Assembly: GCA_021647905.1 (NCBI GenBank)
Contig: JAKITW010000010.1
Span: 1-54,449, forward strand
From: Desulfobacterales bacterium
Lineage (GTDB): Bacteria; Desulfobacterota; Desulfobulbia; Desulfobulbales; BM004
Direction: 5' to 3'
Length of the DNA: 54,449 nt
The stretch's first letter is position 1. Every line of letters begins with the position of its first letter. The notes beneath the pieces are model-generated. The model was not told the DNA's origin. It made no database searches and worked only from the letters and a program-made list of their open reading frames with translations. Shown here piece after piece: positions 1 through 54,449 of this stretch. A program made the position numbers and the translations under genes.

Positions 1-276
1 GTAAACATTCAGTAAACCCCCTCCTATCGGGAAAGGGGTTTTCTTCTACCAACGGCCGCTCCATTGAGAAGGGCCGGCTGTTCATAAACAGGCTATCAAG
101 CAGGAACTCGCTTCGCCGCGGCGGCGATTCGGAATCCATAAGCATATCATGCCGAAGTTTTTTCAATTTCCGCTTTTGCCGTCACGGCTGCGGCTCAGGG
201 TCCGCTACACCGTTCGGTATAAGAAAACCCCTTTCCCGGTCCAACCTCAAACGTACGGGGTTTACCGAAACCTTAC
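1..276 (+). repeat. 276-bp MITE-like element, copy R1 (IS66-like ends)
   Basis: This is the first of three copies of a 276-bp repeat; the others are at 40844-41119 (same orientation) and 54175-54449 (inverted). Its tips form an imperfect inverted repeat: GTAAACATTCAGTAAACCCC on the left against GTAAGGTTTCGGTAAACCCC read inward from the right, 16 of 20 identical. Both ends then carry GGGAAAGGGGTTTTCTT. There is no reading frame inside. The terminal base of the element is exactly position 1, so its left flank is not visible. GTAA tips and 8-bp target duplications are typical of IS66-family transposons, so a non-autonomous IS66-like element is inferred. No other feature occupies 1-314. Confidence 0.85.
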
Positions 277-314
277 TTCTCCGCGGTGAAACCAGCAGGT
301 TTGTTGCGACGCCA

Positions 315-896
315 TCAAAATTTCACCTTGGGGGCGGTGGCGGCCCCGGCCTCGGCCTTAAAGGGCTCGCGCCGCGGCAGTTTCAGGATAAACTTGTTGG
401 TCAGACTGTTGGGAAAGGTGCGGATCGAGGTATTGTAGACCCGGACCGCGTCGTTGTAACGGACCCGGGCCACGTTGATCCGGTTCTCGGTGCCTTCCAG
501 CTGGTGCTGCAGATCGCGGAAGTTCTGGTCCGCCTTGAGTTCCGGGTAACGTTCCATCACCACCATCAGCCTGGACAGGGCTGAGGTCATCCCGCCCTGG
601 GCCTTCTGGAAGCGGGCAAAGGCGTTGGGGTCGTTGAGCACGGCGCTGCCGATGCTTACCTGGCTCACCTTGGCCCGGGCCTCGGTGACCGCCAGCAGGG
701 TCTCTTTTTCATGGGAGGCATAGGCCTTGACCGTTTCCACCAGGTTGGGGATCAGGTCGGCCCGGCGCTGATAGGCGGCCTCCACGTCGGCCCAGGCGGC
801 GATGACCGCCTCGTCGTTCTGTTGGATGGTGTTGTAGCCGCAGCCGCTGGTGGCCGCGGCCAGCAGCAGAACAAGCAATACAAGTATCCGTTTCAT
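315..896 (-). CDS. lemA: LemA family lipoprotein
   Basis: A 193-residue protein of the LemA family, close to the usual length. It begins with a lipoprotein signal: hydrophobic residues 5-15 and a lipobox ending in Cys19 (TSGC). The family core follows, with YQRRADLIPNLVETVKAYASHE, here residues about 42-63, and long amphipathic helices to the C terminus. LemA proteins are membrane- or envelope-anchored helical bundles of uncertain function. GGAGAG lies just upstream of the ATG on the minus strand, supporting this start. The gene stands alone between repeat R1, 38 bp past its stop, and repeat copy C upstream. The partner gene often seen next to lemA (htpX or a TPM-domain gene) is not visible here. 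Confidence 0.9.
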   Translation of the reverse strand: MKRILVLLVLLLAAATSGCGYNTIQQNDEAVIAAWADVEAAYQRRADLIPNLVETVKAYASHEKETLLAVTEARAKVSQVSIGSAVLNDPNAFARFQKAQGGMTSALSRLMVVMERYPELKADQNFRDLQHQLEGTENRINVARVRYNDAVRVYNTSIRTFPNSLTNKFILKLPRREPFKAEAGAATAPKVKF

Positions 897-944
897 CGCG
901 TGCTCTCCGTGATCGTTTCAGGATTTGTATGATTATGTTCGGAC

Positions 945-1098
945 GTAAGCGTTCACCGGGGGACACAAAAGTTGCAGATCCCCACGGCCTGTAACCGTTC
1001 AGCAGTGCTGCAGATTTGTTCGTTTAGGCTTTTGAGCTATAGTCCCTCTATGTGAGAAGGCCAAAACGGACGAAGATGTGGTGCTGCTGAACGGTTAC
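945..1098 (-). repeat. 154-bp MITE-like element, copy C (IS66-like ends)
   Basis: One of three copies of a roughly 154-bp element; the others are at 5957-6110 and 25672-25823. Read on the minus strand it has an inverted-repeat body of about 108 bp (991-1098) that starts and ends with GTAACCGTTCAGCAG and its complement. A tail of about 45 bp follows and ends in another GTAA tip (945, GTAAGCGTTCACC). The three copies share an interior motif near ATCTTCG and TTTTGGCC. No clear target duplication is visible around this copy. With the spacer it accounts for most of the gap between lemA and uvrB. Confidence 0.75.
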
Positions 1099-1149
1099 GG
1101 AAATACTAGTGACGGACTCGGCAAATGTCAAAGGAGATTGCCACTTTTG

Positions 1150-1178
1150 TTGGAATCAGCCGCTGATTCCGGTATAAG
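1150..1178 (+). promoter_or_regulatory. Candidate uvrB promoter with embedded 19-bp palindrome
   Basis: TTGGAA at 1150-1155 and TATAAG at 1173-1178 are separated by 17 bp. The palindrome GGAATCAGCCGCTGATTCC (1152-1170) is perfect and lies between and over them, an ideal place for a repressor. uvrB is an SOS gene in many bacteria, so a LexA-type operator is a reasonable guess, but I cannot match it to a known LexA box. Confidence 0.5.
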
Positions 1179-1210
1179 GGAGAGCAATGAGTGCTGAGTG
1201 TTGTTTTGCT

Positions 1211-1238
1211 TTCACAATTCATAATTCAAAATTCAAAA
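1211..1238 (+). repeat. Short heptamer repeat abutting uvrB start
   Basis: Degenerate 7-bp units of the type ATTCATA / ATTCAAA run directly into the uvrB ATG. They leave no Shine-Dalgarno sequence in front of it. The same class of 7-bp repeat recurs at several other intergenic sites in the window. Confidence 0.6.
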
Positions 1239-3239
1239 ATGTCTCCCCCCTTTACCCTCATATCATCCTTTACCCCGGCCGGGGACCAGCCCCGGGCCAT
1301 TGATCTCCTGGCAAAGGGGCTCAAGGAGGGCGTCCGGGACCAGGTGCTCCTGGGGGTCACCGGCTCGGGCAAGACCTTTACCATGGCCAAGGTGGTGGAG
1401 GCGGTGCAGCGGCCCTGCCTGGTGATCGCCCCTAACAAGACCCTGGCGGCCCAGCTCTACGGCGAGTTCAAGGAGCTGTTTCCCGAGAACGCGGTGGAGT
1501 ACTTTGTCAGCTACTATGACTACTACCAGCCCGAGGCCTATATCCCCCAGTCCGATACCTATATTGAAAAGGACTCGGCGATCAACGAGGCCATCGACAA
1601 GATGCGCCACTCCGCCACCCGCTCGCTCCTGACCCGGCGCGACGTGCTGATCGTTGCCTCGGTCTCCTGCATCTACGGCCTGGGCTCGCCCGAGGAGTAC
1701 CGGGACATTCACCTTTTTTTACAGAGGGACCGGGAGTATCCCCGGGAGGAGATCCAGCAACGGCTGGTCCATATGCTTTACGAGCGCAACGACATCTCCT
1801 TTCATCGCTCCACCTTCCGGGTGCGGGGCGACGTGGTGGAGATCTTTCCGGCCCATGAGGAGGAGCGGGCGGTGCGGGTGGAGCTGTTCGGCGACACCAT
1901 TGAGGCGATCAAGATCATCGACCCCCTGCGCGGCGAGGTGCTGGCCGAGGTCGATGAACTGACCGTGTTCGCCTCCAGCCATTTTGTCACCTCCAGGGAG
2001 CGGCTGGCCGCGGCCATGATCACCATCAAGGCGGAACTGGCCGAACGGGTGGCGTTTTTCGAGCAGTCGCAACGGCTGCTCGAGGCCCAGCGGATCGAGC
2101 AGCGGACCATGTTCGACCTGGAGATGATCAGTGAACTGGGCTATTGCAACGGCATTGAGAACTACAGCCGGCACCTGACCGGCCGGGCCCCGGGCCGGCC
2201 GCCGCCGACCCTGCTCGATTATTTTCCCGACGATTTTCTGGTTTTTATCGACGAGAGCCATATCGGGGTGCCGCAGTTGAACGGGATGTATCGCGGCGAC
2301 CGCTCCCGCAAGAAGACCCTGGTGGAATTCGGCTTCCGCCTGCCCTCGGCCCTGGACAACCGGCCGCTTCGATTCAACGAGTTCAACGAGCGGATCAACC
2401 AGGTGATTTTTGTATCAGCCACCCCGGGTGATTATGAATACCAGCAGGCCAGGGGCCGGGTGGCGGAACAGATTATCCGGCCCACCGGGCTGATGGACCC
2501 GGAGGTGGTGGTGCGGCCGGCAGCCGGCCAGGTGGATGATCTGCTGGCCGAGATCCGGAGCCGGAGCGAGCGCAACCAGGCAGTGCTGGTCACCACCCTG
2601 ACCAAGCGGATGGCCGAGGACCTGACCGAGTACTATGAAAAACTGGGGGTCCGGGTCCGTTATCTCCACTCCGATATCAAGACCCTGGAGCGGATGGAAC
2701 TGATCCGGGCGCTCAGGCAGCGGGAGTATGACGTGCTGGTGGGGATCAATCTGCTGCGCGAGGGGCTGGATATCCCCGAGGTGTCGCTGGTGGCGATCCT
2801 GGACGCGGACAAGGAGGGTTTTTTAAGAAGCGAGCGGTCGTTGATCCAGACCTGCGGCCGGGCGGCCCGCAACGTCTGCGGCATGGTGATCCTCTACGGT
2901 GACCGGGTCACCGGCTCGATGCAGCGGACCCTGGACGAGACCGTTCGGCGGCGGGCCATCCAGCAGGCCTATAACCAGGAGCACAACATCACCCCGGAGA
3001 CGGTGCAAAGCAGTATCAAGGATATAATGGGCAGCGTCTATGAGCGGGATTACGTCACCGTGGCCGCGGAAGCGGCCGAGCCGATGCGGATATATCACTC
3101 CTTGCAGGATCTGAGAAAGGAGATTAAAAGGCTGGAGAAGGATATGCACCGGGCGGCCAGGGACCTGGCCTTTGAGGAGGCGGCCCGGCTGCGGGACCTG
3201 ATCCGCGACCTGCGGGCCCAGGAACTGGAGTGGTTATAA
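1239..3239 (+). CDS. uvrB: Excinuclease ABC subunit B
   Basis: UvrB, 666 residues from this ATG, is the helicase-like damage-verification subunit of nucleotide excision repair; it acts with UvrA and UvrC. Visible features are the Walker A motif GVTGSGKT (about residues 39-46), the beta-hairpin region with [15 protein letters not shown], the DEAD-like FIDESH box, helicase motifs including [10 protein letters not shown] and QTCGRAARN, and a C-terminal UVR domain ([10 protein letters not shown]) that contacts UvrC. The start at 1239 gives the conserved N terminus ([11 protein letters not shown]) but has no Shine-Dalgarno. An in-frame GTG at 1191 with GGGAGAG upstream would add 16 residues encoded by the heptamer repeat. 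A promoter with a palindrome lies at 1150-1178. The acyltransferase gene follows 45 bp downstream on the same strand. Confidence 0.97.
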
Positions 3240-3284
3240 CCGCTGCGTGAGATAGGATAAAAAGAGGAGTTTCATTCGTAGGGG

Positions 3285-3956
3285 ATGGGCGATTTTTTAT
3301 ACAAGGCGTCACTGGCCGTGGCGCCGCCGCTGTTTTCGGCAATAATCAGGACCCTGTTCCTGACCTGCCGGACCGAGGTGTTCGGCAATGAGCACCGGCA
3401 GCGCTGCCGGGCGGCCGGGCCCTATATCGTTGCCTTCTGGCATTACGGCACTTATTACAATATCCTACAGGACCAGGATGAGGCCATGGTCGGCATGGTC
3501 AGCAACAGCCGGGACGGCGAGTATATGGCCCGGTTCCTTGAGCGCAACGGTTTTACCACGGTGCGGGGGTCCCGGGGCAGGGACAAGGGCGGGCTCAAGG
3601 CCCTGCTTAAGATGGTCCTGGAAGTAAAACAGGGCAAGGTCGGGGTTATCGTGGCCGACGGCTCCCAGGGACCGGTCCGGGTGGTGCAGCCCGGGGCGAT
3701 CATCCTGGCCGGCCGCACCGGCGCGCCGGTCCTGCCCATGGCCTGGGCCGCGAACCGGTATCATGCCTTTGGCACCTGGGACCGGAGCATCCTGCCGCTG
3801 CCCTTTGCCCGGATTGCCTTGGGCTACGGCGAGCCGCTCTATGTGGAGCCGGGGATCCGCGGCAAAGCCCTGGAGCAGAAGCGGCTGGAGCTGGAAAAGC
3901 GGCTTAATGATTTATACACTGGATTGTGGCAACGTTTCGGACGGAAAGGGCATTAA
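3285..3956 (+). CDS. DUF374-type lysophospholipid acyltransferase family protein
   Basis: A 223-residue protein of the DUF374 branch of the LPLAT acyltransferases, thought to transfer acyl groups in lipid or lipid A metabolism at the inner membrane. Visible signs are a hydrophobic N terminus (about 8-27), the FWHYGTYY block with His53, the SNSRDGEYM segment (73-81), RGSRGRDKGGLKAL (94-107) and the conserved DGSQGP loop (125-130). The length fits the family. AGGAG and AGGGG lie upstream of the ATG. It follows uvrB closely and may be co-transcribed with it. The exact acyl donor and acceptor cannot be read from the sequence. Confidence 0.85.
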   Translation: MGDFLYKASLAVAPPLFSAIIRTLFLTCRTEVFGNEHRQRCRAAGPYIVAFWHYGTYYNILQDQDEAMVGMVSNSRDGEYMARFLERNGFTTVRGSRGRDKGGLKALLKMVLEVKQGKVGVIVADGSQGPVRVVQPGAIILAGRTGAPVLPMAWAANRYHAFGTWDRSILPLPFARIALGYGEPLYVEPGIRGKALEQKRLELEKRLNDLYTGLWQRFGRKGH

Positions 3957-3958
3957 CC

Positions 3959-4032
3959 GTTCGAACGTTTAAACCGTTTAAACCGTTTGAACGTTCGAAC
4001 ACCAATAACCCGTAACCAATAACCCGTAACCT
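3959..4032 (+). repeat. Palindromic 9-mer block plus heptamer repeats
   Basis: The block begins with GTTCGAACG (3959-3967) and ends its first half with the exact inverse CGTTCGAAC (3992-4000); AAACCGTTT-type 9-mers lie between. Heptamers of the type ATAACCC / GTAACCA follow to about 4032. The array leads up to the cbiA start, where no Shine-Dalgarno is visible. Confidence 0.65.
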
Positions 4033-4049
4033 ATTTACCCGCTAAAACC

Positions 4050-5444
4050 ATGACCTCTGTTACCGGTAAAAAAACTTGCGGCCTGGTGGTGGCCGGATTG
4101 CGCGGCGGCTCGGGCAAGAGCATTGTCGCGGTGGGTCTCACCGCGGCCCTGGCCGGCAGGGGCCTGAGCGTGGCGCCGTTCAAGAAGGGGCCCGACTACA
4201 TCGATGCCGGCTGGCTGGGCCTGGCCGCCGGCCGCCCCTGTTACAACCTCGACCCCTTTCTGATGTCAGCGGCGGTGATCGACCGCAGTTTCCGGACCCA
4301 TTCCCAAGGCGCGGACCGGGTGGTGGTCGAGGGCAACCGCGGTCTTTATGACGGGGTCGATGCCGACGGGGTCTACAGTACCGCCGAACTGGCGGTGGCC
4401 CTGGATCTGCCGGTGCTGCTGGTGGTGGACTGCACCAAGTCCACCCGGACCGTGGCCGCCCTGGTGTTGGGCTGCCGGGAACTGGACCGCCGGGTGCGGA
4501 TCAGCGGGGTGATACTCAATCAACTGGGCAGCAGTCGTCAGGAAGGGGTCATCCGCCGGGCAGTGGCGGAGTATACCGGTATCCCGGTGCTGGGCGCGAT
4601 CCAGCGGATGAGCAGCGATGCCTTTCCCCAGCGGCAGCTGGGGGTGACCCCCCACCAGGAGCATGGCGGCGCCGGCCATGCGGTGGCCCAGCTTGCCGAT
4701 ATGGTTCATCAGAGCCTGGATCTGGCGGCGGTTGAGGCGATGATGGCGCCGATATCAACGGTCAATGTTGCTGAAGCCGCGTTGGTCACGGAACCTGGCG
4801 CGCGGGTGCGGATCGGGGTGATCAAGGATGCGGCCTTCCAGTTCTACTATCCCGACAATCTGCAGGCCCTGGAACGGGAAGGGGCCGGGATTGTCGAGAT
4901 CAACGCCCTGACCGATGCCGGGCTGCCTGAACTCGACGGCCTGTACATCGGCGGCGGTTTTCCCGAGAACTCGGCGCCGGTCCTGTCCGCCAACCGTGCC
5001 TTTCTCGGATCGTTGCGGGAGCGGATAAAGGATGGGCTGCCGGTGTATGCCGAGTGCGGCGGGTTGATCTATCTCGGGGAGAGTATTGAACTGGACGGCG
5101 GGGTTTTTCCGCTGGCCGGGATCTTTCCGGTCCGCTTCGGTCTGGCCCGCAGGCCCCAGGCCCATGGCTACACGGTGCTCAAGGTGGACCGGGCCAATCC
5201 CTTTTATCCCCAAGGACTGGAGATCAAGGGCCATGAGTTTCGCTACAGCAGTGTCCTGGAATGGCAAGGCGAGCCCGGGGAACTGGCCCTGGAAATGGTC
5301 CGCGGCACCGGTTTCAGTGGTGGCCGCGACGGCCTGGTCCATGGCAACGTCCTGGCCCTTTATACCCATATTCACAGCCTGTCCACCCCGGAATGGGCTC
5401 AGGGGCTGGTGGCCAGGGCACGCCAATATCGTGGCGGCCCTTGA
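4050..5444 (+). CDS. cbiA: Cobyrinate a,c-diamide synthase
   Basis: CbiA/CobB, 464 residues, amidates the a and c side chains of cobyrinate using glutamine and ATP in cobalamin biosynthesis. The N-terminal dethiobiotin-synthetase-like ATPase domain has the P-loop GLRGGSGKS (16-24) and the KKGPDYID segment (about 45-52). The C-terminal class I glutamine amidotransferase domain has the nucleophile in YAECGGLIYLGE (Cys336) and a late His in HEFRYSS. Length is normal. The start is taken at the ATG that gives the full ATPase domain. No other cobalamin gene is next to it, so B12 synthesis must be encoded elsewhere. A B12-related MetH activation-domain remnant lies at 25832. Confidence 0.95.
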   Translation: MTSVTGKKTCGLVVAGLRGGSGKSIVAVGLTAALAGRGLSVAPFKKGPDYIDAGWLGLAAGRPCYNLDPFLMSAAVIDRSFRTHSQGADRVVVEGNRGLYDGVDADGVYSTAELAVALDLPVLLVVDCTKSTRTVAALVLGCRELDRRVRISGVILNQLGSSRQEGVIRRAVAEYTGIPVLGAIQRMSSDAFPQRQLGVTPHQEHGGAGHAVAQLADMVHQSLDLAAVEAMMAPISTVNVAEAALVTEPGARVRIGVIKDAAFQFYYPDNLQALEREGAGIVEINALTDAGLPELDGLYIGGGFPENSAPVLSANRAFLGSLRERIKDGLPVYAECGGLIYLGESIELDGGVFPLAGIFPVRFGLARRPQAHGYTVLKVDRANPFYPQGLEIKGHEFRYSSVLEWQGEPGELALEMVRGTGFSGGRDGLVHGNVLALYTHIHSLSTPEWAQGLVARARQYRGGP

Positions 5445-5470
5445 CCCGGGACGGCTGAAGGAATCGCGGA

Positions 5471-5809
5471 TTAATTGGCCGGGCTGCCAAAGACCTTGGT
5501 GTTGATCATCTGTCTGGTCCTGGCATCGGGCTCCGGCTCGACCCAGTGCATGAAGGAGAGGGTGATCCTGGCATAGGCGCCGTTGTCTTCCTTGCACCTG
5601 TCGCAGATGGACAGGGCCCGGTCACGGTACATGATGATCTTGCTGGCTGCCTTGCCGTTCTTGTCCACGGCCGCCATCTTGCGGCAGCCGCAGTCAAGGC
5701 GGATCACCGCCACTCCGATGGCGTCCGGGCTGCCCTCGAGGATGCCTTCGATCATTGCCTGTTCGGATTTATCAGCGGTGCGGTTTTTGCGGGTGGTTTT
5801 CTGGGCCAT
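5471..5809 (-). CDS. Hypothetical small Cys-containing protein
   Basis: A 112-residue protein that I do not recognise. It starts with a basic segment (MAQKTTRKNRTADKSEQ). Its middle carries LDCGCRKM and ICDRC, giving a C-G-C and a C-x-x-C pair about 28 residues apart that could bind a metal. The rest is polar and lacks a signal peptide or membrane segment. Convergent with cbiA, 26 bp apart. The coding call rests on an intact frame with neighbour-like codon use and Cys spacing typical of a folded metal-binding protein. A non-coding reading cannot be ruled out. Confidence 0.6.
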   Translation of the reverse strand: MAQKTTRKNRTADKSEQAMIEGILEGSPDAIGVAVIRLDCGCRKMAAVDKNGKAASKIIMYRDRALSICDRCKEDNGAYARITLSFMHWVEPEPDARTRQMINTKVFGSPAN

Positions 5810-5956
5810 GGCCTGGGATCTTTTGCAGAGGGTTACCCGGGGCGGTCACGGGTTCGAATTTTGATCCACCCGACTCTACCGGATGGCCGGCAACCGGTCA
5901 ACTTCTAATTGGCCTTTTCCGCCACTGCGGGCCGTTACCAGGGCCGAGCTTTTCCC

Positions 5957-6110
5957 GTAAGCGTTGACCAGCACCCCATCTTCGCACGATCAGGCCGGCT
6001 CACATAGGCATACTATGGATTCGCCGGCCTGCTTGCACGAATCCGTGGCACTGGTCAACGCTTACAGGCCGGTGGTTTCCGTAAATCTGTAGCCCCTGGT
6101 GAACGGTTAC
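5957..6110 (+). repeat. 154-bp MITE-like element, copy A, with near-perfect 8-bp target duplication
   Basis: It starts with GTAAGCGTTGACCAG and has its inverse at 6051-6065, giving a 109-bp hairpin-capable body. A 45-bp tail ends in GAACGGTTAC. The 8 bp before it (CTTTTCCC, 5949-5956) and after it (CTTTTCCT, 6111-6118) match at 7 of 8 positions, as expected for a target duplication. GTAA tips and 8-bp duplication suggest IS66-type mobilisation. The rest of 5810-6288 holds only the ferredoxin promoter region. Confidence 0.8.
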
Positions 6111-6137
6111 CTTTTCCTGGTGGCTGAAGTTTTTTTA

Positions 6138-6166
6138 TTGACAAAAAAATGGGGGTGAATTAGAGG
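6138..6166 (+). promoter_or_regulatory. Candidate ferredoxin promoter
   Basis: A perfect TTGACA at 6138-6143 lies after a T-run. A weak -10 (TAGAGG, 6161-6166) follows at 17 bp. It is the best sigma70-like site in the gap, and the ferredoxin gene is monocistronic with its own terminator. The -10 is poor, so this is tentative. Confidence 0.35.
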
Positions 6167-6288
6167 GGTAAAGTGCTTTTAAGATCCGGTCAGTGACTGG
6201 ATACTTGAATGAACGTCTTTAACCTTGATTCAGTAAAACCAGCAGTGATGCTTTTTATTAAAATCTAATTTTTTGGAGGTATGTTGTT

Positions 6289-6474
6289 ATGTGGGAAGTT
6301 ATCGTTGACAAGGATAAATGCAGTGGTGATGAAGAATGCGTGGATGCGTGTCCGGCGTCTGTATACGAGATGGTGGATGGCAAATCCGAGCCGGTTAATG
6401 CCGACGAGTGTCTTGGTTGCGAGACCTGTGTCGAGGTCTGCCCTGAAGGCGCCATCACCGTTACCGAGGTATAA
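6289..6474 (+). CDS. Small ferredoxin with one Asp-substituted cluster site
   Basis: A 61-residue bacterial-type ferredoxin, a soluble low-potential electron carrier. The second motif is complete: CLGCETCVEVCP (C-x2-C-x2-C-x3-C-P). The first reads CSGDEECVDACP, that is C-x2-D-x2-C-x3-C-P, with Asp in place of the second Cys. This pattern is known from Desulfovibrio africanus ferredoxin III and Pyrococcus furiosus ferredoxin, where the cluster is [3Fe-4S] or an Asp-ligated [4Fe-4S] that interconverts. GGAGG (6275-6279) is correctly spaced from the ATG. An own promoter and a strong terminator suggest an abundant single-gene transcript. Confidence 0.95.
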   Translation: MWEVIVDKDKCSGDEECVDACPASVYEMVDGKSEPVNADECLGCETCVEVCPEGAITVTEV

Positions 6475-6518
6475 TTTTACTCACTGACGGACGCAGATCA
6501 TACTGCTGACTGTTGCAT

Positions 6519-6562
6519 AGGCCCGTCTCCCGGTGATCCAGGAGACGGGCCTTACGTTTTTT
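6519..6562 (+). terminator. Rho-independent terminator of the ferredoxin gene
   Basis: A perfect 12-bp stem, AGGCCCGTCTCC (6519-6530) and GGAGACGGGCCT (6541-6552), with a 10-nt loop. A T-run follows at 6557-6562. It lies 45 bp after the ferredoxin stop. Confidence 0.85.
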
Positions 6563-6619
6563 CTGAGAGCAGCCATGGCAACTGTTCTGTCAATGGACTA
6601 CCGAGACGGTGGGAGATCG

Positions 6620-7057
6620 ATGATACGAGAGATCCTGACCAGGCTGAAACCCGGGGTGCCGGTGCGGGTGCATCTGCTGGTGGCCGCCCTGTTCTGGACC
6701 GTGGTCGGCTTTTTCCTGATGGTCAACGGCTATCTCTTTCTCAGCCTGGCCGGGCAGGAGTGGCTGGCATTGGTGGCGCTGGCAATCGGGATTGCCAAGG
6801 GACACTGGGTCATGGATCGGATGGCGCGGAAGAACCTGGCCCGGATCGAACAGCTCCGGGACGGCTCTTGTCTTGGTTCGGTTTATTCCTTCAAGACCTG
6901 GGGGCTGATCCTGCTGATGATTCTGACGGGCCGGTTCCTGCGGGCCTCGGGTCTGCCCGGTGAAGTTGTCGGCATCCTCTACCTGGCGATCGGCTGGGCA
7001 TTGTTCTCGGCCAGCCGGTTGTTCTGGCGGGCCTGGTTCGCCCGGGCCACGGAATAG
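6620..7057 (+). CDS. Hypothetical four-helix membrane protein upstream of alr
   Basis: A 145-residue membrane protein of no recognised family. Hydrophobic stretches at about 18-38, 42-60, 92-110 and 115-135 suggest four transmembrane helices. A basic loop (MDRMARKNLARIEQLRDG) lies between the second and third. The start at 6620 is preferred because GGTGGGAG lies just upstream; the frame is open further back to 6533 but would then overlap the terminator. The stop is 2 bp before the alr ATG, so the two genes are probably translationally coupled. Function unknown. Confidence 0.75.
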   Translation: MIREILTRLKPGVPVRVHLLVAALFWTVVGFFLMVNGYLFLSLAGQEWLALVALAIGIAKGHWVMDRMARKNLARIEQLRDGSCLGSVYSFKTWGLILLMILTGRFLRASGLPGEVVGILYLAIGWALFSASRLFWRAWFARATE

Positions 7058-7059
7058 AT

Positions 7060-8238
7060 ATGACCTCTTTTGCCTTGAACAGGGTTGAGATAGATCTGGC
7101 CGCGCTGGCTGCCAACTACGCTGTTGTCCGGGAAACGGTTGGCAGCGGGGTGCGGGTGATGGCGGTGGTCAAGGCCGATGCCTATGGCCACGGCATGGTG
7201 CGGGTGGCCCGGACCCTGGCCGCGGCCGGGGCCCGGACCTTCGGGGTGGCCGAGGTCGAGGAAGGGATGGCCCTTCGTGGCGCCGGGGTCCCCGGGGAGA
7301 TCGTGGTCCTGCTCGGCGGTCCCTTGGAGTCTGTTGCCGAAATGGTCGGCAATCAACTCACCCCGGTGGTATTTGATATTGATACCCTGGCGGAACTTTC
7401 GCAGCGGGCCCGGGCCCTGGACGCGGTACTGGACGTCCATCTGAAGGTGGACGTGGGCATGGGCCGGCTGGGGATTATGCCGGCCGAGGTGCAGGGTTTT
7501 GTCCGGCAATTGACCGCCCTGCCCGGGCTGCGGCTCACCGGGGTGCTCAGTCATCTGCCGGCCGCGGATGACCCGGCGGCGGACCAGAACACCTCGACCC
7601 AGCTGCGTTGTTTTCAGGAGGTGCTGGCCGGACTGGAGCAGAAGAACGGCGTGGGTCCGGTCACCCATATAGCCAATTCAGCGGCGTTGCTGTATCATCA
7701 GCCCGCCCGCCTGGATATGGTCCGGCCCGGAATCTCTTTATACGGATATTATCCCGACGGCGCTGCCGGTATTGGCGCGGCAACGGTCAAACTCCGGCCG
7801 GTGATGCGGTTCAAGACCCGGGTGCTGCAGGTCAAGGAGGTCCCGGCCGGCGCTGGTATCAGTTACGGCCATACCTTTGTCACCCGCCGGCCCACCCGGC
7901 TGGCGGTGCTGCCGGTGGGCTATGATGACGGTTATTTACGCAGACTGTCCAACCGGGCCCAGGTGCTGATCCACGGCCAGCGGGCCCCGGTCCGCGGCCG
8001 GGTCTGCATGAACGCCTGCATGGTGGATATCACCGACCTGGACGATGCGGCCGCGGTGCGGCCCGGCGACGAGGTGGTGTTGATCGGCCCACAGGGCGGG
8101 GAGTTGATCAGCGCCGATGAACTGGCCGGCTGGCTGGAGACCATCAGCTACGAGGTGCTCTGTCTGATCGGCAGCCGTAATCAGCGGTTTTATTCGGAAA
8201 AGTCTGAATTCACCGCGGAGAATATTTTTGTTTTTTAA
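7060..8238 (+). CDS. alr: Alanine racemase
   Basis: Alr, 392 residues, interconverts L- and D-alanine with pyridoxal phosphate and supplies D-Ala for peptidoglycan in the cytoplasm. The PLP-binding lysine is in VVKADAYGHG (Lys38). The second catalytic base is the Tyr of ISYGHTF (about Tyr269). Conserved RVCMNACMVDIT lies near the C-terminal beta-domain. The last 15 residues (from YSEKSE) form an unusual polar and aromatic tail. It starts 2 bp after the membrane-protein stop. The stop codon overlaps the left direct repeat of the first 101-bp element. Confidence 0.97.
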   Translation: MTSFALNRVEIDLAALAANYAVVRETVGSGVRVMAVVKADAYGHGMVRVARTLAAAGARTFGVAEVEEGMALRGAGVPGEIVVLLGGPLESVAEMVGNQLTPVVFDIDTLAELSQRARALDAVLDVHLKVDVGMGRLGIMPAEVQGFVRQLTALPGLRLTGVLSHLPAADDPAADQNTSTQLRCFQEVLAGLEQKNGVGPVTHIANSAALLYHQPARLDMVRPGISLYGYYPDGAAGIGAATVKLRPVMRFKTRVLQVKEVPAGAGISYGHTFVTRRPTRLAVLPVGYDDGYLRRLSNRAQVLIHGQRAPVRGRVCMNACMVDITDLDDAAAVRPGDEVVLIGPQGGELISADELAGWLETISYEVLCLIGSRNQRFYSEKSEFTAENIFVF

Positions 8239-8242
8239 AGTT

Positions 8243-8343
8243 GATGAACTCGTAACAACCCGAAAGGCTTCAAATGCCACCCAATAAAATCAACAAGTTA
8301 CAAGAGGAATCACGTCCGTCGAGCGGGTTGTTGCGAGACCGAC
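8243..8343 (+). repeat. 101-bp MITE-like element, copy 1
   Basis: One of three near-identical copies (others at 13710-13810 and 21082-21182). The ends form an inverted repeat centred on CTCGTAACAACCCG (left) and CGGGTTGTTGCGAG (right), 13 of 14 pairing. It is flanked by AAAGTT at 8237-8242 and again at 8344-8349, a perfect 6-bp direct repeat that looks like a target duplication. The left repeat overlaps the alr stop codon. No coding capacity. Confidence 0.85.
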
Positions 8344-8369
8344 AAAGTTAACAGGATTGGAAAGAGTTA

Positions 8370-10028
8370 ATGATCAAGGCACAGGTTAAGGAATTACTGG
8401 ATACATGTTTTGCCCGGGGCGTGGCCCGGGGATTGTGGAGCGAGGCCGCGTCCGGCTCCTATAGTCTGGAGCTGCCCCGGCATGAGGCGCACGGCGATTT
8501 TTCCACCAACATGGCCATGGTCATTGCCGGCCGGGACAGGAAGAATCCCCGGCAGGTGGCGGAGCAGCTTAAAACATTGCTGGAGGAGGATAGCTCTTTG
8601 CTCGACCGGCTGGAGGTGGCTGGTCCCGGCTTTGTCAACCTCTTTGTCAAGGACGAGGCATGCCAGGCGGTGTTGCCCGCGCTCATTGAGCAGGGCCGGG
8701 ATTACGGACTGTCCGACATCGGTCAAGGGCGCAAGGTGCTGGTGGAGTTTGTCAGCGCCAACCCCACCGGGCCGCTGTCAGTGGGCCATGGCCGGCAGGC
8801 GATTCTGGGCGATGCCATTGCCCGGCTCCTGGCGGCCACTGGTCACAGGGTGACCCGGGAGTACTATTACAACAACGCCGGCCGGCAGATGCGGGTGCTG
8901 GGCGAATCCTGCCGGGCCCGCTACCTGGAGGCCCTGGGCCTGGAGTCTTGCTTTCCCGAGGACGGGTACCAGGGTGACTATATCCGGGAGATCGCCGCCG
9001 GGCTGGTCCGGGACAAGGGCGATTCGCTCAAGGATTGTCAGGAGGTGGAGCCGTTCAAGGAGGCGGCGGAAAAGGCGATTTTTGCCGATATCAGCGCCAC
9101 CTTGGAGCGGTTCGGCATCTGTTTCGACAACTACTACAACGAGCGTTCGCTGTACGAAAAGGGGCTGGTGGATGACGTAGTCGCCTGCCTGCGGCAAAAG
9201 GGGCTGGTCTACGATCATGACGGCGCGGTCTGGTTCAAGACCACTGAGTTCGGCATGGATAAGGACCGGGTGATCATCAAGTCCAGCGGCGAGCCTACCT
9301 ACCGGCTGCCGGATATTGCCTATCATCGCGAGAAGTTCAGGCGCGGTTTTGACTGGCTGGTGGATATCTTCGGCTCTGATCATATCGGCACGGTGCCCGA
9401 TGTGCTGGCCGGGGTGCGGGCCCTGGGCTATGACGATTCCAGGGTCTCGGTGGTGATCCACCAGTTCGTCACCCTGACCCGGCACGGCAAACAGGTGAAG
9501 ATGTCCACCCGCAAGGCGACCTTTGTCACGGTGGACGAACTGTTGGACGAGGTGGGCCCGGACGTGGCCCGGTTCATCTTTCTGACCCGCAAGGCGGACA
9601 GCCAGCTGGAGTTCGATCTTAACCTGGCAGCCAGGGAGAGCCAGGAGAACCCGGTATATTATGTCCAGTATGCCAATGCCCGGCTGGCCAGCATCCGTAA
9701 ACAGGCGGCAGCCAGGGGGGTGGACCGTGGTCCCCTGGCCGACACGGACCTGACCCTTCTCTCCCTGCCTGCCGAACGGAAGATGCTCAAGAGCATGGCC
9801 GGGTATGCGGACCTGGTGGAGAGCGCGGCCCTGGCCCTGGAGCCGCATCGGATTATATTTTTTCTGATCGACCTTGCCGGGCAATTCCACAGTTACTACA
9901 ATCAACATAAGGTGATCTCCGACGACCCGGAGCTTACCCGGGCCCGTCTCTGGCTGGCCCACGGGCTGCAGCAGGTGTTCAGCAACGGCCTGCGGGTGGT
10001 GGGGTTGTCGGCGCCGGAGAGGATGTAG
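8370..10028 (+). CDS. argS: Arginyl-tRNA synthetase
   Basis: ArgS, 552 residues, is a class I aminoacyl-tRNA synthetase. The N-terminal Add1 tRNA-recognition domain spans about 1-110. The HIGH-type signature is in SANPTGPLSVGHGRQA. The KMSK-equivalent is KMSTRKATF. The C-terminal DALR anticodon-binding domain includes EHRIIFFL-like helices and ends LRVVGLSAPERM. Length is standard. The start follows the 101-bp repeat by 26 bp; GGAAAGAG lies upstream. It is followed by a heptamer-repeat array and a short ORF in the place where related bacteria often carry a SPOR-domain gene. Confidence 0.97.
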   Translation: MIKAQVKELLDTCFARGVARGLWSEAASGSYSLELPRHEAHGDFSTNMAMVIAGRDRKNPRQVAEQLKTLLEEDSSLLDRLEVAGPGFVNLFVKDEACQAVLPALIEQGRDYGLSDIGQGRKVLVEFVSANPTGPLSVGHGRQAILGDAIARLLAATGHRVTREYYYNNAGRQMRVLGESCRARYLEALGLESCFPEDGYQGDYIREIAAGLVRDKGDSLKDCQEVEPFKEAAEKAIFADISATLERFGICFDNYYNERSLYEKGLVDDVVACLRQKGLVYDHDGAVWFKTTEFGMDKDRVIIKSSGEPTYRLPDIAYHREKFRRGFDWLVDIFGSDHIGTVPDVLAGVRALGYDDSRVSVVIHQFVTLTRHGKQVKMSTRKATFVTVDELLDEVGPDVARFIFLTRKADSQLEFDLNLAARESQENPVYYVQYANARLASIRKQAAARGVDRGPLADTDLTLLSLPAERKMLKSMAGYADLVESAALALEPHRIIFFLIDLAGQFHSYYNQHKVISDDPELTRARLWLAHGLQQVFSNGLRVVGLSAPERM

Positions 10029-10029
10029 T

Positions 10030-10240
10030 CCAGAGGACAGAGGACAGAGGACAGAAGACGAGAGACGGAAGACGAGAGACGAGAGACGGAAGACAGAGGA
10101 CAGAGGACAGAGGACGGAAAAGACAGTGGGCAGTAGGCGGTAACAAAGATGGAGCAGTGAGCGTGGTCCGAATATAATATTCTCTGCACCCTGCACCCTG
10201 CACCCTGCACCCTGCACCCTGCACCCTGCACCCTGCACTC
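10030..10240 (+). repeat. Two heptamer tandem arrays (AGAGGAC and CTGCACC types)
   Basis: From 10030 to about 10117 the sequence consists of degenerate 7-bp units such as AGAGGAC, GAGAGAC and GAAGACG. From 10184 to 10232 there are seven perfect tandem copies of CTGCACC, then two decayed units. An unrelated spacer of about 65 bp separates the arrays. They fill the argS-10266 gap. The 7-bp period resembles STRR sequences of cyanobacteria. There are no CRISPR-type spacers. Confidence 0.9.
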
Positions 10241-10265
10241 AGCACCAGGATAACGGACAACCCCC

Positions 10266-10619
10266 ATGGCCGCCCGCAAGCGAAAAAAGAAAAAGCCCCT
10301 GGTCCGGTTCGAGCTGACCCTCCTGGGCCTGGTGGGGCTCGGGGTGGTCTGTTTCTGTATCTTCCTGTGGATGTTCCTGCTGGGTATCTGGGTGGGCCAG
10401 TCGGTGCTGCAGTCGGCCGCGGCCGACCCGGTTGGGGTCCCTGCCGTTGTCCGGTCGGTCCGGTCCTGTCCCGGGATGGTTTCGGCCCCATCGGCCGGGC
10501 CGGCAACCCTTGACCGGCACAGGGCTCCGGAGTATAGTGGCTGCCGTTTGCCGCCCCTGTTTTATCTCTGTTTGCAGATGAAGGAACCGACCCGAACCTT
10601 AGGAATTACAGGATGCTGA
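10266..10619 (+). CDS. Short single-pass membrane ORF after argS, possibly a truncated SPOR-domain protein
   Basis: A 117-residue ORF. A very basic start (MAARKRKKKKPL) is followed by one strong transmembrane helix at about 18-44 (including CIFLWMFLLGIWVGQ). In several deltaproteobacteria a gene just after argS encodes such an N-terminal anchor followed by a periplasmic SPOR domain of more than 200 residues. Here the sequence after the helix is low-complexity and ends after about 70 residues, overlapping the next start codon. I see no SPOR domain in any frame up to 10612. It may be a decayed gene or a small anchor-only protein. Confidence 0.5.
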   Translation: MAARKRKKKKPLVRFELTLLGLVGLGVVCFCIFLWMFLLGIWVGQSVLQSAAADPVGVPAVVRSVRSCPGMVSAPSAGPATLDRHRAPEYSGCRLPPLFYLCLQMKEPTRTLGITGC

Positions 10620-11110
10620 TCCGAGACGCCCGGATGGGCGATGTAAAAAATATCTATAACCTGCTGCAGCATTTTGCCGCCCAGGACCTGTTGCTGGGTC
10701 GCTCCCTGAGCGTACTCTATGACCAGCTCCGGGACTTCAAGGTTGCGGTGGTCAATGAAGATAAGGGCTCCGGAGAGGAACGTCTGGCCGGGATCTGCGC
10801 CCTGCATATCAGTTGGGAGGATCTGGCCGAGATCCGTTCCCTGGCCATTGGCGAGGAGTTCCAGGGGGCCGGTATCGGCCGGCAGCTGGTGGAGGTCTGC
10901 TGGCAGGAGGCCCTTGATTTTGGAATCAACCGGGTGTTTACCCTGACCTATCAGCCGGATTTTTTCCGGAAGCTCGGTTTCAAGGATATTGACAAGGGTG
11001 AACTGCCCCATAAGGTCTGGAGCGATTGTGTTCAATGTTCCAAATTTCCGGACTGTAACGAGGAGGCCCTGATCCGGGTCCATCCGGCAGCGGCGGGGCA
11101 AGCGGGATAA
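10613..11110 (+). CDS. ArgA-like N-acetyltransferase (short N-acetylglutamate synthase)
   Basis: A 165-residue GNAT protein. The acetyl-CoA loop is in RSLAIGEEFQGAGIGRQLVE, and the substrate region ends with KVWSDCVQCSKFPDCNEEAL. That Cys-containing tail is typical of single-domain N-acetylglutamate synthases annotated as ArgA-like in deltaproteobacteria, which make the first intermediate of arginine synthesis from glutamate and acetyl-CoA. The amino-acid-kinase domain of classical ArgA is absent. argJ lies 2.7 kb downstream, beyond secA, which supports an arginine role. Its ATG overlaps the end of the preceding ORF. Confidence 0.8.
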   Translation: MLIRDARMGDVKNIYNLLQHFAAQDLLLGRSLSVLYDQLRDFKVAVVNEDKGSGEERLAGICALHISWEDLAEIRSLAIGEEFQGAGIGRQLVEVCWQEALDFGINRVFTLTYQPDFFRKLGFKDIDKGELPHKVWSDCVQCSKFPDCNEEALIRVHPAAAGQAG

Positions 11111-11171
11111 TTGTCCTGTTTTCACGGTGTAGCGTAAAAAAAATCCGCCTGGCGGAGGAGAGATAAATTCG

Positions 11172-13709
<2,538 letters not shown>

Positions 13710-13810
13710 GATGAACTCGTAACAACCCGAAAGGTTTCAAATGCCACCCAATAAAATCAACAAGTTACAAGATGAATCACGTCCGTCGAGCGGGTTGTTG
13801 CGAGACCGAC
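13710..13810 (+). repeat. 101-bp MITE-like element, copy 2
   Basis: Nearly identical to the copy at 8243. It is flanked by AAATAA on both sides (13704-13709, which includes the secA stop TAA, and 13811-13816), a perfect direct repeat. It follows the secA stop with no gap and precedes argJ by 25 bp. Confidence 0.88.
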
Positions 13811-13835
13811 AAATAATGTCCCTACAGAAGACTCG

Positions 13836-15029
13836 ATGATTATTATAAAAGGGTTTTCATATGCCGCTATCATGGCCGGGATCCGCAACGGCAAAAAGGC
13901 CCGGCTGGACCTGGGGCTTATTTTCTGCGACAGCCCGGCCGTTGCCGCCGGGCTGTTCACCACCAACCGGGTGGCGGCCGCGCCGGTGCTTCTGGGCCGG
14001 AGGCATCTCCGCTCCGGCCGGGCCCAGGCCGTCCTGGTCAACAGCGGCATTGCCAATGCCTGCACCGGTGAGCCGGGCCTGGCCGCGGCCCGGGCCTGCG
14101 GCCGGTCGGCGGCCGCGGCCCTGGGTATTGCCGAGGAACTGGTCCAGGTATCGTCCACCGGGGTGATCGGCGAGCAGCTGGACCCGGCCCGGTTCGAGGC
14201 GGCCATGCCCGCATTGGTCGAGAACCTGGCCCCGGACAAGGGCGATGATGTGGCCCGGGCGATGATGACCACTGATACCGTGGCCAAGACCGCTGGCCGG
14301 GAACTGGTTACAGGCGGCCGGACGATAAGGATATTCGGCATGGCCAAGGGCGCCGGGATGATCATGCCGGACATGGCCACCATGCTCTGTTTTGTGATGA
14401 CCGACGCGGCGATCACCGCGGATGCGCTCAATCAACTGCTCCGGCGCGGGGTGGACCAGTCCTTTAACAAAATCACCGTGGACGGCGATACCAGCACCAA
14501 TGACACGGTGCTGATCCTGGCCAACGGCCGGGCCAATAACCCGGAGATCCGGGATGCCGGTTCCGAGGGCGGCCGGGCCTTTGGTATTGCCTTAAACGAG
14601 TTGCTCCGCGACCTGGCCCTGCAGATCGTGGCTGACGGCGAAGGCGCCACCAAACTGGTCACCATCCGGGTGCAGGGTGCAATTGACAATACGGACGCGG
14701 AAAAAGGGGCCCGGAGCATTGGTAACTCGGCCCTGGTCAAGACCGCTTTTTTCGGCGAAGACGCCAACTGGGGCCGGATCATCGGCGCCCTGGGCCGGGC
14801 CGGGATCGAACTGGACCAGAACCGGGTCTCCATGGCCTTTGACGATGTACCGATGGTCAAGGACGGGCTTGGTCTGGGACCGGAGCAGGAGGCCGCGGCC
14901 ACCGCGGTGCTCAAGCAGAAAAAATTCACGGTGACCATCGATCTGGGGCTCGGCCCGGGGAACTGCGAGATCCATACCTGTGATCTCTCCCTGGACTACG
15001 TCAGGATCAATGCCGATTACCGGACCTGA
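13836..15029 (+). CDS. argJ: Bifunctional ornithine acetyltransferase/N-acetylglutamate synthase
   Basis: ArgJ, 397 residues, transfers acetyl from N-acetylornithine to glutamate in the cyclic arginine pathway. It self-cleaves before a nucleophilic Thr in the motif KGAGMIMPDMATML; here the Thr is residue 182, giving alpha and beta chains. TVDGDTSTNDTVLILANG is the other conserved block. The C terminus (YVRINADYRT) is intact. The upstream ArgA-like GNAT (10613) suggests this organism may use both acetylation routes, or that ArgJ is mainly the recycling enzyme. Convergent with the ABC permease gene, only 7 bp apart. Confidence 0.97.
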   Translation: MIIIKGFSYAAIMAGIRNGKKARLDLGLIFCDSPAVAAGLFTTNRVAAAPVLLGRRHLRSGRAQAVLVNSGIANACTGEPGLAAARACGRSAAAALGIAEELVQVSSTGVIGEQLDPARFEAAMPALVENLAPDKGDDVARAMMTTDTVAKTAGRELVTGGRTIRIFGMAKGAGMIMPDMATMLCFVMTDAAITADALNQLLRRGVDQSFNKITVDGDTSTNDTVLILANGRANNPEIRDAGSEGGRAFGIALNELLRDLALQIVADGEGATKLVTIRVQGAIDNTDAEKGARSIGNSALVKTAFFGEDANWGRIIGALGRAGIELDQNRVSMAFDDVPMVKDGLGLGPEQEAAATAVLKQKKFTVTIDLGLGPGNCEIHTCDLSLDYVRINADYRT

Positions 15030-15036
15030 TCTTCCG

Positions 15037-16707
15037 TCACCCCGATTCCTCCAGCCTTTTTATCCCCTTTTGCAGAACAAATAAGGCCAGGCCCACGGCC
15101 AGAAATATGGAGCCGCCGATCCAGGCAACGAGCAGCAGCAGGTCCCGGGCCCGGAACATGGAGCCGGCCAGGCCGGCGGTTACCAGCCGATAGGTGGGCA
15201 GGGCGCCCAGCAGGATAATCAGCAAGATAAAGGCCAGGGCGGTGAATAAAAAGAGGATCGCGCCCATGCCTCCCAGGGCCGCGGCCCGGTTTTCCGCCTT
15301 GAAGTCGGCGTACAGCGAGCCAAACCCCAGGGCCAGGGCCACCAGGGTCCAGGTGATCACCAGGCCGCTGGCCAGACAGATCCAGGCCATCGGTCCCTTG
15401 ATCTTGAGCAGCTGGTTGGAAGCGGCGAGCAGCAGCAGGGCGAGCCCGGTAAAGGGGATCACATAAAAAAAATACTTGGCCAGCAGATAACGCCGCATCG
15501 ACAAGGGGGCGGCCCGGATCAGGTAGAAGGAGCCGCCCTCGGCCCCCACCGAGGGGTAGACGAACCGGGCCGACAGCGAGGCCACCACAAAGCCGGTCAG
15601 GCCGATGTTGAGAAAGGCGATCAGGTTGGCGATATACTCCTCCCTGATCGGGGCGCGGTCCAGGGGCAGCAGCTTGAAGTTGTAGAGATAGACCACGATC
15701 AGGGCGGCGATCATGAAGAGTTGGGACCATTCGGCCGAGTCGCGCAGGAACAGCTTGCTCTCCTTGCGGAATATCCAGCGCCAGACCGCTGGCCGGTATC
15801 GGCCCGGTGCCGGGAAGCTGCGAAAACCGCCGAACGATTCCTGGGACTTGGAATAGCCGGAAAAGAACCAGCGGCCCATGGCCCACTCGCCGATGAAGAA
15901 CAGGGCCGGGGGGGTGAAGACCAGCAGGGCCGTCAGCAGCCAGTCGACCTCCCGGTCGAGGAGATAGAGGGAGAGCAGGTTGGCGGCCCAGGCCGCCGGG
16001 AGGTAGGGCGCGGCCGGGTTGGCGATCGAGGCGAGATAGTCGAGGAAATGGGCGTACTTGTCCGGGTTGACCAGGTCCTCGGGCCGGAGCAGGCGGAACA
16101 TCACATAGATGAAGATGCCGAAACAGAGGGATAGATAGAAGATGATATCCTTGGTGCGCCGGGCTGGAAACAGGTTGACCAGGACCACGGTCAGGGCCAT
16201 GCCCAGGGCCGAGGCAATGGCCGCGGTGGCGACCACTGCCAGGAGCATCAAGGGTGCGTACAGTACCCCGGCGTGGAAGACCCGGCCGTAGGCGGCAAAG
16301 ATCGGCAGGGAAAAGATGACCATCATCCAGGAGGTGTAGACGGTGGTGGTGAGATAGCGCATGAAATAGAGTTCTTCCGGGGTGACCGGCGCCGCGCCGA
16401 CGATTTCATTGTCCTGGGACAGGAACAGGGTGGAGACCGCCGAGACCATGCAGGAGAAGATCAGCATCGCAAACACGGTGATCCAGGCCATCTGGAATAT
16501 CTTCAGGCTGAGGATGATCCCCAACTCGTTCTGGGAGTGGAAATAGGTCACCACCCGGACCGCGGTCAGGTAGAGGGCCAGGCAGACGGCCAGCCCGGTC
16601 GCCAGGGCGAGGATGGTGCGCAGGGGCAGGGTGTTGCCGGGAAAGAAGCGGTTGCAGAGGCCACGGCCAAAGGGCAGCAGCAGGCTGGTCCTGGGAGAGG
16701 CCATCAT
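15037..16707 (-). CDS. ABC-2-type transporter permease
   Basis: A 556-residue polytopic membrane protein with about twelve hydrophobic helices (for example TILALATGLAVCLALYLT near the start and AWIGGSIFLAVGLALFVL at the end). The start is the first ATG of an ATGATG pair that overlaps the ATPase stop by 4 bp (ATGA), so the two genes are translationally coupled. It has the layout of the putative ABC exporter permeases with two fused halves. The substrate is unknown. It is the last gene of a minus-strand run that includes a transglutaminase-like protein. Confidence 0.85.
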   Translation of the reverse strand: MMASPRTSLLLPFGRGLCNRFFPGNTLPLRTILALATGLAVCLALYLTAVRVVTYFHSQNELGIILSLKIFQMAWITVFAMLIFSCMVSAVSTLFLSQDNEIVGAAPVTPEELYFMRYLTTTVYTSWMMVIFSLPIFAAYGRVFHAGVLYAPLMLLAVVATAAIASALGMALTVVLVNLFPARRTKDIIFYLSLCFGIFIYVMFRLLRPEDLVNPDKYAHFLDYLASIANPAAPYLPAAWAANLLSLYLLDREVDWLLTALLVFTPPALFFIGEWAMGRWFFSGYSKSQESFGGFRSFPAPGRYRPAVWRWIFRKESKLFLRDSAEWSQLFMIAALIVVYLYNFKLLPLDRAPIREEYIANLIAFLNIGLTGFVVASLSARFVYPSVGAEGGSFYLIRAAPLSMRRYLLAKYFFYVIPFTGLALLLLAASNQLLKIKGPMAWICLASGLVITWTLVALALGFGSLYADFKAENRAAALGGMGAILFLFTALAFILLIILLGALPTYRLVTAGLAGSMFRARDLLLLVAWIGGSIFLAVGLALFVLQKGIKRLEESG

Positions 16708-17510
16708 TGTTCTCCGGAATTCTGTTGATTCATGGCCCGCAGGGCATTGACCACCTCCCGCACATCGTAGACCCCGGTCAGTTCCAGGAAGATCTCTTCC
16801 AGGTCGCTTTCCTCCATCCGGGCCTCTTGACGCAGGGTTGCCAGGTTGCCGACGATCCGGAGGGCGCTGTTGACGATGATCCCGATCCGGTCGCAAAGCT
16901 CTTCGGCGATCTCCAGGGAATGGGTGGAAAGGAAGATGGCGGTGCCGGCCCGGGCCCGGGCCCTGAAGAGTTCCTTGACGATCCGGGCGCTTTTGGGGTC
17001 CAGCCCGACCATCGGCTCGTCAACGATGATGATCGGCGGGTCGAGCATCAGGATGCTGGCCATGATCAGTTTCTGCCGCATGCCGTGGGAATAGCTTTCA
17101 ATAAGCTGGTGCCGCCGGTCGCTGAGCCCGAACAGGTCGAGGAGATGGACGGAGTTGGCGTTGAAGGCGGCCGGCTTCAGGCGATAGAGGCTGGCGATGA
17201 ACTGGAGATACTCGATGCCGGTGAGCTTTTCGTAGAGATAGGGGCGGTCCGGGATGTAGCCGGTAACCTGCTTGCAGGCAACCGGCTCCCGGGCCAGGTC
17301 GCGGCCGTTGATCCGGATCCGGCCGGAACTGGGCTTGAGCAACCCGGCGAGCATCTTGATGGTGGTGGTCTTGCCGGCCCCGTTCGGTCCGAGAAAGCCG
17401 AAGATCTCCCCGGCCCGGATTTGCAGGGAAAGGTCGTCCACGGCGGTAAAGGCGCCGAACCGCTTGCTGAGTCGTTCCATTTCGATCATCGGCCTGGCTT
17501 CGGCAGTCAC
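16704..17510 (-). CDS. ABC transporter ATP-binding protein
   Basis: A 268-residue ABC ATPase of the ABC-2 exporter class. Walker A is GPNGAGKTTT (about 39-48), the signature is SYSHGMRQK, and Walker B is IIIVDEPMVGLDP, followed by the H-loop in LSTHSLE. The C-terminal 50 residues form a short helical tail. It overlaps the permease gene by 4 bp and follows the transglutaminase-like gene by 15 bp. Together they make an inner-membrane exporter of unknown substrate. Confidence 0.93.
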   Translation of the reverse strand: MTAEARPMIEMERLSKRFGAFTAVDDLSLQIRAGEIFGFLGPNGAGKTTTIKMLAGLLKPSSGRIRINGRDLAREPVACKQVTGYIPDRPYLYEKLTGIEYLQFIASLYRLKPAAFNANSVHLLDLFGLSDRRHQLIESYSHGMRQKLIMASILMLDPPIIIVDEPMVGLDPKSARIVKELFRARARAGTAIFLSTHSLEIAEELCDRIGIIVNSALRIVGNLATLRQEARMEESDLEEIFLELTGVYDVREVVNALRAMNQQNSGEQ

Positions 17511-17525
17511 GAGATATCCTCCGGT

Positions 17526-19016
17526 TCAGGGGCCGGCGGGCCGGGCAGCCCCGGTGGAGAGCAGCGGTTGGTCCACGACCTCAATGGAGAGTCGGCCCAA
17601 CAGGGCGCCGATTCGAATCATCTCCCTGGTCTCGCCCTGGATGAACTTGATATGGGTGATATCGGCCGGCAGTTGATCGCGGGTGGTGTCCAGGCTGATC
17701 CAGCGATTGTCAAGACAGACCTCGTTCCAGGCATGGTAGTAAAACGCCCCCTGGTGGAAGACCACCCCGGCAACAACCCGGCAGGGGATCCCGGCCCCGC
17801 GGGCCAGGGCCGCGAACAGGGCCGCGTGTTCGTTGCAGTCTCCCCGGCGGGTATGAAAGGTGGTTAGCGCGTCGGGGATTCCGAGAACCGGCCGTTTTTC
17901 CAGGTTGGTAAAGACCCAGCTGGCCAGGGCCCGGACCTTGGCCAGGGGGGTGGCCGCGGCAGCGGTGGTTTCACGGACCAGCTTGTTGAGGGCCGCGTTT
18001 TTCGACTGGATGTAGGGGGTGGCGGCCAGTTCCGCATCCGCGTCTGCGCAGACCTCGGCATCCTCTGCCGGCAGATCCTCCAGGGTCACGGTGACGATAT
18101 CGTTGGTCACTCGCTGCCGGTCCTGGTTCAGATCGAAATCGTTGTCAGCCGGCATGGTCAGGCGAAAGCTCAGGCTGGTTCGCTGGTCAAGTTCCGGCAT
18201 GGTGCCGGTCAAGGGCACGGAAACCGAACTGAGCAGTTCCTTGCCCTTGTGAACAAGGTCAGTGGCCTTGAACTCCGGTTCGGCCAGGAAGACGAACCCG
18301 GCCGGCGATTCCTCCTTGATCAGCTTGCCCGCATCGTTGAGCCAGCTGTTGAAAAAGAGTCCGGAAAAAGATTCGGTAAAACGATGCAGGTTGTGGACCC
18401 GTCCGTTGATCAGCACCTTTTCCCGGCCCTGGTATTCAATCACCGAGTTCTGACCGGACAGGGTCATGGGATCGAAGTAGGGCACCCTGCGCCGGTCGCC
18501 CGGCTTGAGGTCCCGGGTGAGGAGATAGCCGCGCTGACTGGTGGAAAGAAAGGGCGGCTCGGCCAGGCGGATGACCTCTTTTATGGTCTCCTTGCCACTG
18601 GTCAGCTCGAAGCGGACCTCCCGGCCCCGGACCGTGCCCCGGGCATCCATCCGGTAAAAGGGGGAGTCAAGATGAAAGGTAAAACTCCGCAGGAGGAGGT
18701 CGTTGGCGAGTTCGGCGGTGACCGTCATCCTGACCGGATGGATCTGGTCAAGGATGTTCAGCCGGAGCAGGGCCTCCTGGGAGAGAATCAGGGTGTCCGG
18801 TCCGGCGGGGTGGAGCCGGTTTTTGACATAACCGATCCGTTGGCCCTGGAAGTAGACCCCGAGAAAACTCTCCTCCCGTCCCTGTTGGATGACCCGGGCC
18901 TCGCGCAGGTCCAGGGTCTTGATGAAATAATCCCGTTTGAGCAGGGCGACCAGTAAAACGACCCAGATGATCAGCAGCACGATCCGGGCAATCTTGGCAA
19001 CAGGGCGAATGGACAT
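17526..19016 (-). CDS. Membrane-anchored transglutaminase-like protein
   Basis: A 496-residue protein. One N-terminal transmembrane helix (about 9-26) is followed by a large extracytoplasmic region rich in beta structure and a C-terminal transglutaminase-like domain. The catalytic triad is visible: Cys in TRRGDCNEHAALF, His in YYHAWNEV and Asp in WISLDTTRDQ. Such domains can act as proteases or amidases as well as cross-linkers, so activity is uncertain. It sits just upstream of the ABC exporter genes, suggesting that the substrate is a secreted or envelope peptide or protein. The universal stress protein gene ends 26 bp upstream. Confidence 0.85.
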   Translation of the reverse strand: MSIRPVAKIARIVLLIIWVVLLVALLKRDYFIKTLDLREARVIQQGREESFLGVYFQGQRIGYVKNRLHPAGPDTLILSQEALLRLNILDQIHPVRMTVTAELANDLLLRSFTFHLDSPFYRMDARGTVRGREVRFELTSGKETIKEVIRLAEPPFLSTSQRGYLLTRDLKPGDRRRVPYFDPMTLSGQNSVIEYQGREKVLINGRVHNLHRFTESFSGLFFNSWLNDAGKLIKEESPAGFVFLAEPEFKATDLVHKGKELLSSVSVPLTGTMPELDQRTSLSFRLTMPADNDFDLNQDRQRVTNDIVTVTLEDLPAEDAEVCADADAELAATPYIQSKNAALNKLVRETTAAAATPLAKVRALASWVFTNLEKRPVLGIPDALTTFHTRRGDCNEHAALFAALARGAGIPCRVVAGVVFHQGAFYYHAWNEVCLDNRWISLDTTRDQLPADITHIKFIQGETREMIRIGALLGRLSIEVVDQPLLSTGAARPAGP

Positions 19017-19042
19017 TGATACCTTGCTGGTTTGTCAGGGGA

Positions 19043-19975
19043 TCAGCCTACCAACCAGACCGAGACATCCGCGGCCATGGCCATCACCTTTGCCGATACG
19101 CTGCCTAAAAAACCTTTTTTCTCTTCCCCGCCGCGGCGGCCCATGACAATGGTGCCGAAATCGTCGATCAGGGCCTGGCGGATGATCTGCCGGCTGGGGT
19201 GAACTCCCTTGCTGGTGGTGAGCCGGCGGATTTTTTCCGCTGGAAAACCGCTGTTCAGCAAGAGCTGTTCCGGGCCGTGAAAGTGGCTGTCCGGGCGGTT
19301 GTCCAGGAGAAAATCGCAGGCATTGCCGAACAGTTGCCGGCATTGCTCCGGGTCAAGGGTCTGTTTATGGCTGAACATCGACTCGGAGTGGAACAGGGTC
19401 ACCTCGGCATAGGGATTGTCCTTGAGGATAAAGCCGAGGTGGTCCGCCGCCTTCAGGCTGTGGAAGGAGCCGTCCACCGGCAGCAGGAACCGGCGCGAGT
19501 TGACCTGGCCGTCCACCACCCAGATGGGAACATCGGTGCATTTTTTCAGGATCCGTTCCGAGACGCTGCCCATGACCATTTCTTCCAGCCTGGTCAGGCC
19601 GCGGCGGCCGATGATCAAGGCATCGTAGAGCCCCTGGCGCGCCACCGTGAGGATGTCGTCGGCCACCCCTGTTCGCGAGAGTTGGACCTGGGTGGTGATC
19701 TGTTGCGGACTTATCCCGCGCCGGCCGAGTTGCATGACCGCCTCGTTCATATAGCGCCTGGCCGCGGCGTATTGTTTCCGGGACGCGGGGCTCATGCTGC
19801 TCATCAGCTCGAGGTCGTCCAGCCAGTCACGGCCGGCTGCGGATAATGTACAGGGAACAACGCAGAGGAGATGGAGAAAGACCTGGTCCAGATCCTCAAA
19901 GAGCCGGCTGAGATAGCGCAGGGTGTTGGCGCTGTATACCGAGCCGTCCACTGTCACCAGGAGTTTTCTTTCCAT
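19043..19975 (-). CDS. Tandem universal stress protein (UspA domains)
   Basis: 310 residues with two Usp domains. Domain 1 begins MERKLLVTVDGSVYSANTL and ends with GRRGLTRLEEMVMGSVSERIL. Domain 2 begins RRFLLPVDGSFHSLKAADHL and ends with GRRGGEEKKGFLGSVSAKV. Both keep the G-x2-G-x9-10-G-S ATP-binding pattern. Usp proteins bind ATP and respond to stress, but the specific role cannot be told. The frame is open further upstream into kamA, but the conserved start is the ATG at 19975. It is 32 bp downstream of the kamA-family gene. Confidence 0.9.
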   Translation of the reverse strand: MERKLLVTVDGSVYSANTLRYLSRLFEDLDQVFLHLLCVVPCTLSAAGRDWLDDLELMSSMSPASRKQYAAARRYMNEAVMQLGRRGISPQQITTQVQLSRTGVADDILTVARQGLYDALIIGRRGLTRLEEMVMGSVSERILKKCTDVPIWVVDGQVNSRRFLLPVDGSFHSLKAADHLGFILKDNPYAEVTLFHSESMFSHKQTLDPEQCRQLFGNACDFLLDNRPDSHFHGPEQLLLNSGFPAEKIRRLTTSKGVHPSRQIIRQALIDDFGTIVMGRRGGEEKKGFLGSVSAKVMAMAADVSVWLVG

Positions 19976-20007
19976 GCCGTCTGCTCCGCCGGGGGGGAAG
20001 GGATTGA

Positions 20008-21051
20008 TCACGATTTTACATTGCCATAGGAGCAGGTAACCCCGCAATAGTTTTCGAACACCAGTTCATGGTCCAGGCGAAGGACATAATCAGGGAGCAG
20101 CGGAATCTTGCCGCCGCCGCCCGGGGCGTCCACCGCAAAGGTGGGCACGGCCAGGCCCGAGGTGTGGCCGATCAGGGCACGCATGATCGACAGTCCCTGC
20201 TCGACCGGAGTACGGAAATGATTAGTGCCCCGGGTCATGTCGCCCTGAAAGAGATAGTAGGGTTTGACCCGGATCAGGAGCAGCTTGTGGAACAGATGCC
20301 GGAGTGTTGCGGCCGAGTCGTTGACCCCCTTGAGGAGTACGGTCTGGCAGCCCATGGGGATGCCGGCGTCGGCCAGCCGGGTGCAGGCCCGGGCCGCTGC
20401 GGCGGTGATTTCGCCGGGATGATTGAAGTGGGTGTTGATGTAGAGCGGATGAAAGCGTTGCAAAAGGGCGGCCAACCGGCGGGTGACCCGCATGGGCAGG
20501 GTACAGGGCACCCGGCTGCCGATCCGGATGATCTCGATGCTGGGGATCCGGCGCACTGATTCCAGGAGCTGTTCGAGCCGGTCGTCGGAAAGCAGCAGGG
20601 GGTCGCCGCCGGAGAGGAGCACGTCCCGGATTTCCGGAGTTTTGCGGAGATAGTCGAGCCCGGCGCGGATGGTGTCGTTGCTGATCCGCATCCGGTCGGT
20701 GCCCACCTTGCGTTTCCGGGTGCAGAACCGGCAGTAGACCGCGCACTGGTCATTGACCAGGAACAGGGCCCGGTCCGGATATTTATGGACCAGGTTGGGA
20801 ACAGGGCTCAGATTCTCTTCATTGAGCGGGTCCTCCATGCAGACCGTGTCGTCAAGCTCCCTCGGGTCGGGAACTGCCTGGAGCCAGAAAGGGTCGCCCG
20901 GTTTCTTGATCAGGGAGAGATAATAGGGGTTGATCCGCATCGGGTAGGCGGCGGCAACCGCCTCCAGGGGGCTGGGGTCGATGTCGAACCGGGACGCCAG
21001 TTCCCGGGGCAGAACAATGCTTTTGCGTAACAGGCGTTGCCACTGGGTCAT
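20008..21051 (-). CDS. KamA-family radical SAM protein
   Basis: A 347-residue radical SAM enzyme of the lysine 2,3-aminomutase family. The [4Fe-4S]/SAM motif is CAVYCRFC (C-x3-C-x2-C) after FLVNDQ, and the PLP-binding lysine region is near the C-terminal APGGGGKIPLLPDYV. Members include lysine 2,3-aminomutase and EpmB, which makes beta-lysine for EF-P modification. The short length fits EpmB-like or uncharacterised KamA proteins. No efp or epmA gene is in the window, so the substrate is undecided. It may start a five-gene minus-strand run down to 15037. Confidence 0.9.
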   Translation of the reverse strand: MTQWQRLLRKSIVLPRELASRFDIDPSPLEAVAAAYPMRINPYYLSLIKKPGDPFWLQAVPDPRELDDTVCMEDPLNEENLSPVPNLVHKYPDRALFLVNDQCAVYCRFCTRKRKVGTDRMRISNDTIRAGLDYLRKTPEIRDVLLSGGDPLLLSDDRLEQLLESVRRIPSIEIIRIGSRVPCTLPMRVTRRLAALLQRFHPLYINTHFNHPGEITAAAARACTRLADAGIPMGCQTVLLKGVNDSAATLRHLFHKLLLIRVKPYYLFQGDMTRGTNHFRTPVEQGLSIMRALIGHTSGLAVPTFAVDAPGGGGKIPLLPDYVLRLDHELVFENYCGVTCSYGNVKS

Positions 21052-21081
21052 TTCATTTTTTTTGTTCGTAAATCAAATATT

Positions 21082-21182
21082 GATAAACTCGTAACAACCC
21101 GAAAGGCTTCAAATGCCACCCAATAAAATCAACAAGTTACAAGACGAATCACGTCCGTCGAGCGGGTTGTTGCGAGACCGAC
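21082..21182 (+). repeat. 101-bp MITE-like element, copy 3
   Basis: Third copy of the element at 8243 and 13710. It is flanked by AAATATT (21075-21081) and AAATGTT (21183-21189), 6 of 7 identical. It lies 31 bp upstream of the kamA-family start and 68 bp past the channel stop, so it may affect transcription between them. Confidence 0.85.
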
Positions 21183-21250
21183 AAATGTTCGATTGTTTAT
21201 ATGAAGTCGTTGCGGGCGAAGCTCGGTGTCCGGGCAGGTATCCTTGCAAT

Positions 21251-22237
21251 CTACAGTAGTTTCTCAAAGGCCTTGATATGATCGTGTTCGCCCAGGACAA
21301 CCAGAATATCGTCCTGGAGAATGGTGGTGTCCGGGCCGGGGTTGAAAAGCATCTCGCCCTGGTCGCGCTTGATTGCCACCACAATGAGGTCGTGTTCCTT
21401 GCGGATATTGGTATCCTTGAGGCTTTTGCCGGCAAAGGCGGCCTTGTCCGTAACCCGCATCTCCTCCAGTCGCAGGCCGAGTTCGCCGGCGTGAACAGTG
21501 AGGTCGATGAAATCGATCACCGTGGGACGGACCAGGAGGTGGGCCATCCGGCAGGCCCCGATATAATAGGGCGAGATGACCTTGTTGGCCCCGGCCCGCA
21601 GCAGTTTGACCTCCGAACCCTCCTCGCCGCTGGACCGGGCCAGGATAAACAGGTTCGGGTTCAATCCCTTGGCCGAGAGGGTGATGTAGACATTATCGGC
21701 GTCGGAAGAGACCACGGCAATGAGCCCCTTGGCCTTTTTGATCCCGGCGGCAAGCAGCATCTCGTCGTTTGAGGCCTCGCCCTGCAAGGAGAGATAACCG
21801 AGTTCCTCGATCTGCTGGATCTGTTCCGGGTCATGTTCGATCACTGCAAAAGGGCGATTGTTTTCTTTAAGCACGCTGCAGATGACCTTGCCGATTCTGC
21901 CGAAGCCGCAGACGATGTAGTGATCTTTCAGGCGTGATACCTTTTTTTCCATTTTTTTTCTCCCTAGGATTCGCCGCAATCCCCCTTCGACCATTGCCTC
22001 GGTGATATTGCCGAACAGGTACAGGACAAAGCTCACCCCCACCACGATCAGGGCGATGGTGAATAATTTTCCGCTGGGACTCAGCGGAAAGACTTCACCG
22101 TAGCCCACGGTGGTAATGGTGATGACCGTCATGTAAAGGGCGTTGAGCATGCTGCTGCCTTCCAGCACCATGTAGCCGGTGGTGCCGACAAAGAGGATGG
22201 CGGCAAGAATTATCAGCCCGGTGACTGTTTTTCGCAT
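21251..22237 (-). CDS. Two-helix potassium channel with RCK domains
   Basis: A 328-residue MthK-like channel subunit. The first helix is about 6-25, the selectivity filter is TTVGYGE (about 42-48), and the second helix is about 57-78. A cytoplasmic RCK_N (TrkA-N) Rossmann domain starts at HYIVCGFGRIGK, and an RCK_C (TrkA-C) domain occupies the last 75 residues. RCK domains gate such channels by binding nucleotides or Ca2+. RCK_C domains of some K+ transporters bind c-di-AMP, and a diadenylate cyclase is present at 43586, so that link is possible but inferred. Confidence 0.93.
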   Translation of the reverse strand: MRKTVTGLIILAAILFVGTTGYMVLEGSSMLNALYMTVITITTVGYGEVFPLSPSGKLFTIALIVVGVSFVLYLFGNITEAMVEGGLRRILGRKKMEKKVSRLKDHYIVCGFGRIGKVICSVLKENNRPFAVIEHDPEQIQQIEELGYLSLQGEASNDEMLLAAGIKKAKGLIAVVSSDADNVYITLSAKGLNPNLFILARSSGEEGSEVKLLRAGANKVISPYYIGACRMAHLLVRPTVIDFIDLTVHAGELGLRLEEMRVTDKAAFAGKSLKDTNIRKEHDLIVVAIKRDQGEMLFNPGPDTTILQDDILVVLGEHDHIKAFEKLL

Positions 22238-22402
22238 CTAGGTGAACCGTTTGCGTTTGCGGGAATCGGCGCCCGGCCGGCCAGGGGGCGGAGTTGTGCC
22301 AAGGCAGTGCCCAAGTAATCATAAATATACCGGTTTTACAAGCCCTTTTCAGAGAAGCGGGACAGGGACGGCGCGTGATCAAAAGGATGGTGACGCTTGA
22401 AT

Positions 22403-22436
22403 AAAAAAACCCCCTTCCGGCAAGTCCGGAAGGGGG
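22403..22436 (-). terminator. Rho-independent terminator of the cold-shock gene
   Basis: On the minus strand, CCCCCTTCCGG and CCGGAAGGGGG form a perfect 11-bp stem with a 5-nt loop (22410-22436), followed by seven T (22403-22409). It lies 26 bp after the cold-shock gene stop. Confidence 0.92.
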
Positions 22437-22462
22437 CGGTGTTGTTGAGCTTTGCAGCGGGT

Positions 22463-22678
22463 CTAATCCGAGGCAATCACATCATCGGCCTGGGGGCCTT
22501 TTTGCCCCTGGTTGACCGTAAACTCTACCTTTTGACCTTCTTCAAGGGAGCGGAAACCACCGGTGTCCCGGATGGAAGTGAAGTGGACAAACACATCGTC
22601 TCCCTGATCCCGGGCGATGAAACCGTAGCCCTTGCTGCTGTTGAACCATTTTACCGTGCCTATTTCCCGATCTGCCAT
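22463..22678 (-). CDS. Cold-shock domain protein
   Basis: A 71-residue CspA-family protein, a small OB-fold RNA/ssDNA-binding chaperone. RNP1 is KGYGFI and RNP2 is VFVHFTSI; the start is [18 protein letters not shown] lies 9 bp upstream of the ATG. A strong terminator follows, so it is monocistronic. The 5' side (22679 upward) lacks another gene for over 400 bp and could hold a long leader, as in other cold-shock genes. Confidence 0.96.
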
Positions 22679-22863
22679 CCTGCTTAACCTCCAAAAATTG
22701 CGATACTAACGTATCATGCTGGCGGGTAACAAGCCGCCATAAGCGATTGGTTCCGGAAACAGTTCCGCAACCAGTCTTCCCTCTCGAACCCGGCCGGCCG
22801 GGTCTGAAAAAATTTCCATGGATGAACAAAAAGATCTCATCTGACTGATATCCCGTCCTTACA

Positions 22864-22893
22864 GCCCGGGCCGGAATCGATCCCGGCCCGGGC
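22864..22893. other. GC-rich hairpin in gene-free stretch 22679-23116
   Basis: GCCCGGGCCGG (22864-22874) and CCGGCCCGGGC (22883-22893) make a perfect 11-bp stem with an 8-nt loop. Neither side has a proper T-run. It may be part of the cold-shock gene leader or an old terminator. The remainder of 22679-23116 holds only the csp ribosome-binding site and presumably promoters for csp and the tRNA gene that I cannot fix. Confidence 0.45.
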
Positions 22894-23116
22894 CTGCATT
22901 TAAAAATTACAATATGCGGGAACCCGGCAAAGCACAATACTAAAAGAATGGCAGGTTAATGGCAGGCAAAACCTAGTACTAAACCATAACAATCGAATGG
23001 TGATCCGGCGGTCTCTTCCCAGGGCCGGCAAAAGCGGAATTGAAGTGCTTCTTCTGACTTGTCTTTTATGGGAAATTATGCTACAACCCCCGTGAATCCG
23101 GAGAATATTTCATTGT

Positions 23117-23204
23117 GCCCGGGTGGCGGAACTGGTAGACGCAAGGGACTTAAAATCCCTCGATCCTTGTGATTGTGCGAGTTCGATTCTCGCCCCGGGC
23201 ACCA
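23117..23204 (+). tRNA. tRNA-Leu (UAA anticodon)
   Basis: A class II tRNA of 88 nt including an encoded CCA. The acceptor stem is GCCCGGG (23117-23123) paired with CCCGGGC, then discriminator A and CCA. The anticodon loop is CTTAAAA within GGGACTTAAAATCCC, giving anticodon TAA (leucine). A long variable arm and the T-loop GTTCGATTC are present. tatC starts 57 bp downstream. Confidence 0.97.
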
Positions 23205-23260
23205 TTTTCGCGGCCAGATATCCCGGACCGCTTACGCTGAACAAGAGAAACCAGCGCTCC

Positions 23261-24027
23261 ATGGAAAAATTTGAAAAACAGCAGTTGACCGATCACCTGA
23301 AGGACCTGCGGTCCTGTATCATCTACTCCCTCATCGCCTCGGCCGTGGGGTTCGCGGTTTCCTATGTCTATATCCAGGAGATCGGCGCCTGGTTCTTCAA
23401 GCCCCTGTTCGACGTCCTGCCGCCGGAATCCAGCCTTATCTTCACCTCTTACCAGGAGGCCTTTTTTTTTATCTAAAATTGGCCCTGGTCTGCGGGGTGA
23501 TCCTGGGCAGCCCGGTGACATTTTTTCAGATCTGGCGTTTTGTCGCCCCGGGCCTGTATCAGCATGAAAAAAAGGCGCTGATCCCCTTTTCCCTGCTTTC
23601 AACCTGTTGTTTTACCGGCGGGGTCGCCTTTGCCTATTTTGTCGTCTTTCCGCCGGCCTTTAAGTTTCTGGTCGGCTACAGCACCGATTATCTCAACCCG
23701 ATGCCAGCGGTGACCGAGTATTTTTCCCTGGCCCTGCGCCTTCTCATCGCCTTTGGCGCCATCTTCGAGCTGCCGATCGTCATGGTCTTTCTTGCCAGGC
23801 TCGGGGTGGTGAACGTCGCCTTTCTCAACCGGAATCGCAAGTATGCGGTGCTGATCAATTTTGTGATTGCAGCAATCCTGACCCCTACCCCCGATGTGGT
23901 GAACCAGATGTTGATGGGGGTGCCGCTTCTTATTCTATACGAGGTGAGCGTGGTGGCGGTGTGGCTTTTCGGCCGCCGCGGTTTTGCCGGGAGCCGGGAG
24001 CCGGAACAGGACCCTTCGGCTGATTGA
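23261..24027 (+). pseudogene. tatC: Sec-independent translocase TatC with a -1 frameshift at a T9 run
   Basis: Together the two frames encode a normal TatC of about 250 residues, the multi-spanning receptor of the twin-arginine export system. The first frame (MEKFEKQQLTDHLKDLR..., 72 residues) stops at 23474-23476 just after a run of nine T (23462-23470). The second frame continues at once with the conserved SPVTFFQIWRFVAPGLY and runs to 24027. One extra T, or a -1 slip on the run, would give EAFFFYLKLALVCG and restore a full protein. This may be a sequencing error, a real mutation, or recoding by slippage. No tatA or tatB is adjacent. Confidence 0.85.
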
Positions 24028-24141
24028 GACCTTCCGTGGCCAGCGCCCCTTGCAACTTTATTCATATCGGTTAAAACGTAACTGATTACGGGAGAGATCT
24101 TTCCGGGGTTGAAAAAACAGTTAAAAAGAGGATGGAGAACC

Positions 24142-25434
24142 ATGATCAGCGCAAGCCGTGCTAATGAAGACTTTCAACAGGCCCTGGCCATCGGCCGGCC
24201 ACCCAACATTGTCAAGCTTTTTCCCAACTCCCGCGCCCTGATCGTCAGCGGCAAGGTGATTGACCGGGCCTTGATCGCCAAGGGCAAGGCAATGACCATG
24301 GCGGCCAACGGCCGCAATTGCCTGGTGATCCGTGGCGCGCTGATGGCGGCCCAGCGGGCCAATGCCGCGATGATCATCGAGATCGCCCGTTCCGAGGGTG
24401 GGGCGGATGCCTATTGCGCGGTCAATTACTGGAACATTGCCCGGATCGTCGACTCCTTCTGCAATGAGCTGGGAATAACCGTGCCAGTGGCGATCCATGC
24501 CGACCATTACGGGATCAAGAAACCCGGGGACGTTGACTTTGCCCAACAGGAGATTCCCACCCTGTTTGATGCCGGGATTACCTCCATTGCCGTTGATGCC
24601 TCCCACATGCCGGATGCGGACAACCTGGCCGCCAACATCGCCTTGAACCCCTACATCCCGAAATGGGCCGGGCTGGAGACCGAGGTGGGCGAGATCAAGG
24701 GCTCCCAGGGGCTGTCCTCGGTGGAGGAGGCCCTGTTCCTGATCCAGGGGTTGAACGCCCATGACATCTTTCCGGACTGGATCGCCCTTAACAACGGCAC
24801 CACCCACGGCATTGAGGCAAGCGACCAGGGGATCCAGGTGGATCTCACCGCTGAGATCCATGCGCGGCTTGTTCCATATCAGGTGTCCGGCGCCCAGCAC
24901 GGCACCTCGGGCAACAGCTCGGAGCGGCTGCGGCAAATCGCCGCCCAAACCCGGACCACCAAGGCCAATGTGGCCACGGCCCTGCAGATGATCTCCTGGG
25001 GCCTGGTGGTGAACGACTATGGCAACGCCCAAATGGATGGGGCTGGTGATTTTATCAAAAAGGAAGGTGAAGGGGTCTCGGAAGAGATGTGGCTGGAGAT
25101 GGTTGGCTATGCCCGGCACAGGGGATGGAAGGGCGGTGATTTCAAGAAACTGAATCTGCCCTTTGAGACCAAGCTGATGGGCCAGCCCCGGCAGATCCGG
25201 CAACGGATGGCAACCCGGGTGGAGGAGTTTGTCCATCGGTTGCTGGTCGAGGTGTTCAATGCCCGGGACACCGCGCCCCTGGCCGTTGAGGCCATTCTTG
25301 CGGCCGGCTCCCACGATCCCGGTCCCAAGGTCGGCCGGATCGAGGATCCCGGCCAGTGGACCGAGGAGAAGTTCCGGCGCCGGGCCGGGGCGATGGACAC
25401 TGACAAGGGACCGCGGGGAGATTTTGATGATTAG
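24142..25434 (+). CDS. Class II fructose-bisphosphate aldolase-family protein
   Basis: A 430-residue protein with a class II aldolase-like TIM barrel. Typical elements are VAIHADHYG, with metal-binding His, a second region GITSIAVDASHM, ETEVGEIKGSQG, and NNGTTHGI/SGAQHGTSGNS for phosphate binding. It is longer than classical Fba (about 350), matching the long class II type seen in various anaerobes. The start with GGATGGAG upstream is preferred over an in-frame codon at 24109. The C-terminal tail is polar and charged. Substrate could be fructose 1,6-bisphosphate or a related ketose bisphosphate. Confidence 0.85.
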   Translation: MISASRANEDFQQALAIGRPPNIVKLFPNSRALIVSGKVIDRALIAKGKAMTMAANGRNCLVIRGALMAAQRANAAMIIEIARSEGGADAYCAVNYWNIARIVDSFCNELGITVPVAIHADHYGIKKPGDVDFAQQEIPTLFDAGITSIAVDASHMPDADNLAANIALNPYIPKWAGLETEVGEIKGSQGLSSVEEALFLIQGLNAHDIFPDWIALNNGTTHGIEASDQGIQVDLTAEIHARLVPYQVSGAQHGTSGNSSERLRQIAAQTRTTKANVATALQMISWGLVVNDYGNAQMDGAGDFIKKEGEGVSEEMWLEMVGYARHRGWKGGDFKKLNLPFETKLMGQPRQIRQRMATRVEEFVHRLLVEVFNARDTAPLAVEAILAAGSHDPGPKVGRIEDPGQWTEEKFRRRAGAMDTDKGPRGDFDD

Positions 25435-25444
25435 TTGATGACTG

Positions 25445-25640
25445 CCAGAGGACAGAGGACGGAGGACCCGCCTTTGCCATCCTCCTTCGCCTGATGGCTA
25501 CGGCGGGCAAGCAGAGGACAGTGGACAGAGGACGGAGGACAGAGGACAGAGGACAGTGGACAGTGGACAGTAAACCAAACACCAAACACCAGGCACCAAA
25601 CACCAGGCACCAGGCACCAGGCACCAGGCACTAAAAACAG
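25445..25640 (+). repeat. Heptamer tandem arrays (AGAGGAC and ACCAGGC types)
   Basis: Degenerate 7-bp units of AGAGGAC/AGTGGAC run to about 25570, interrupted by a hairpin (25467-25507). ACCAAAC/ACCAGGC units then continue to about 25632. This is the same class of array as at 10030-10240. It begins shortly after the aldolase stop. Confidence 0.88.
25467..25507. repeat. REP-like hairpin inside the heptamer array
   Basis: CCCGCC and GCCATC (25467-25481) pair with GATGGC and GGCGGG (25493-25507); a 3-by-3 internal bulge and an 11-nt loop complete the hairpin. It sits inside the heptamer array like an insertion. It resembles REP-type palindromes seen in many Gram-negative genomes. Confidence 0.6.
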
Positions 25641-25671
25641 TGGCCGGTGGGTGGAAGAATAAACGTTGGAC

Positions 25672-25823
25672 GTAAGCGTTCACCAGCACCTCATCTTCGC
25701 CCATTTTGGCCTGCTCGAATAGCACCAGTATGCTTCGCAGTCCCAAATGAACGAATCTAAGCCACTGGTAAACGCTTACGGGCATGAGATTACCGTAAAT
25801 CCGTACCCCCGGTGAACGGTTAC
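25672..25823 (+). repeat. 154-bp MITE-like element, copy B
   Basis: It begins GTAAGCGTTCACCAG; the inverse is at 25765-25779, and the 44-bp tail ends GGTGAACGGTTAC at 25823. The body aligns with copies A and C (ATCTTCGCCC, TTTTGGCC). I see no direct repeat at its ends. Its right end touches the MetH activation-domain remnant. Confidence 0.78.
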
Positions 25824-25831
25824 TAAAAAAG

Positions 25832-26035
25832 ATGGACCAGGAGATTGCTGAGAAATGCAAAGGGGAGGGGTGTGACACTACCCGCCGGTACAGCCCGGGA
25901 TATGGAGATTTTTCTATCGCGGCCCAACCGGTATTTTTTGGGCTTGTTAAGGACGTCATGCCGGTTCTTAAAATGAGCCCGGGTTATATCCTCTCGCCTG
26001 AGAAAACGATAACAGCGATAAAAGGTGTTACTTGA
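25832..26035 (+). pseudogene. C-terminal remnant of a MetH-type B12 activation-domain protein
   Basis: The 67-residue frame contains DTTRRYSPGYGDFSIAAQ, matching the RRxSPGYGD block of the vitamin B12-dependent methionine synthase activation (AdoMet-binding) domain. It ends in the natural C-terminal motif (SPEKTITAIKG). About 150 or more N-terminal residues are missing. The remnant starts 9 bp after repeat copy B, so an element insertion plus deletion probably removed the 5' part. Upstream codons up to the repeat hold no stop. A translated fragment would be too short to fold as the full domain. Confidence 0.7.
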
Positions 26036-26109
26036 CGAGGCGGCTTTTGGTATATCGGAATACCGGGGACAGCCACCTGGGTAATGGGGTACTTCAGATT
26101 ATAAGTTTC

Positions 26110-26127
26110 GTAACCGTTCGCCGGGGT
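26110..26127 (+). repeat. Solo end of the 154-bp element family
   Basis: GTAACCGTTCGCCGGGGT matches the outer tip of the family (GTAACCGTTCACCAGGGG / GTAAGCGTTCACCGGGGG). It faces the tip at 25811-25823. The MetH remnant is therefore enclosed by inverted element ends about 285 bp apart. The rest of 26036-26222 holds nothing I recognise. Confidence 0.5.
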
Positions 26128-26222
26128 CAGTTCATCGTAGCTGTTTAGGTGGGGCAGGCAGATCAAAGTGACCGGCGAAGAGACCAGTCGGCCGGCCGGC
26201 CGAAGACAGGCCGCGGTAGCAC

Positions 26223-29200
26223 TCATGCGGTCCAGATAAAGATGAGCGGGATAAAGAGCAGGGTCAGAAAGGTGCCGACCAGCAGGCCGCCGATGGCCAC
26301 TGCCCCCAGGGGCGCCAACCGTTCCAGGCCGATGGCTGAACCAAGGGCCACCGGCAGCATCCCGGCTGCCACCGCAAAGGCGGTCATCAGGACCGGCCTG
26401 GTGCGGATCCGGATACTTTCCAGCATGGCCTCTTTTTTCCCCATCCCCCGGGCTATTTTTTCCCGGGCAAAATGGATCAGCAGAATGGCGTTGTTGACAA
26501 TGATCCCGGAGAGCAGGATAAAGCCCATCATTGCCGGCATGGAGACGTGATAGTTGAGCAGCAGCAGGGTCCAGGCGGCGCCGATGATGGTCAGGGGAAT
26601 GGAGAGGATGATCATCAGGGAGATCCGGATGGAGTCGAAAAAGATTATCAGGGTGAAAAAGATCAGGATAACCGCAAAACCGATGGCCGTGACCATCCGG
26701 CCGGCGGAGTTCCGGAACTCCTTGATATCGCCCACCTGTTCCATGGTCACCGATGGCGGCAGGGTGGTGCCGGTGAAACCCTGGTCAAAGCTGTCCATGA
26801 TATGGGAAATGGCCGTCTTCTCGCGGAACCCGTATACATTAAGGGTATAGTTGAGACCCTCCCGGCTGATGAGTCCGGGTTCAAGGTCCCGGCTGACCGT
26901 GGCCAGGGCTGCCAGGGGTATCTTTTCCCCGTTCGGGGTGTTGATAAGAACGGTGGAAAGGAGTTCGAACCGGTCCCGTTGGGCCGCCGGCAGCCAGAGC
27001 CTTACCCCGAAGTCGGTACTGTTGGCAGCGGCAAAGGTCGCAACCCGGGCGCCGCGGAGCAGGAGCTGGAGCTGGGTGATGATCTCCGAACTGTTCAGGC
27101 CGTGCAAGGCGGCCCGTTCCTGGTTGATATCAAGCTGGTAGACGATTTTATCGATATCCCAGGTGCGGGAGACCGAAACCACGCCCCGGGTTTTATACAG
27201 CGCCTTTTCCACCTGGTCCCCGGCCCGGACCAGGTCGTCAAAATCAGGGCCGGACAGCATTACATCGATGTTGGCGCGGATACTGGCCAGGGCGGTGGCC
27301 CCGTAGTCCACCACGTCCAGACGCTTGATGTTCTCGATTCCGGCAATCAGCGGCCGAAGCCGGTGTTCAATGTCCCAGATCGACTCTTCACGCTCATGGC
27401 GATTCACATAGGTGGCTGTAATGGCGATGTGGTCGCTGCCGGAGCCGCTGCCGATGCTCAAGACCCCGGCCTCGCTGCCAATGGCGGCGGAGAGCCGCTT
27501 GAGCCGGCCGTTTTCCAACAGGATCCCATTAACCTGCCGGGTGATCTCCTTGCTTGCTGCAATGGGCAGATTGGGGTCGGTGGTGATGTTGATCCTGATG
27601 CCGCCGGTATCCATGGGCGGCATCAGTTCCCGGCCGACAACGGGCATCACTCCCTTGACACTGACAACAAACAGCGCCAGCAATACCGCGAAATAGACCA
27701 GCGCGACTGTTTTCCGCTTGAGCGCCGCCCCGACCGCGGCGGCAAAAAAGTGGTGGACGGCCTCGTTGGCCCTGCCGGTGATCCGGTGGAAAAACCTTTC
27801 CACGCGCAGGAGAAGGGGATGGTTGAGCGTCAGTATTTTAAGCGACAGCAACGGCACCGCGGTAATCGAGATGACATAGGAGGCGGCCAGGGCCAGGAGC
27901 AGGGTGACGGTCAGGGGCCGGAATACGGTCTGCGGGTAGCCGCCCACAAAAAGAATCGGGGCCAGGGCGATCATGGTGGTGACCGTGCCGGAGAGATCGG
28001 CGAACATGATCTCCCTGGTGCCCCGCATGACCGCCCGGTGGATCTCCGAGCCAAGCTCCCGGTAATGACGTTCAATGTTCTCCATGACCACCACCGCGTC
28101 ATCGAGCAGCAGGCCCAGGGCCAGGATGATGCCGGTCAGGGTCACCACGTTGAACTCAATGCCCGCCAGCCACATCAGGGCAACGGTTGCGGCATAGACC
28201 AGCGGGATGGTGAACAGGACCACCAGCATCTGTCTGAAACTGGCCAGAAAGAGGAACACCACGAACACGGACATGAGAATCGCGTCCCGCAGGGATCCGA
28301 ACATGTTCCCGGTGGACTGGACAATGGTGTCTTTCTGGGTATCGGTGATCTCCAGGCAGAGCCCCGGGTACCGGGCCTTGATCTCGGCAAGTTCAGTTTC
28401 CACCCGGTCAATGGTCCGGACCACGTCCGCGTCGAGCCCGCGCTGCACGGCCAGGGCGATGGCCGCCTTGGAGTTGCCGTAATAGCCGGCGCTGTTCTCA
28501 TAATGGCCGAAATAGATGTCACTCACCTCGGCCAGGGTTACCGCCGGGGTCAGGCGCAACGACCCGAGCCCGGCCATACTCTCCTGCCGGCCGGGTGATT
28601 TGAGCAGATAGCGGCCCTGCCCGCCGCTGATAAAACCAACGGCATAGTCCCGGTTATTGGACTGCAGCACTGCCTGGACCATGCCGATGCTCAGCCCGTA
28701 CCGGTCAAGTTTTTCCTTGTCAACAATGATCTGGACCTCTTTTTTATAGCCGCCGAACACATCCACGTTGGCCACCCCGGGGAGCTTGATCAACCGCTGC
28801 TTCAACCTGTTCTCCGCAAGCTGGCGGATATCCTCAAGTCCCATGCCGCTGCTGCCGGGACTTACGGCAATAACGACAATCGGCGCAGTGGCAGCGGATA
28901 TTTTGTGGATCCGGGGTTCAAGGATGTCTCCGGGCAGGAGGGAGCGGATCTTGTTGATGGAATTGGTCACATCAGCGGCCGCCAGTTCGAGGTTTTTCTG
29001 ATAATCAAACTCAGCGCGAATAACGCTGACCTCGTCGATGGTGGTGGAGTATACCCGGCGGATATTGTCCAGGGTGTAGAGTTCCTCTTCCACCGGAACG
29101 GTGACGTTGGCGGCAATGGTCTTGGCCGAGCCGCCCGGCTGGACGATGACCACGGCAATCTCGGGATAGTTGGACTCAGGGAACAGTTTCCGGTCGATCC

Positions 29201-29297
29201 GGTTGTAGCCCAGCACACCCAGGAACAGAAAAAGGGCCAGGAACGAGCAGATGAGATAGGGACGCCCCAGCAGACGTTCGATCCAACTGTTATTCAT
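26223..29297 (-). CDS. RND-family efflux transporter (inner-membrane pump)
   Basis: A 1024-residue HAE-type RND pump. A first transmembrane helix (about 13-30) is followed by a large porter domain, helices 2-6, a second porter domain and six more helices. The proton-relay pair is visible in GLLLDDAVVVMENIERH (TM4). The start is the ATG that overlaps the fusion-protein gene by 8 bp. It is the last gene of an operon with a fusion protein and a TolC-like protein, divergent from a TetR regulator. It probably exports drugs, solvents, bile-like compounds or lipids; the substrate is unknown. Confidence 0.95.
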   Translation of the reverse strand: MNNSWIERLLGRPYLICSFLALFLFLGVLGYNRIDRKLFPESNYPEIAVVIVQPGGSAKTIAANVTVPVEEELYTLDNIRRVYSTTIDEVSVIRAEFDYQKNLELAAADVTNSINKIRSLLPGDILEPRIHKISAATAPIVVIAVSPGSSGMGLEDIRQLAENRLKQRLIKLPGVANVDVFGGYKKEVQIIVDKEKLDRYGLSIGMVQAVLQSNNRDYAVGFISGGQGRYLLKSPGRQESMAGLGSLRLTPAVTLAEVSDIYFGHYENSAGYYGNSKAAIALAVQRGLDADVVRTIDRVETELAEIKARYPGLCLEITDTQKDTIVQSTGNMFGSLRDAILMSVFVVFLFLASFRQMLVVLFTIPLVYAATVALMWLAGIEFNVVTLTGIILALGLLLDDAVVVMENIERHYRELGSEIHRAVMRGTREIMFADLSGTVTTMIALAPILFVGGYPQTVFRPLTVTLLLALAASYVISITAVPLLSLKILTLNHPLLLRVERFFHRITGRANEAVHHFFAAAVGAALKRKTVALVYFAVLLALFVVSVKGVMPVVGRELMPPMDTGGIRINITTDPNLPIAASKEITRQVNGILLENGRLKRLSAAIGSEAGVLSIGSGSGSDHIAITATYVNRHEREESIWDIEHRLRPLIAGIENIKRLDVVDYGATALASIRANIDVMLSGPDFDDLVRAGDQVEKALYKTRGVVSVSRTWDIDKIVYQLDINQERAALHGLNSSEIITQLQLLLRGARVATFAAANSTDFGVRLWLPAAQRDRFELLSTVLINTPNGEKIPLAALATVSRDLEPGLISREGLNYTLNVYGFREKTAISHIMDSFDQGFTGTTLPPSVTMEQVGDIKEFRNSAGRMVTAIGFAVILIFFTLIIFFDSIRISLMIILSIPLTIIGAAWTLLLLNYHVSMPAMMGFILLSGIIVNNAILLIHFAREKIARGMGKKEAMLESIRIRTRPVLMTAFAVAAGMLPVALGSAIGLERLAPLGAVAIGGLLVGTFLTLLFIPLIFIWTA

Positions 29298-30360
29298 TGT
29301 TCTTTTCCCGGATAACCTTGATCCTGCCATAGGAGGGAAGCAGGCCCAGCTTGGCCTCGGCTGCCACGGCAACCGGTGTTGCCGGACACGGATCGATCAG
29401 GGCGAACTTCTTGTCCCGCGCCTTGACGGTTACCGCTTTTTCGGCAAAGCGGTCGCCCTGGAGGAGCATGATGCTCTCGCCCCGGTCCCGGTGGAGCAGG
29501 GCCCGGACCGGCACACCGCAGCCGGATCCGCTTTTTACCACCAGTTCGATGGTCAGATAACTGCCGTTGGGCCGGTCCAGCCGGCGGTCAAGGACAACCT
29601 CGGCAACCGACAACCCTCCCCTGGCATCGTTATACAGCCTGGTGATTTTTCCGGCCTTGCCCCCCTGGAGCAGGACCTCCATGCCCGGCCGGATCTCCGC
29701 CGGTCCGGGCATGAAGCTGAAAGTGAGTTTCTGCGGCAGGGAATTGAGTGAGATAATGGGGCGGCCGGGCGAGGCAAGATCACCTTGATGCAGGAAAACC
29801 GTGCCCACGATGCCGGCAAACGGGGCCCTGAGGTTGAGATAATCGAGCTGATTCTCAAGACCCCTGATCTTCTGTTCCAGGTCGGTTACCGTTGCGCCGG
29901 CAACCCCAAGGGCAACCCCGGCGGCCTCGAGCCTTTCCCGGGCCAGGCCGCCGACCTTGAACATGGCCTTGTTACGCTCATACTGGGTCCTGCTGTAATC
30001 ATTCTGTTCCCGGGCCGCGGCAAGTTTTGCCCGCAGGGCGGCAATGGCGGCCAGGATCTCCTGGTCATCGATGCGCACCAGCAGGTCGCCTTGGCCCACC
30101 TCCCGGCTCTCGTCAACCAGGAGTTCACTGATCCGGCCGCTCAGCTTGGAGGAGATTGCAACACTGGTTGCAGATTCCAGTCTGGCCAGAAAGGTACTTG
30201 TCTGAAAAACGGTTCTGTTCTCCGGCAGCACTGTTTTGACCGGATGGGACATCGGGGTTGCCATCGGGGCCGCGGCTATGGTCTGGCTGCGTTTTTTCAG
30301 AAGCACTGCCCCGGCCACAATCAGGATGACGAGCAGAACCGGCAGGATAATTTTTTTCAT
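29290..30360 (-). CDS. RND efflux periplasmic adaptor (membrane fusion protein)
   Basis: A 356-residue HlyD/AcrA-type adaptor. An N-terminal membrane anchor (4-22) is followed by a lipoyl half (SAISSKLSGRISELLV region), a coiled-coil hairpin of about 80 residues (AAIAALRAKLAAAREQNDYSR... to ...VTDLEQKIRGLENQLDYL), the second lipoyl half (LRAPFAGIVG) and beta-barrel domains. It links the RND pump to an outer-membrane channel. It overlaps the TolC-like gene by 4 bp and the pump gene by 8 bp, showing tight translational coupling. Confidence 0.95.
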   Translation of the reverse strand: MKKIILPVLLVILIVAGAVLLKKRSQTIAAAPMATPMSHPVKTVLPENRTVFQTSTFLARLESATSVAISSKLSGRISELLVDESREVGQGDLLVRIDDQEILAAIAALRAKLAAAREQNDYSRTQYERNKAMFKVGGLARERLEAAGVALGVAGATVTDLEQKIRGLENQLDYLNLRAPFAGIVGTVFLHQGDLASPGRPIISLNSLPQKLTFSFMPGPAEIRPGMEVLLQGGKAGKITRLYNDARGGLSVAEVVLDRRLDRPNGSYLTIELVVKSGSGCGVPVRALLHRDRGESIMLLQGDRFAEKAVTVKARDKKFALIDPCPATPVAVAAEAKLGLLPSYGRIKVIREKNNE

Positions 30361-31052
30361 CTGTTTTCTCCATGTTCGAGCAGGTAATCAAGATAAAAAC
30401 AAGCAGTCTTATAACGGTAGCCAGTGTCGATAAAGCGGCTCTCCGCCAGTTGGTGACGGGCCCTGGCATGGAGGATATCGCTGATATCAGCGGCCCCCTG
30501 CTCAAAACGGACCTGCTCAATGGCCGCGCTCTCCCTGGTCATGGCAAGTTCCGCCCGGGCGCTGTTGTAGTCGCTGGCCGCGGTGTTGATCCTGAAGACC
30601 GCTTCCGCCAATGCCCGCTTGAGTTCCAGTTCCGCCTTGGTCTGTTCGTATTGACTCTGACGGGCAATGATCTCGATCGCCCGGGTCCGGGCAAAGCCGG
30701 TAAAGAGCGCCACCTCGTAGACAACCCCCGCGCTGAACAGATCCTCGGTGGTTGGTACGGCCGCGGGGTTGGAGGATATTGATGCCGGGGTCATGGGGGC
30801 CAGGGTATGGGGCAGATTATAATGGGTGTAGGATGAGACGATATCCAGGTTGCCGAAACTGCGCGCTTTCTGCTCTACCATGTCTGCATGGGCGAGTTGC
30901 AGGTTCAGTTGTTGTTTGTCCAGGTCCGGATTGTTCCGCAGGGCCAGTTCAACACACTCTTCGAGGGTGAAGGCCCGGCCCGGGCCAACCGTGACAACAA
31001 GGACGAGCAGGATGACCGCAACCGGGGGCAGAATTTTTTTTAAAAGACCCAT
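30357..31052 (-). CDS. TolC-family outer-membrane efflux protein, single-repeat length
   Basis: A 231-residue protein with a signal peptide (about 1-27) and the TolC-family start FTLEECVELALRNNPDLD. One set of long helices follows, ending in the family's typical GAADISDILHARARHQLAESRF. Normal TolC proteins are 420-490 residues and carry two such repeats; only one is present here, with intact ends and no frameshift. Either the pair of repeats collapsed by deletion or this is a genuine half-size form. The start at 31052 is chosen to fit the signal peptide; the frame is open further upstream but would run through the operator. Confidence 0.8.
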   Translation of the reverse strand: MGLLKKILPPVAVILLVLVVTVGPGRAFTLEECVELALRNNPDLDKQQLNLQLAHADMVEQKARSFGNLDIVSSYTHYNLPHTLAPMTPASISSNPAAVPTTEDLFSAGVVYEVALFTGFARTRAIEIIARQSQYEQTKAELELKRALAEAVFRINTAASDYNSARAELAMTRESAAIEQVRFEQGAADISDILHARARHQLAESRFIDTGYRYKTACFYLDYLLEHGENR

Positions 31053-31100
31053 GGCGATTTTTTTGACATATAATGAAAGTTCTGGTTGAATGATTCCGGC

Positions 31101-31120
31101 TTGTTTAAACAAACGTTTAA
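31101..31120. promoter_or_regulatory. Candidate TetR operator between efflux operon and regulator
   Basis: TTGTTTAAACAA (31101-31112) is a perfect 12-bp palindrome. It overlaps a second dyad TTAAAC-AAAC-GTTTAA (31105-31120). The site lies in the 85-bp divergent gap between the TolC-like start and the TetR start. Position and symmetry fit an autoregulating TetR that also represses the pump. Confidence 0.55.
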
Positions 31121-31137
31121 TTAATATTATTATTGCT

Positions 31138-31764
31138 ATGCATAAAAAAGTCAACAATAATCAGGCCGGGCAACAATCCCGGGAGCGAATTATCGGGGCG
31201 GCGGTGAAACTCTTTGCCCGTCAGGGGTTTGCCGGTACCGGCCTGCGGGAACTGGCAGCCGCCGCCGACGTCAACCTGGCGATGATCAACTATTTTTTCG
31301 GCTCCAAGAAGGAACTGCTCAAGGAGATACTTGATATTTTCTTATCAGGCTACCTGGCCATTGGCCGCGAGGAACTGGCCGGAGACGATGGGCTGCAGGC
31401 AAGGCTCGGCCGGTTTATCAGCCGCGCTGTGAGCTATTTTGAAAGCCACCGGGATTACCTGCTTGTCACCATCACCGAACTCCCCCATGATGATCCCGAG
31501 ATAATAGAATACAAGGCCGCCTGGGGGCGGCGGATGATGGAGATTGTCGGCCGGGAGGTCTGCCGGCCCCTGGCCGCGGAAACCGGCGTCATGATCCCGG
31601 CGACAGTGGTTGGGCCCATGCTGACCGCGATGATGGCGTCACGTTTTCTGTTTGCCCCGGTGGTGGAGCGGGTGCGGCCAGATGGGGTTGAGGCGCCGGC
31701 GGCTGAGGACTACGCAGAGATCATCAGCGGTTTTTTTCTTAAGGGGATTGCCGGGTTCCAGTAA
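31138..31764 (+). CDS. TetR-family transcriptional regulator
   Basis: A 208-residue TetR regulator. The N-terminal HTH domain spans about 13-60, with RIIGAAVKLFARQGFAGTGL and the recognition helix VNLAMINYFFGSKKELL. The C-terminal ligand-binding domain is all-helical. It is divergent from the TolC-MFP-RND operon, the usual layout for a local repressor of efflux. Start at 31138 is preferred over an in-frame codon at 31090, which would fall before the operator. Confidence 0.93.
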   Translation: MHKKVNNNQAGQQSRERIIGAAVKLFARQGFAGTGLRELAAAADVNLAMINYFFGSKKELLKEILDIFLSGYLAIGREELAGDDGLQARLGRFISRAVSYFESHRDYLLVTITELPHDDPEIIEYKAAWGRRMMEIVGREVCRPLAAETGVMIPATVVGPMLTAMMASRFLFAPVVERVRPDGVEAPAAEDYAEIISGFFLKGIAGFQ

Positions 31765-31857
31765 TTTCTCAGTTTCAACGTCCCGGTTTTCAAACCTTTG
31801 AACTCGTCCCGGCCTGCTCAGGGTTGGCGGCGGTGTGTACCCCGCCGCTGTTGCCCG

Positions 31858-32220
31858 TTATTCCCTGAGCCAGGCAATGCAGTCCTCGATTGTGTGGAAA
31901 GATTTTATGGGTACGCCCGTATTTTCGACGGTTTCTTTCAGCAAAAGTATTTTTTCGTTGGTCTCATCCGAGATTACTACTCCCCATTTAATATCCCGGG
32001 AGAAGGTGAAATCAATGGTCTTGCCGAACATGAAAATGAATCTTTCGCCAGGGAGAGAACTCTGTTGCCGGGCATCCACAAGGACCATGGTGCAGCCGTA
32101 TTCCTGGTGCAGCCGTTCAATCTTGTCCCTGGTTTCCACCAGCATGGCCTCGGTCACCAGTCCCCAGGACTTGACCTTGATAATCTCATGCCCTTTCAGC
32201 AGGGAAACGGTTTGCGGCAT
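31858..32220 (-). CDS. SpoIIAA/STAS-like hypothetical protein
   Basis: A 120-residue soluble protein. The pattern of alternating strands and helices with VKSWGLVTEAML...YGCTMVLVDARQ, a mid-region WGVVISDETNEKIL and an end SFHTIEDCIAWL resembles the SpoIIAA-like family of STAS-fold proteins. GAGG lies just upstream of the ATG. No phosphorylatable Ser is obvious. Function unknown. Confidence 0.6.
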   Translation of the reverse strand: MPQTVSLLKGHEIIKVKSWGLVTEAMLVETRDKIERLHQEYGCTMVLVDARQQSSLPGERFIFMFGKTIDFTFSRDIKWGVVISDETNEKILLLKETVENTGVPIKSFHTIEDCIAWLRE

Positions 32221-32623
32221 TGTTCATACCTCTTCTTATTACGCACTGATCAGAAAGGCGCATTGGGGGAGGGGGGCGGCTAACAATACGGCCGATCCCG
32301 GTGAGAATAATCAACTGTTACGGGTTTATCAATAACAGCCGTTCTCCAGCAGAGTCAATGGCCGGGAGCCCGGCATGGGCAAATAAAAACCTGAATCCGT
32401 GACGGCTTGAGTTGATATCCCATGCAATATCTGGAATTTATTGCATTATTGTCAAACAGGCGCATTTGCTGGTCTTCACCGCGCCGCCCGGCGGCCCGCC
32501 TGATAACGGCGCAGCTGCCGCATTGGCAACTCGTTGATATCACACCATGATAATCAACATCGTTGCCGCCTTGGATCCGCACCATTCGCGAACGTTCACG
32601 GATTCAGGAAAAAAATAAAACCA
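32221..32623. other. Gene-free stretch before the copA promoter
   Basis: About 400 bp with no convincing reading frame, repeat or RNA on either strand. It contains the 5' side of the SpoIIAA-like gene and is AT-richer than the neighbouring genes. No MerR-type regulator gene is present here. Confidence 0.5.
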
Positions 32624-32655
32624 TTGACCCCGGACCATGGTCCAATGTTTATAGT
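32624..32655 (+). promoter_or_regulatory. MerR-type promoter of the copper ATPase gene
   Basis: TTGACC (32624-32629) and TATAGT (32650-32655) are separated by an over-long 20-bp spacer holding the palindrome GGACCATGGTCC (32632-32643). A long spacer with a dyad between the boxes is the hallmark of promoters activated by MerR-family regulators such as CueR. AAGGAGGG precedes the copA start about 100 bp downstream. Confidence 0.6.
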
Positions 32656-32744
32656 TCATTATACTGGTCGGATTCATCACCGCCGAGGCAGTGCGGCGGT
32701 TTGTTGAAAAACATTTAAAAGGATAACCGTTAAGGAGGGAAGTC

Positions 32745-35264
32745 ATGGATACAGATCACGATTCCAGAACAGGAAGTTGTTGTCATCCGGACCCGGATGA
32801 CGGGTCTGAATATCGAGACCCGGTCTGCGGCATGACCACGGATGATCCGGATGCTTATCAGCCATATGATCATAACGGCAGGACCTATTATTTCTGCAGT
32901 GACCACTGCCTGACGAAATTTAAAAACGATCCCGGTTCCTTCACCCCCGGTGGTCATGATACCGGACCATTGCCAGGCAAGCCAGCGGGCCCGGGCAGCC
33001 ATTCCGAAACCCCGAATTCCACATCTCAAGCCCAGACCTACACCTGCCCCATGGACCCTGAAATTATCCGGGACCAGCCGGGCGCCTGCCCTAAATGCGG
33101 CATGGCCCTGGAGCCGATGACCCCGGTGATTCCGGCCTCCCGCACCGAATATACCTGCCCCATGCATCCGGAAATCGTGCGGCCGGGGCCGGATAATTGC
33201 CCTAAATGCGGCATGGCCCTGGAACCCCGGGACGTGGCGGTTGACGAGCAGGAGGCAAACCCGGAATACGCGGACATGAAAAACCGTTTTGTGGTGGCCG
33301 GAATACTGTCCGTGCCCCTGGTACTGATCGCCATGCGGACCATGATTCCGGGGCTGGGGGTGCTTGATACCCTTGCCTCGGCCAGGACCTATGAATGGCT
33401 CGAACTGATTCTGGCCACCCCGGTGGTAATCTGGGGTGGCTGGCCGTTTTACGTCCGCGCCTGGCAGTCGGTGATCAACCGGAGCCTGAATATGTTCACC
33501 CTGATCGGGCTCGGCGTTTCAATGGCCTATATCTATAGCCTGGTTGCCGTGTATTTCCCCGATCTTTTCCCGGCCGCCATGCGCGGGCCCGACGGCACGG
33601 TGGGTGTCTACTTCGAGGCGGCGGCGGTGATCGTCACCCTGATCCTTCTGGGCCAGGTGCTGGAACTGAGGGCCCGCAGCCAGACCGGTGCGGCCATCAA
33701 GGCCTTGCTCGGGCTGGCGCCCAAAACCGCGCGCAAGATAAACGACGATGATACCGAAGCGGATATTCCCCTGGAACACGTCCGGAAGGGCGACCGTCTC
33801 CGGGTCAGGCCCGGCGAGAAGATCCCGGTTGACGGCATTGTGGTCGAGGGAGCCAGCAGCGTGGATGAGTCGATGATCTCGGGCGAGCCGATCCCGGTTG
33901 AAAAAGGTCCCGGCGATCCGGTGGTCGGGGCCACGGTGAACGGCACCGGATCCCTTATTATGCTGGCCGACAAGGTCGGTTCAGAGACCCTGCTTGCCCG
34001 GATCGTCCAGATGGTGGCCGCGGCCCAGCGGAGCCGGGCCCCCATCCAGAAGCTGGCTGATATCGTTTCCAGCTATTTCGTGCCCGCGGTTATCGCCATT
34101 GCCGCGCTTACCTTTGTCGTCTGGCTGCTGGTCGGGCCGGAGCCGCGGCTTACCCATGCGCTTATCGCCGCGGTCTCGGTATTGATCATTGCCTGCCCCT
34201 GCGCCCTGGGACTGGCCACGCCCATGTCGATCATGGTCGCCACTGGCAAGGGCGCCACCATGGGGGTGCTTTTCAGGAATGCCGAGGCCATTGAAATCCT
34301 GCGCAAGGTCAATACCCTGGTGGTGGACAAGACCGGCACCCTGACCGAGGGCAGGCCGAAATTGACCGATGTGGTACCGGCCGTTGGTTTTACTGAAAAG
34401 GAACTGCTGAAACTTGCCGCTTCCCTGGAAAAGGGCAGCGAGCATCCGCTGGCAGCCGCCATTGTCGAGGGCGCCGGCCAAAGGGGGGTCAGGGCCGGCG
34501 CGGTAACGGATTTCTCCTCCATTACCGGCAAGGGTGTTGCCGGGCTGATGGATGATAAAAAGATACTGCTCGGCAATAAAAAACTGCTTGATGACTTTTC
34601 CATCGATCCCGGTGAACTGGCCGACCTTGCCGAACAGATGCGGGGTGAGGGCAAGACCGTCATGTTTGTGGCAAGGGACAACTCGGTTGCCGGTCTGGTG
34701 GCGGTTGCCGACCCGATCAAGGAGACAACCCCCGAGGCGGTCAGGCAATTGCACCGGGAAAACATCCGGATCATCATGCTGACCGGCGATAACAAGGCCA
34801 CGGCCGAGGCAGTGGCTGCAAAGCTCGACATCGACGGGGTGGTGGCCGAGGTGCTGCCCGATGAAAAGGCCAATGTGGTCAAGGAGTTTCAGGAAAAAGG
34901 CGACATAGTGGCCATGGCCGGCGACGGCATCAATGATGCTCCGGCCCTGGCCCAGGCCCAGGTCGGCATTGCCATGGGCACCGGCACCGACGTGGCCATG
35001 GAGTCCGCCGGGGTCACCCTGGTCAAAGGCGATCTCATCGGCATTGTCCGGGCCCGCCGACTCAGCCGGGTCACCATGAACAATATCAAGCAGAACCTGT
35101 TTTTCGCCTTTATCTATAACTCGCTGGGGGTGCCGGTGGCGGCCGGAGTATTGTATCCGGTTTTCGGGGTGTTGTTAAGTCCGATTATTGCTGCGGCAGC
35201 CATGAGTTTCAGCTCTGTGTCGGTTATCGCCAATGCGCTCAGGCTGAAGACAGTGAAGGTGTAA
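32745..35264 (+). CDS. copA: Copper-type P1B ATPase with YHS and two heavy-metal-binding domains
   Basis: An 839-residue P1B-type ATPase, probably exporting Cu+ or Ag+ from the cytoplasm. The N terminus has a Cys/His-rich start (SCCH at 11-14), a YHS domain (about 22-66; [14 protein letters not shown]) and two copies of the heavy-metal-binding segment with CPMDPEI...CPKCGM (about 99-124 and 136-161). There is no classical HMA domain (GMTCxxC). The transport motif is CPC (about 484-486), the phosphorylation site is DKTGT (about 528), and GDGIND is near 725. The MerR-type promoter upstream suggests metal induction. Confidence 0.95.
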
Positions 35265-35370
35265 CGCGGTGATATGTTTTCATTTCACGATTTTTATATT
35301 ATAAGATGTGGCCTGTACGCAGTCAGTGCCGTTGATTCAGTTAGATCGGAAGAAAGTTTATCGGTTATCC

Positions 35371-37098
35371 ATGAAAGTCATTCTTGCCAAAAATGCCGGT
35401 TTCTGCATGGGGGTGCGCCGGGCGGTGGAAACCACCCTGGATGTCATCAACCATGAGCCGGGCAGCGTGGCCACCTTTGGTCCGTTGATCCATAACCCGC
35501 AGGTGTTGGGCCTGCTGGAGGAACGCGGGGTCCGGATTCTTAAGGATATTCCGGAACAGCAGTCCGGCACCGTGGTCATCCGGGCCCACGGGGTGCCGCC
35601 CGAGCAGAAAAAGAAACTCCAGGCGATCGGCGCCCGGGTCAAGGACGCCACCTGCCCCCATGTGGTAAAGGTGCAGGTGATCATCAAGAAGTATCGCCGC
35701 CAGGGCTATGGCACGGTGATCATCGGCGACCGCAACCATGCCGAGGTGGAAGGGCTGATCGGCTATGCCGGGGCGGCCGGCCATGTGATCAGCTGCCGGG
35801 CGGATATCAACGGTTTGACTCTGACCGGTCCCTATATCATTGTCAGCCAGACCACCCAGGACCCCACCGTATTTGCTGCATTGAGCGAGCAGATTCTCGA
35901 GCGGTTCCCCAACGGCGAGGTCTTTAAAACCATCTGCGATTCCACCCATCAGCGCCAGGGCGAGGTACGCGAACTCTGCGCCAAGGTCAGGGCCATCGTG
36001 GTGGTGGGCGGCCGCAACAGCGCCAACACCCGGCGGCTGGCCGAGATCGTCGAGGGGATGGGCTGCCGGGCCTTTACCGTGGAAACGGAAGAGGAACTGG
36101 ACCGTGTGGCGCTCAGTCAATACGATTGCGTCGGAATCACTGCCGGGGCCTCCACCCCCACCTGGATGATCAACCGGGTGGTCCGCTTTCTGGAGGCGAT
36201 CCCCGGTCAAGGCGAGGGAGTGTTCCGGATCGGGCTGTACCGGTTCTTCTGGCTGCTGCTGGTGACCAATTTTTACGTGGCCGTGGGCGGCGGGTTCCTG
36301 GCCTATGCCAGTGTTCTGCTCCAGGGGATCGAGCCCCGGCCCTCCCATTTTCTGATCAGTTTCGGCTACCTCTTTGCCATGCACAACCTCAATCGCTTCA
36401 TGAACCAGAAGTCCAGGGAGTTCAATGACCCGATCCGGGCATTTTTTTATCATCGTTTCGGCTGGCCGTTGTTGATGGCCTCGGCCCTGGCCCTGGTCCT
36501 GGCCCTGACTCTGGCCCGGGGGCTGGGGCAGTTGCCGTTTCTGCTTCTGATCGTGATGAGTGTATTCGGGGTGCTTTACAGCGTCCGCTTTATCCCGGCG
36601 GCCATGCAGCCGTTGCTCCGGGTCCGGCGACTCAAGGAGATCCCCGGCTCCAAGACCTTTCTGGTGGCGCTGGCCTGGGCCTTTGTCACTGCCCTGGTCC
36701 CGGCGTGGACCGATGGCCGGCAACCGGACCGGATGACTGCCGGGGCCTTTGTTTTTGTTTTTTTGCTCGTTTTTGTCCGCAATGCCCTGTTTGATGTCTT
36801 TGAGGTGCAGGCCGACCGGGTGATGGGCAAGGAGACCCTGCCGGTATGTATCGGTGAGCGGAAGACCATGATCATTCTCCACCTGTTTATCGGGTTGCTG
36901 GTTACGCTGTTGCTGGTCTTTCCCTGGTTCGGCTGGATCACGCCGCTGGGCTACTGGCTGCTGCCCCCTGTTTTTTATCTGATCGGGCTGGTTTATTTAT
37001 ATGAAAAAGAAAGGGTGGCCCAGGGGCCCAAGCTTGAACTGGCCCTGGAGTCCCTGTTTTTCCTGATGGCCGGTTTTGCCTGGCTCGGTGGGTTATAA
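35371..37098 (+). CDS. ispH: IspH-UbiA fusion: HMBPP reductase plus prenyltransferase-like membrane domain
   Basis: 575 residues. Residues 1-285 are a complete IspH (4-hydroxy-3-methylbut-2-enyl diphosphate reductase), the last step of the MEP pathway, with the three cluster cysteines C12, C95 and C189 and the substrate residues around HNP (41), HGV (73) and TQRQ-like HQRQ. From about 290 to the end is a UbiA-type membrane domain with some eight helices. Its second Asp motif is kept (DVFEVQADRVMGKETLPV, D475/D482). The first motif is degenerate (NRFMNQKSREFND in place of NDxxDxxxD). The ATG at 35371 gives the canonical IspH start. ftsY follows 92 bp downstream. Confidence 0.92.
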   Translation: MKVILAKNAGFCMGVRRAVETTLDVINHEPGSVATFGPLIHNPQVLGLLEERGVRILKDIPEQQSGTVVIRAHGVPPEQKKKLQAIGARVKDATCPHVVKVQVIIKKYRRQGYGTVIIGDRNHAEVEGLIGYAGAAGHVISCRADINGLTLTGPYIIVSQTTQDPTVFAALSEQILERFPNGEVFKTICDSTHQRQGEVRELCAKVRAIVVVGGRNSANTRRLAEIVEGMGCRAFTVETEEELDRVALSQYDCVGITAGASTPTWMINRVVRFLEAIPGQGEGVFRIGLYRFFWLLLVTNFYVAVGGGFLAYASVLLQGIEPRPSHFLISFGYLFAMHNLNRFMNQKSREFNDPIRAFFYHRFGWPLLMASALALVLALTLARGLGQLPFLLLIVMSVFGVLYSVRFIPAAMQPLLRVRRLKEIPGSKTFLVALAWAFVTALVPAWTDGRQPDRMTAGAFVFVFLLVFVRNALFDVFEVQADRVMGKETLPVCIGERKTMIILHLFIGLLVTLLLVFPWFGWITPLGYWLLPPVFYLIGLVYLYEKERVAQGPKLELALESLFFLMAGFAWLGGL

Positions 37099-37190
37099 GG
37101 GGTGCCGGCCGTTCGGCCGCGATCGGTTTAATCAATACCCATGCCGGTTGCGGGTCTGACACCGGACATGCTTTACGGAGAGAGGAATAG

Positions 37191-38384
37191 ATGCTGAGTT
37201 GGTTTAAGAAAAAACTGGGCAAGAAGAAAGAGGACGAGCCGGCCTTGGTCGCGGAACCCGCGGCCGAAGAGGCCGTGTCGCGGGAAGATGCAGCCGAGGA
37301 GCCGGCCGGGCCTGAACCGATATCCGAACCGACGCCGGTCCCTGAATCCGAGGCGGTGGCTGAATCCGCGCCCGAGCCTGAACCTGTTGTCGAACCGGAA
37401 CCGGTCCCCGGGAAAGGGGTGTTCCAGCGGTTGCGGGAGCGGCTTGGCAGGACCAGGGGCTCCCTGATTGCCAGGATGGACCATCTTTTTCTCGGCCGAC
37501 GGCAGATCGACCAGGAACTGTTCGACGAGTTGGAGGAAATCCTGATTACCTCCGACCTGGGAGTGGGAACCACCATGGACCTCCTCGATCATGTCCGCAA
37601 CCAGGTCAAGCGGGATCAGCTTACCGATCCCCGGGCGCTCCGGCAGGCCCTGCAGGAACGGCTTCTTTACTATCTCCGCCGGACCGGGCAGAACTCCGAA
37701 CTGGTGATGCCCGAGTCCGGGCCCTTTGTCATCATGGTGGTGGGGGTCAACGGGGTGGGCAAGACCACCACCATCGGCAAGCTTACCCATAAGTTCGTCC
37801 AGTCCGGCCAGGCGGTGCTGCTGGTGGCCGGCGATACCTTCAGGGCCGCGGCCAGCGAGCAGTTGAAGATCTGGGGCGAGCGCAGCAAGGTCAAGGTGGT
37901 GGCCCGGCAGGACGGTGTTGATCCTTCGTCGGTTGTCTACGATGCGCTGGACTATGCCCGGACCCGGGATTTTGACGTGATCATCATCGATACCGCCGGC
38001 CGGCTTCACACCAAGGTCAACCTGATGGAGGAACTGAAAAAGATCAAGCGGGTGATGGACAAGAAGATCAAGGGCGCCCCCCACGAGGTGCTGCTGGTCC
38101 TGGACGCCACCACCGGTCAGAACAGCATCTCCCAGGCCCGGCTCTTTGACGAGACGGTGGGCGTCACCGGGATAGTCCTGACCAAACTGGACGGCACGGC
38201 CAAGGGCGGGATCGTGGTCAATATCTCCCATGAGTTCGATATCCCCATCCGCTTCATCGGCATCGGCGAGCAGTTGGAGGATCTGCGCGATTTCGAGCCG
38301 GAGGAGTTTGTCAGCGCCCTGTTTGCCGGCAACCACAATGGGAAACAACTGGAGACCGCCCGGATCGGAGCGGCCGGGGATTGA
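37191..38384 (+). CDS. ftsY: Signal recognition particle receptor FtsY
   Basis: FtsY, 397 residues, is the SRP receptor that delivers ribosome-nascent chains to the membrane. An acidic, Pro/Glu-rich A region (about 15-75) precedes the N domain and the GTPase G domain: GVNGVGKTTTIGKL (G1), DTFRAAASEQL, DTAGRLHTK and TKLDGTAKGG. The C-terminal GIGEQLEDLRDFEPEEFV is intact. GGAGAG precedes the start. The DjlA-like gene begins 6 bp after the stop. Confidence 0.97.
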   Translation: MLSWFKKKLGKKKEDEPALVAEPAAEEAVSREDAAEEPAGPEPISEPTPVPESEAVAESAPEPEPVVEPEPVPGKGVFQRLRERLGRTRGSLIARMDHLFLGRRQIDQELFDELEEILITSDLGVGTTMDLLDHVRNQVKRDQLTDPRALRQALQERLLYYLRRTGQNSELVMPESGPFVIMVVGVNGVGKTTTIGKLTHKFVQSGQAVLLVAGDTFRAAASEQLKIWGERSKVKVVARQDGVDPSSVVYDALDYARTRDFDVIIIDTAGRLHTKVNLMEELKKIKRVMDKKIKGAPHEVLLVLDATTGQNSISQARLFDETVGVTGIVLTKLDGTAKGGIVVNISHEFDIPIRFIGIGEQLEDLRDFEPEEFVSALFAGNHNGKQLETARIGAAGD

Positions 38385-38390
38385 GGGACA

Positions 38391-39230
38391 ATGGAATATA
38401 GACGACACGAGCAACCGGGTTGCGGCGGCTGTCTGCTGCTCCTCCTGTTGCTTGTTTTTCTGGCCGGCGGCGCGCCGATGCTGATCCAGTTTCTTGGCTT
38501 TATCGCCATGTCGGTACTCTTTTTTATCCTGGCGGTCATTGCCGCCTTCTGGGGTTTTTCTTATTACATCAAGCGGCAGATCAGCGCCTACCAGAGGTCC
38601 CAGACCGAGTCCCACAACACCTTTGTCCATCTGCTGGTGCATGTCCTGGTCTGGATCGCCCGGATGGACGGGGTGGTATCCCCGGCCGAGATCGAGACCA
38701 TCCACCGTTTTTTCCGGCACAACCTCCGCTATTCCCAGAGCCAGATGTACTGGATCAAGGAACTGGTCCGGGAGGCCCGCGCCTCCACGGCAAGCCTTGA
38801 TGCCCTGCTGGCCGAGTTCAAGCAGCAGTTCGCCTATGAGCCGCGGCTTATCCTGCTGGAGTTGATCTTTCAGGTTCTCTATACCAAGTCGATGGTGCCG
38901 GAGAGCGAACTGAAGCTTGCCCGCGATATTGCCGGGTTTCTGGAGATCTCACCCTATGATCTGCGGGTGATCGAGAACAGGTTCGTGGGCGGCTACGGCC
39001 CGGCCGCTGCGCCGGGGGGGCGGAGTGAAGGGCATTATTACCAGGTCCTGGGCCTGGAACCGGGGGTCGGCTTTGAGGAGATCAAGGTCGCCTACCGCAA
39101 GCTGAGCATGCAGTATCACCCGGACAAGGTGAGTCATCTCGGCGAGGAGTTCCGCCAGGTGGCTGAAGAGAAGATGAAGGAGTTGAACGAGGCCTATCAG
39201 TACCTGGAAAAGAGGTATCGGAATGGATAG
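38391..39230 (+). CDS. DjlA-like membrane co-chaperone (TerB + J domain)
   Basis: A 279-residue protein. Two N-terminal transmembrane segments (about 15-32 and 36-58) are followed by a TerB-like helical domain (about 75-180; DGVVSPAEIETIHRFF) and a C-terminal J domain (about 215-277) with HPD at 243-245, which stimulates DnaK. This is the DjlA layout, with two helices rather than one. GAGGG precedes the start, and the gene is directly behind ftsY, so both are probably co-transcribed and act at the inner membrane. Confidence 0.9.
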   Translation: MEYRRHEQPGCGGCLLLLLLLVFLAGGAPMLIQFLGFIAMSVLFFILAVIAAFWGFSYYIKRQISAYQRSQTESHNTFVHLLVHVLVWIARMDGVVSPAEIETIHRFFRHNLRYSQSQMYWIKELVREARASTASLDALLAEFKQQFAYEPRLILLELIFQVLYTKSMVPESELKLARDIAGFLEISPYDLRVIENRFVGGYGPAAAPGGRSEGHYYQVLGLEPGVGFEEIKVAYRKLSMQYHPDKVSHLGEEFRQVAEEKMKELNEAYQYLEKRYRNG

Positions 39231-39260
39231 TGTTAGAAAGGACAGTGGAAAAGTTAATAG

Positions 39261-40799
39261 TTATTGGTGGCCATGACCTGTCGGCGGGGTTGATTCCCTG
39301 GCAAGTTTCCGGGCCGCGCTGACCAGGGATGGATAGTCGCCCGGCCCGGCCCGCTTGAAGATCTTCAGGGCCAGGTCGATGTACTGCTGATCGGTATCCG
39401 CGTTGATAAAGACTTCCATCGGGCCGGAACATACCGGACCGATGCCGGCCAGGGCCGGCAAGGGGTTGGCCAGGTCCTCTTCGCGGGTGAAGATATCGTG
39501 GCCGGCCCGCTGTTTAACCAGCAGATCGGGACAGATGCCTGTCTGCTGGATCGCCGCTCCCCGCGGGGTATGGAACTCCGAGGTGGAAAGCCGGAGCGCG
39601 GCCCCGCCCGGTAATGGAAAAATCGTCTGTATCGATCCCTTGCCAAAGGTCCGGGCGCCGATGACCAGGGCCCTTTTGTTGTCCTGCAATGCGGCGGCCA
39701 CCACCTCGGTGCCGCTGGCGCTGCCCTGGTTGACCAGGACGATGACCGGGAAGGTGAACCCGGAGTAGCGCACCTTCGGTTTTGCCCGGTAGATGACGTT
39801 CCTGTTGCTGATCCTGCCCCTGGTCGACACGATGATTCCCTGGTCGAGGAACAGCTCCGAGACCTTGATCGCCTGGTCCAGCAGCCCGCCGGGATTGTTT
39901 CTGAGATCAAGGATCAGTCCCCTGGTACCGGACCGGGCAAGGTCTCTGAGGGCCAGGAATGTGTCGCGACCGGTATTGTTGATAAATCTCGATATCCGGA
40001 CATAGCCGTATCCCGAGTCCAGTTGCCGGACGCTCACGCTCTTGCGGGGGATCACCTGTCTGGTGATGGTGTAGTCCCTGGGCCGGCGCATGGACTGGCC
40101 CAGGATCGACAGATGCACCCTGGTTCCCGCCGGACCCCGGATCATGGCGATGGCCTCCATCAGGTCCATGCCCCGGGTGGAGCGGTTCTGGATCGCCAGG
40201 ATCCGGTCATGGGCCTTGATTCCCAGGCGAGCGGCGGCTGTGCCCGGGACCGGGGCAACAACGGTGACCGCCCCGTGGTCAATGGAGATCACGATTCCTG
40301 TTCCACTGAATGTCCCGTTTTTTTCAGAGCGGAGTTGCCGGTAGATCTCCGGGGGGATAAAGGATGAATGGCAGTCCAGGGTGTTGACCATGCCGTGGAT
40401 CGCTCCGGAGGTGACATCCTCGGCCGATCTGTTGGGGAAGCTGTCAAGGGAGGTTGCCAGCATGGAGGAGAGTCGCTCGAATAATGCCCGGTCGTTATCG
40501 ATTATCTCCTTCCTGGAGATGGCAATCTCCGCGCCCGGCGAAAAACCGATCAACAGCGTTGCCTGGTCGGCCCTGATCGAAACTTTCTCCTTGCCCAGGA
40601 AATCCTGAAGTCCCCGGGCCGCCCCCCGGGCCAGGGTCCAGTTGTCAACGGGCAGTAGATAATCGTTCCGGATAAGGGACAGTACATCGCTGAGAGCGGA
40701 AAATTCTTTGGCCCGGCCGTCAACCGGGGCTGAAACAAGGAGGAGCAGGGCCAGGATAATGATTATGATCTTCTTTTCGGCGCGCGGGCGGCGGGTCAT
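39261..40799 (-). CDS. S41-family C-terminal processing peptidase
   Basis: A 512-residue exported protease. A signal peptide or anchor (about 9-29) is followed by a helical N-terminal region, a PDZ domain (about 165-245; GTGIVISIDHGAVTV...) and the S41 catalytic core with the serine in NQGSASGTEVV and the lysine in TFGKGSIQ. Such enzymes trim proteins from the C terminus in the periplasm. It is convergent with the DjlA-like gene, 30 bp apart. Repeat R2 sits 45 bp upstream of its start, between it and glmM, which is on the same strand. Confidence 0.92.
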   Translation of the reverse strand: MTRRPRAEKKIIIIILALLLLVSAPVDGRAKEFSALSDVLSLIRNDYLLPVDNWTLARGAARGLQDFLGKEKVSIRADQATLLIGFSPGAEIAISRKEIIDNDRALFERLSSMLATSLDSFPNRSAEDVTSGAIHGMVNTLDCHSSFIPPEIYRQLRSEKNGTFSGTGIVISIDHGAVTVVAPVPGTAAARLGIKAHDRILAIQNRSTRGMDLMEAIAMIRGPAGTRVHLSILGQSMRRPRDYTITRQVIPRKSVSVRQLDSGYGYVRISRFINNTGRDTFLALRDLARSGTRGLILDLRNNPGGLLDQAIKVSELFLDQGIIVSTRGRISNRNVIYRAKPKVRYSGFTFPVIVLVNQGSASGTEVVAAALQDNKRALVIGARTFGKGSIQTIFPLPGGAALRLSTSEFHTPRGAAIQQTGICPDLLVKQRAGHDIFTREEDLANPLPALAGIGPVCSGPMEVFINADTDQQYIDLALKIFKRAGPGDYPSLVSAARKLARESTPPTGHGHQ

Positions 40800-40843
40800 G
40801 GTCTGGTAATATAAGAATTTTCCGGTTCAGGCGTACTGTTAAC

Positions 40844-41119
40844 GTAAACATTCAGTAAACCCCCTCCTATCGGGAAAGGGGTTTTCTTCTACCAACGGCC
40901 GCTCCATTGAGAAGGGCCGGCTGTTCATAAACAGGCTATCAAGCAGGAACTCGCTTCGCCGCAACGGCGATTCGGAACCCATAAGCATATCCTGCCGAAG
41001 TTGTTTCAAATTCCGCTTTTGCCGTCACGGCTGCGGCTCAGGGTCCGCTACACCGTTCGGTATAAGAAAACCCCTTTCCCGGTCCAATCTCAAACGTACG
41101 GGGTTTACCGAAACCTTAC
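40844..41119 (+). repeat. 276-bp MITE-like element, copy R2, with perfect 8-bp target duplication
   Basis: The middle copy of the 276-bp family. It is flanked by CTGTTAAC at 40836-40843 and again at 41120-41127, a perfect 8-bp direct repeat. This fixes the element ends as GTAAACATTC on the left and CTTAC on the right. It matches R1 with about ten differences. The AAACCCC/GGGGTTT pairs followed by T-rich sequence near each end look like inward-reading terminators. It separates glmM from the S41 protease gene. Confidence 0.92.
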
Positions 41120-41135
41120 CTGTTAACAATCATTT

Positions 41136-42488
41136 TCATACCCGGTCGGCCGCGCTGACCAGGTCGCAGAGTTCATGGGCCATGGCGTTGATCAGGGCCT
41201 GGTCCTCGCCCTCCACCATCACCCGGATCACCGGTTCGGTGCCGGATGGACGGACCAGGATCCGGCCCGTGCGGCCCAGTTTTTCCGCCATGGCGGCCTG
41301 CTGTCTGACAAATCCCGGAATGTTTTCCACGGTGAGCCCGGCGGCGATGCGCACGTTTTTGAGTACCTGGGGGAAGGGCTCCATGATCGTTGCCAGCTCG
41401 GACAGCGGCTTCTGCTGCTTGACCATGCTCACCAGGAGTTGCAGTCCGGCCAGGGTGCCGTCGCCGGTGGTGTTGTGTTTGAGAAAGATCAGATGGCCGG
41501 ACTGTTCGCCGCCGAAATTATAGTCGTTCCGGCGCATCTCCTCGACCACGTAGCGGTCGCCGACCCTGGTCCGGACCATTGAACCGCCCATCCGCTCCAT
41601 GGCCTTTTCCAGCCCCAGGTTGCTCATCACCGTGGCCACCAGGGTTTTCTTATTAAGTTTATCGCGGGAGATCATGTCCCGGGCGCAGATGGCCATGATC
41701 CGGTCGCCGTCGACCAGGTCGCCCTTTTCATCGGCCATGATCACCCGGTCGCCGTCACCGTCCAGGGCAATGCCCAGGTCGGCGCCGGTCCGGCGAATCG
41801 TTTCCTGCATCCGCTGCGGGTAAAGGGCGCCGCACTGGTGGTTGATGTTGAGCCCGTCCGGCTCGGCCCCGATGGTGGTGACCTTGGCGCCCAGTTCCCG
41901 GAAGACCAGGGGGGCCACGCCGTAGGTGGCGCCGTGGGCGCAGTCGAGCACGATGTGCAGATCGTCCAGGGTGTAACGCCTGGGAAAGGTGTTTTTGAGA
42001 AACACGATATAGCGCCCCTTGGCGTCATCGATCCGGGTCGCCCGGCCGATCTCCTCGGCTGTCGGCCGCAGGGCCTCCATCTTCTGGGAAAAGATCAACT
42101 CCTCGATCTCGTGTTCCTTTTCATCGGCCAGCTTGAAGCCGTTATTGGAAAAGATCTTGATCCCGTTGTCCTGAAAGGGGTTGTGGGAGGCAGAGATCAC
42201 CACCCCGGCGGCGGCGCGCATGCTGGTGGTGATAAAGGCGATCCCCGGGGTGGGCAGCGGCCCGACCAGGAGGATATCCACTCCCATGGAGCAGATCCCG
42301 GCGGCCAGGGCGTTTTCTATCATGTATCCGGAAAGGCGGGTATCCTTACCGATCACGATCCGGTGACCGTGGCGCATGTCCTTGACCTGAAAGGCAATGG
42401 CCCGGCCGACCTGCATGGCGATCTCAGTGGTCATCGGGTGGATGTTGGCCGTGCCCCTGATTCCGTCGGTGCCGAAGAGTTCGCGCAT
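41136..42488 (-). CDS. glmM: Phosphoglucosamine mutase
   Basis: GlmM, 450 residues, converts glucosamine 6-phosphate to the 1-phosphate for UDP-GlcNAc and cell-wall synthesis. The phosphoserine loop is [13 protein letters not shown] (Ser near 100), the metal loop is DGDGDR, and the C-terminal phosphate-binding loop is [15 protein letters not shown] lies 8-9 bp upstream of the ATG. It is downstream of cdaA-cdaR; in many bacteria GlmM binds and inhibits CdaA, so the cluster is likely functional as well as positional. Confidence 0.97.
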
Positions 42489-42626
42489 ATGGAGTACTCC
42501 AATGTTTTTTTTAGAGGAGCGGCAGCAAACCGGCCCCTTGAAGGGGCGTCCAAGGCCGGGCCCGCCGGGCTCGGATATTTACTGTTGGTTGCGGCCGCGG
42601 CCTGGCATCCGGTCCAGCCATGCCGG

Positions 42627-43622
42627 TTATTGGGGGTGTCTGATTTTAAGTTTTTTGGGTGATTCGATTTCCAGGGCAACGGTCTTGGGGGAGATATCCA
42701 GGATCCGGATTTTATCCTTGTCCTTGCCATAGATATCGCTGATATTGACAACCACCGTGAGCGCGGTCCGGCCAGCGGCGAGGTCCCGGGGGCGGGCCAC
42801 GGCGGTGAACAGGGGGCCTGATTCCCCGGCTTTCAAGGCAATCTCCTTGGGAAGTTCGGCCCGGACGGTGACCGTGGGGGGCCGCGCTTTGTATTTCCGG
42901 TCATTGCCCAGTGAGATCGGGACCTGGAACTGCCGGACCACCAGGGCCGCCCGGATATCGAGTTGCACGGTGACCACCGGTTCGCCGAGCAACTCGGCCA
43001 GGACCGGGGTAAGGACCAGGGAGACCTGCTGTGAGGACGGTTCCCTGAGCCCGTTGAGATCAATGGCCTGGGTCTTGAGGAACTCTTCCTTGCCCAGCGC
43101 ATTCTCCGGCCCGGATACCGAGATATGGTCCGGGTCCAGGGTCACTGAGAGCAGTTCAAAACCCGGGGCCGGCTTGCCGGTCAGTTGCGGCTTGATCGTT
43201 AGTTTCTTCTGGACCAGCCGGTCCAGGCGCAGGGTAATGGTGCGTGGTTGAATCCGCAGAACGCTGATCCCCCAGGGGAGGTCGATGGAGTCGGGCTCGT
43301 TCTCAATGACCACCGTGCCCGGCTTGGCCTTGGACAGATCAATGGAGCGGGTGGTGTGCTGGGAGGCAATGGAGCGGATCAGACTGCGCTGGCCGCTCAC
43401 CGCAACATCAAGCTGTCGTTTGAACTGGTTGGCGATTACCAGGTCCCGGGGCAGGTTGACGATCTCCACCGGTATGGATACGGTCATGTCCACCTTGTCT
43501 TCACCCACCACAAAATACCAGAGCGACAGGGCAAAGAAAAAAGAAAGGAGCTTGAGAACCCAGTTCCGGGGCCGGGGAATGGTGCTCAGGTAGCCGATGA
43601 TTTGTTGAACCAGCTTTGCCAT
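42627..43622 (-). CDS. cdaR: YbbR-domain protein (CdaR-like)
   Basis: A 331-residue protein with one N-terminal membrane helix (about 22-40; LLSFFFALSLWYFVVG) and several extracytoplasmic YbbR repeats (about 45-310). CdaR regulates the diadenylate cyclase CdaA in Gram-positive bacteria. It overlaps the 3' end of cdaA by 37 bp, so the two are translationally coupled. glmM follows 138 bp downstream; the gap holds a small hairpin but no clear terminator. Confidence 0.88.
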   Translation of the reverse strand: MAKLVQQIIGYLSTIPRPRNWVLKLLSFFFALSLWYFVVGEDKVDMTVSIPVEIVNLPRDLVIANQFKRQLDVAVSGQRSLIRSIASQHTTRSIDLSKAKPGTVVIENEPDSIDLPWGISVLRIQPRTITLRLDRLVQKKLTIKPQLTGKPAPGFELLSVTLDPDHISVSGPENALGKEEFLKTQAIDLNGLREPSSQQVSLVLTPVLAELLGEPVVTVQLDIRAALVVRQFQVPISLGNDRKYKARPPTVTVRAELPKEIALKAGESGPLFTAVARPRDLAAGRTALTVVVNISDIYGKDKDKIRILDISPKTVALEIESPKKLKIRHPQ

Positions 43623-44386
43623 ATCTGTTGCGTTGTCTCGTTGGGCATGAAGATGTTTGTCAGCTTGTTTCTCAGCGCTTCCTCGTTGGGCATGGTCTCG
43701 ATTTCGCCTTCTTTTACCAGGGAGATCTCCTGGGTTTCCTCGGAGACCACCACCACCACCGCATCGGTCTCCTCGGACAGGCCGATGGCGGCCCGGTGTC
43801 TGGTGCCGTACCGTTTGTTGATGTAAGGGTTCTTGCTCAACGGCAGGAGACAGCCGGCGGTCTGGATCCGGCCCTCGGCAATCACCACCCCGCCGTCATG
43901 CAGGGGTGAGGAGGGCAGGAACAGGCTGACCAGCAGTTCCCGGCTCAACACCGCATCCACCCGGTGGCCTGAGTCGATATAGTCCCTGAGACCGGTGTCC
44001 CGCTCAATGACGATCAGGGCACCGAGCCGCCGGTCGGCCAGGTAGTGGGCCGCCGAGGCGATGATCGCCAGGTGGTCGGACGCCTCGTCCGAGATCTTGT
44101 AAAAGGGGGTCTTGCCCACCTGGGTCAGGGCCCGGCGGATGTCATGCTGGAACACGATGATGATGATCAGGAACAGTGAACTCAGCAGGGTGCGAAGCAG
44201 CCAGTAGAGGCTGAGCAACTCCAACTCCCGGGCCACGAAATAGACAAAGATCAACACCGCGATGCCGACGAGCATCTGCACCGCCCGGGTACCCTTGATG
44301 ATCAGGATGGTCCGGTAGATGATGAACGACATCAGCAGGATATCAACCACATCCTGCCAGCGAAAGTATTGGAACACGTCGAGCAT
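43586..44386 (-). CDS. cdaA: Diadenylate cyclase CdaA (c-di-AMP synthase)
   Basis: A 266-residue membrane-bound diadenylate cyclase. Three N-terminal transmembrane helices (about 15-90) are followed by the DAC (DisA_N) domain with the catalytic motifs SPLHDGGVVI (DGA-like, here DGG) and RYGTRHRAAIGLSE. It makes c-di-AMP from two ATP. In other bacteria c-di-AMP controls potassium and osmotic balance; an RCK channel is encoded at 21251. It is first in the cdaA-cdaR-glmM operon. Confidence 0.95.
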   Translation of the reverse strand: MLDVFQYFRWQDVVDILLMSFIIYRTILIIKGTRAVQMLVGIAVLIFVYFVARELELLSLYWLLRTLLSSLFLIIIIVFQHDIRRALTQVGKTPFYKISDEASDHLAIIASAAHYLADRRLGALIVIERDTGLRDYIDSGHRVDAVLSRELLVSLFLPSSPLHDGGVVIAEGRIQTAGCLLPLSKNPYINKRYGTRHRAAIGLSEETDAVVVVVSEETQEISLVKEGEIETMPNEEALRNKLTNIFMPNETTQQIWQSWFNKSSAT

Positions 44387-44837
44387 TTCGCGGTATTCAA
44401 GGAAAAGGGGTTTGGTTCTGGTGTCGCTCTGCGAAGAAAAGAGCGTTTTCCGCCCACTCTCTTTATAATATAAACAACTTATTCATGGAGAGGACAAGAG
44501 GTATTTTGTAATGGTGACTACTTTTTTCGCAACCGCCGGGCCAGGTTTCAAGGTCCATGGTTAGTGCCCATCCGGAAATGGCCCTTTTGCCCAATCTCGG
44601 CGTCATGCTCAAAAAATAATCCTCGTAATATCATTTATATGACTCCGGTTATTTTTTTCGCGATCCTTGATCTTGAACGAAATTGCTCATTTCTGGACGG
44701 ACACTGGTTAACAGTGGACAACCCTGCCGGGTCAGGGAATTATCAGGATCGACTCCTCCGGTTGACCCGGCCGCGGAAATGCAATAAGGGAAGTGGTATT
44801 GATTTCGATATAACCAGGAGAAACCACGGAAAAAAAC
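44387..44837. other. Divergent intergenic region between cdaA and the DUF748 gene
   Basis: No convincing gene in 450 bp. TATAAT-like sequences near 44463-44475 could serve either direction but have no good -35. GCCGGGTCA (44726-44734) and TGACCCGGC (44763-44771) form a 9-bp stem with a 28-nt loop in the leader of the DUF748 gene, without a T-run. Confidence 0.45.
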
Positions 44838-47800
44838 ATGGACCCCCGCCAACAGCAAGACCCCTTTGATATCATTACCATTACCCCTGCCGACCCTCCA
44901 CCCCCGGCTGAAAGCGGAAAGCCCCCGGTCCGGCAGAGGGGGGTGTTGTCCGGCCGGGTCCGGGTATTGGCCCTTCTGCTGGCTGTTGGCGCGGCCATCT
45001 ATCTACTGGCCGGCTATTTCCTGGTGCCTTACCTCTGCCGGACCTGGCTGGTGGACCGGCTTGGTCAACAATGGGGCTGGAGTGTCACCGTGGCCAGGGC
45101 TGGTTTCAATCCCCTTGATTTGACCCTCCGGCTGGAACAGGGACGGGTCGGCCCGGCGGCCGGCGATGCCCGGGGGAAGGGCGAGCCGTTGTTTACTTTT
45201 GCCCGGCTGGAGCTGGATTTCGAATTGGCCTCCCTGTGGAAACGCGGGCCGGTGGTCAGGGAACTGCTGTTGGACCGCCCCTGCCTGAGGCTGGGGGCTG
45301 ATCATTCGTTCCGGTTCCTGTCCGCGACCCTGAAAAAAAACCTGGTCAAGCTGCTGCTGGGCCGCGGTGGTGACAGCGCCGGGAAGTTTTCCCTGAACAA
45401 TATCATCGTGCACAACGGTTCTGTCCGGTACCATGATCCGCTCACCTCCAGGGCCCATACCCTGGAGGTGAGCGATCTGGTCCTGCCCGCTGTCTCTTCC
45501 ATTGACTACCGGGTTGCCGAGCGCCTGCCCTTCCGGTTCAACGGCAAGATCGACGGCAGCCCGGTGGAGCTTGCCGGCCGGACCGCGGCCAACGGCGTAT
45601 TGGAGCGCCGGCTGCGGTTGACTGCCGAGGATCTCCATCTGCCGGACTATCTTGAGGACCTCTGGCCCGGAGTCCTGCCGAACCTGGTCCAGGGCCGGGC
45701 CGACTGTGATCTGGATCTGCGCTTTTCCTTTGCCGGGGACAACGGGCTGCAGCTCGCGGTCACGGGTTCGATGGAGTTTCGCGGGTTAATGTTTCAGGAT
45801 GATCAGGGCCGGGAGGCGGGCCGGATCAACAGGGGGTCCATGACAATCACGGCCGCGCCGTTGCGCGGCCGTTATCGGATCGAACGACTGGCCCTTGCCG
45901 GCCCGGAACTGCGTGTTACTCGGCAAAAGGACGGCACAATCACGGTTGGCGGGATTATTGTCAACAAGGGCGAAGAATCAACCACCCGGGTTCTCTTGGA
46001 ACAGGCCTTGGTGGAGGACGGCCGGCTTCTTTTTAAAGACCAGGCGGTTGCCAACGGTTTTGCCGACACCTGGGACAGGATCAGCCTCCGGCTCGAGTCC
46101 TCCGGAACCGGCGCGGACCGGGCAGTCTCTGTTGCCGGCAGTGCGAGGAACAGTACCAGTGCCCGGTTGTCCCTGACCGGCAAGCTGACTCCCGCTCCAG
46201 GGGGCGCGGATCTCGGGTTTGTTGTCCAGGATCTGGACCTGAGTTCCCTGCAGCCCTACTGGGCCGCCATTCTCTTTGCCGGCAACCGGGAACTGCGGGT
46301 GAGCAGGGGCCGGGCCCGGGTGAGCGGACAGCTGGTTTTGGGTTCCGATAAAGGCGGGCAGTCTGTCGAAGCACCACTGCGACCGGCGTTTAAGGAGATA
46401 ACCGCAACCCTGGCCGACCTGGTGGTGAGCCGCGGCCGGACCGAGGTGTTGCGGGTGCCGGACCTGGTGGTGAGCGGGGCGGAGATTGATCCCGCCGGGC
46501 AGCGGGTCAGTCTGGGCACGGTGCGCGGCCGCGGCGGCATGCTTTTTTTGAAACGCGACCCCAGGGGGCAATGGCCGGGCAGCGGGTTCTGGAAAAAAAG
46601 GGCTGACCAGGGACCCTCCAGGGAGCCGGCATGGCATGTTTCTGTAAACCACCTTGCCATGGATCAGGCCGAACTCCGGGTGGAGATGGTGACCGGGTCG
46701 GTTGTCAGCGCTGATGAGATATCCCTTGAATATTCCATGGATCCCGGCGCAAGCGGCCGGGGGAGCAAGAAAAACGGCCAACTGCATGGCTCCGCCCGGG
46801 TGGCTGGCAACGGTTGGCTGCGGTTTTCCGGTCCGCTCCGTACGGACCCCTTTACAGCCGAGCTTGTCTGCAACCTGGAGGCGGCGGAACTGGCCCTGCT
46901 TAAGCCGTTGCTCGCGCCCTGGTTTCAAGCCGAGTTCCAGGCCGGCGTTCTGCGGGCATCGGGCACGGTCCGTTTTCCGGAGATGGTTTTCAGCGGCAGC
47001 GCCGGTATCCGCGGAATGAAAGCCGCGGCCGGGTTCGGCGATGGGGAACGCCGGCAGGAGATGCTGCGCTGGCAGGATGGTGTTGCCGAGGGGGTAGAGG
47101 CAGGCCTTGACCCTGCATTCCTGCGGATTAACAGGATAACGGTGGACCGGCCCTGGCTTGCCTGGATCAGGACCGGGCCGGGCCGGTCAAGCCTGACCGG
47201 TTTTTTTGTAAAGAAGGCTGGTCCCTTTTTGTGGAAAACCGCTTCCCCCGGCCTTCGTATCGATGATATCCGGCTGGAGCAGGGTTCCCTTGTTTATGAC
47301 GACCGGACCATGGACCCGGAGCTGAACCTGACCATCAGCGACCTGCACGGCGGGATCACCGGGTTGGAAAGCCGGCCCGATAACCGGGCCCGGTTCTCCT
47401 TGCAGGCACTGGTGGCGGACCAGGCCCCACTCTTCATGGACGGGACTGTCGGGTTTTTCGATCAATCTCCGGCCCTGTCCAGCCTGGTCCGGCTGGATGA
47501 TCTCGACCTGGTCCCGTTTGCCGCCAACCTGGCGGCCCGCCTGGGGTGGGAGGTGCGCCAGGGACGGCTGGCCATGGATACCAGGTACCGCCTGGCCTCG
47601 GGCCGGGTCAAGGCGGATAACTCGTTGCGGATCCGTGGATTCGAGCTTGGCAAACAACTACCCGGCGGCGACCCCGGCCTGCCCCTTACCGTGGCCCTGC
47701 TTACCGACCGGGAGGGCGTGATCAGGCTTGATCTGCCCGTGGCCGGGGCGGTGCACGACCCGGATATATCGTTGCGGAAAAGTCTGGCCCGAATGGTGCG

Positions 47801-48350
47801 CAACCTGGTGGTCAAGACCGTGGTCTCGCCCTTTACCCTGGTGCGGGAGATCTTTGATAACGGCCAGCCGGTTGAGCAGGTATTCTTTGCTTTTGGTTCG
47901 AGCCGGCTCAGCGGTCCGGCCCGGCGGGGGTTGCGGGACCTTGCCCGGCTGCTCGGTCAACGGCCCCGGCTGAACATCGGTATCCGGGGCCTTGCCGACC
48001 AACGCGGGGACCGGGAGGCGATTCTGGCGCTGCGTGAGCGCGAGGCGGCCCGGCAACGGCTGGAGGCCGAGTTGCGGATATCCGAGGCCATCACCAGAAA
48101 ATACGGCCAGGAGGAGATCGGTCCGCCCGGTCCCATTGCCTTGCAACCGGAGCGGGAAAAGACCGCGCCCACGGTGACGGACAGGGAGTTGAAGGAACTG
48201 GCCCGGCAACGCGGTCTTGCGGCTGGCCGCTATCTGCGCGAGGAACTCGGGGTGAGCGCGGACCGGCTCCTGGAACTGGCCCCGGAGCTGGTGCCTGATA
48301 CTGCTGCCGGCCGACCCGGCAACCGGGTCTGTTTTGTGCCTGACAGGTGA
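44838..48350 (+). CDS. Large DUF748/AsmA-like envelope protein
   Basis: A 1170-residue protein. A cytoplasmic proline-rich start (PADPPPPAESGKPP) and one transmembrane helix (about 41-62) lead into a very large periplasmic region of DUF748/AsmA-like beta structure. The C-terminal part (from about 1000) includes an OmpA-like stretch (VFFAFGSSRLSGPARRGLRDLA) and a charged helical end. Proteins of this group are proposed to bridge the periplasm for phospholipid transport or outer-membrane assembly. It stands alone, convergent with recD, with 13 bp between the stops. Confidence 0.88.
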   Translation: MDPRQQQDPFDIITITPADPPPPAESGKPPVRQRGVLSGRVRVLALLLAVGAAIYLLAGYFLVPYLCRTWLVDRLGQQWGWSVTVARAGFNPLDLTLRLEQGRVGPAAGDARGKGEPLFTFARLELDFELASLWKRGPVVRELLLDRPCLRLGADHSFRFLSATLKKNLVKLLLGRGGDSAGKFSLNNIIVHNGSVRYHDPLTSRAHTLEVSDLVLPAVSSIDYRVAERLPFRFNGKIDGSPVELAGRTAANGVLERRLRLTAEDLHLPDYLEDLWPGVLPNLVQGRADCDLDLRFSFAGDNGLQLAVTGSMEFRGLMFQDDQGREAGRINRGSMTITAAPLRGRYRIERLALAGPELRVTRQKDGTITVGGIIVNKGEESTTRVLLEQALVEDGRLLFKDQAVANGFADTWDRISLRLESSGTGADRAVSVAGSARNSTSARLSLTGKLTPAPGGADLGFVVQDLDLSSLQPYWAAILFAGNRELRVSRGRARVSGQLVLGSDKGGQSVEAPLRPAFKEITATLADLVVSRGRTEVLRVPDLVVSGAEIDPAGQRVSLGTVRGRGGMLFLKRDPRGQWPGSGFWKKRADQGPSREPAWHVSVNHLAMDQAELRVEMVTGSVVSADEISLEYSMDPGASGRGSKKNGQLHGSARVAGNGWLRFSGPLRTDPFTAELVCNLEAAELALLKPLLAPWFQAEFQAGVLRASGTVRFPEMVFSGSAGIRGMKAAAGFGDGERRQEMLRWQDGVAEGVEAGLDPAFLRINRITVDRPWLAWIRTGPGRSSLTGFFVKKAGPFLWKTASPGLRIDDIRLEQGSLVYDDRTMDPELNLTISDLHGGITGLESRPDNRARFSLQALVADQAPLFMDGTVGFFDQSPALSSLVRLDDLDLVPFAANLAARLGWEVRQGRLAMDTRYRLASGRVKADNSLRIRGFELGKQLPGGDPGLPLTVALLTDREGVIRLDLPVAGAVHDPDISLRKSLARMVRNLVVKTVVSPFTLVREIFDNGQPVEQVFFAFGSSRLSGPARRGLRDLARLLGQRPRLNIGIRGLADQRGDREAILALREREAARQRLEAELRISEAITRKYGQEEIGPPGPIALQPEREKTAPTVTDRELKELARQRGLAAGRYLREELGVSADRLLELAPELVPDTAAGRPGNRVCFVPDR

Positions 48351-48397
48351 CCCCTGCCCCCTGTTATCTGTTTCCTGTTTCCTGTCCCCTGTCTTCC
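48349..48397 (+). repeat. Heptamer array overlapping the 3' end of recD
   Basis: Units of the types CCCCTGC, CCTGTTT and CCCCTGT, seven bases each. It lies in the DUF748-recD convergent gap and extends into the last codons of recD, where it encodes the end RGQETGNR before the stop. Confidence 0.75.
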
Positions 48398-50280
48398 CAC
48401 AGGGCGTCCATCAGCCCGGAGTCCCTGGTGATGGGCGAGGCGATGGTCGCCCTGAGCACCTCTTCCGTGGCCCACAGTTCAATCGCGTTCTTTGCCCGGG
48501 TCAGGGCGGTATAAAGGAGTTCCCGGGTGAGTACCGGCGACATGGCCGGGGGCAGGATCAGCAGGATCCGGTCGAATTCCGAACCCTGACTCTTATGGAC
48601 CGTGATCGCATGGACGGTCTCATGGGAGGGCAGATGACCGGGCGACAGGGTGCGGATCGTGCCGTCCGGGTTCTGGAAAAAGGCCCGCAGCCGGTCGCGG
48701 TTCCCGGGGTCTGGAAGCAGGATCCCGGTGTCGCCGTTGAACAGGCCGGTTCTATAGTCGTTTCTGGTGATCATCAGCGGCTGGCCGCAATAATGCGGCC
48801 CGGCCGGGCTGCTGTTGCCGGAATCGTCCGGCCGGGGAATGAGTCCGGCCCGGGCAAGGTGTTTTTCAACCAGGGCGTTGATTGCCAGGACCCCGTATGG
48901 ACCGTGCCGCAGGGCGCAGAGGATCCGGAACCGGCCCAGCGCGGCAAAGGCCTCTTCCGGCGAGTCGCAGCGGAGAAAATCCAGCCCTTGCCGGTCCAGC
49001 CGCCGGCCCAGTTCCCTGCCCATCTCGCTTGCATCCGGGACCGGCTGCCAGCTGATGTCCGCCAGGTCGTGTTGTTGCAGGGCCTTGATAAGGCCATCGG
49101 CATCGTTGTGACGGACAGCGCTGCTTACCCGGCGGATGCCGCTTTTTTCCCGGAAGCGGAAGCTCTTCCGCAGCTCGACCATGGTGTCTGCCAGGGGGCC
49201 GACCACCTGATCCTGCCGGTTTTCAGGCAGCCGGTTGCTGGTCAGGGCGGTGACCAGGTCGCGGAACCCGGTGCTGAACGACCCGAGCGCGGCCGGGTGG
49301 CAGATATCGCCCAGGATGGAGCCGGGCTCCACCGAGGAGAGCTGGTCGCGGTCGCCCAGGAGAATCAACCGGCCCTTGGCAGGCAGGGCCCGGACCAGCC
49401 TGGCCATCAAGGGCAGGTCCACCATCGAGGCCTCGTCCACCACCACCAGATCGGCGGACAGGGTGTCGCCTTTGGAGCGATATATGCCGTGCCTGGAGGC
49501 GAGCAGCCGGTGGATGGTCATTGCCCGGTCCGGTATGGCGGCAATGATCTCCGGATCATTGCCCATGGCGGCCCGGGCCCGGGTGATCGCCTCCTGCAGC
49601 CGGGCCGCGGCCTTGCCAGTGGGCGCGGCCAGGAGAATTTTTGGCAATGATGGCAGACTCTGCTGGCAGATAAGGGCCAGGATCCGGGCCACGGTGGAGG
49701 TCTTGCCGGTTCCCGGACCGCCGGTGACCACGGCAAAGGGGCAGGTCACCGCAACAATGGCGGCGATTTTCCGCCAGTCGATTCCGGCCGGGGAGGAAGA
49801 TTCCGGGAAGAGCCGGGCCAGGTCCCGGGCGAGTTTGTCAAGATCGACCGGGAGACGGTCCCGGCTGCGGGCGAGGATCCAGTCGGCCACGGTTTTTTCG
49901 TATTCCCAGAACCGGTGGAGATAAAGCCGGTCCTGGGGAGAGAGGATCAGCGGGGTCTGTTCACCGGGCCGGCCCACCACTCCGCTGTGCAGGAGCTGTT
50001 CCCGCCAGGAGGACAGTTCCGGACAGCGGATCGTGGCCGGCGATTGTTGATCATCAGCCCCGGTGATTGACGGGGAGAGCGGCCGGCCGGCCGCAGCGGC
50101 CAGGTCGAGACAGATGTGGCCGGCCGCGGTCCGGATGCTGACCAGGGCCGCGGCCAGCTCAAGTTCCGGCCCTGGTTTTGTGGCCAACCGGTTGATAAAC
50201 CCGGCAAAATGTCCGGCAAGACCGCTGTGGAAATGGCCTGGATCAAGTTGCGCGCCGGGGTGTGATCGGGATCGGCTCAT
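48364..50280 (-). CDS. recD: Exodeoxyribonuclease V alpha subunit
   Basis: RecD, 638 residues, the 5'-3' helicase subunit of RecBCD. Walker A is TGGPGTGKTST (about 182-192). Other motifs are VVDEASMVDLPLM, LLGDRDQLSSVEPG and the C-terminal helicase motif VHAITVHKSQGSEFDRI followed by LLYTALTRAK. The normal C terminus ends near ALTRAKNAIELW; the last eight residues come from a heptamer repeat. The start overlaps the recB stop by 4 bp. Confidence 0.95.
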   Translation of the reverse strand: MSRSRSHPGAQLDPGHFHSGLAGHFAGFINRLATKPGPELELAAALVSIRTAAGHICLDLAAAAGRPLSPSITGADDQQSPATIRCPELSSWREQLLHSGVVGRPGEQTPLILSPQDRLYLHRFWEYEKTVADWILARSRDRLPVDLDKLARDLARLFPESSSPAGIDWRKIAAIVAVTCPFAVVTGGPGTGKTSTVARILALICQQSLPSLPKILLAAPTGKAAARLQEAITRARAAMGNDPEIIAAIPDRAMTIHRLLASRHGIYRSKGDTLSADLVVVDEASMVDLPLMARLVRALPAKGRLILLGDRDQLSSVEPGSILGDICHPAALGSFSTGFRDLVTALTSNRLPENRQDQVVGPLADTMVELRKSFRFREKSGIRRVSSAVRHNDADGLIKALQQHDLADISWQPVPDASEMGRELGRRLDRQGLDFLRCDSPEEAFAALGRFRILCALRHGPYGVLAINALVEKHLARAGLIPRPDDSGNSSPAGPHYCGQPLMITRNDYRTGLFNGDTGILLPDPGNRDRLRAFFQNPDGTIRTLSPGHLPSHETVHAITVHKSQGSEFDRILLILPPAMSPVLTRELLYTALTRAKNAIELWATEEVLRATIASPITRDSGLMDALWEDRGQETGNR

Positions 50281-53200
50281 TGTTGCTCCCCCTGCTCCGG
50301 GACCAGGGCCGCGGCCAGCCGGCTGATCAACTCCTCCCTTGGCCGGTCCTGGAATATTCCGTAGTCAGCCCCATGGTCAGGATCGATTCCCCGGAGGAAG
50401 AGATAAAAAACATCTCCGAAATGGCGGGCAAAGCTATAGCCGGGAAGCCGGGCGTTAAGATACTGGTGCAGGGCCACCCCGTAGAGATGATACTGCAGGG
50501 TGTAGAGTTCCCCGGCCATCACCTGGTCCAGTTGGTCCCGGTGATAGGCCTCGATCCGGTTGCCCAGGAGGTTCGATTTCCAGTCCACCAGGTAGTAGCG
50601 GCCCTGGTACTCGAAAACCAGGTCGATGAATCCCTTGAGAAAGCCCCGGGTCGGGGCGAAATCGAGTCGGTCCAGTTCGGGCATCGGCCGGCCGCAATCC
50701 TTGAATGCGCGCTCCAGCCGGGCCGTGGTAAGGGGTGACAGGGGGAAGGTGAACTCCAGTTCGTTGAGGCGCGCGCTGGGGTCGATCCCGGCCAGGGTGA
50801 GTATTTTCGTCCCGTCCGGGGTGGTGGCCGGCAAGGGGAGATGGACGAGCCGGTCGAGCAGGGCGATGATCGTCCGGTCCCAGGCCGGATCAAAGCCGTG
50901 TTGATCCAGGCTCTCCTGGATTGACTCGGGCAAGGGTGGCCGGGTGAAGTCGAGCTGTTCCAGCAGGGAATGGAAAAAGATACCAGCCCTGGTCCCGGCT
51001 GGAAAGGAGAAGATATCCCGCAACGATGGCCGGGTTCCGGAAACCGGAATCGGGCTGGTCCGGCGGTCCGGCGCCAATGGTTCGGCGGTCCGGTGATGGC
51101 CGGCGATCAGCCCGGAAAAACTGGTGATCTTCCGGCCCGCGGCCAGGGGCGTGGCAAGGCGGGCCACCTCGAGTTGCCGCGACTTTATCGGTGCCGGGCA
51201 ATACTGCTCCCCTGACCCGTCCGGAGGGGCGGCCAGGGAAATCGCCCCCGGCGCTGCAACCGCAAGCGCGTCCAGATCGTCCAGCAGCTCGCTGTCGGTC
51301 GCGGCCCGCACCCGGGCCGCGATTGCTCCCGGGTCCGGCTCTCCGGGCGAGCCGGGCGGCTGGTGCAGGAGATAGGCGGCCGCCGAGGTGTCGGCGCCCT
51401 TAAAGGCGCCCCAGGCAAGATAGCAGCAACTTCTGGCCCGGGTAAGGGCCACATAAAAAAGACGCAGGTTTTCCGCCAGTTCCTCCTGTTCGGCCAGTTC
51501 CCGGTGCTGCTCCAGTCGGGACGAGCCGAGATCCAGAACCAGCCGGGAACGGTTGTCGGCACCGGACATATGAAAGGCGGCCTCGGATCCTTTCTCCCTG
51601 GTCCCTTCCCAGGAAAAGGGGCAGAAGAGCACCGGATACTCGAGCCCCTTGGCCTTATGGATGGTGACGACCCGGACACAGCGGCTGTCGCTTTCCAGCC
51701 GTAACTGGTGCTCTTGGTCATCGGCATCCTGGCGCAGCCGTTGGTCCAGGGCGTGAAGCAGACCGGAGATGCCCAGTTTCTTTTCAATGGCCAGTTGATC
51801 CAGCACCTCGGCCAGATGGAGAAAGTTGGTCAGCCGCCGTTCGCCGTCCGGGAAACCAAGCAGCCGGGCCCGGAGCTGGTGTTGGGCCAGAAAGTAACGG
51901 AACATGGCCAGCAGTCCGTTCTGTTGCCAGAGTTCACGGGCCGCAACGAACCAATCGAACCACTCTTCTCCGGCCGGGTCATGACCTTCGGCCATCTCCA
52001 GGATGCGTTCGCCGGCAATCCCCATCAGTTCGGTGGCCAGGGCCGCCTGGAGTGCGGCCCGGTCGGCCGGCGTCCCCATGGCCCTGAGGATAAGCGCCAT
52101 TTCCCAGGCCTCGTTGGAAGCGAACAGGCTTTCCGTGCTGTGGAGGACACAGGGAACCCGGCGGTCGATCAGGCTGTTCCGGACCAGCCGGGCCTCGTGG
52201 TTGGTGCGGACCAGGATGGCGATATCCGCCGGGGTCAACGGCTGCCCGGAGATTTCAGCCCGGCCCTGGGCGCCCAGGTTGAGCAGCCGGACTATTTCAT
52301 CGCCAATCGCCCGCAGGAGCCGTTGCCTGGCCAGGGCCTTGGTCATCGGTTTGCTGGTCTCCTGGTCGCGGTGGAAGAACCAGAGGGTAAAGGGCGGCGC
52401 GGGTTGTCCGTTGATTAGCAGTTCTTTCCGGCGATCCCGGGCCTGGCCGGCGGCCACCGGATTAAAGATGATCTCGTTCAGGATAAAAGGGGCCCGGGGT
52501 CGAGCGAAAATAGCGTTTACCGCGGTAATCAGTCCGGGAGTTGAGCGGTAGTTGGTGGCCAGGGTATAGCAGGATTCCGGCCTGGCCAGGGAGGCGGCCG
52601 CATCGATATAGGTAAAGACGTCCGCGCCCCGGAAACTGTAGATCGCCTGCTTGGGATCGCCGATCAGATAGAGCAGCGCCTGGTCGCGGTTCTGGTAGAT
52701 CCGCTGGAATATATCATACTGGACCGGGTCGGTATCCTGGAACTCGTCGATCAGTCCGGCTGGATATTTGCGGGCGATTCTTCCGGCCAGTTCCCGGCCG
52801 GTCGAACCGGTAAGTCCCTGTTGCAGCCGGGTCAGGAGGTCGTCAAAGGAGAGAAGGTTGCGGAGTCCCTTGCGGCGGGCAAGCTCGGGCCGGAGTCCGG
52901 CAAGTAACTCGGCCTTCAGGCTGACCAGGGTCCGGTTGAAGGAATCGGCCAGTTCATTGTCTGCCAGGCGCAGTTCCTGGCAGAGGTCGAAAAAGACGTG
53001 GGCCAGCGGCGGGTGGCTGGATTTCATCGATTGGCTGATCTCGCTGGTTGTGAACTTCTCAAACCCGGAGAACAGGCCAGGGGCCGGCCGGCCGGTTGCC
53101 ACCAGCCGGTCCATGGCCGTCAGCCAGTTGGGTACCATGTTTTTTCTGTAACGGTTCCGGTTCAGACCGGGATGATGGAGCAGAAATTCGGCCACCTGCT

Positions 53201-53894
53201 CCCGGGCCCGGGGCCAGGCCCGGCACATTGCGGTAAAGGCGGATTTGAAACGATCCTCACCTGCTGCGAGCCGGGTCGATATCTCCGGGTCGGGGTTGGG
53301 GAGCACCTCCTGGTAGGACCGGTGCAGGTGCGGCCTGACAAACCGGAGCAGGGTTTCGGGCTGCAGCCTGGTGTTGCGGAGGAAGTCGATAAAAAGTCCG
53401 CCCCCGGGGTAAAAGCGCTGGCGCCAGAAATCCTCGACAATCTCGCGGATCAGCTCCTCCTCGCTGGTGATCAACCGGGCATCGAAAAGGGCGCCGCTCT
53501 CAAGGCCGAACTCAACCAGCATCCGCTGGCAGAAGCCGTGGATGGTATGGATCACCGCCTGATCGAAGTTGCGCAGGGCGCTGGTGAGAAGTTGCCGGGC
53601 CCGTTCCGGTCCGCCGGTAAAGTTCCGGCTCAGCCGGCAGAGGAGCGGATCATTGTTTTCATACCCCTTGAACACCTGTAGAAGCTCCTGGATTCTGGTC
53701 CGGATCTTTTCGCGCAACTCCTCGGTGGCCGCCTCGGTGTAGGTGACCACCAGGATCTGTTCAATGGGCAGTTCCTTTTCCAGAAGCAGCCGGAGAACCA
53801 GGCCGCAGATGGTATAGGTCTTGCCGGTCCCGGCACTGGCCTCGATCAGGGTGATGCCGGACAGGGGGATGGTGGGGATGTCGCAGTGTTGCAT
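50277..53894 (-). CDS. recB: Exodeoxyribonuclease V beta subunit
   Basis: RecB, 1205 residues from this start, is the 3'-5' helicase-nuclease of RecBCD. The UvrD-like helicase has Walker A ASAGTGKTYTI near the N terminus, VVTYTEAATEELREKI, and LIDEFQDTDPVQYDIF. Late motifs are VRVVTIHKAKGLEYPVLF and VALTRARSCCYLAW. The C-terminal PD-(D/E)XK nuclease has YYLVDWKSNLLG. The frame is open to 54077, but the conserved start is this ATG, with GAGGG just upstream. recD follows with a 4-bp overlap. recC is not in the window; beyond the 280-bp gap upstream lies repeat R3. Confidence 0.95.
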   Translation of the reverse strand: MQHCDIPTIPLSGITLIEASAGTGKTYTICGLVLRLLLEKELPIEQILVVTYTEAATEELREKIRTRIQELLQVFKGYENNDPLLCRLSRNFTGGPERARQLLTSALRNFDQAVIHTIHGFCQRMLVEFGLESGALFDARLITSEEELIREIVEDFWRQRFYPGGGLFIDFLRNTRLQPETLLRFVRPHLHRSYQEVLPNPDPEISTRLAAGEDRFKSAFTAMCRAWPRAREQVAEFLLHHPGLNRNRYRKNMVPNWLTAMDRLVATGRPAPGLFSGFEKFTTSEISQSMKSSHPPLAHVFFDLCQELRLADNELADSFNRTLVSLKAELLAGLRPELARRKGLRNLLSFDDLLTRLQQGLTGSTGRELAGRIARKYPAGLIDEFQDTDPVQYDIFQRIYQNRDQALLYLIGDPKQAIYSFRGADVFTYIDAAASLARPESCYTLATNYRSTPGLITAVNAIFARPRAPFILNEIIFNPVAAGQARDRRKELLINGQPAPPFTLWFFHRDQETSKPMTKALARQRLLRAIGDEIVRLLNLGAQGRAEISGQPLTPADIAILVRTNHEARLVRNSLIDRRVPCVLHSTESLFASNEAWEMALILRAMGTPADRAALQAALATELMGIAGERILEMAEGHDPAGEEWFDWFVAARELWQQNGLLAMFRYFLAQHQLRARLLGFPDGERRLTNFLHLAEVLDQLAIEKKLGISGLLHALDQRLRQDADDQEHQLRLESDSRCVRVVTIHKAKGLEYPVLFCPFSWEGTREKGSEAAFHMSGADNRSRLVLDLGSSRLEQHRELAEQEELAENLRLFYVALTRARSCCYLAWGAFKGADTSAAAYLLHQPPGSPGEPDPGAIAARVRAATDSELLDDLDALAVAAPGAISLAAPPDGSGEQYCPAPIKSRQLEVARLATPLAAGRKITSFSGLIAGHHRTAEPLAPDRRTSPIPVSGTRPSLRDIFSFPAGTRAGIFFHSLLEQLDFTRPPLPESIQESLDQHGFDPAWDRTIIALLDRLVHLPLPATTPDGTKILTLAGIDPSARLNELEFTFPLSPLTTARLERAFKDCGRPMPELDRLDFAPTRGFLKGFIDLVFEYQGRYYLVDWKSNLLGNRIEAYHRDQLDQVMAGELYTLQYHLYGVALHQYLNARLPGYSFARHFGDVFYLFLRGIDPDHGADYGIFQDRPREELISRLAAALVPEQGEQQ

Positions 53895-54174
53895 GGCCCT
53901 CTTTTTCGGGTCAATGGGGTCTGAAACAGGGGCGTTAGCGACCGTTCCGGATCTGGAGGCTGAGATCTTACATAGCAGCGCATGACGCCGGGCGCAAGGG
54001 GAAAAGAGAGATGCCGCGGTAATGGCGCCGGATCCGGCCGGCTGAAACGGACAAGGAAAAAAATCAACATTGATCACGGCGGTTACTTGATCTCATCGGC
54101 AAAACCTCGTACTCTCCTGTTGCCGCTTTGGAAATGATATTACAATGACTCCGGTTCATTTGCATTGATGGTTT
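53895..54174. other. Gene-free stretch upstream of recB
   Basis: The region carries no convincing gene. Upstream codons of the recB frame remain open to 54077 but lack family similarity. No clear promoter was found. Confidence 0.45.
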
Positions 54175-54449
54175 GTAAGATTTCGGTAAACCCCGTACGT
54201 TTGAGGTTGGACCGGGAAAGGGGTTTTCTTATACCGAACGGTGTAGCGGACCCTGAGCCGCGGCCGTGACGGCAAAAGCGGAAATTGAAACAACTTCGGC
54301 AGGACATGCTTATGGATTCCGAATCGCCGCCGCGGCGAAGCGAGTTCCTGCTTGATAGCCTGTTTATGAACAGCCAGCCCTTCTCAATGGAGCGGCCGTT
54401 GGTAGAAGAAGACCCCTTTCCCGACAGGAGGGGTTTACTGAATGTTTAC
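54175..54449 (-). repeat. 276-bp MITE-like element, copy R3, ending the window
   Basis: The third copy, inverted relative to R1 and R2 and one base shorter (one C fewer near the GTAAACATTC end). Its terminal base is exactly the last base of the window. The flank on the inner side is GATGGTTT (54167-54174), which would be one half of an 8-bp target duplication. Confidence 0.85.

Follow-up and report, generated by a model that had tools for sequence, protein, structure and literature searches.

The usual view of most MITEs is that they are short-lived, each a deletion remnant of a single insertion sequence (IS). The REP-IHF composites of E. coli (RIB/RIP) have inverted repeats around an IHF site, are extragenic and occur in high copy number; they are REP-based, without target duplications and without a DDE partner. 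The ISDol1 group (ISNCY) consists of elements with a length of 1600-1900 bp and duplications of 6-7 bp. MITEs, pairs of a MITE and an IS (RUP) and IHF sites within MITEs (Correia, QMITE1) are already known (PMC2229807, PMC10969869, PMC5896051). The pneumococcal RUP (107 bp) is a high-copy MITE tied to an IS, IS630-Spn1, by its ends and target (PMC2229807). For the Correia element (CREE, NEMIS) of Neisseria, also a short MITE, an IHF site is known from the long form (PMC2649163, PMC2229807), and a role of IHF in end synapsis has been proposed for these long elements (PMC2649163). QMITE1 of Coxiella burnetii likewise carries a conserved WATCAANNNNTTR site, the IHF consensus as printed in PMC5896051.

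The 101-bp element described here can be set against each of these systems. RUP inserts at TA targets by means of an IS630-type enzyme, with no reported functional DNA motif, whereas our element has 6-8 bp duplications, an IS1182-like partner and a central IHF-consensus site. The Correia element has its IHF site only in the 153-157 bp form, occurs in several length classes, duplicates TA and is restricted to one genus, while our element keeps a single length over an order, with the site nearly always at the midpoint; membership in the Correia/CREE family was rejected on the 6-8 bp duplications in place of TA and on the different ends. QMITE1 differs in being larger and confined to a single species, with unrelated ends and no partner IS shown (PMC5896051). 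The element resembles RIB/RIP in its inverted repeats around an IHF site but not in its duplications and DDE partner. From the IS1182 family, whose NCBIfam model matches the partner transposase, it differs in having no gene and sharing only the ends. Searches of the literature with the end sequences of the element returned unrelated occurrences only, and those on ISDol1 and on IS1182 together with MITEs returned no matching element. As far as the literature searched shows, the family itself, its IS1182-like partner, the order-wide length of 101 bp and the conserved predicted IHF site at the midpoint are new.

The stretch analysed (the window; 54,449 nucleotides) forms contig 10 in a draft genome of 2.73 Mb, and it holds three copies of the element on the forward strand, each 101 bp long with GATGAACTCGTAACAACCCG at the left and CGGGTTGTTGCGAGACCGAC at the right terminus, among the genes alr, argS, secA and argJ. 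Copy 1, delimited from sequence and consensus, lies behind alr at 8243-8343 between target duplications AAAGTT (8237-8242 and 8344-8349), and copy 2 lies behind secA at 13710-13810 between duplications AAATAA (13704-13709 and 13811-13816). The left duplication of copy 1 overlaps the alr stop codon TAA (8236-8238), and that of copy 2 contains the whole secA stop TAA (13707-13709), both as the earlier note had described. Copy 3 (21082-21182) is intergenic, close to the start of a gene and not at a stop codon, with a KamA-type radical SAM gene as its neighbour; its direct repeats are imperfect (AAATATT at 21075-21081, AAATGTT at 21183-21189, one mismatch). Coordinates and direct repeats of all three units (8237-8349, 13704-13816 and 21075-21189) agree exactly with those given previously. 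By sequence match, the central IHF-consensus site is AATCAACAAGTTA in copy 1 (8288-8300, element positions 46-58) and lies at 13755-13767 in copy 2 and at 21127-21139 in copy 3.

A search of the genome with a 36-nt piece of the element (up to 3 mismatches) recovered at least 133 copies, compared with none for the reversed control. Full copies are exactly 101 bp long in 118 of 123 cases, and since 55 of these 118 equal the consensus and 81 are at most one base away from it, their spread appears to be recent; a second, older set of variants is also present. The earlier note took the unit for a mobile element with target-site duplications, and the genome-wide tabulation bears this out: perfect direct repeats of 6-8 bp, whose sequence varies between copies, flank 99 of 105 inspected copies (78 of 6 bp, 19 of 7 bp and 2 of 8 bp), and no perfect 5-bp duplication was found among these 105 copies when the element borders were held fixed. 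Empty and filled versions of one site were also recovered. Specifically, TTTACTG-AATGTT-TAC within another repeat is empty in 16 sequence contexts and filled in 2, with AATGTT on both sides; another repeat was used for this comparison, the relatives including no second genome of the same genus.

The 101-bp repeat is a non-coding MITE, i.e., a non-autonomous DNA transposon of fixed length. It is short and present in high copy number, its insertions leave the duplications and the pairs of empty and filled sites described above, and it has terminal inverted repeats, the imperfect inverted ends of which pair in a consensus of 18 genomes. No Rfam family matched the element, and the viral contigs searched held no copy of it. 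An integron attC site was excluded by the target duplications, which differ in sequence at each site.

With regard to the enzyme that moves the element, the most informative genome was a complete one from the same order (G143), in which a search for the left end found 184 ends. The stretches behind these ends are 101-bp copies and an IS of 1,887 bp, which has its ends GATGACCTCGTAAAAAGTC and GATGGCGTCGTAAAAAGT in common with the 101-bp element of that genome (GATGGCTTCGTAAAAAGTC); the interiors of the two are dissimilar, and only the ends are shared. Seventeen IS copies (~17 full-length) are bounded by both ends at 1,886-1,887 bp, and perfect 6-7 bp duplications flank 15 of the 17, at the same type of target. 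The transposase (584 aa; domains DDE_Tnp_1_6, DDE_Tnp_1 and DUF772) has IS1182 as its best NCBIfam model, with 159 bits over 480 residues against a curated cut-off of 270, and we file the partner, which is related to this family, as IS1182-like. On length and duplications, the ISDol1 group is a candidate affiliation for it. Three further genomes hold transposases 52-56% identical to that of G143. Two of these (G222 and G056) lie between the same two ends, and the third (G032) has one matching end, the other side being lost at a contig end. An autonomous element with the same ends and duplication length is thus present in a MITE-carrying genome (G143), with relatives in G222 and G056; more distant IS1182 members were not bounded by these ends.

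In the draft genome of the window itself, no match to a transposase of the partner type was found, the presence of such an enzyme being desirable rather than defining for a MITE, and a search there for left ends with a foreign interior turned up nothing but one point variant of the 101-bp element. The shortest contigs of this draft are ~3 kb, so that a multi-copy 1.9-kb IS could be absent from the assembly, or it could have been lost. Many MITEs outlive their partner element. We infer that an IS of this type acts, or acted, in the window's genome, where the element is probably moved by the transposase of a larger IS; a candidate 1.9-kb partner in this lineage would bear AACAACCCG ends. The ends (left GATGNNCTCGyAAAAAGTC, right its imperfect inverse) would be cut and inserted by the IS1182-like DDE transposase, and integration at TC-AAAnnTT-GA would duplicate 6-8 bp. 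At two loci the partner IS lies directly beside 101-bp copies (L204, and L220 at 1312-3400, where it sits between two), and such adjacency would permit composite structures. A repeat of ~140-150 bp with arms TTACCGC(A/T)GAGTACGCAGAG...CTCTGCGGTGAA was also seen at L081 (~1550-1700), L082 (~1390-1530) and L102 (~1300-1440), bounded by ends of the same type, GATGCAYTCGTAAAAAC ... GACTTTTTGCGGGGCCATC; a second class of MITE seems to use these ends.

The element is widespread among related sulfur-cycling bacteria. Of the order's 243 genomes (it sits with Desulfobulbaceae), 104 have matches to a sequence-only profile built from 12 copies, as do 41 of its 68 genera, and most of the listed matches span positions 1-101 with a length of 99-101 bp. 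Most of the 25 best copies from other genomes have 6-8 bp duplications. Outside the order, a phylum-wide sample yielded only two genomes with a match at 1e-6; the copies of both have duplications, and one copy is exactly 101 bp long. A near-identical copy of the window element was also seen on a contig of 6.5 kb that is recorded as part of a Verrucomicrobia MAG (L167, 4183-4310), which is either misbinned DNA or a case of horizontal transfer.

Aligned over 25 genomes, the element has high information at both ends and again over positions 45-60, where it dips at 52-54, and low information over most of the interior, and the profile at positions 45-60 reproduces the IHF consensus. With both strands searched, 25 of 25 genomes have their best consensus match at positions 45-47, i.e., a consensus site is held at the midpoint throughout, and the centre of the site (position 52) is one base off that of the element (51). 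The match has at most one mismatch in 22 of the 25 genomes (2-3 mismatches in the other three), as compared with 7% of shuffles that have such a match anywhere, although the profile was built from copies with the central motif and this biases the genomes compared. For this reason, the test was repeated with G143 copies picked by the left end alone, and the central match had no more than one mismatch in 63 of these 86 copies, which are related by descent; a control stretch gave 0 of 86. Within G143 the four N positions of the consensus diverge by 0.31 and the fixed positions by 0.07. Consensus RNA folding over 18 genomes supported the terminal inverted repeat as the only stem (covariation term -0.31); a structured RNA was dropped as a candidate, and the conserved centre is therefore more likely a DNA site. 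Four IHF-like proteins are encoded in the window's genome, two of the alpha and two of the beta type, all scoring below curated cut-offs.

Binding of IHF and its action in transposition are suggested by the conserved predicted site. Bound at the midpoint, IHF would bend the 101-bp element and bring its ends side by side for the transposase, and a fixed length would follow from such folding. The interior would be no remnant of the partner IS, its conserved part being the IHF-consensus site at the midpoint. The element appears to have kept one length and one putative internal DNA-bending site over dozens of genera, with nearly all other internal bases changed, and the proposal derived from Neisseria, that IHF aids end pairing in very short transposons, becomes testable by comparative data and simple mutants.

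The preferred target is the palindrome TC-AAAnnTT-GA, with T and C before the duplication and G and A after it; within the duplication, A is found at positions 1 and 2 (75/75 and 72/75) and T at the last position (69/75). The preference for A/T-rich targets proposed in the earlier note therefore stands, while TAA as such gives way to this palindrome. For 30 of 123 copies, another copy lies head-to-tail at a distance of one duplication (107-bp period), 39 of 123 adjoin some related end, and head-to-tail arrays were also found in other genomes (L126, L120). A good target results when the right end GAC, AAAnTT and the left end GATG are joined, and therefore an inserted element would offer the target again. 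In this way the inserted ends would restore half of the target (...GAC|AAAnTT|GATG...), and copies would draw further copies into tandems with a 107-bp period. Target regeneration may explain the tandem copies, as the target logo and the arrays suggest.

The placement at stop codons was evaluated with genes predicted on joined flanks by a simple ORF caller based on codon usage. Two of the three window copies fit the description "inserted at stop codons", as do 13 of the 104 sites that could be tested across the genome, where a duplication overlaps a stop; 86 sites are intergenic, as is copy 3, and 5 are intragenic. Intragenic insertions are strongly depleted (5/104, 5%, vs. 35-38% expected from the target motif), in support of the selection for harmless positions that had been suggested. 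Non-disruptive sites fall at stops in 13% of cases, compared with 2.1% for uniform and 5.4% for target-matched placement (P 0.003), and in 15% compared with 3.9% target-matched when tandem sites are left out (P 0.00005), against background positions that exclude the insertion sites themselves. The raw enrichment of ~7-fold falls to 2-4-fold after matching for the target motif, and to ~2-fold (12 at stops vs. ~5 expected) when the comparison is limited to sites no more than 150 bp from a gene end; genes that the caller misses inflate the contrast. A genome-wide excess at stops is accordingly present as this residue, but it is weak and not clearly reproduced in G143, where 1 of 40 sites of the same element type lies at a stop (<1 expected). 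Most of the stop-codon pattern is accounted for by target choice and selection against gene disruption, and what is left over in this genome is modest. Placement behind or across stops would arise as the target often holds TAA or TGA and gene-breaking insertions are removed. An apparent preference for stop codons can stem largely from target sequence and selection.

Taken as a whole, we consider it likely that the element, for which traces of mobility, ends, duplications and target in common with the IS, a fixed length and the central motif are directly observed, is a 101-bp MITE moved by an IS1182-like IS, with a predicted midpoint IHF site that aids synapsis and a target that it recreates itself. 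We would give an even chance to the further claim that its miniature transposons form a lineage of their own, long-lived and distinct from IS remnants, held at 101 bp across the order and at least once outside it, obligately folded by IHF, regenerating its target and growing in tandem. An ordinary MITE of the same IS type without any role of IHF, in which the likeness of interior and length across genera reflects only descent from one ancestral MITE, vertical or horizontal, seems rather unlikely to us. It would be consistent with the near identity by descent of copies within one genome and with a profile search that favours the ancestral centre, but the interior outside the centre has mostly diverged over the 25 genomes (0.0-0.6 bits at many positions), whereas at the centre 1-2 bits remain exactly where the IHF consensus is fixed, with lower values at its N positions, and this contrast recurs among the G143 copies.

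Two further readings were weighed. It is improbable, in our judgement, that the element is targeted to or selected at stop codons as a 3' end signal, an mRNA-stabilising hairpin or a terminator recruited behind genes. The overlaps with stops above the target-matched null would fit such recruitment, as would the transcript of one copy, which folds as a stem (z -3.9), and 3-4 sites at which the insertion cuts a stop codon behind its T and the junction re-forms it. The stop is restored because the element starts with GA, and such restoration makes more sites harmless. Against recruitment behind genes, insertions before starts are as frequent as those behind stops, the single stop-codon site in G143 offers no parallel, and across genomes the terminal inverted repeat, with its covariation term of -0.31, is the sole supported stem. 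Palindromes of the REP/REPIN type, which a RAYT (HUH) enzyme copies, would likewise be short, extragenic, high in copy number and clustered in tandem; HUH enzymes of the REP/RAYT group, however, are not known to make target duplications, and with clear 6-8 bp duplications and a DDE-type partner IS that has the same ends and duplications, we regard this origin as extremely improbable.

Beyond the 101-bp element, the window contains other repeats. A repeat of ~276 bp with inverted ends GTAAACATTCAGTAAACCCC / GGGGTTTACCGAAACCTTAC occurs at 1-276, 40844-41119 and 54175-54436, with CTGTTAAC (8 bp) on the flanks of the middle copy. Considered as the potential parent of the 101-bp element, this repeat proved to be a different element, which looks like another MITE with a different partner. 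Its end is a recurrent target of the 101-bp element, and a degraded right end (CCAGCAGGTTTGTTGCGACGCCATC) adjoining it at 290-316 is probably a fossil of the 101-bp or a related element. Tandem GAGGACAGAGGACAGAG repeats with a 7-bp period (family D1) are found at 10004-10108, at the 3' end of argS, and at 25499-25603, and two tandem 77-bp repeats at 33039-33226 encode a CPMDPEI... motif that resembles heavy-metal-binding ones.
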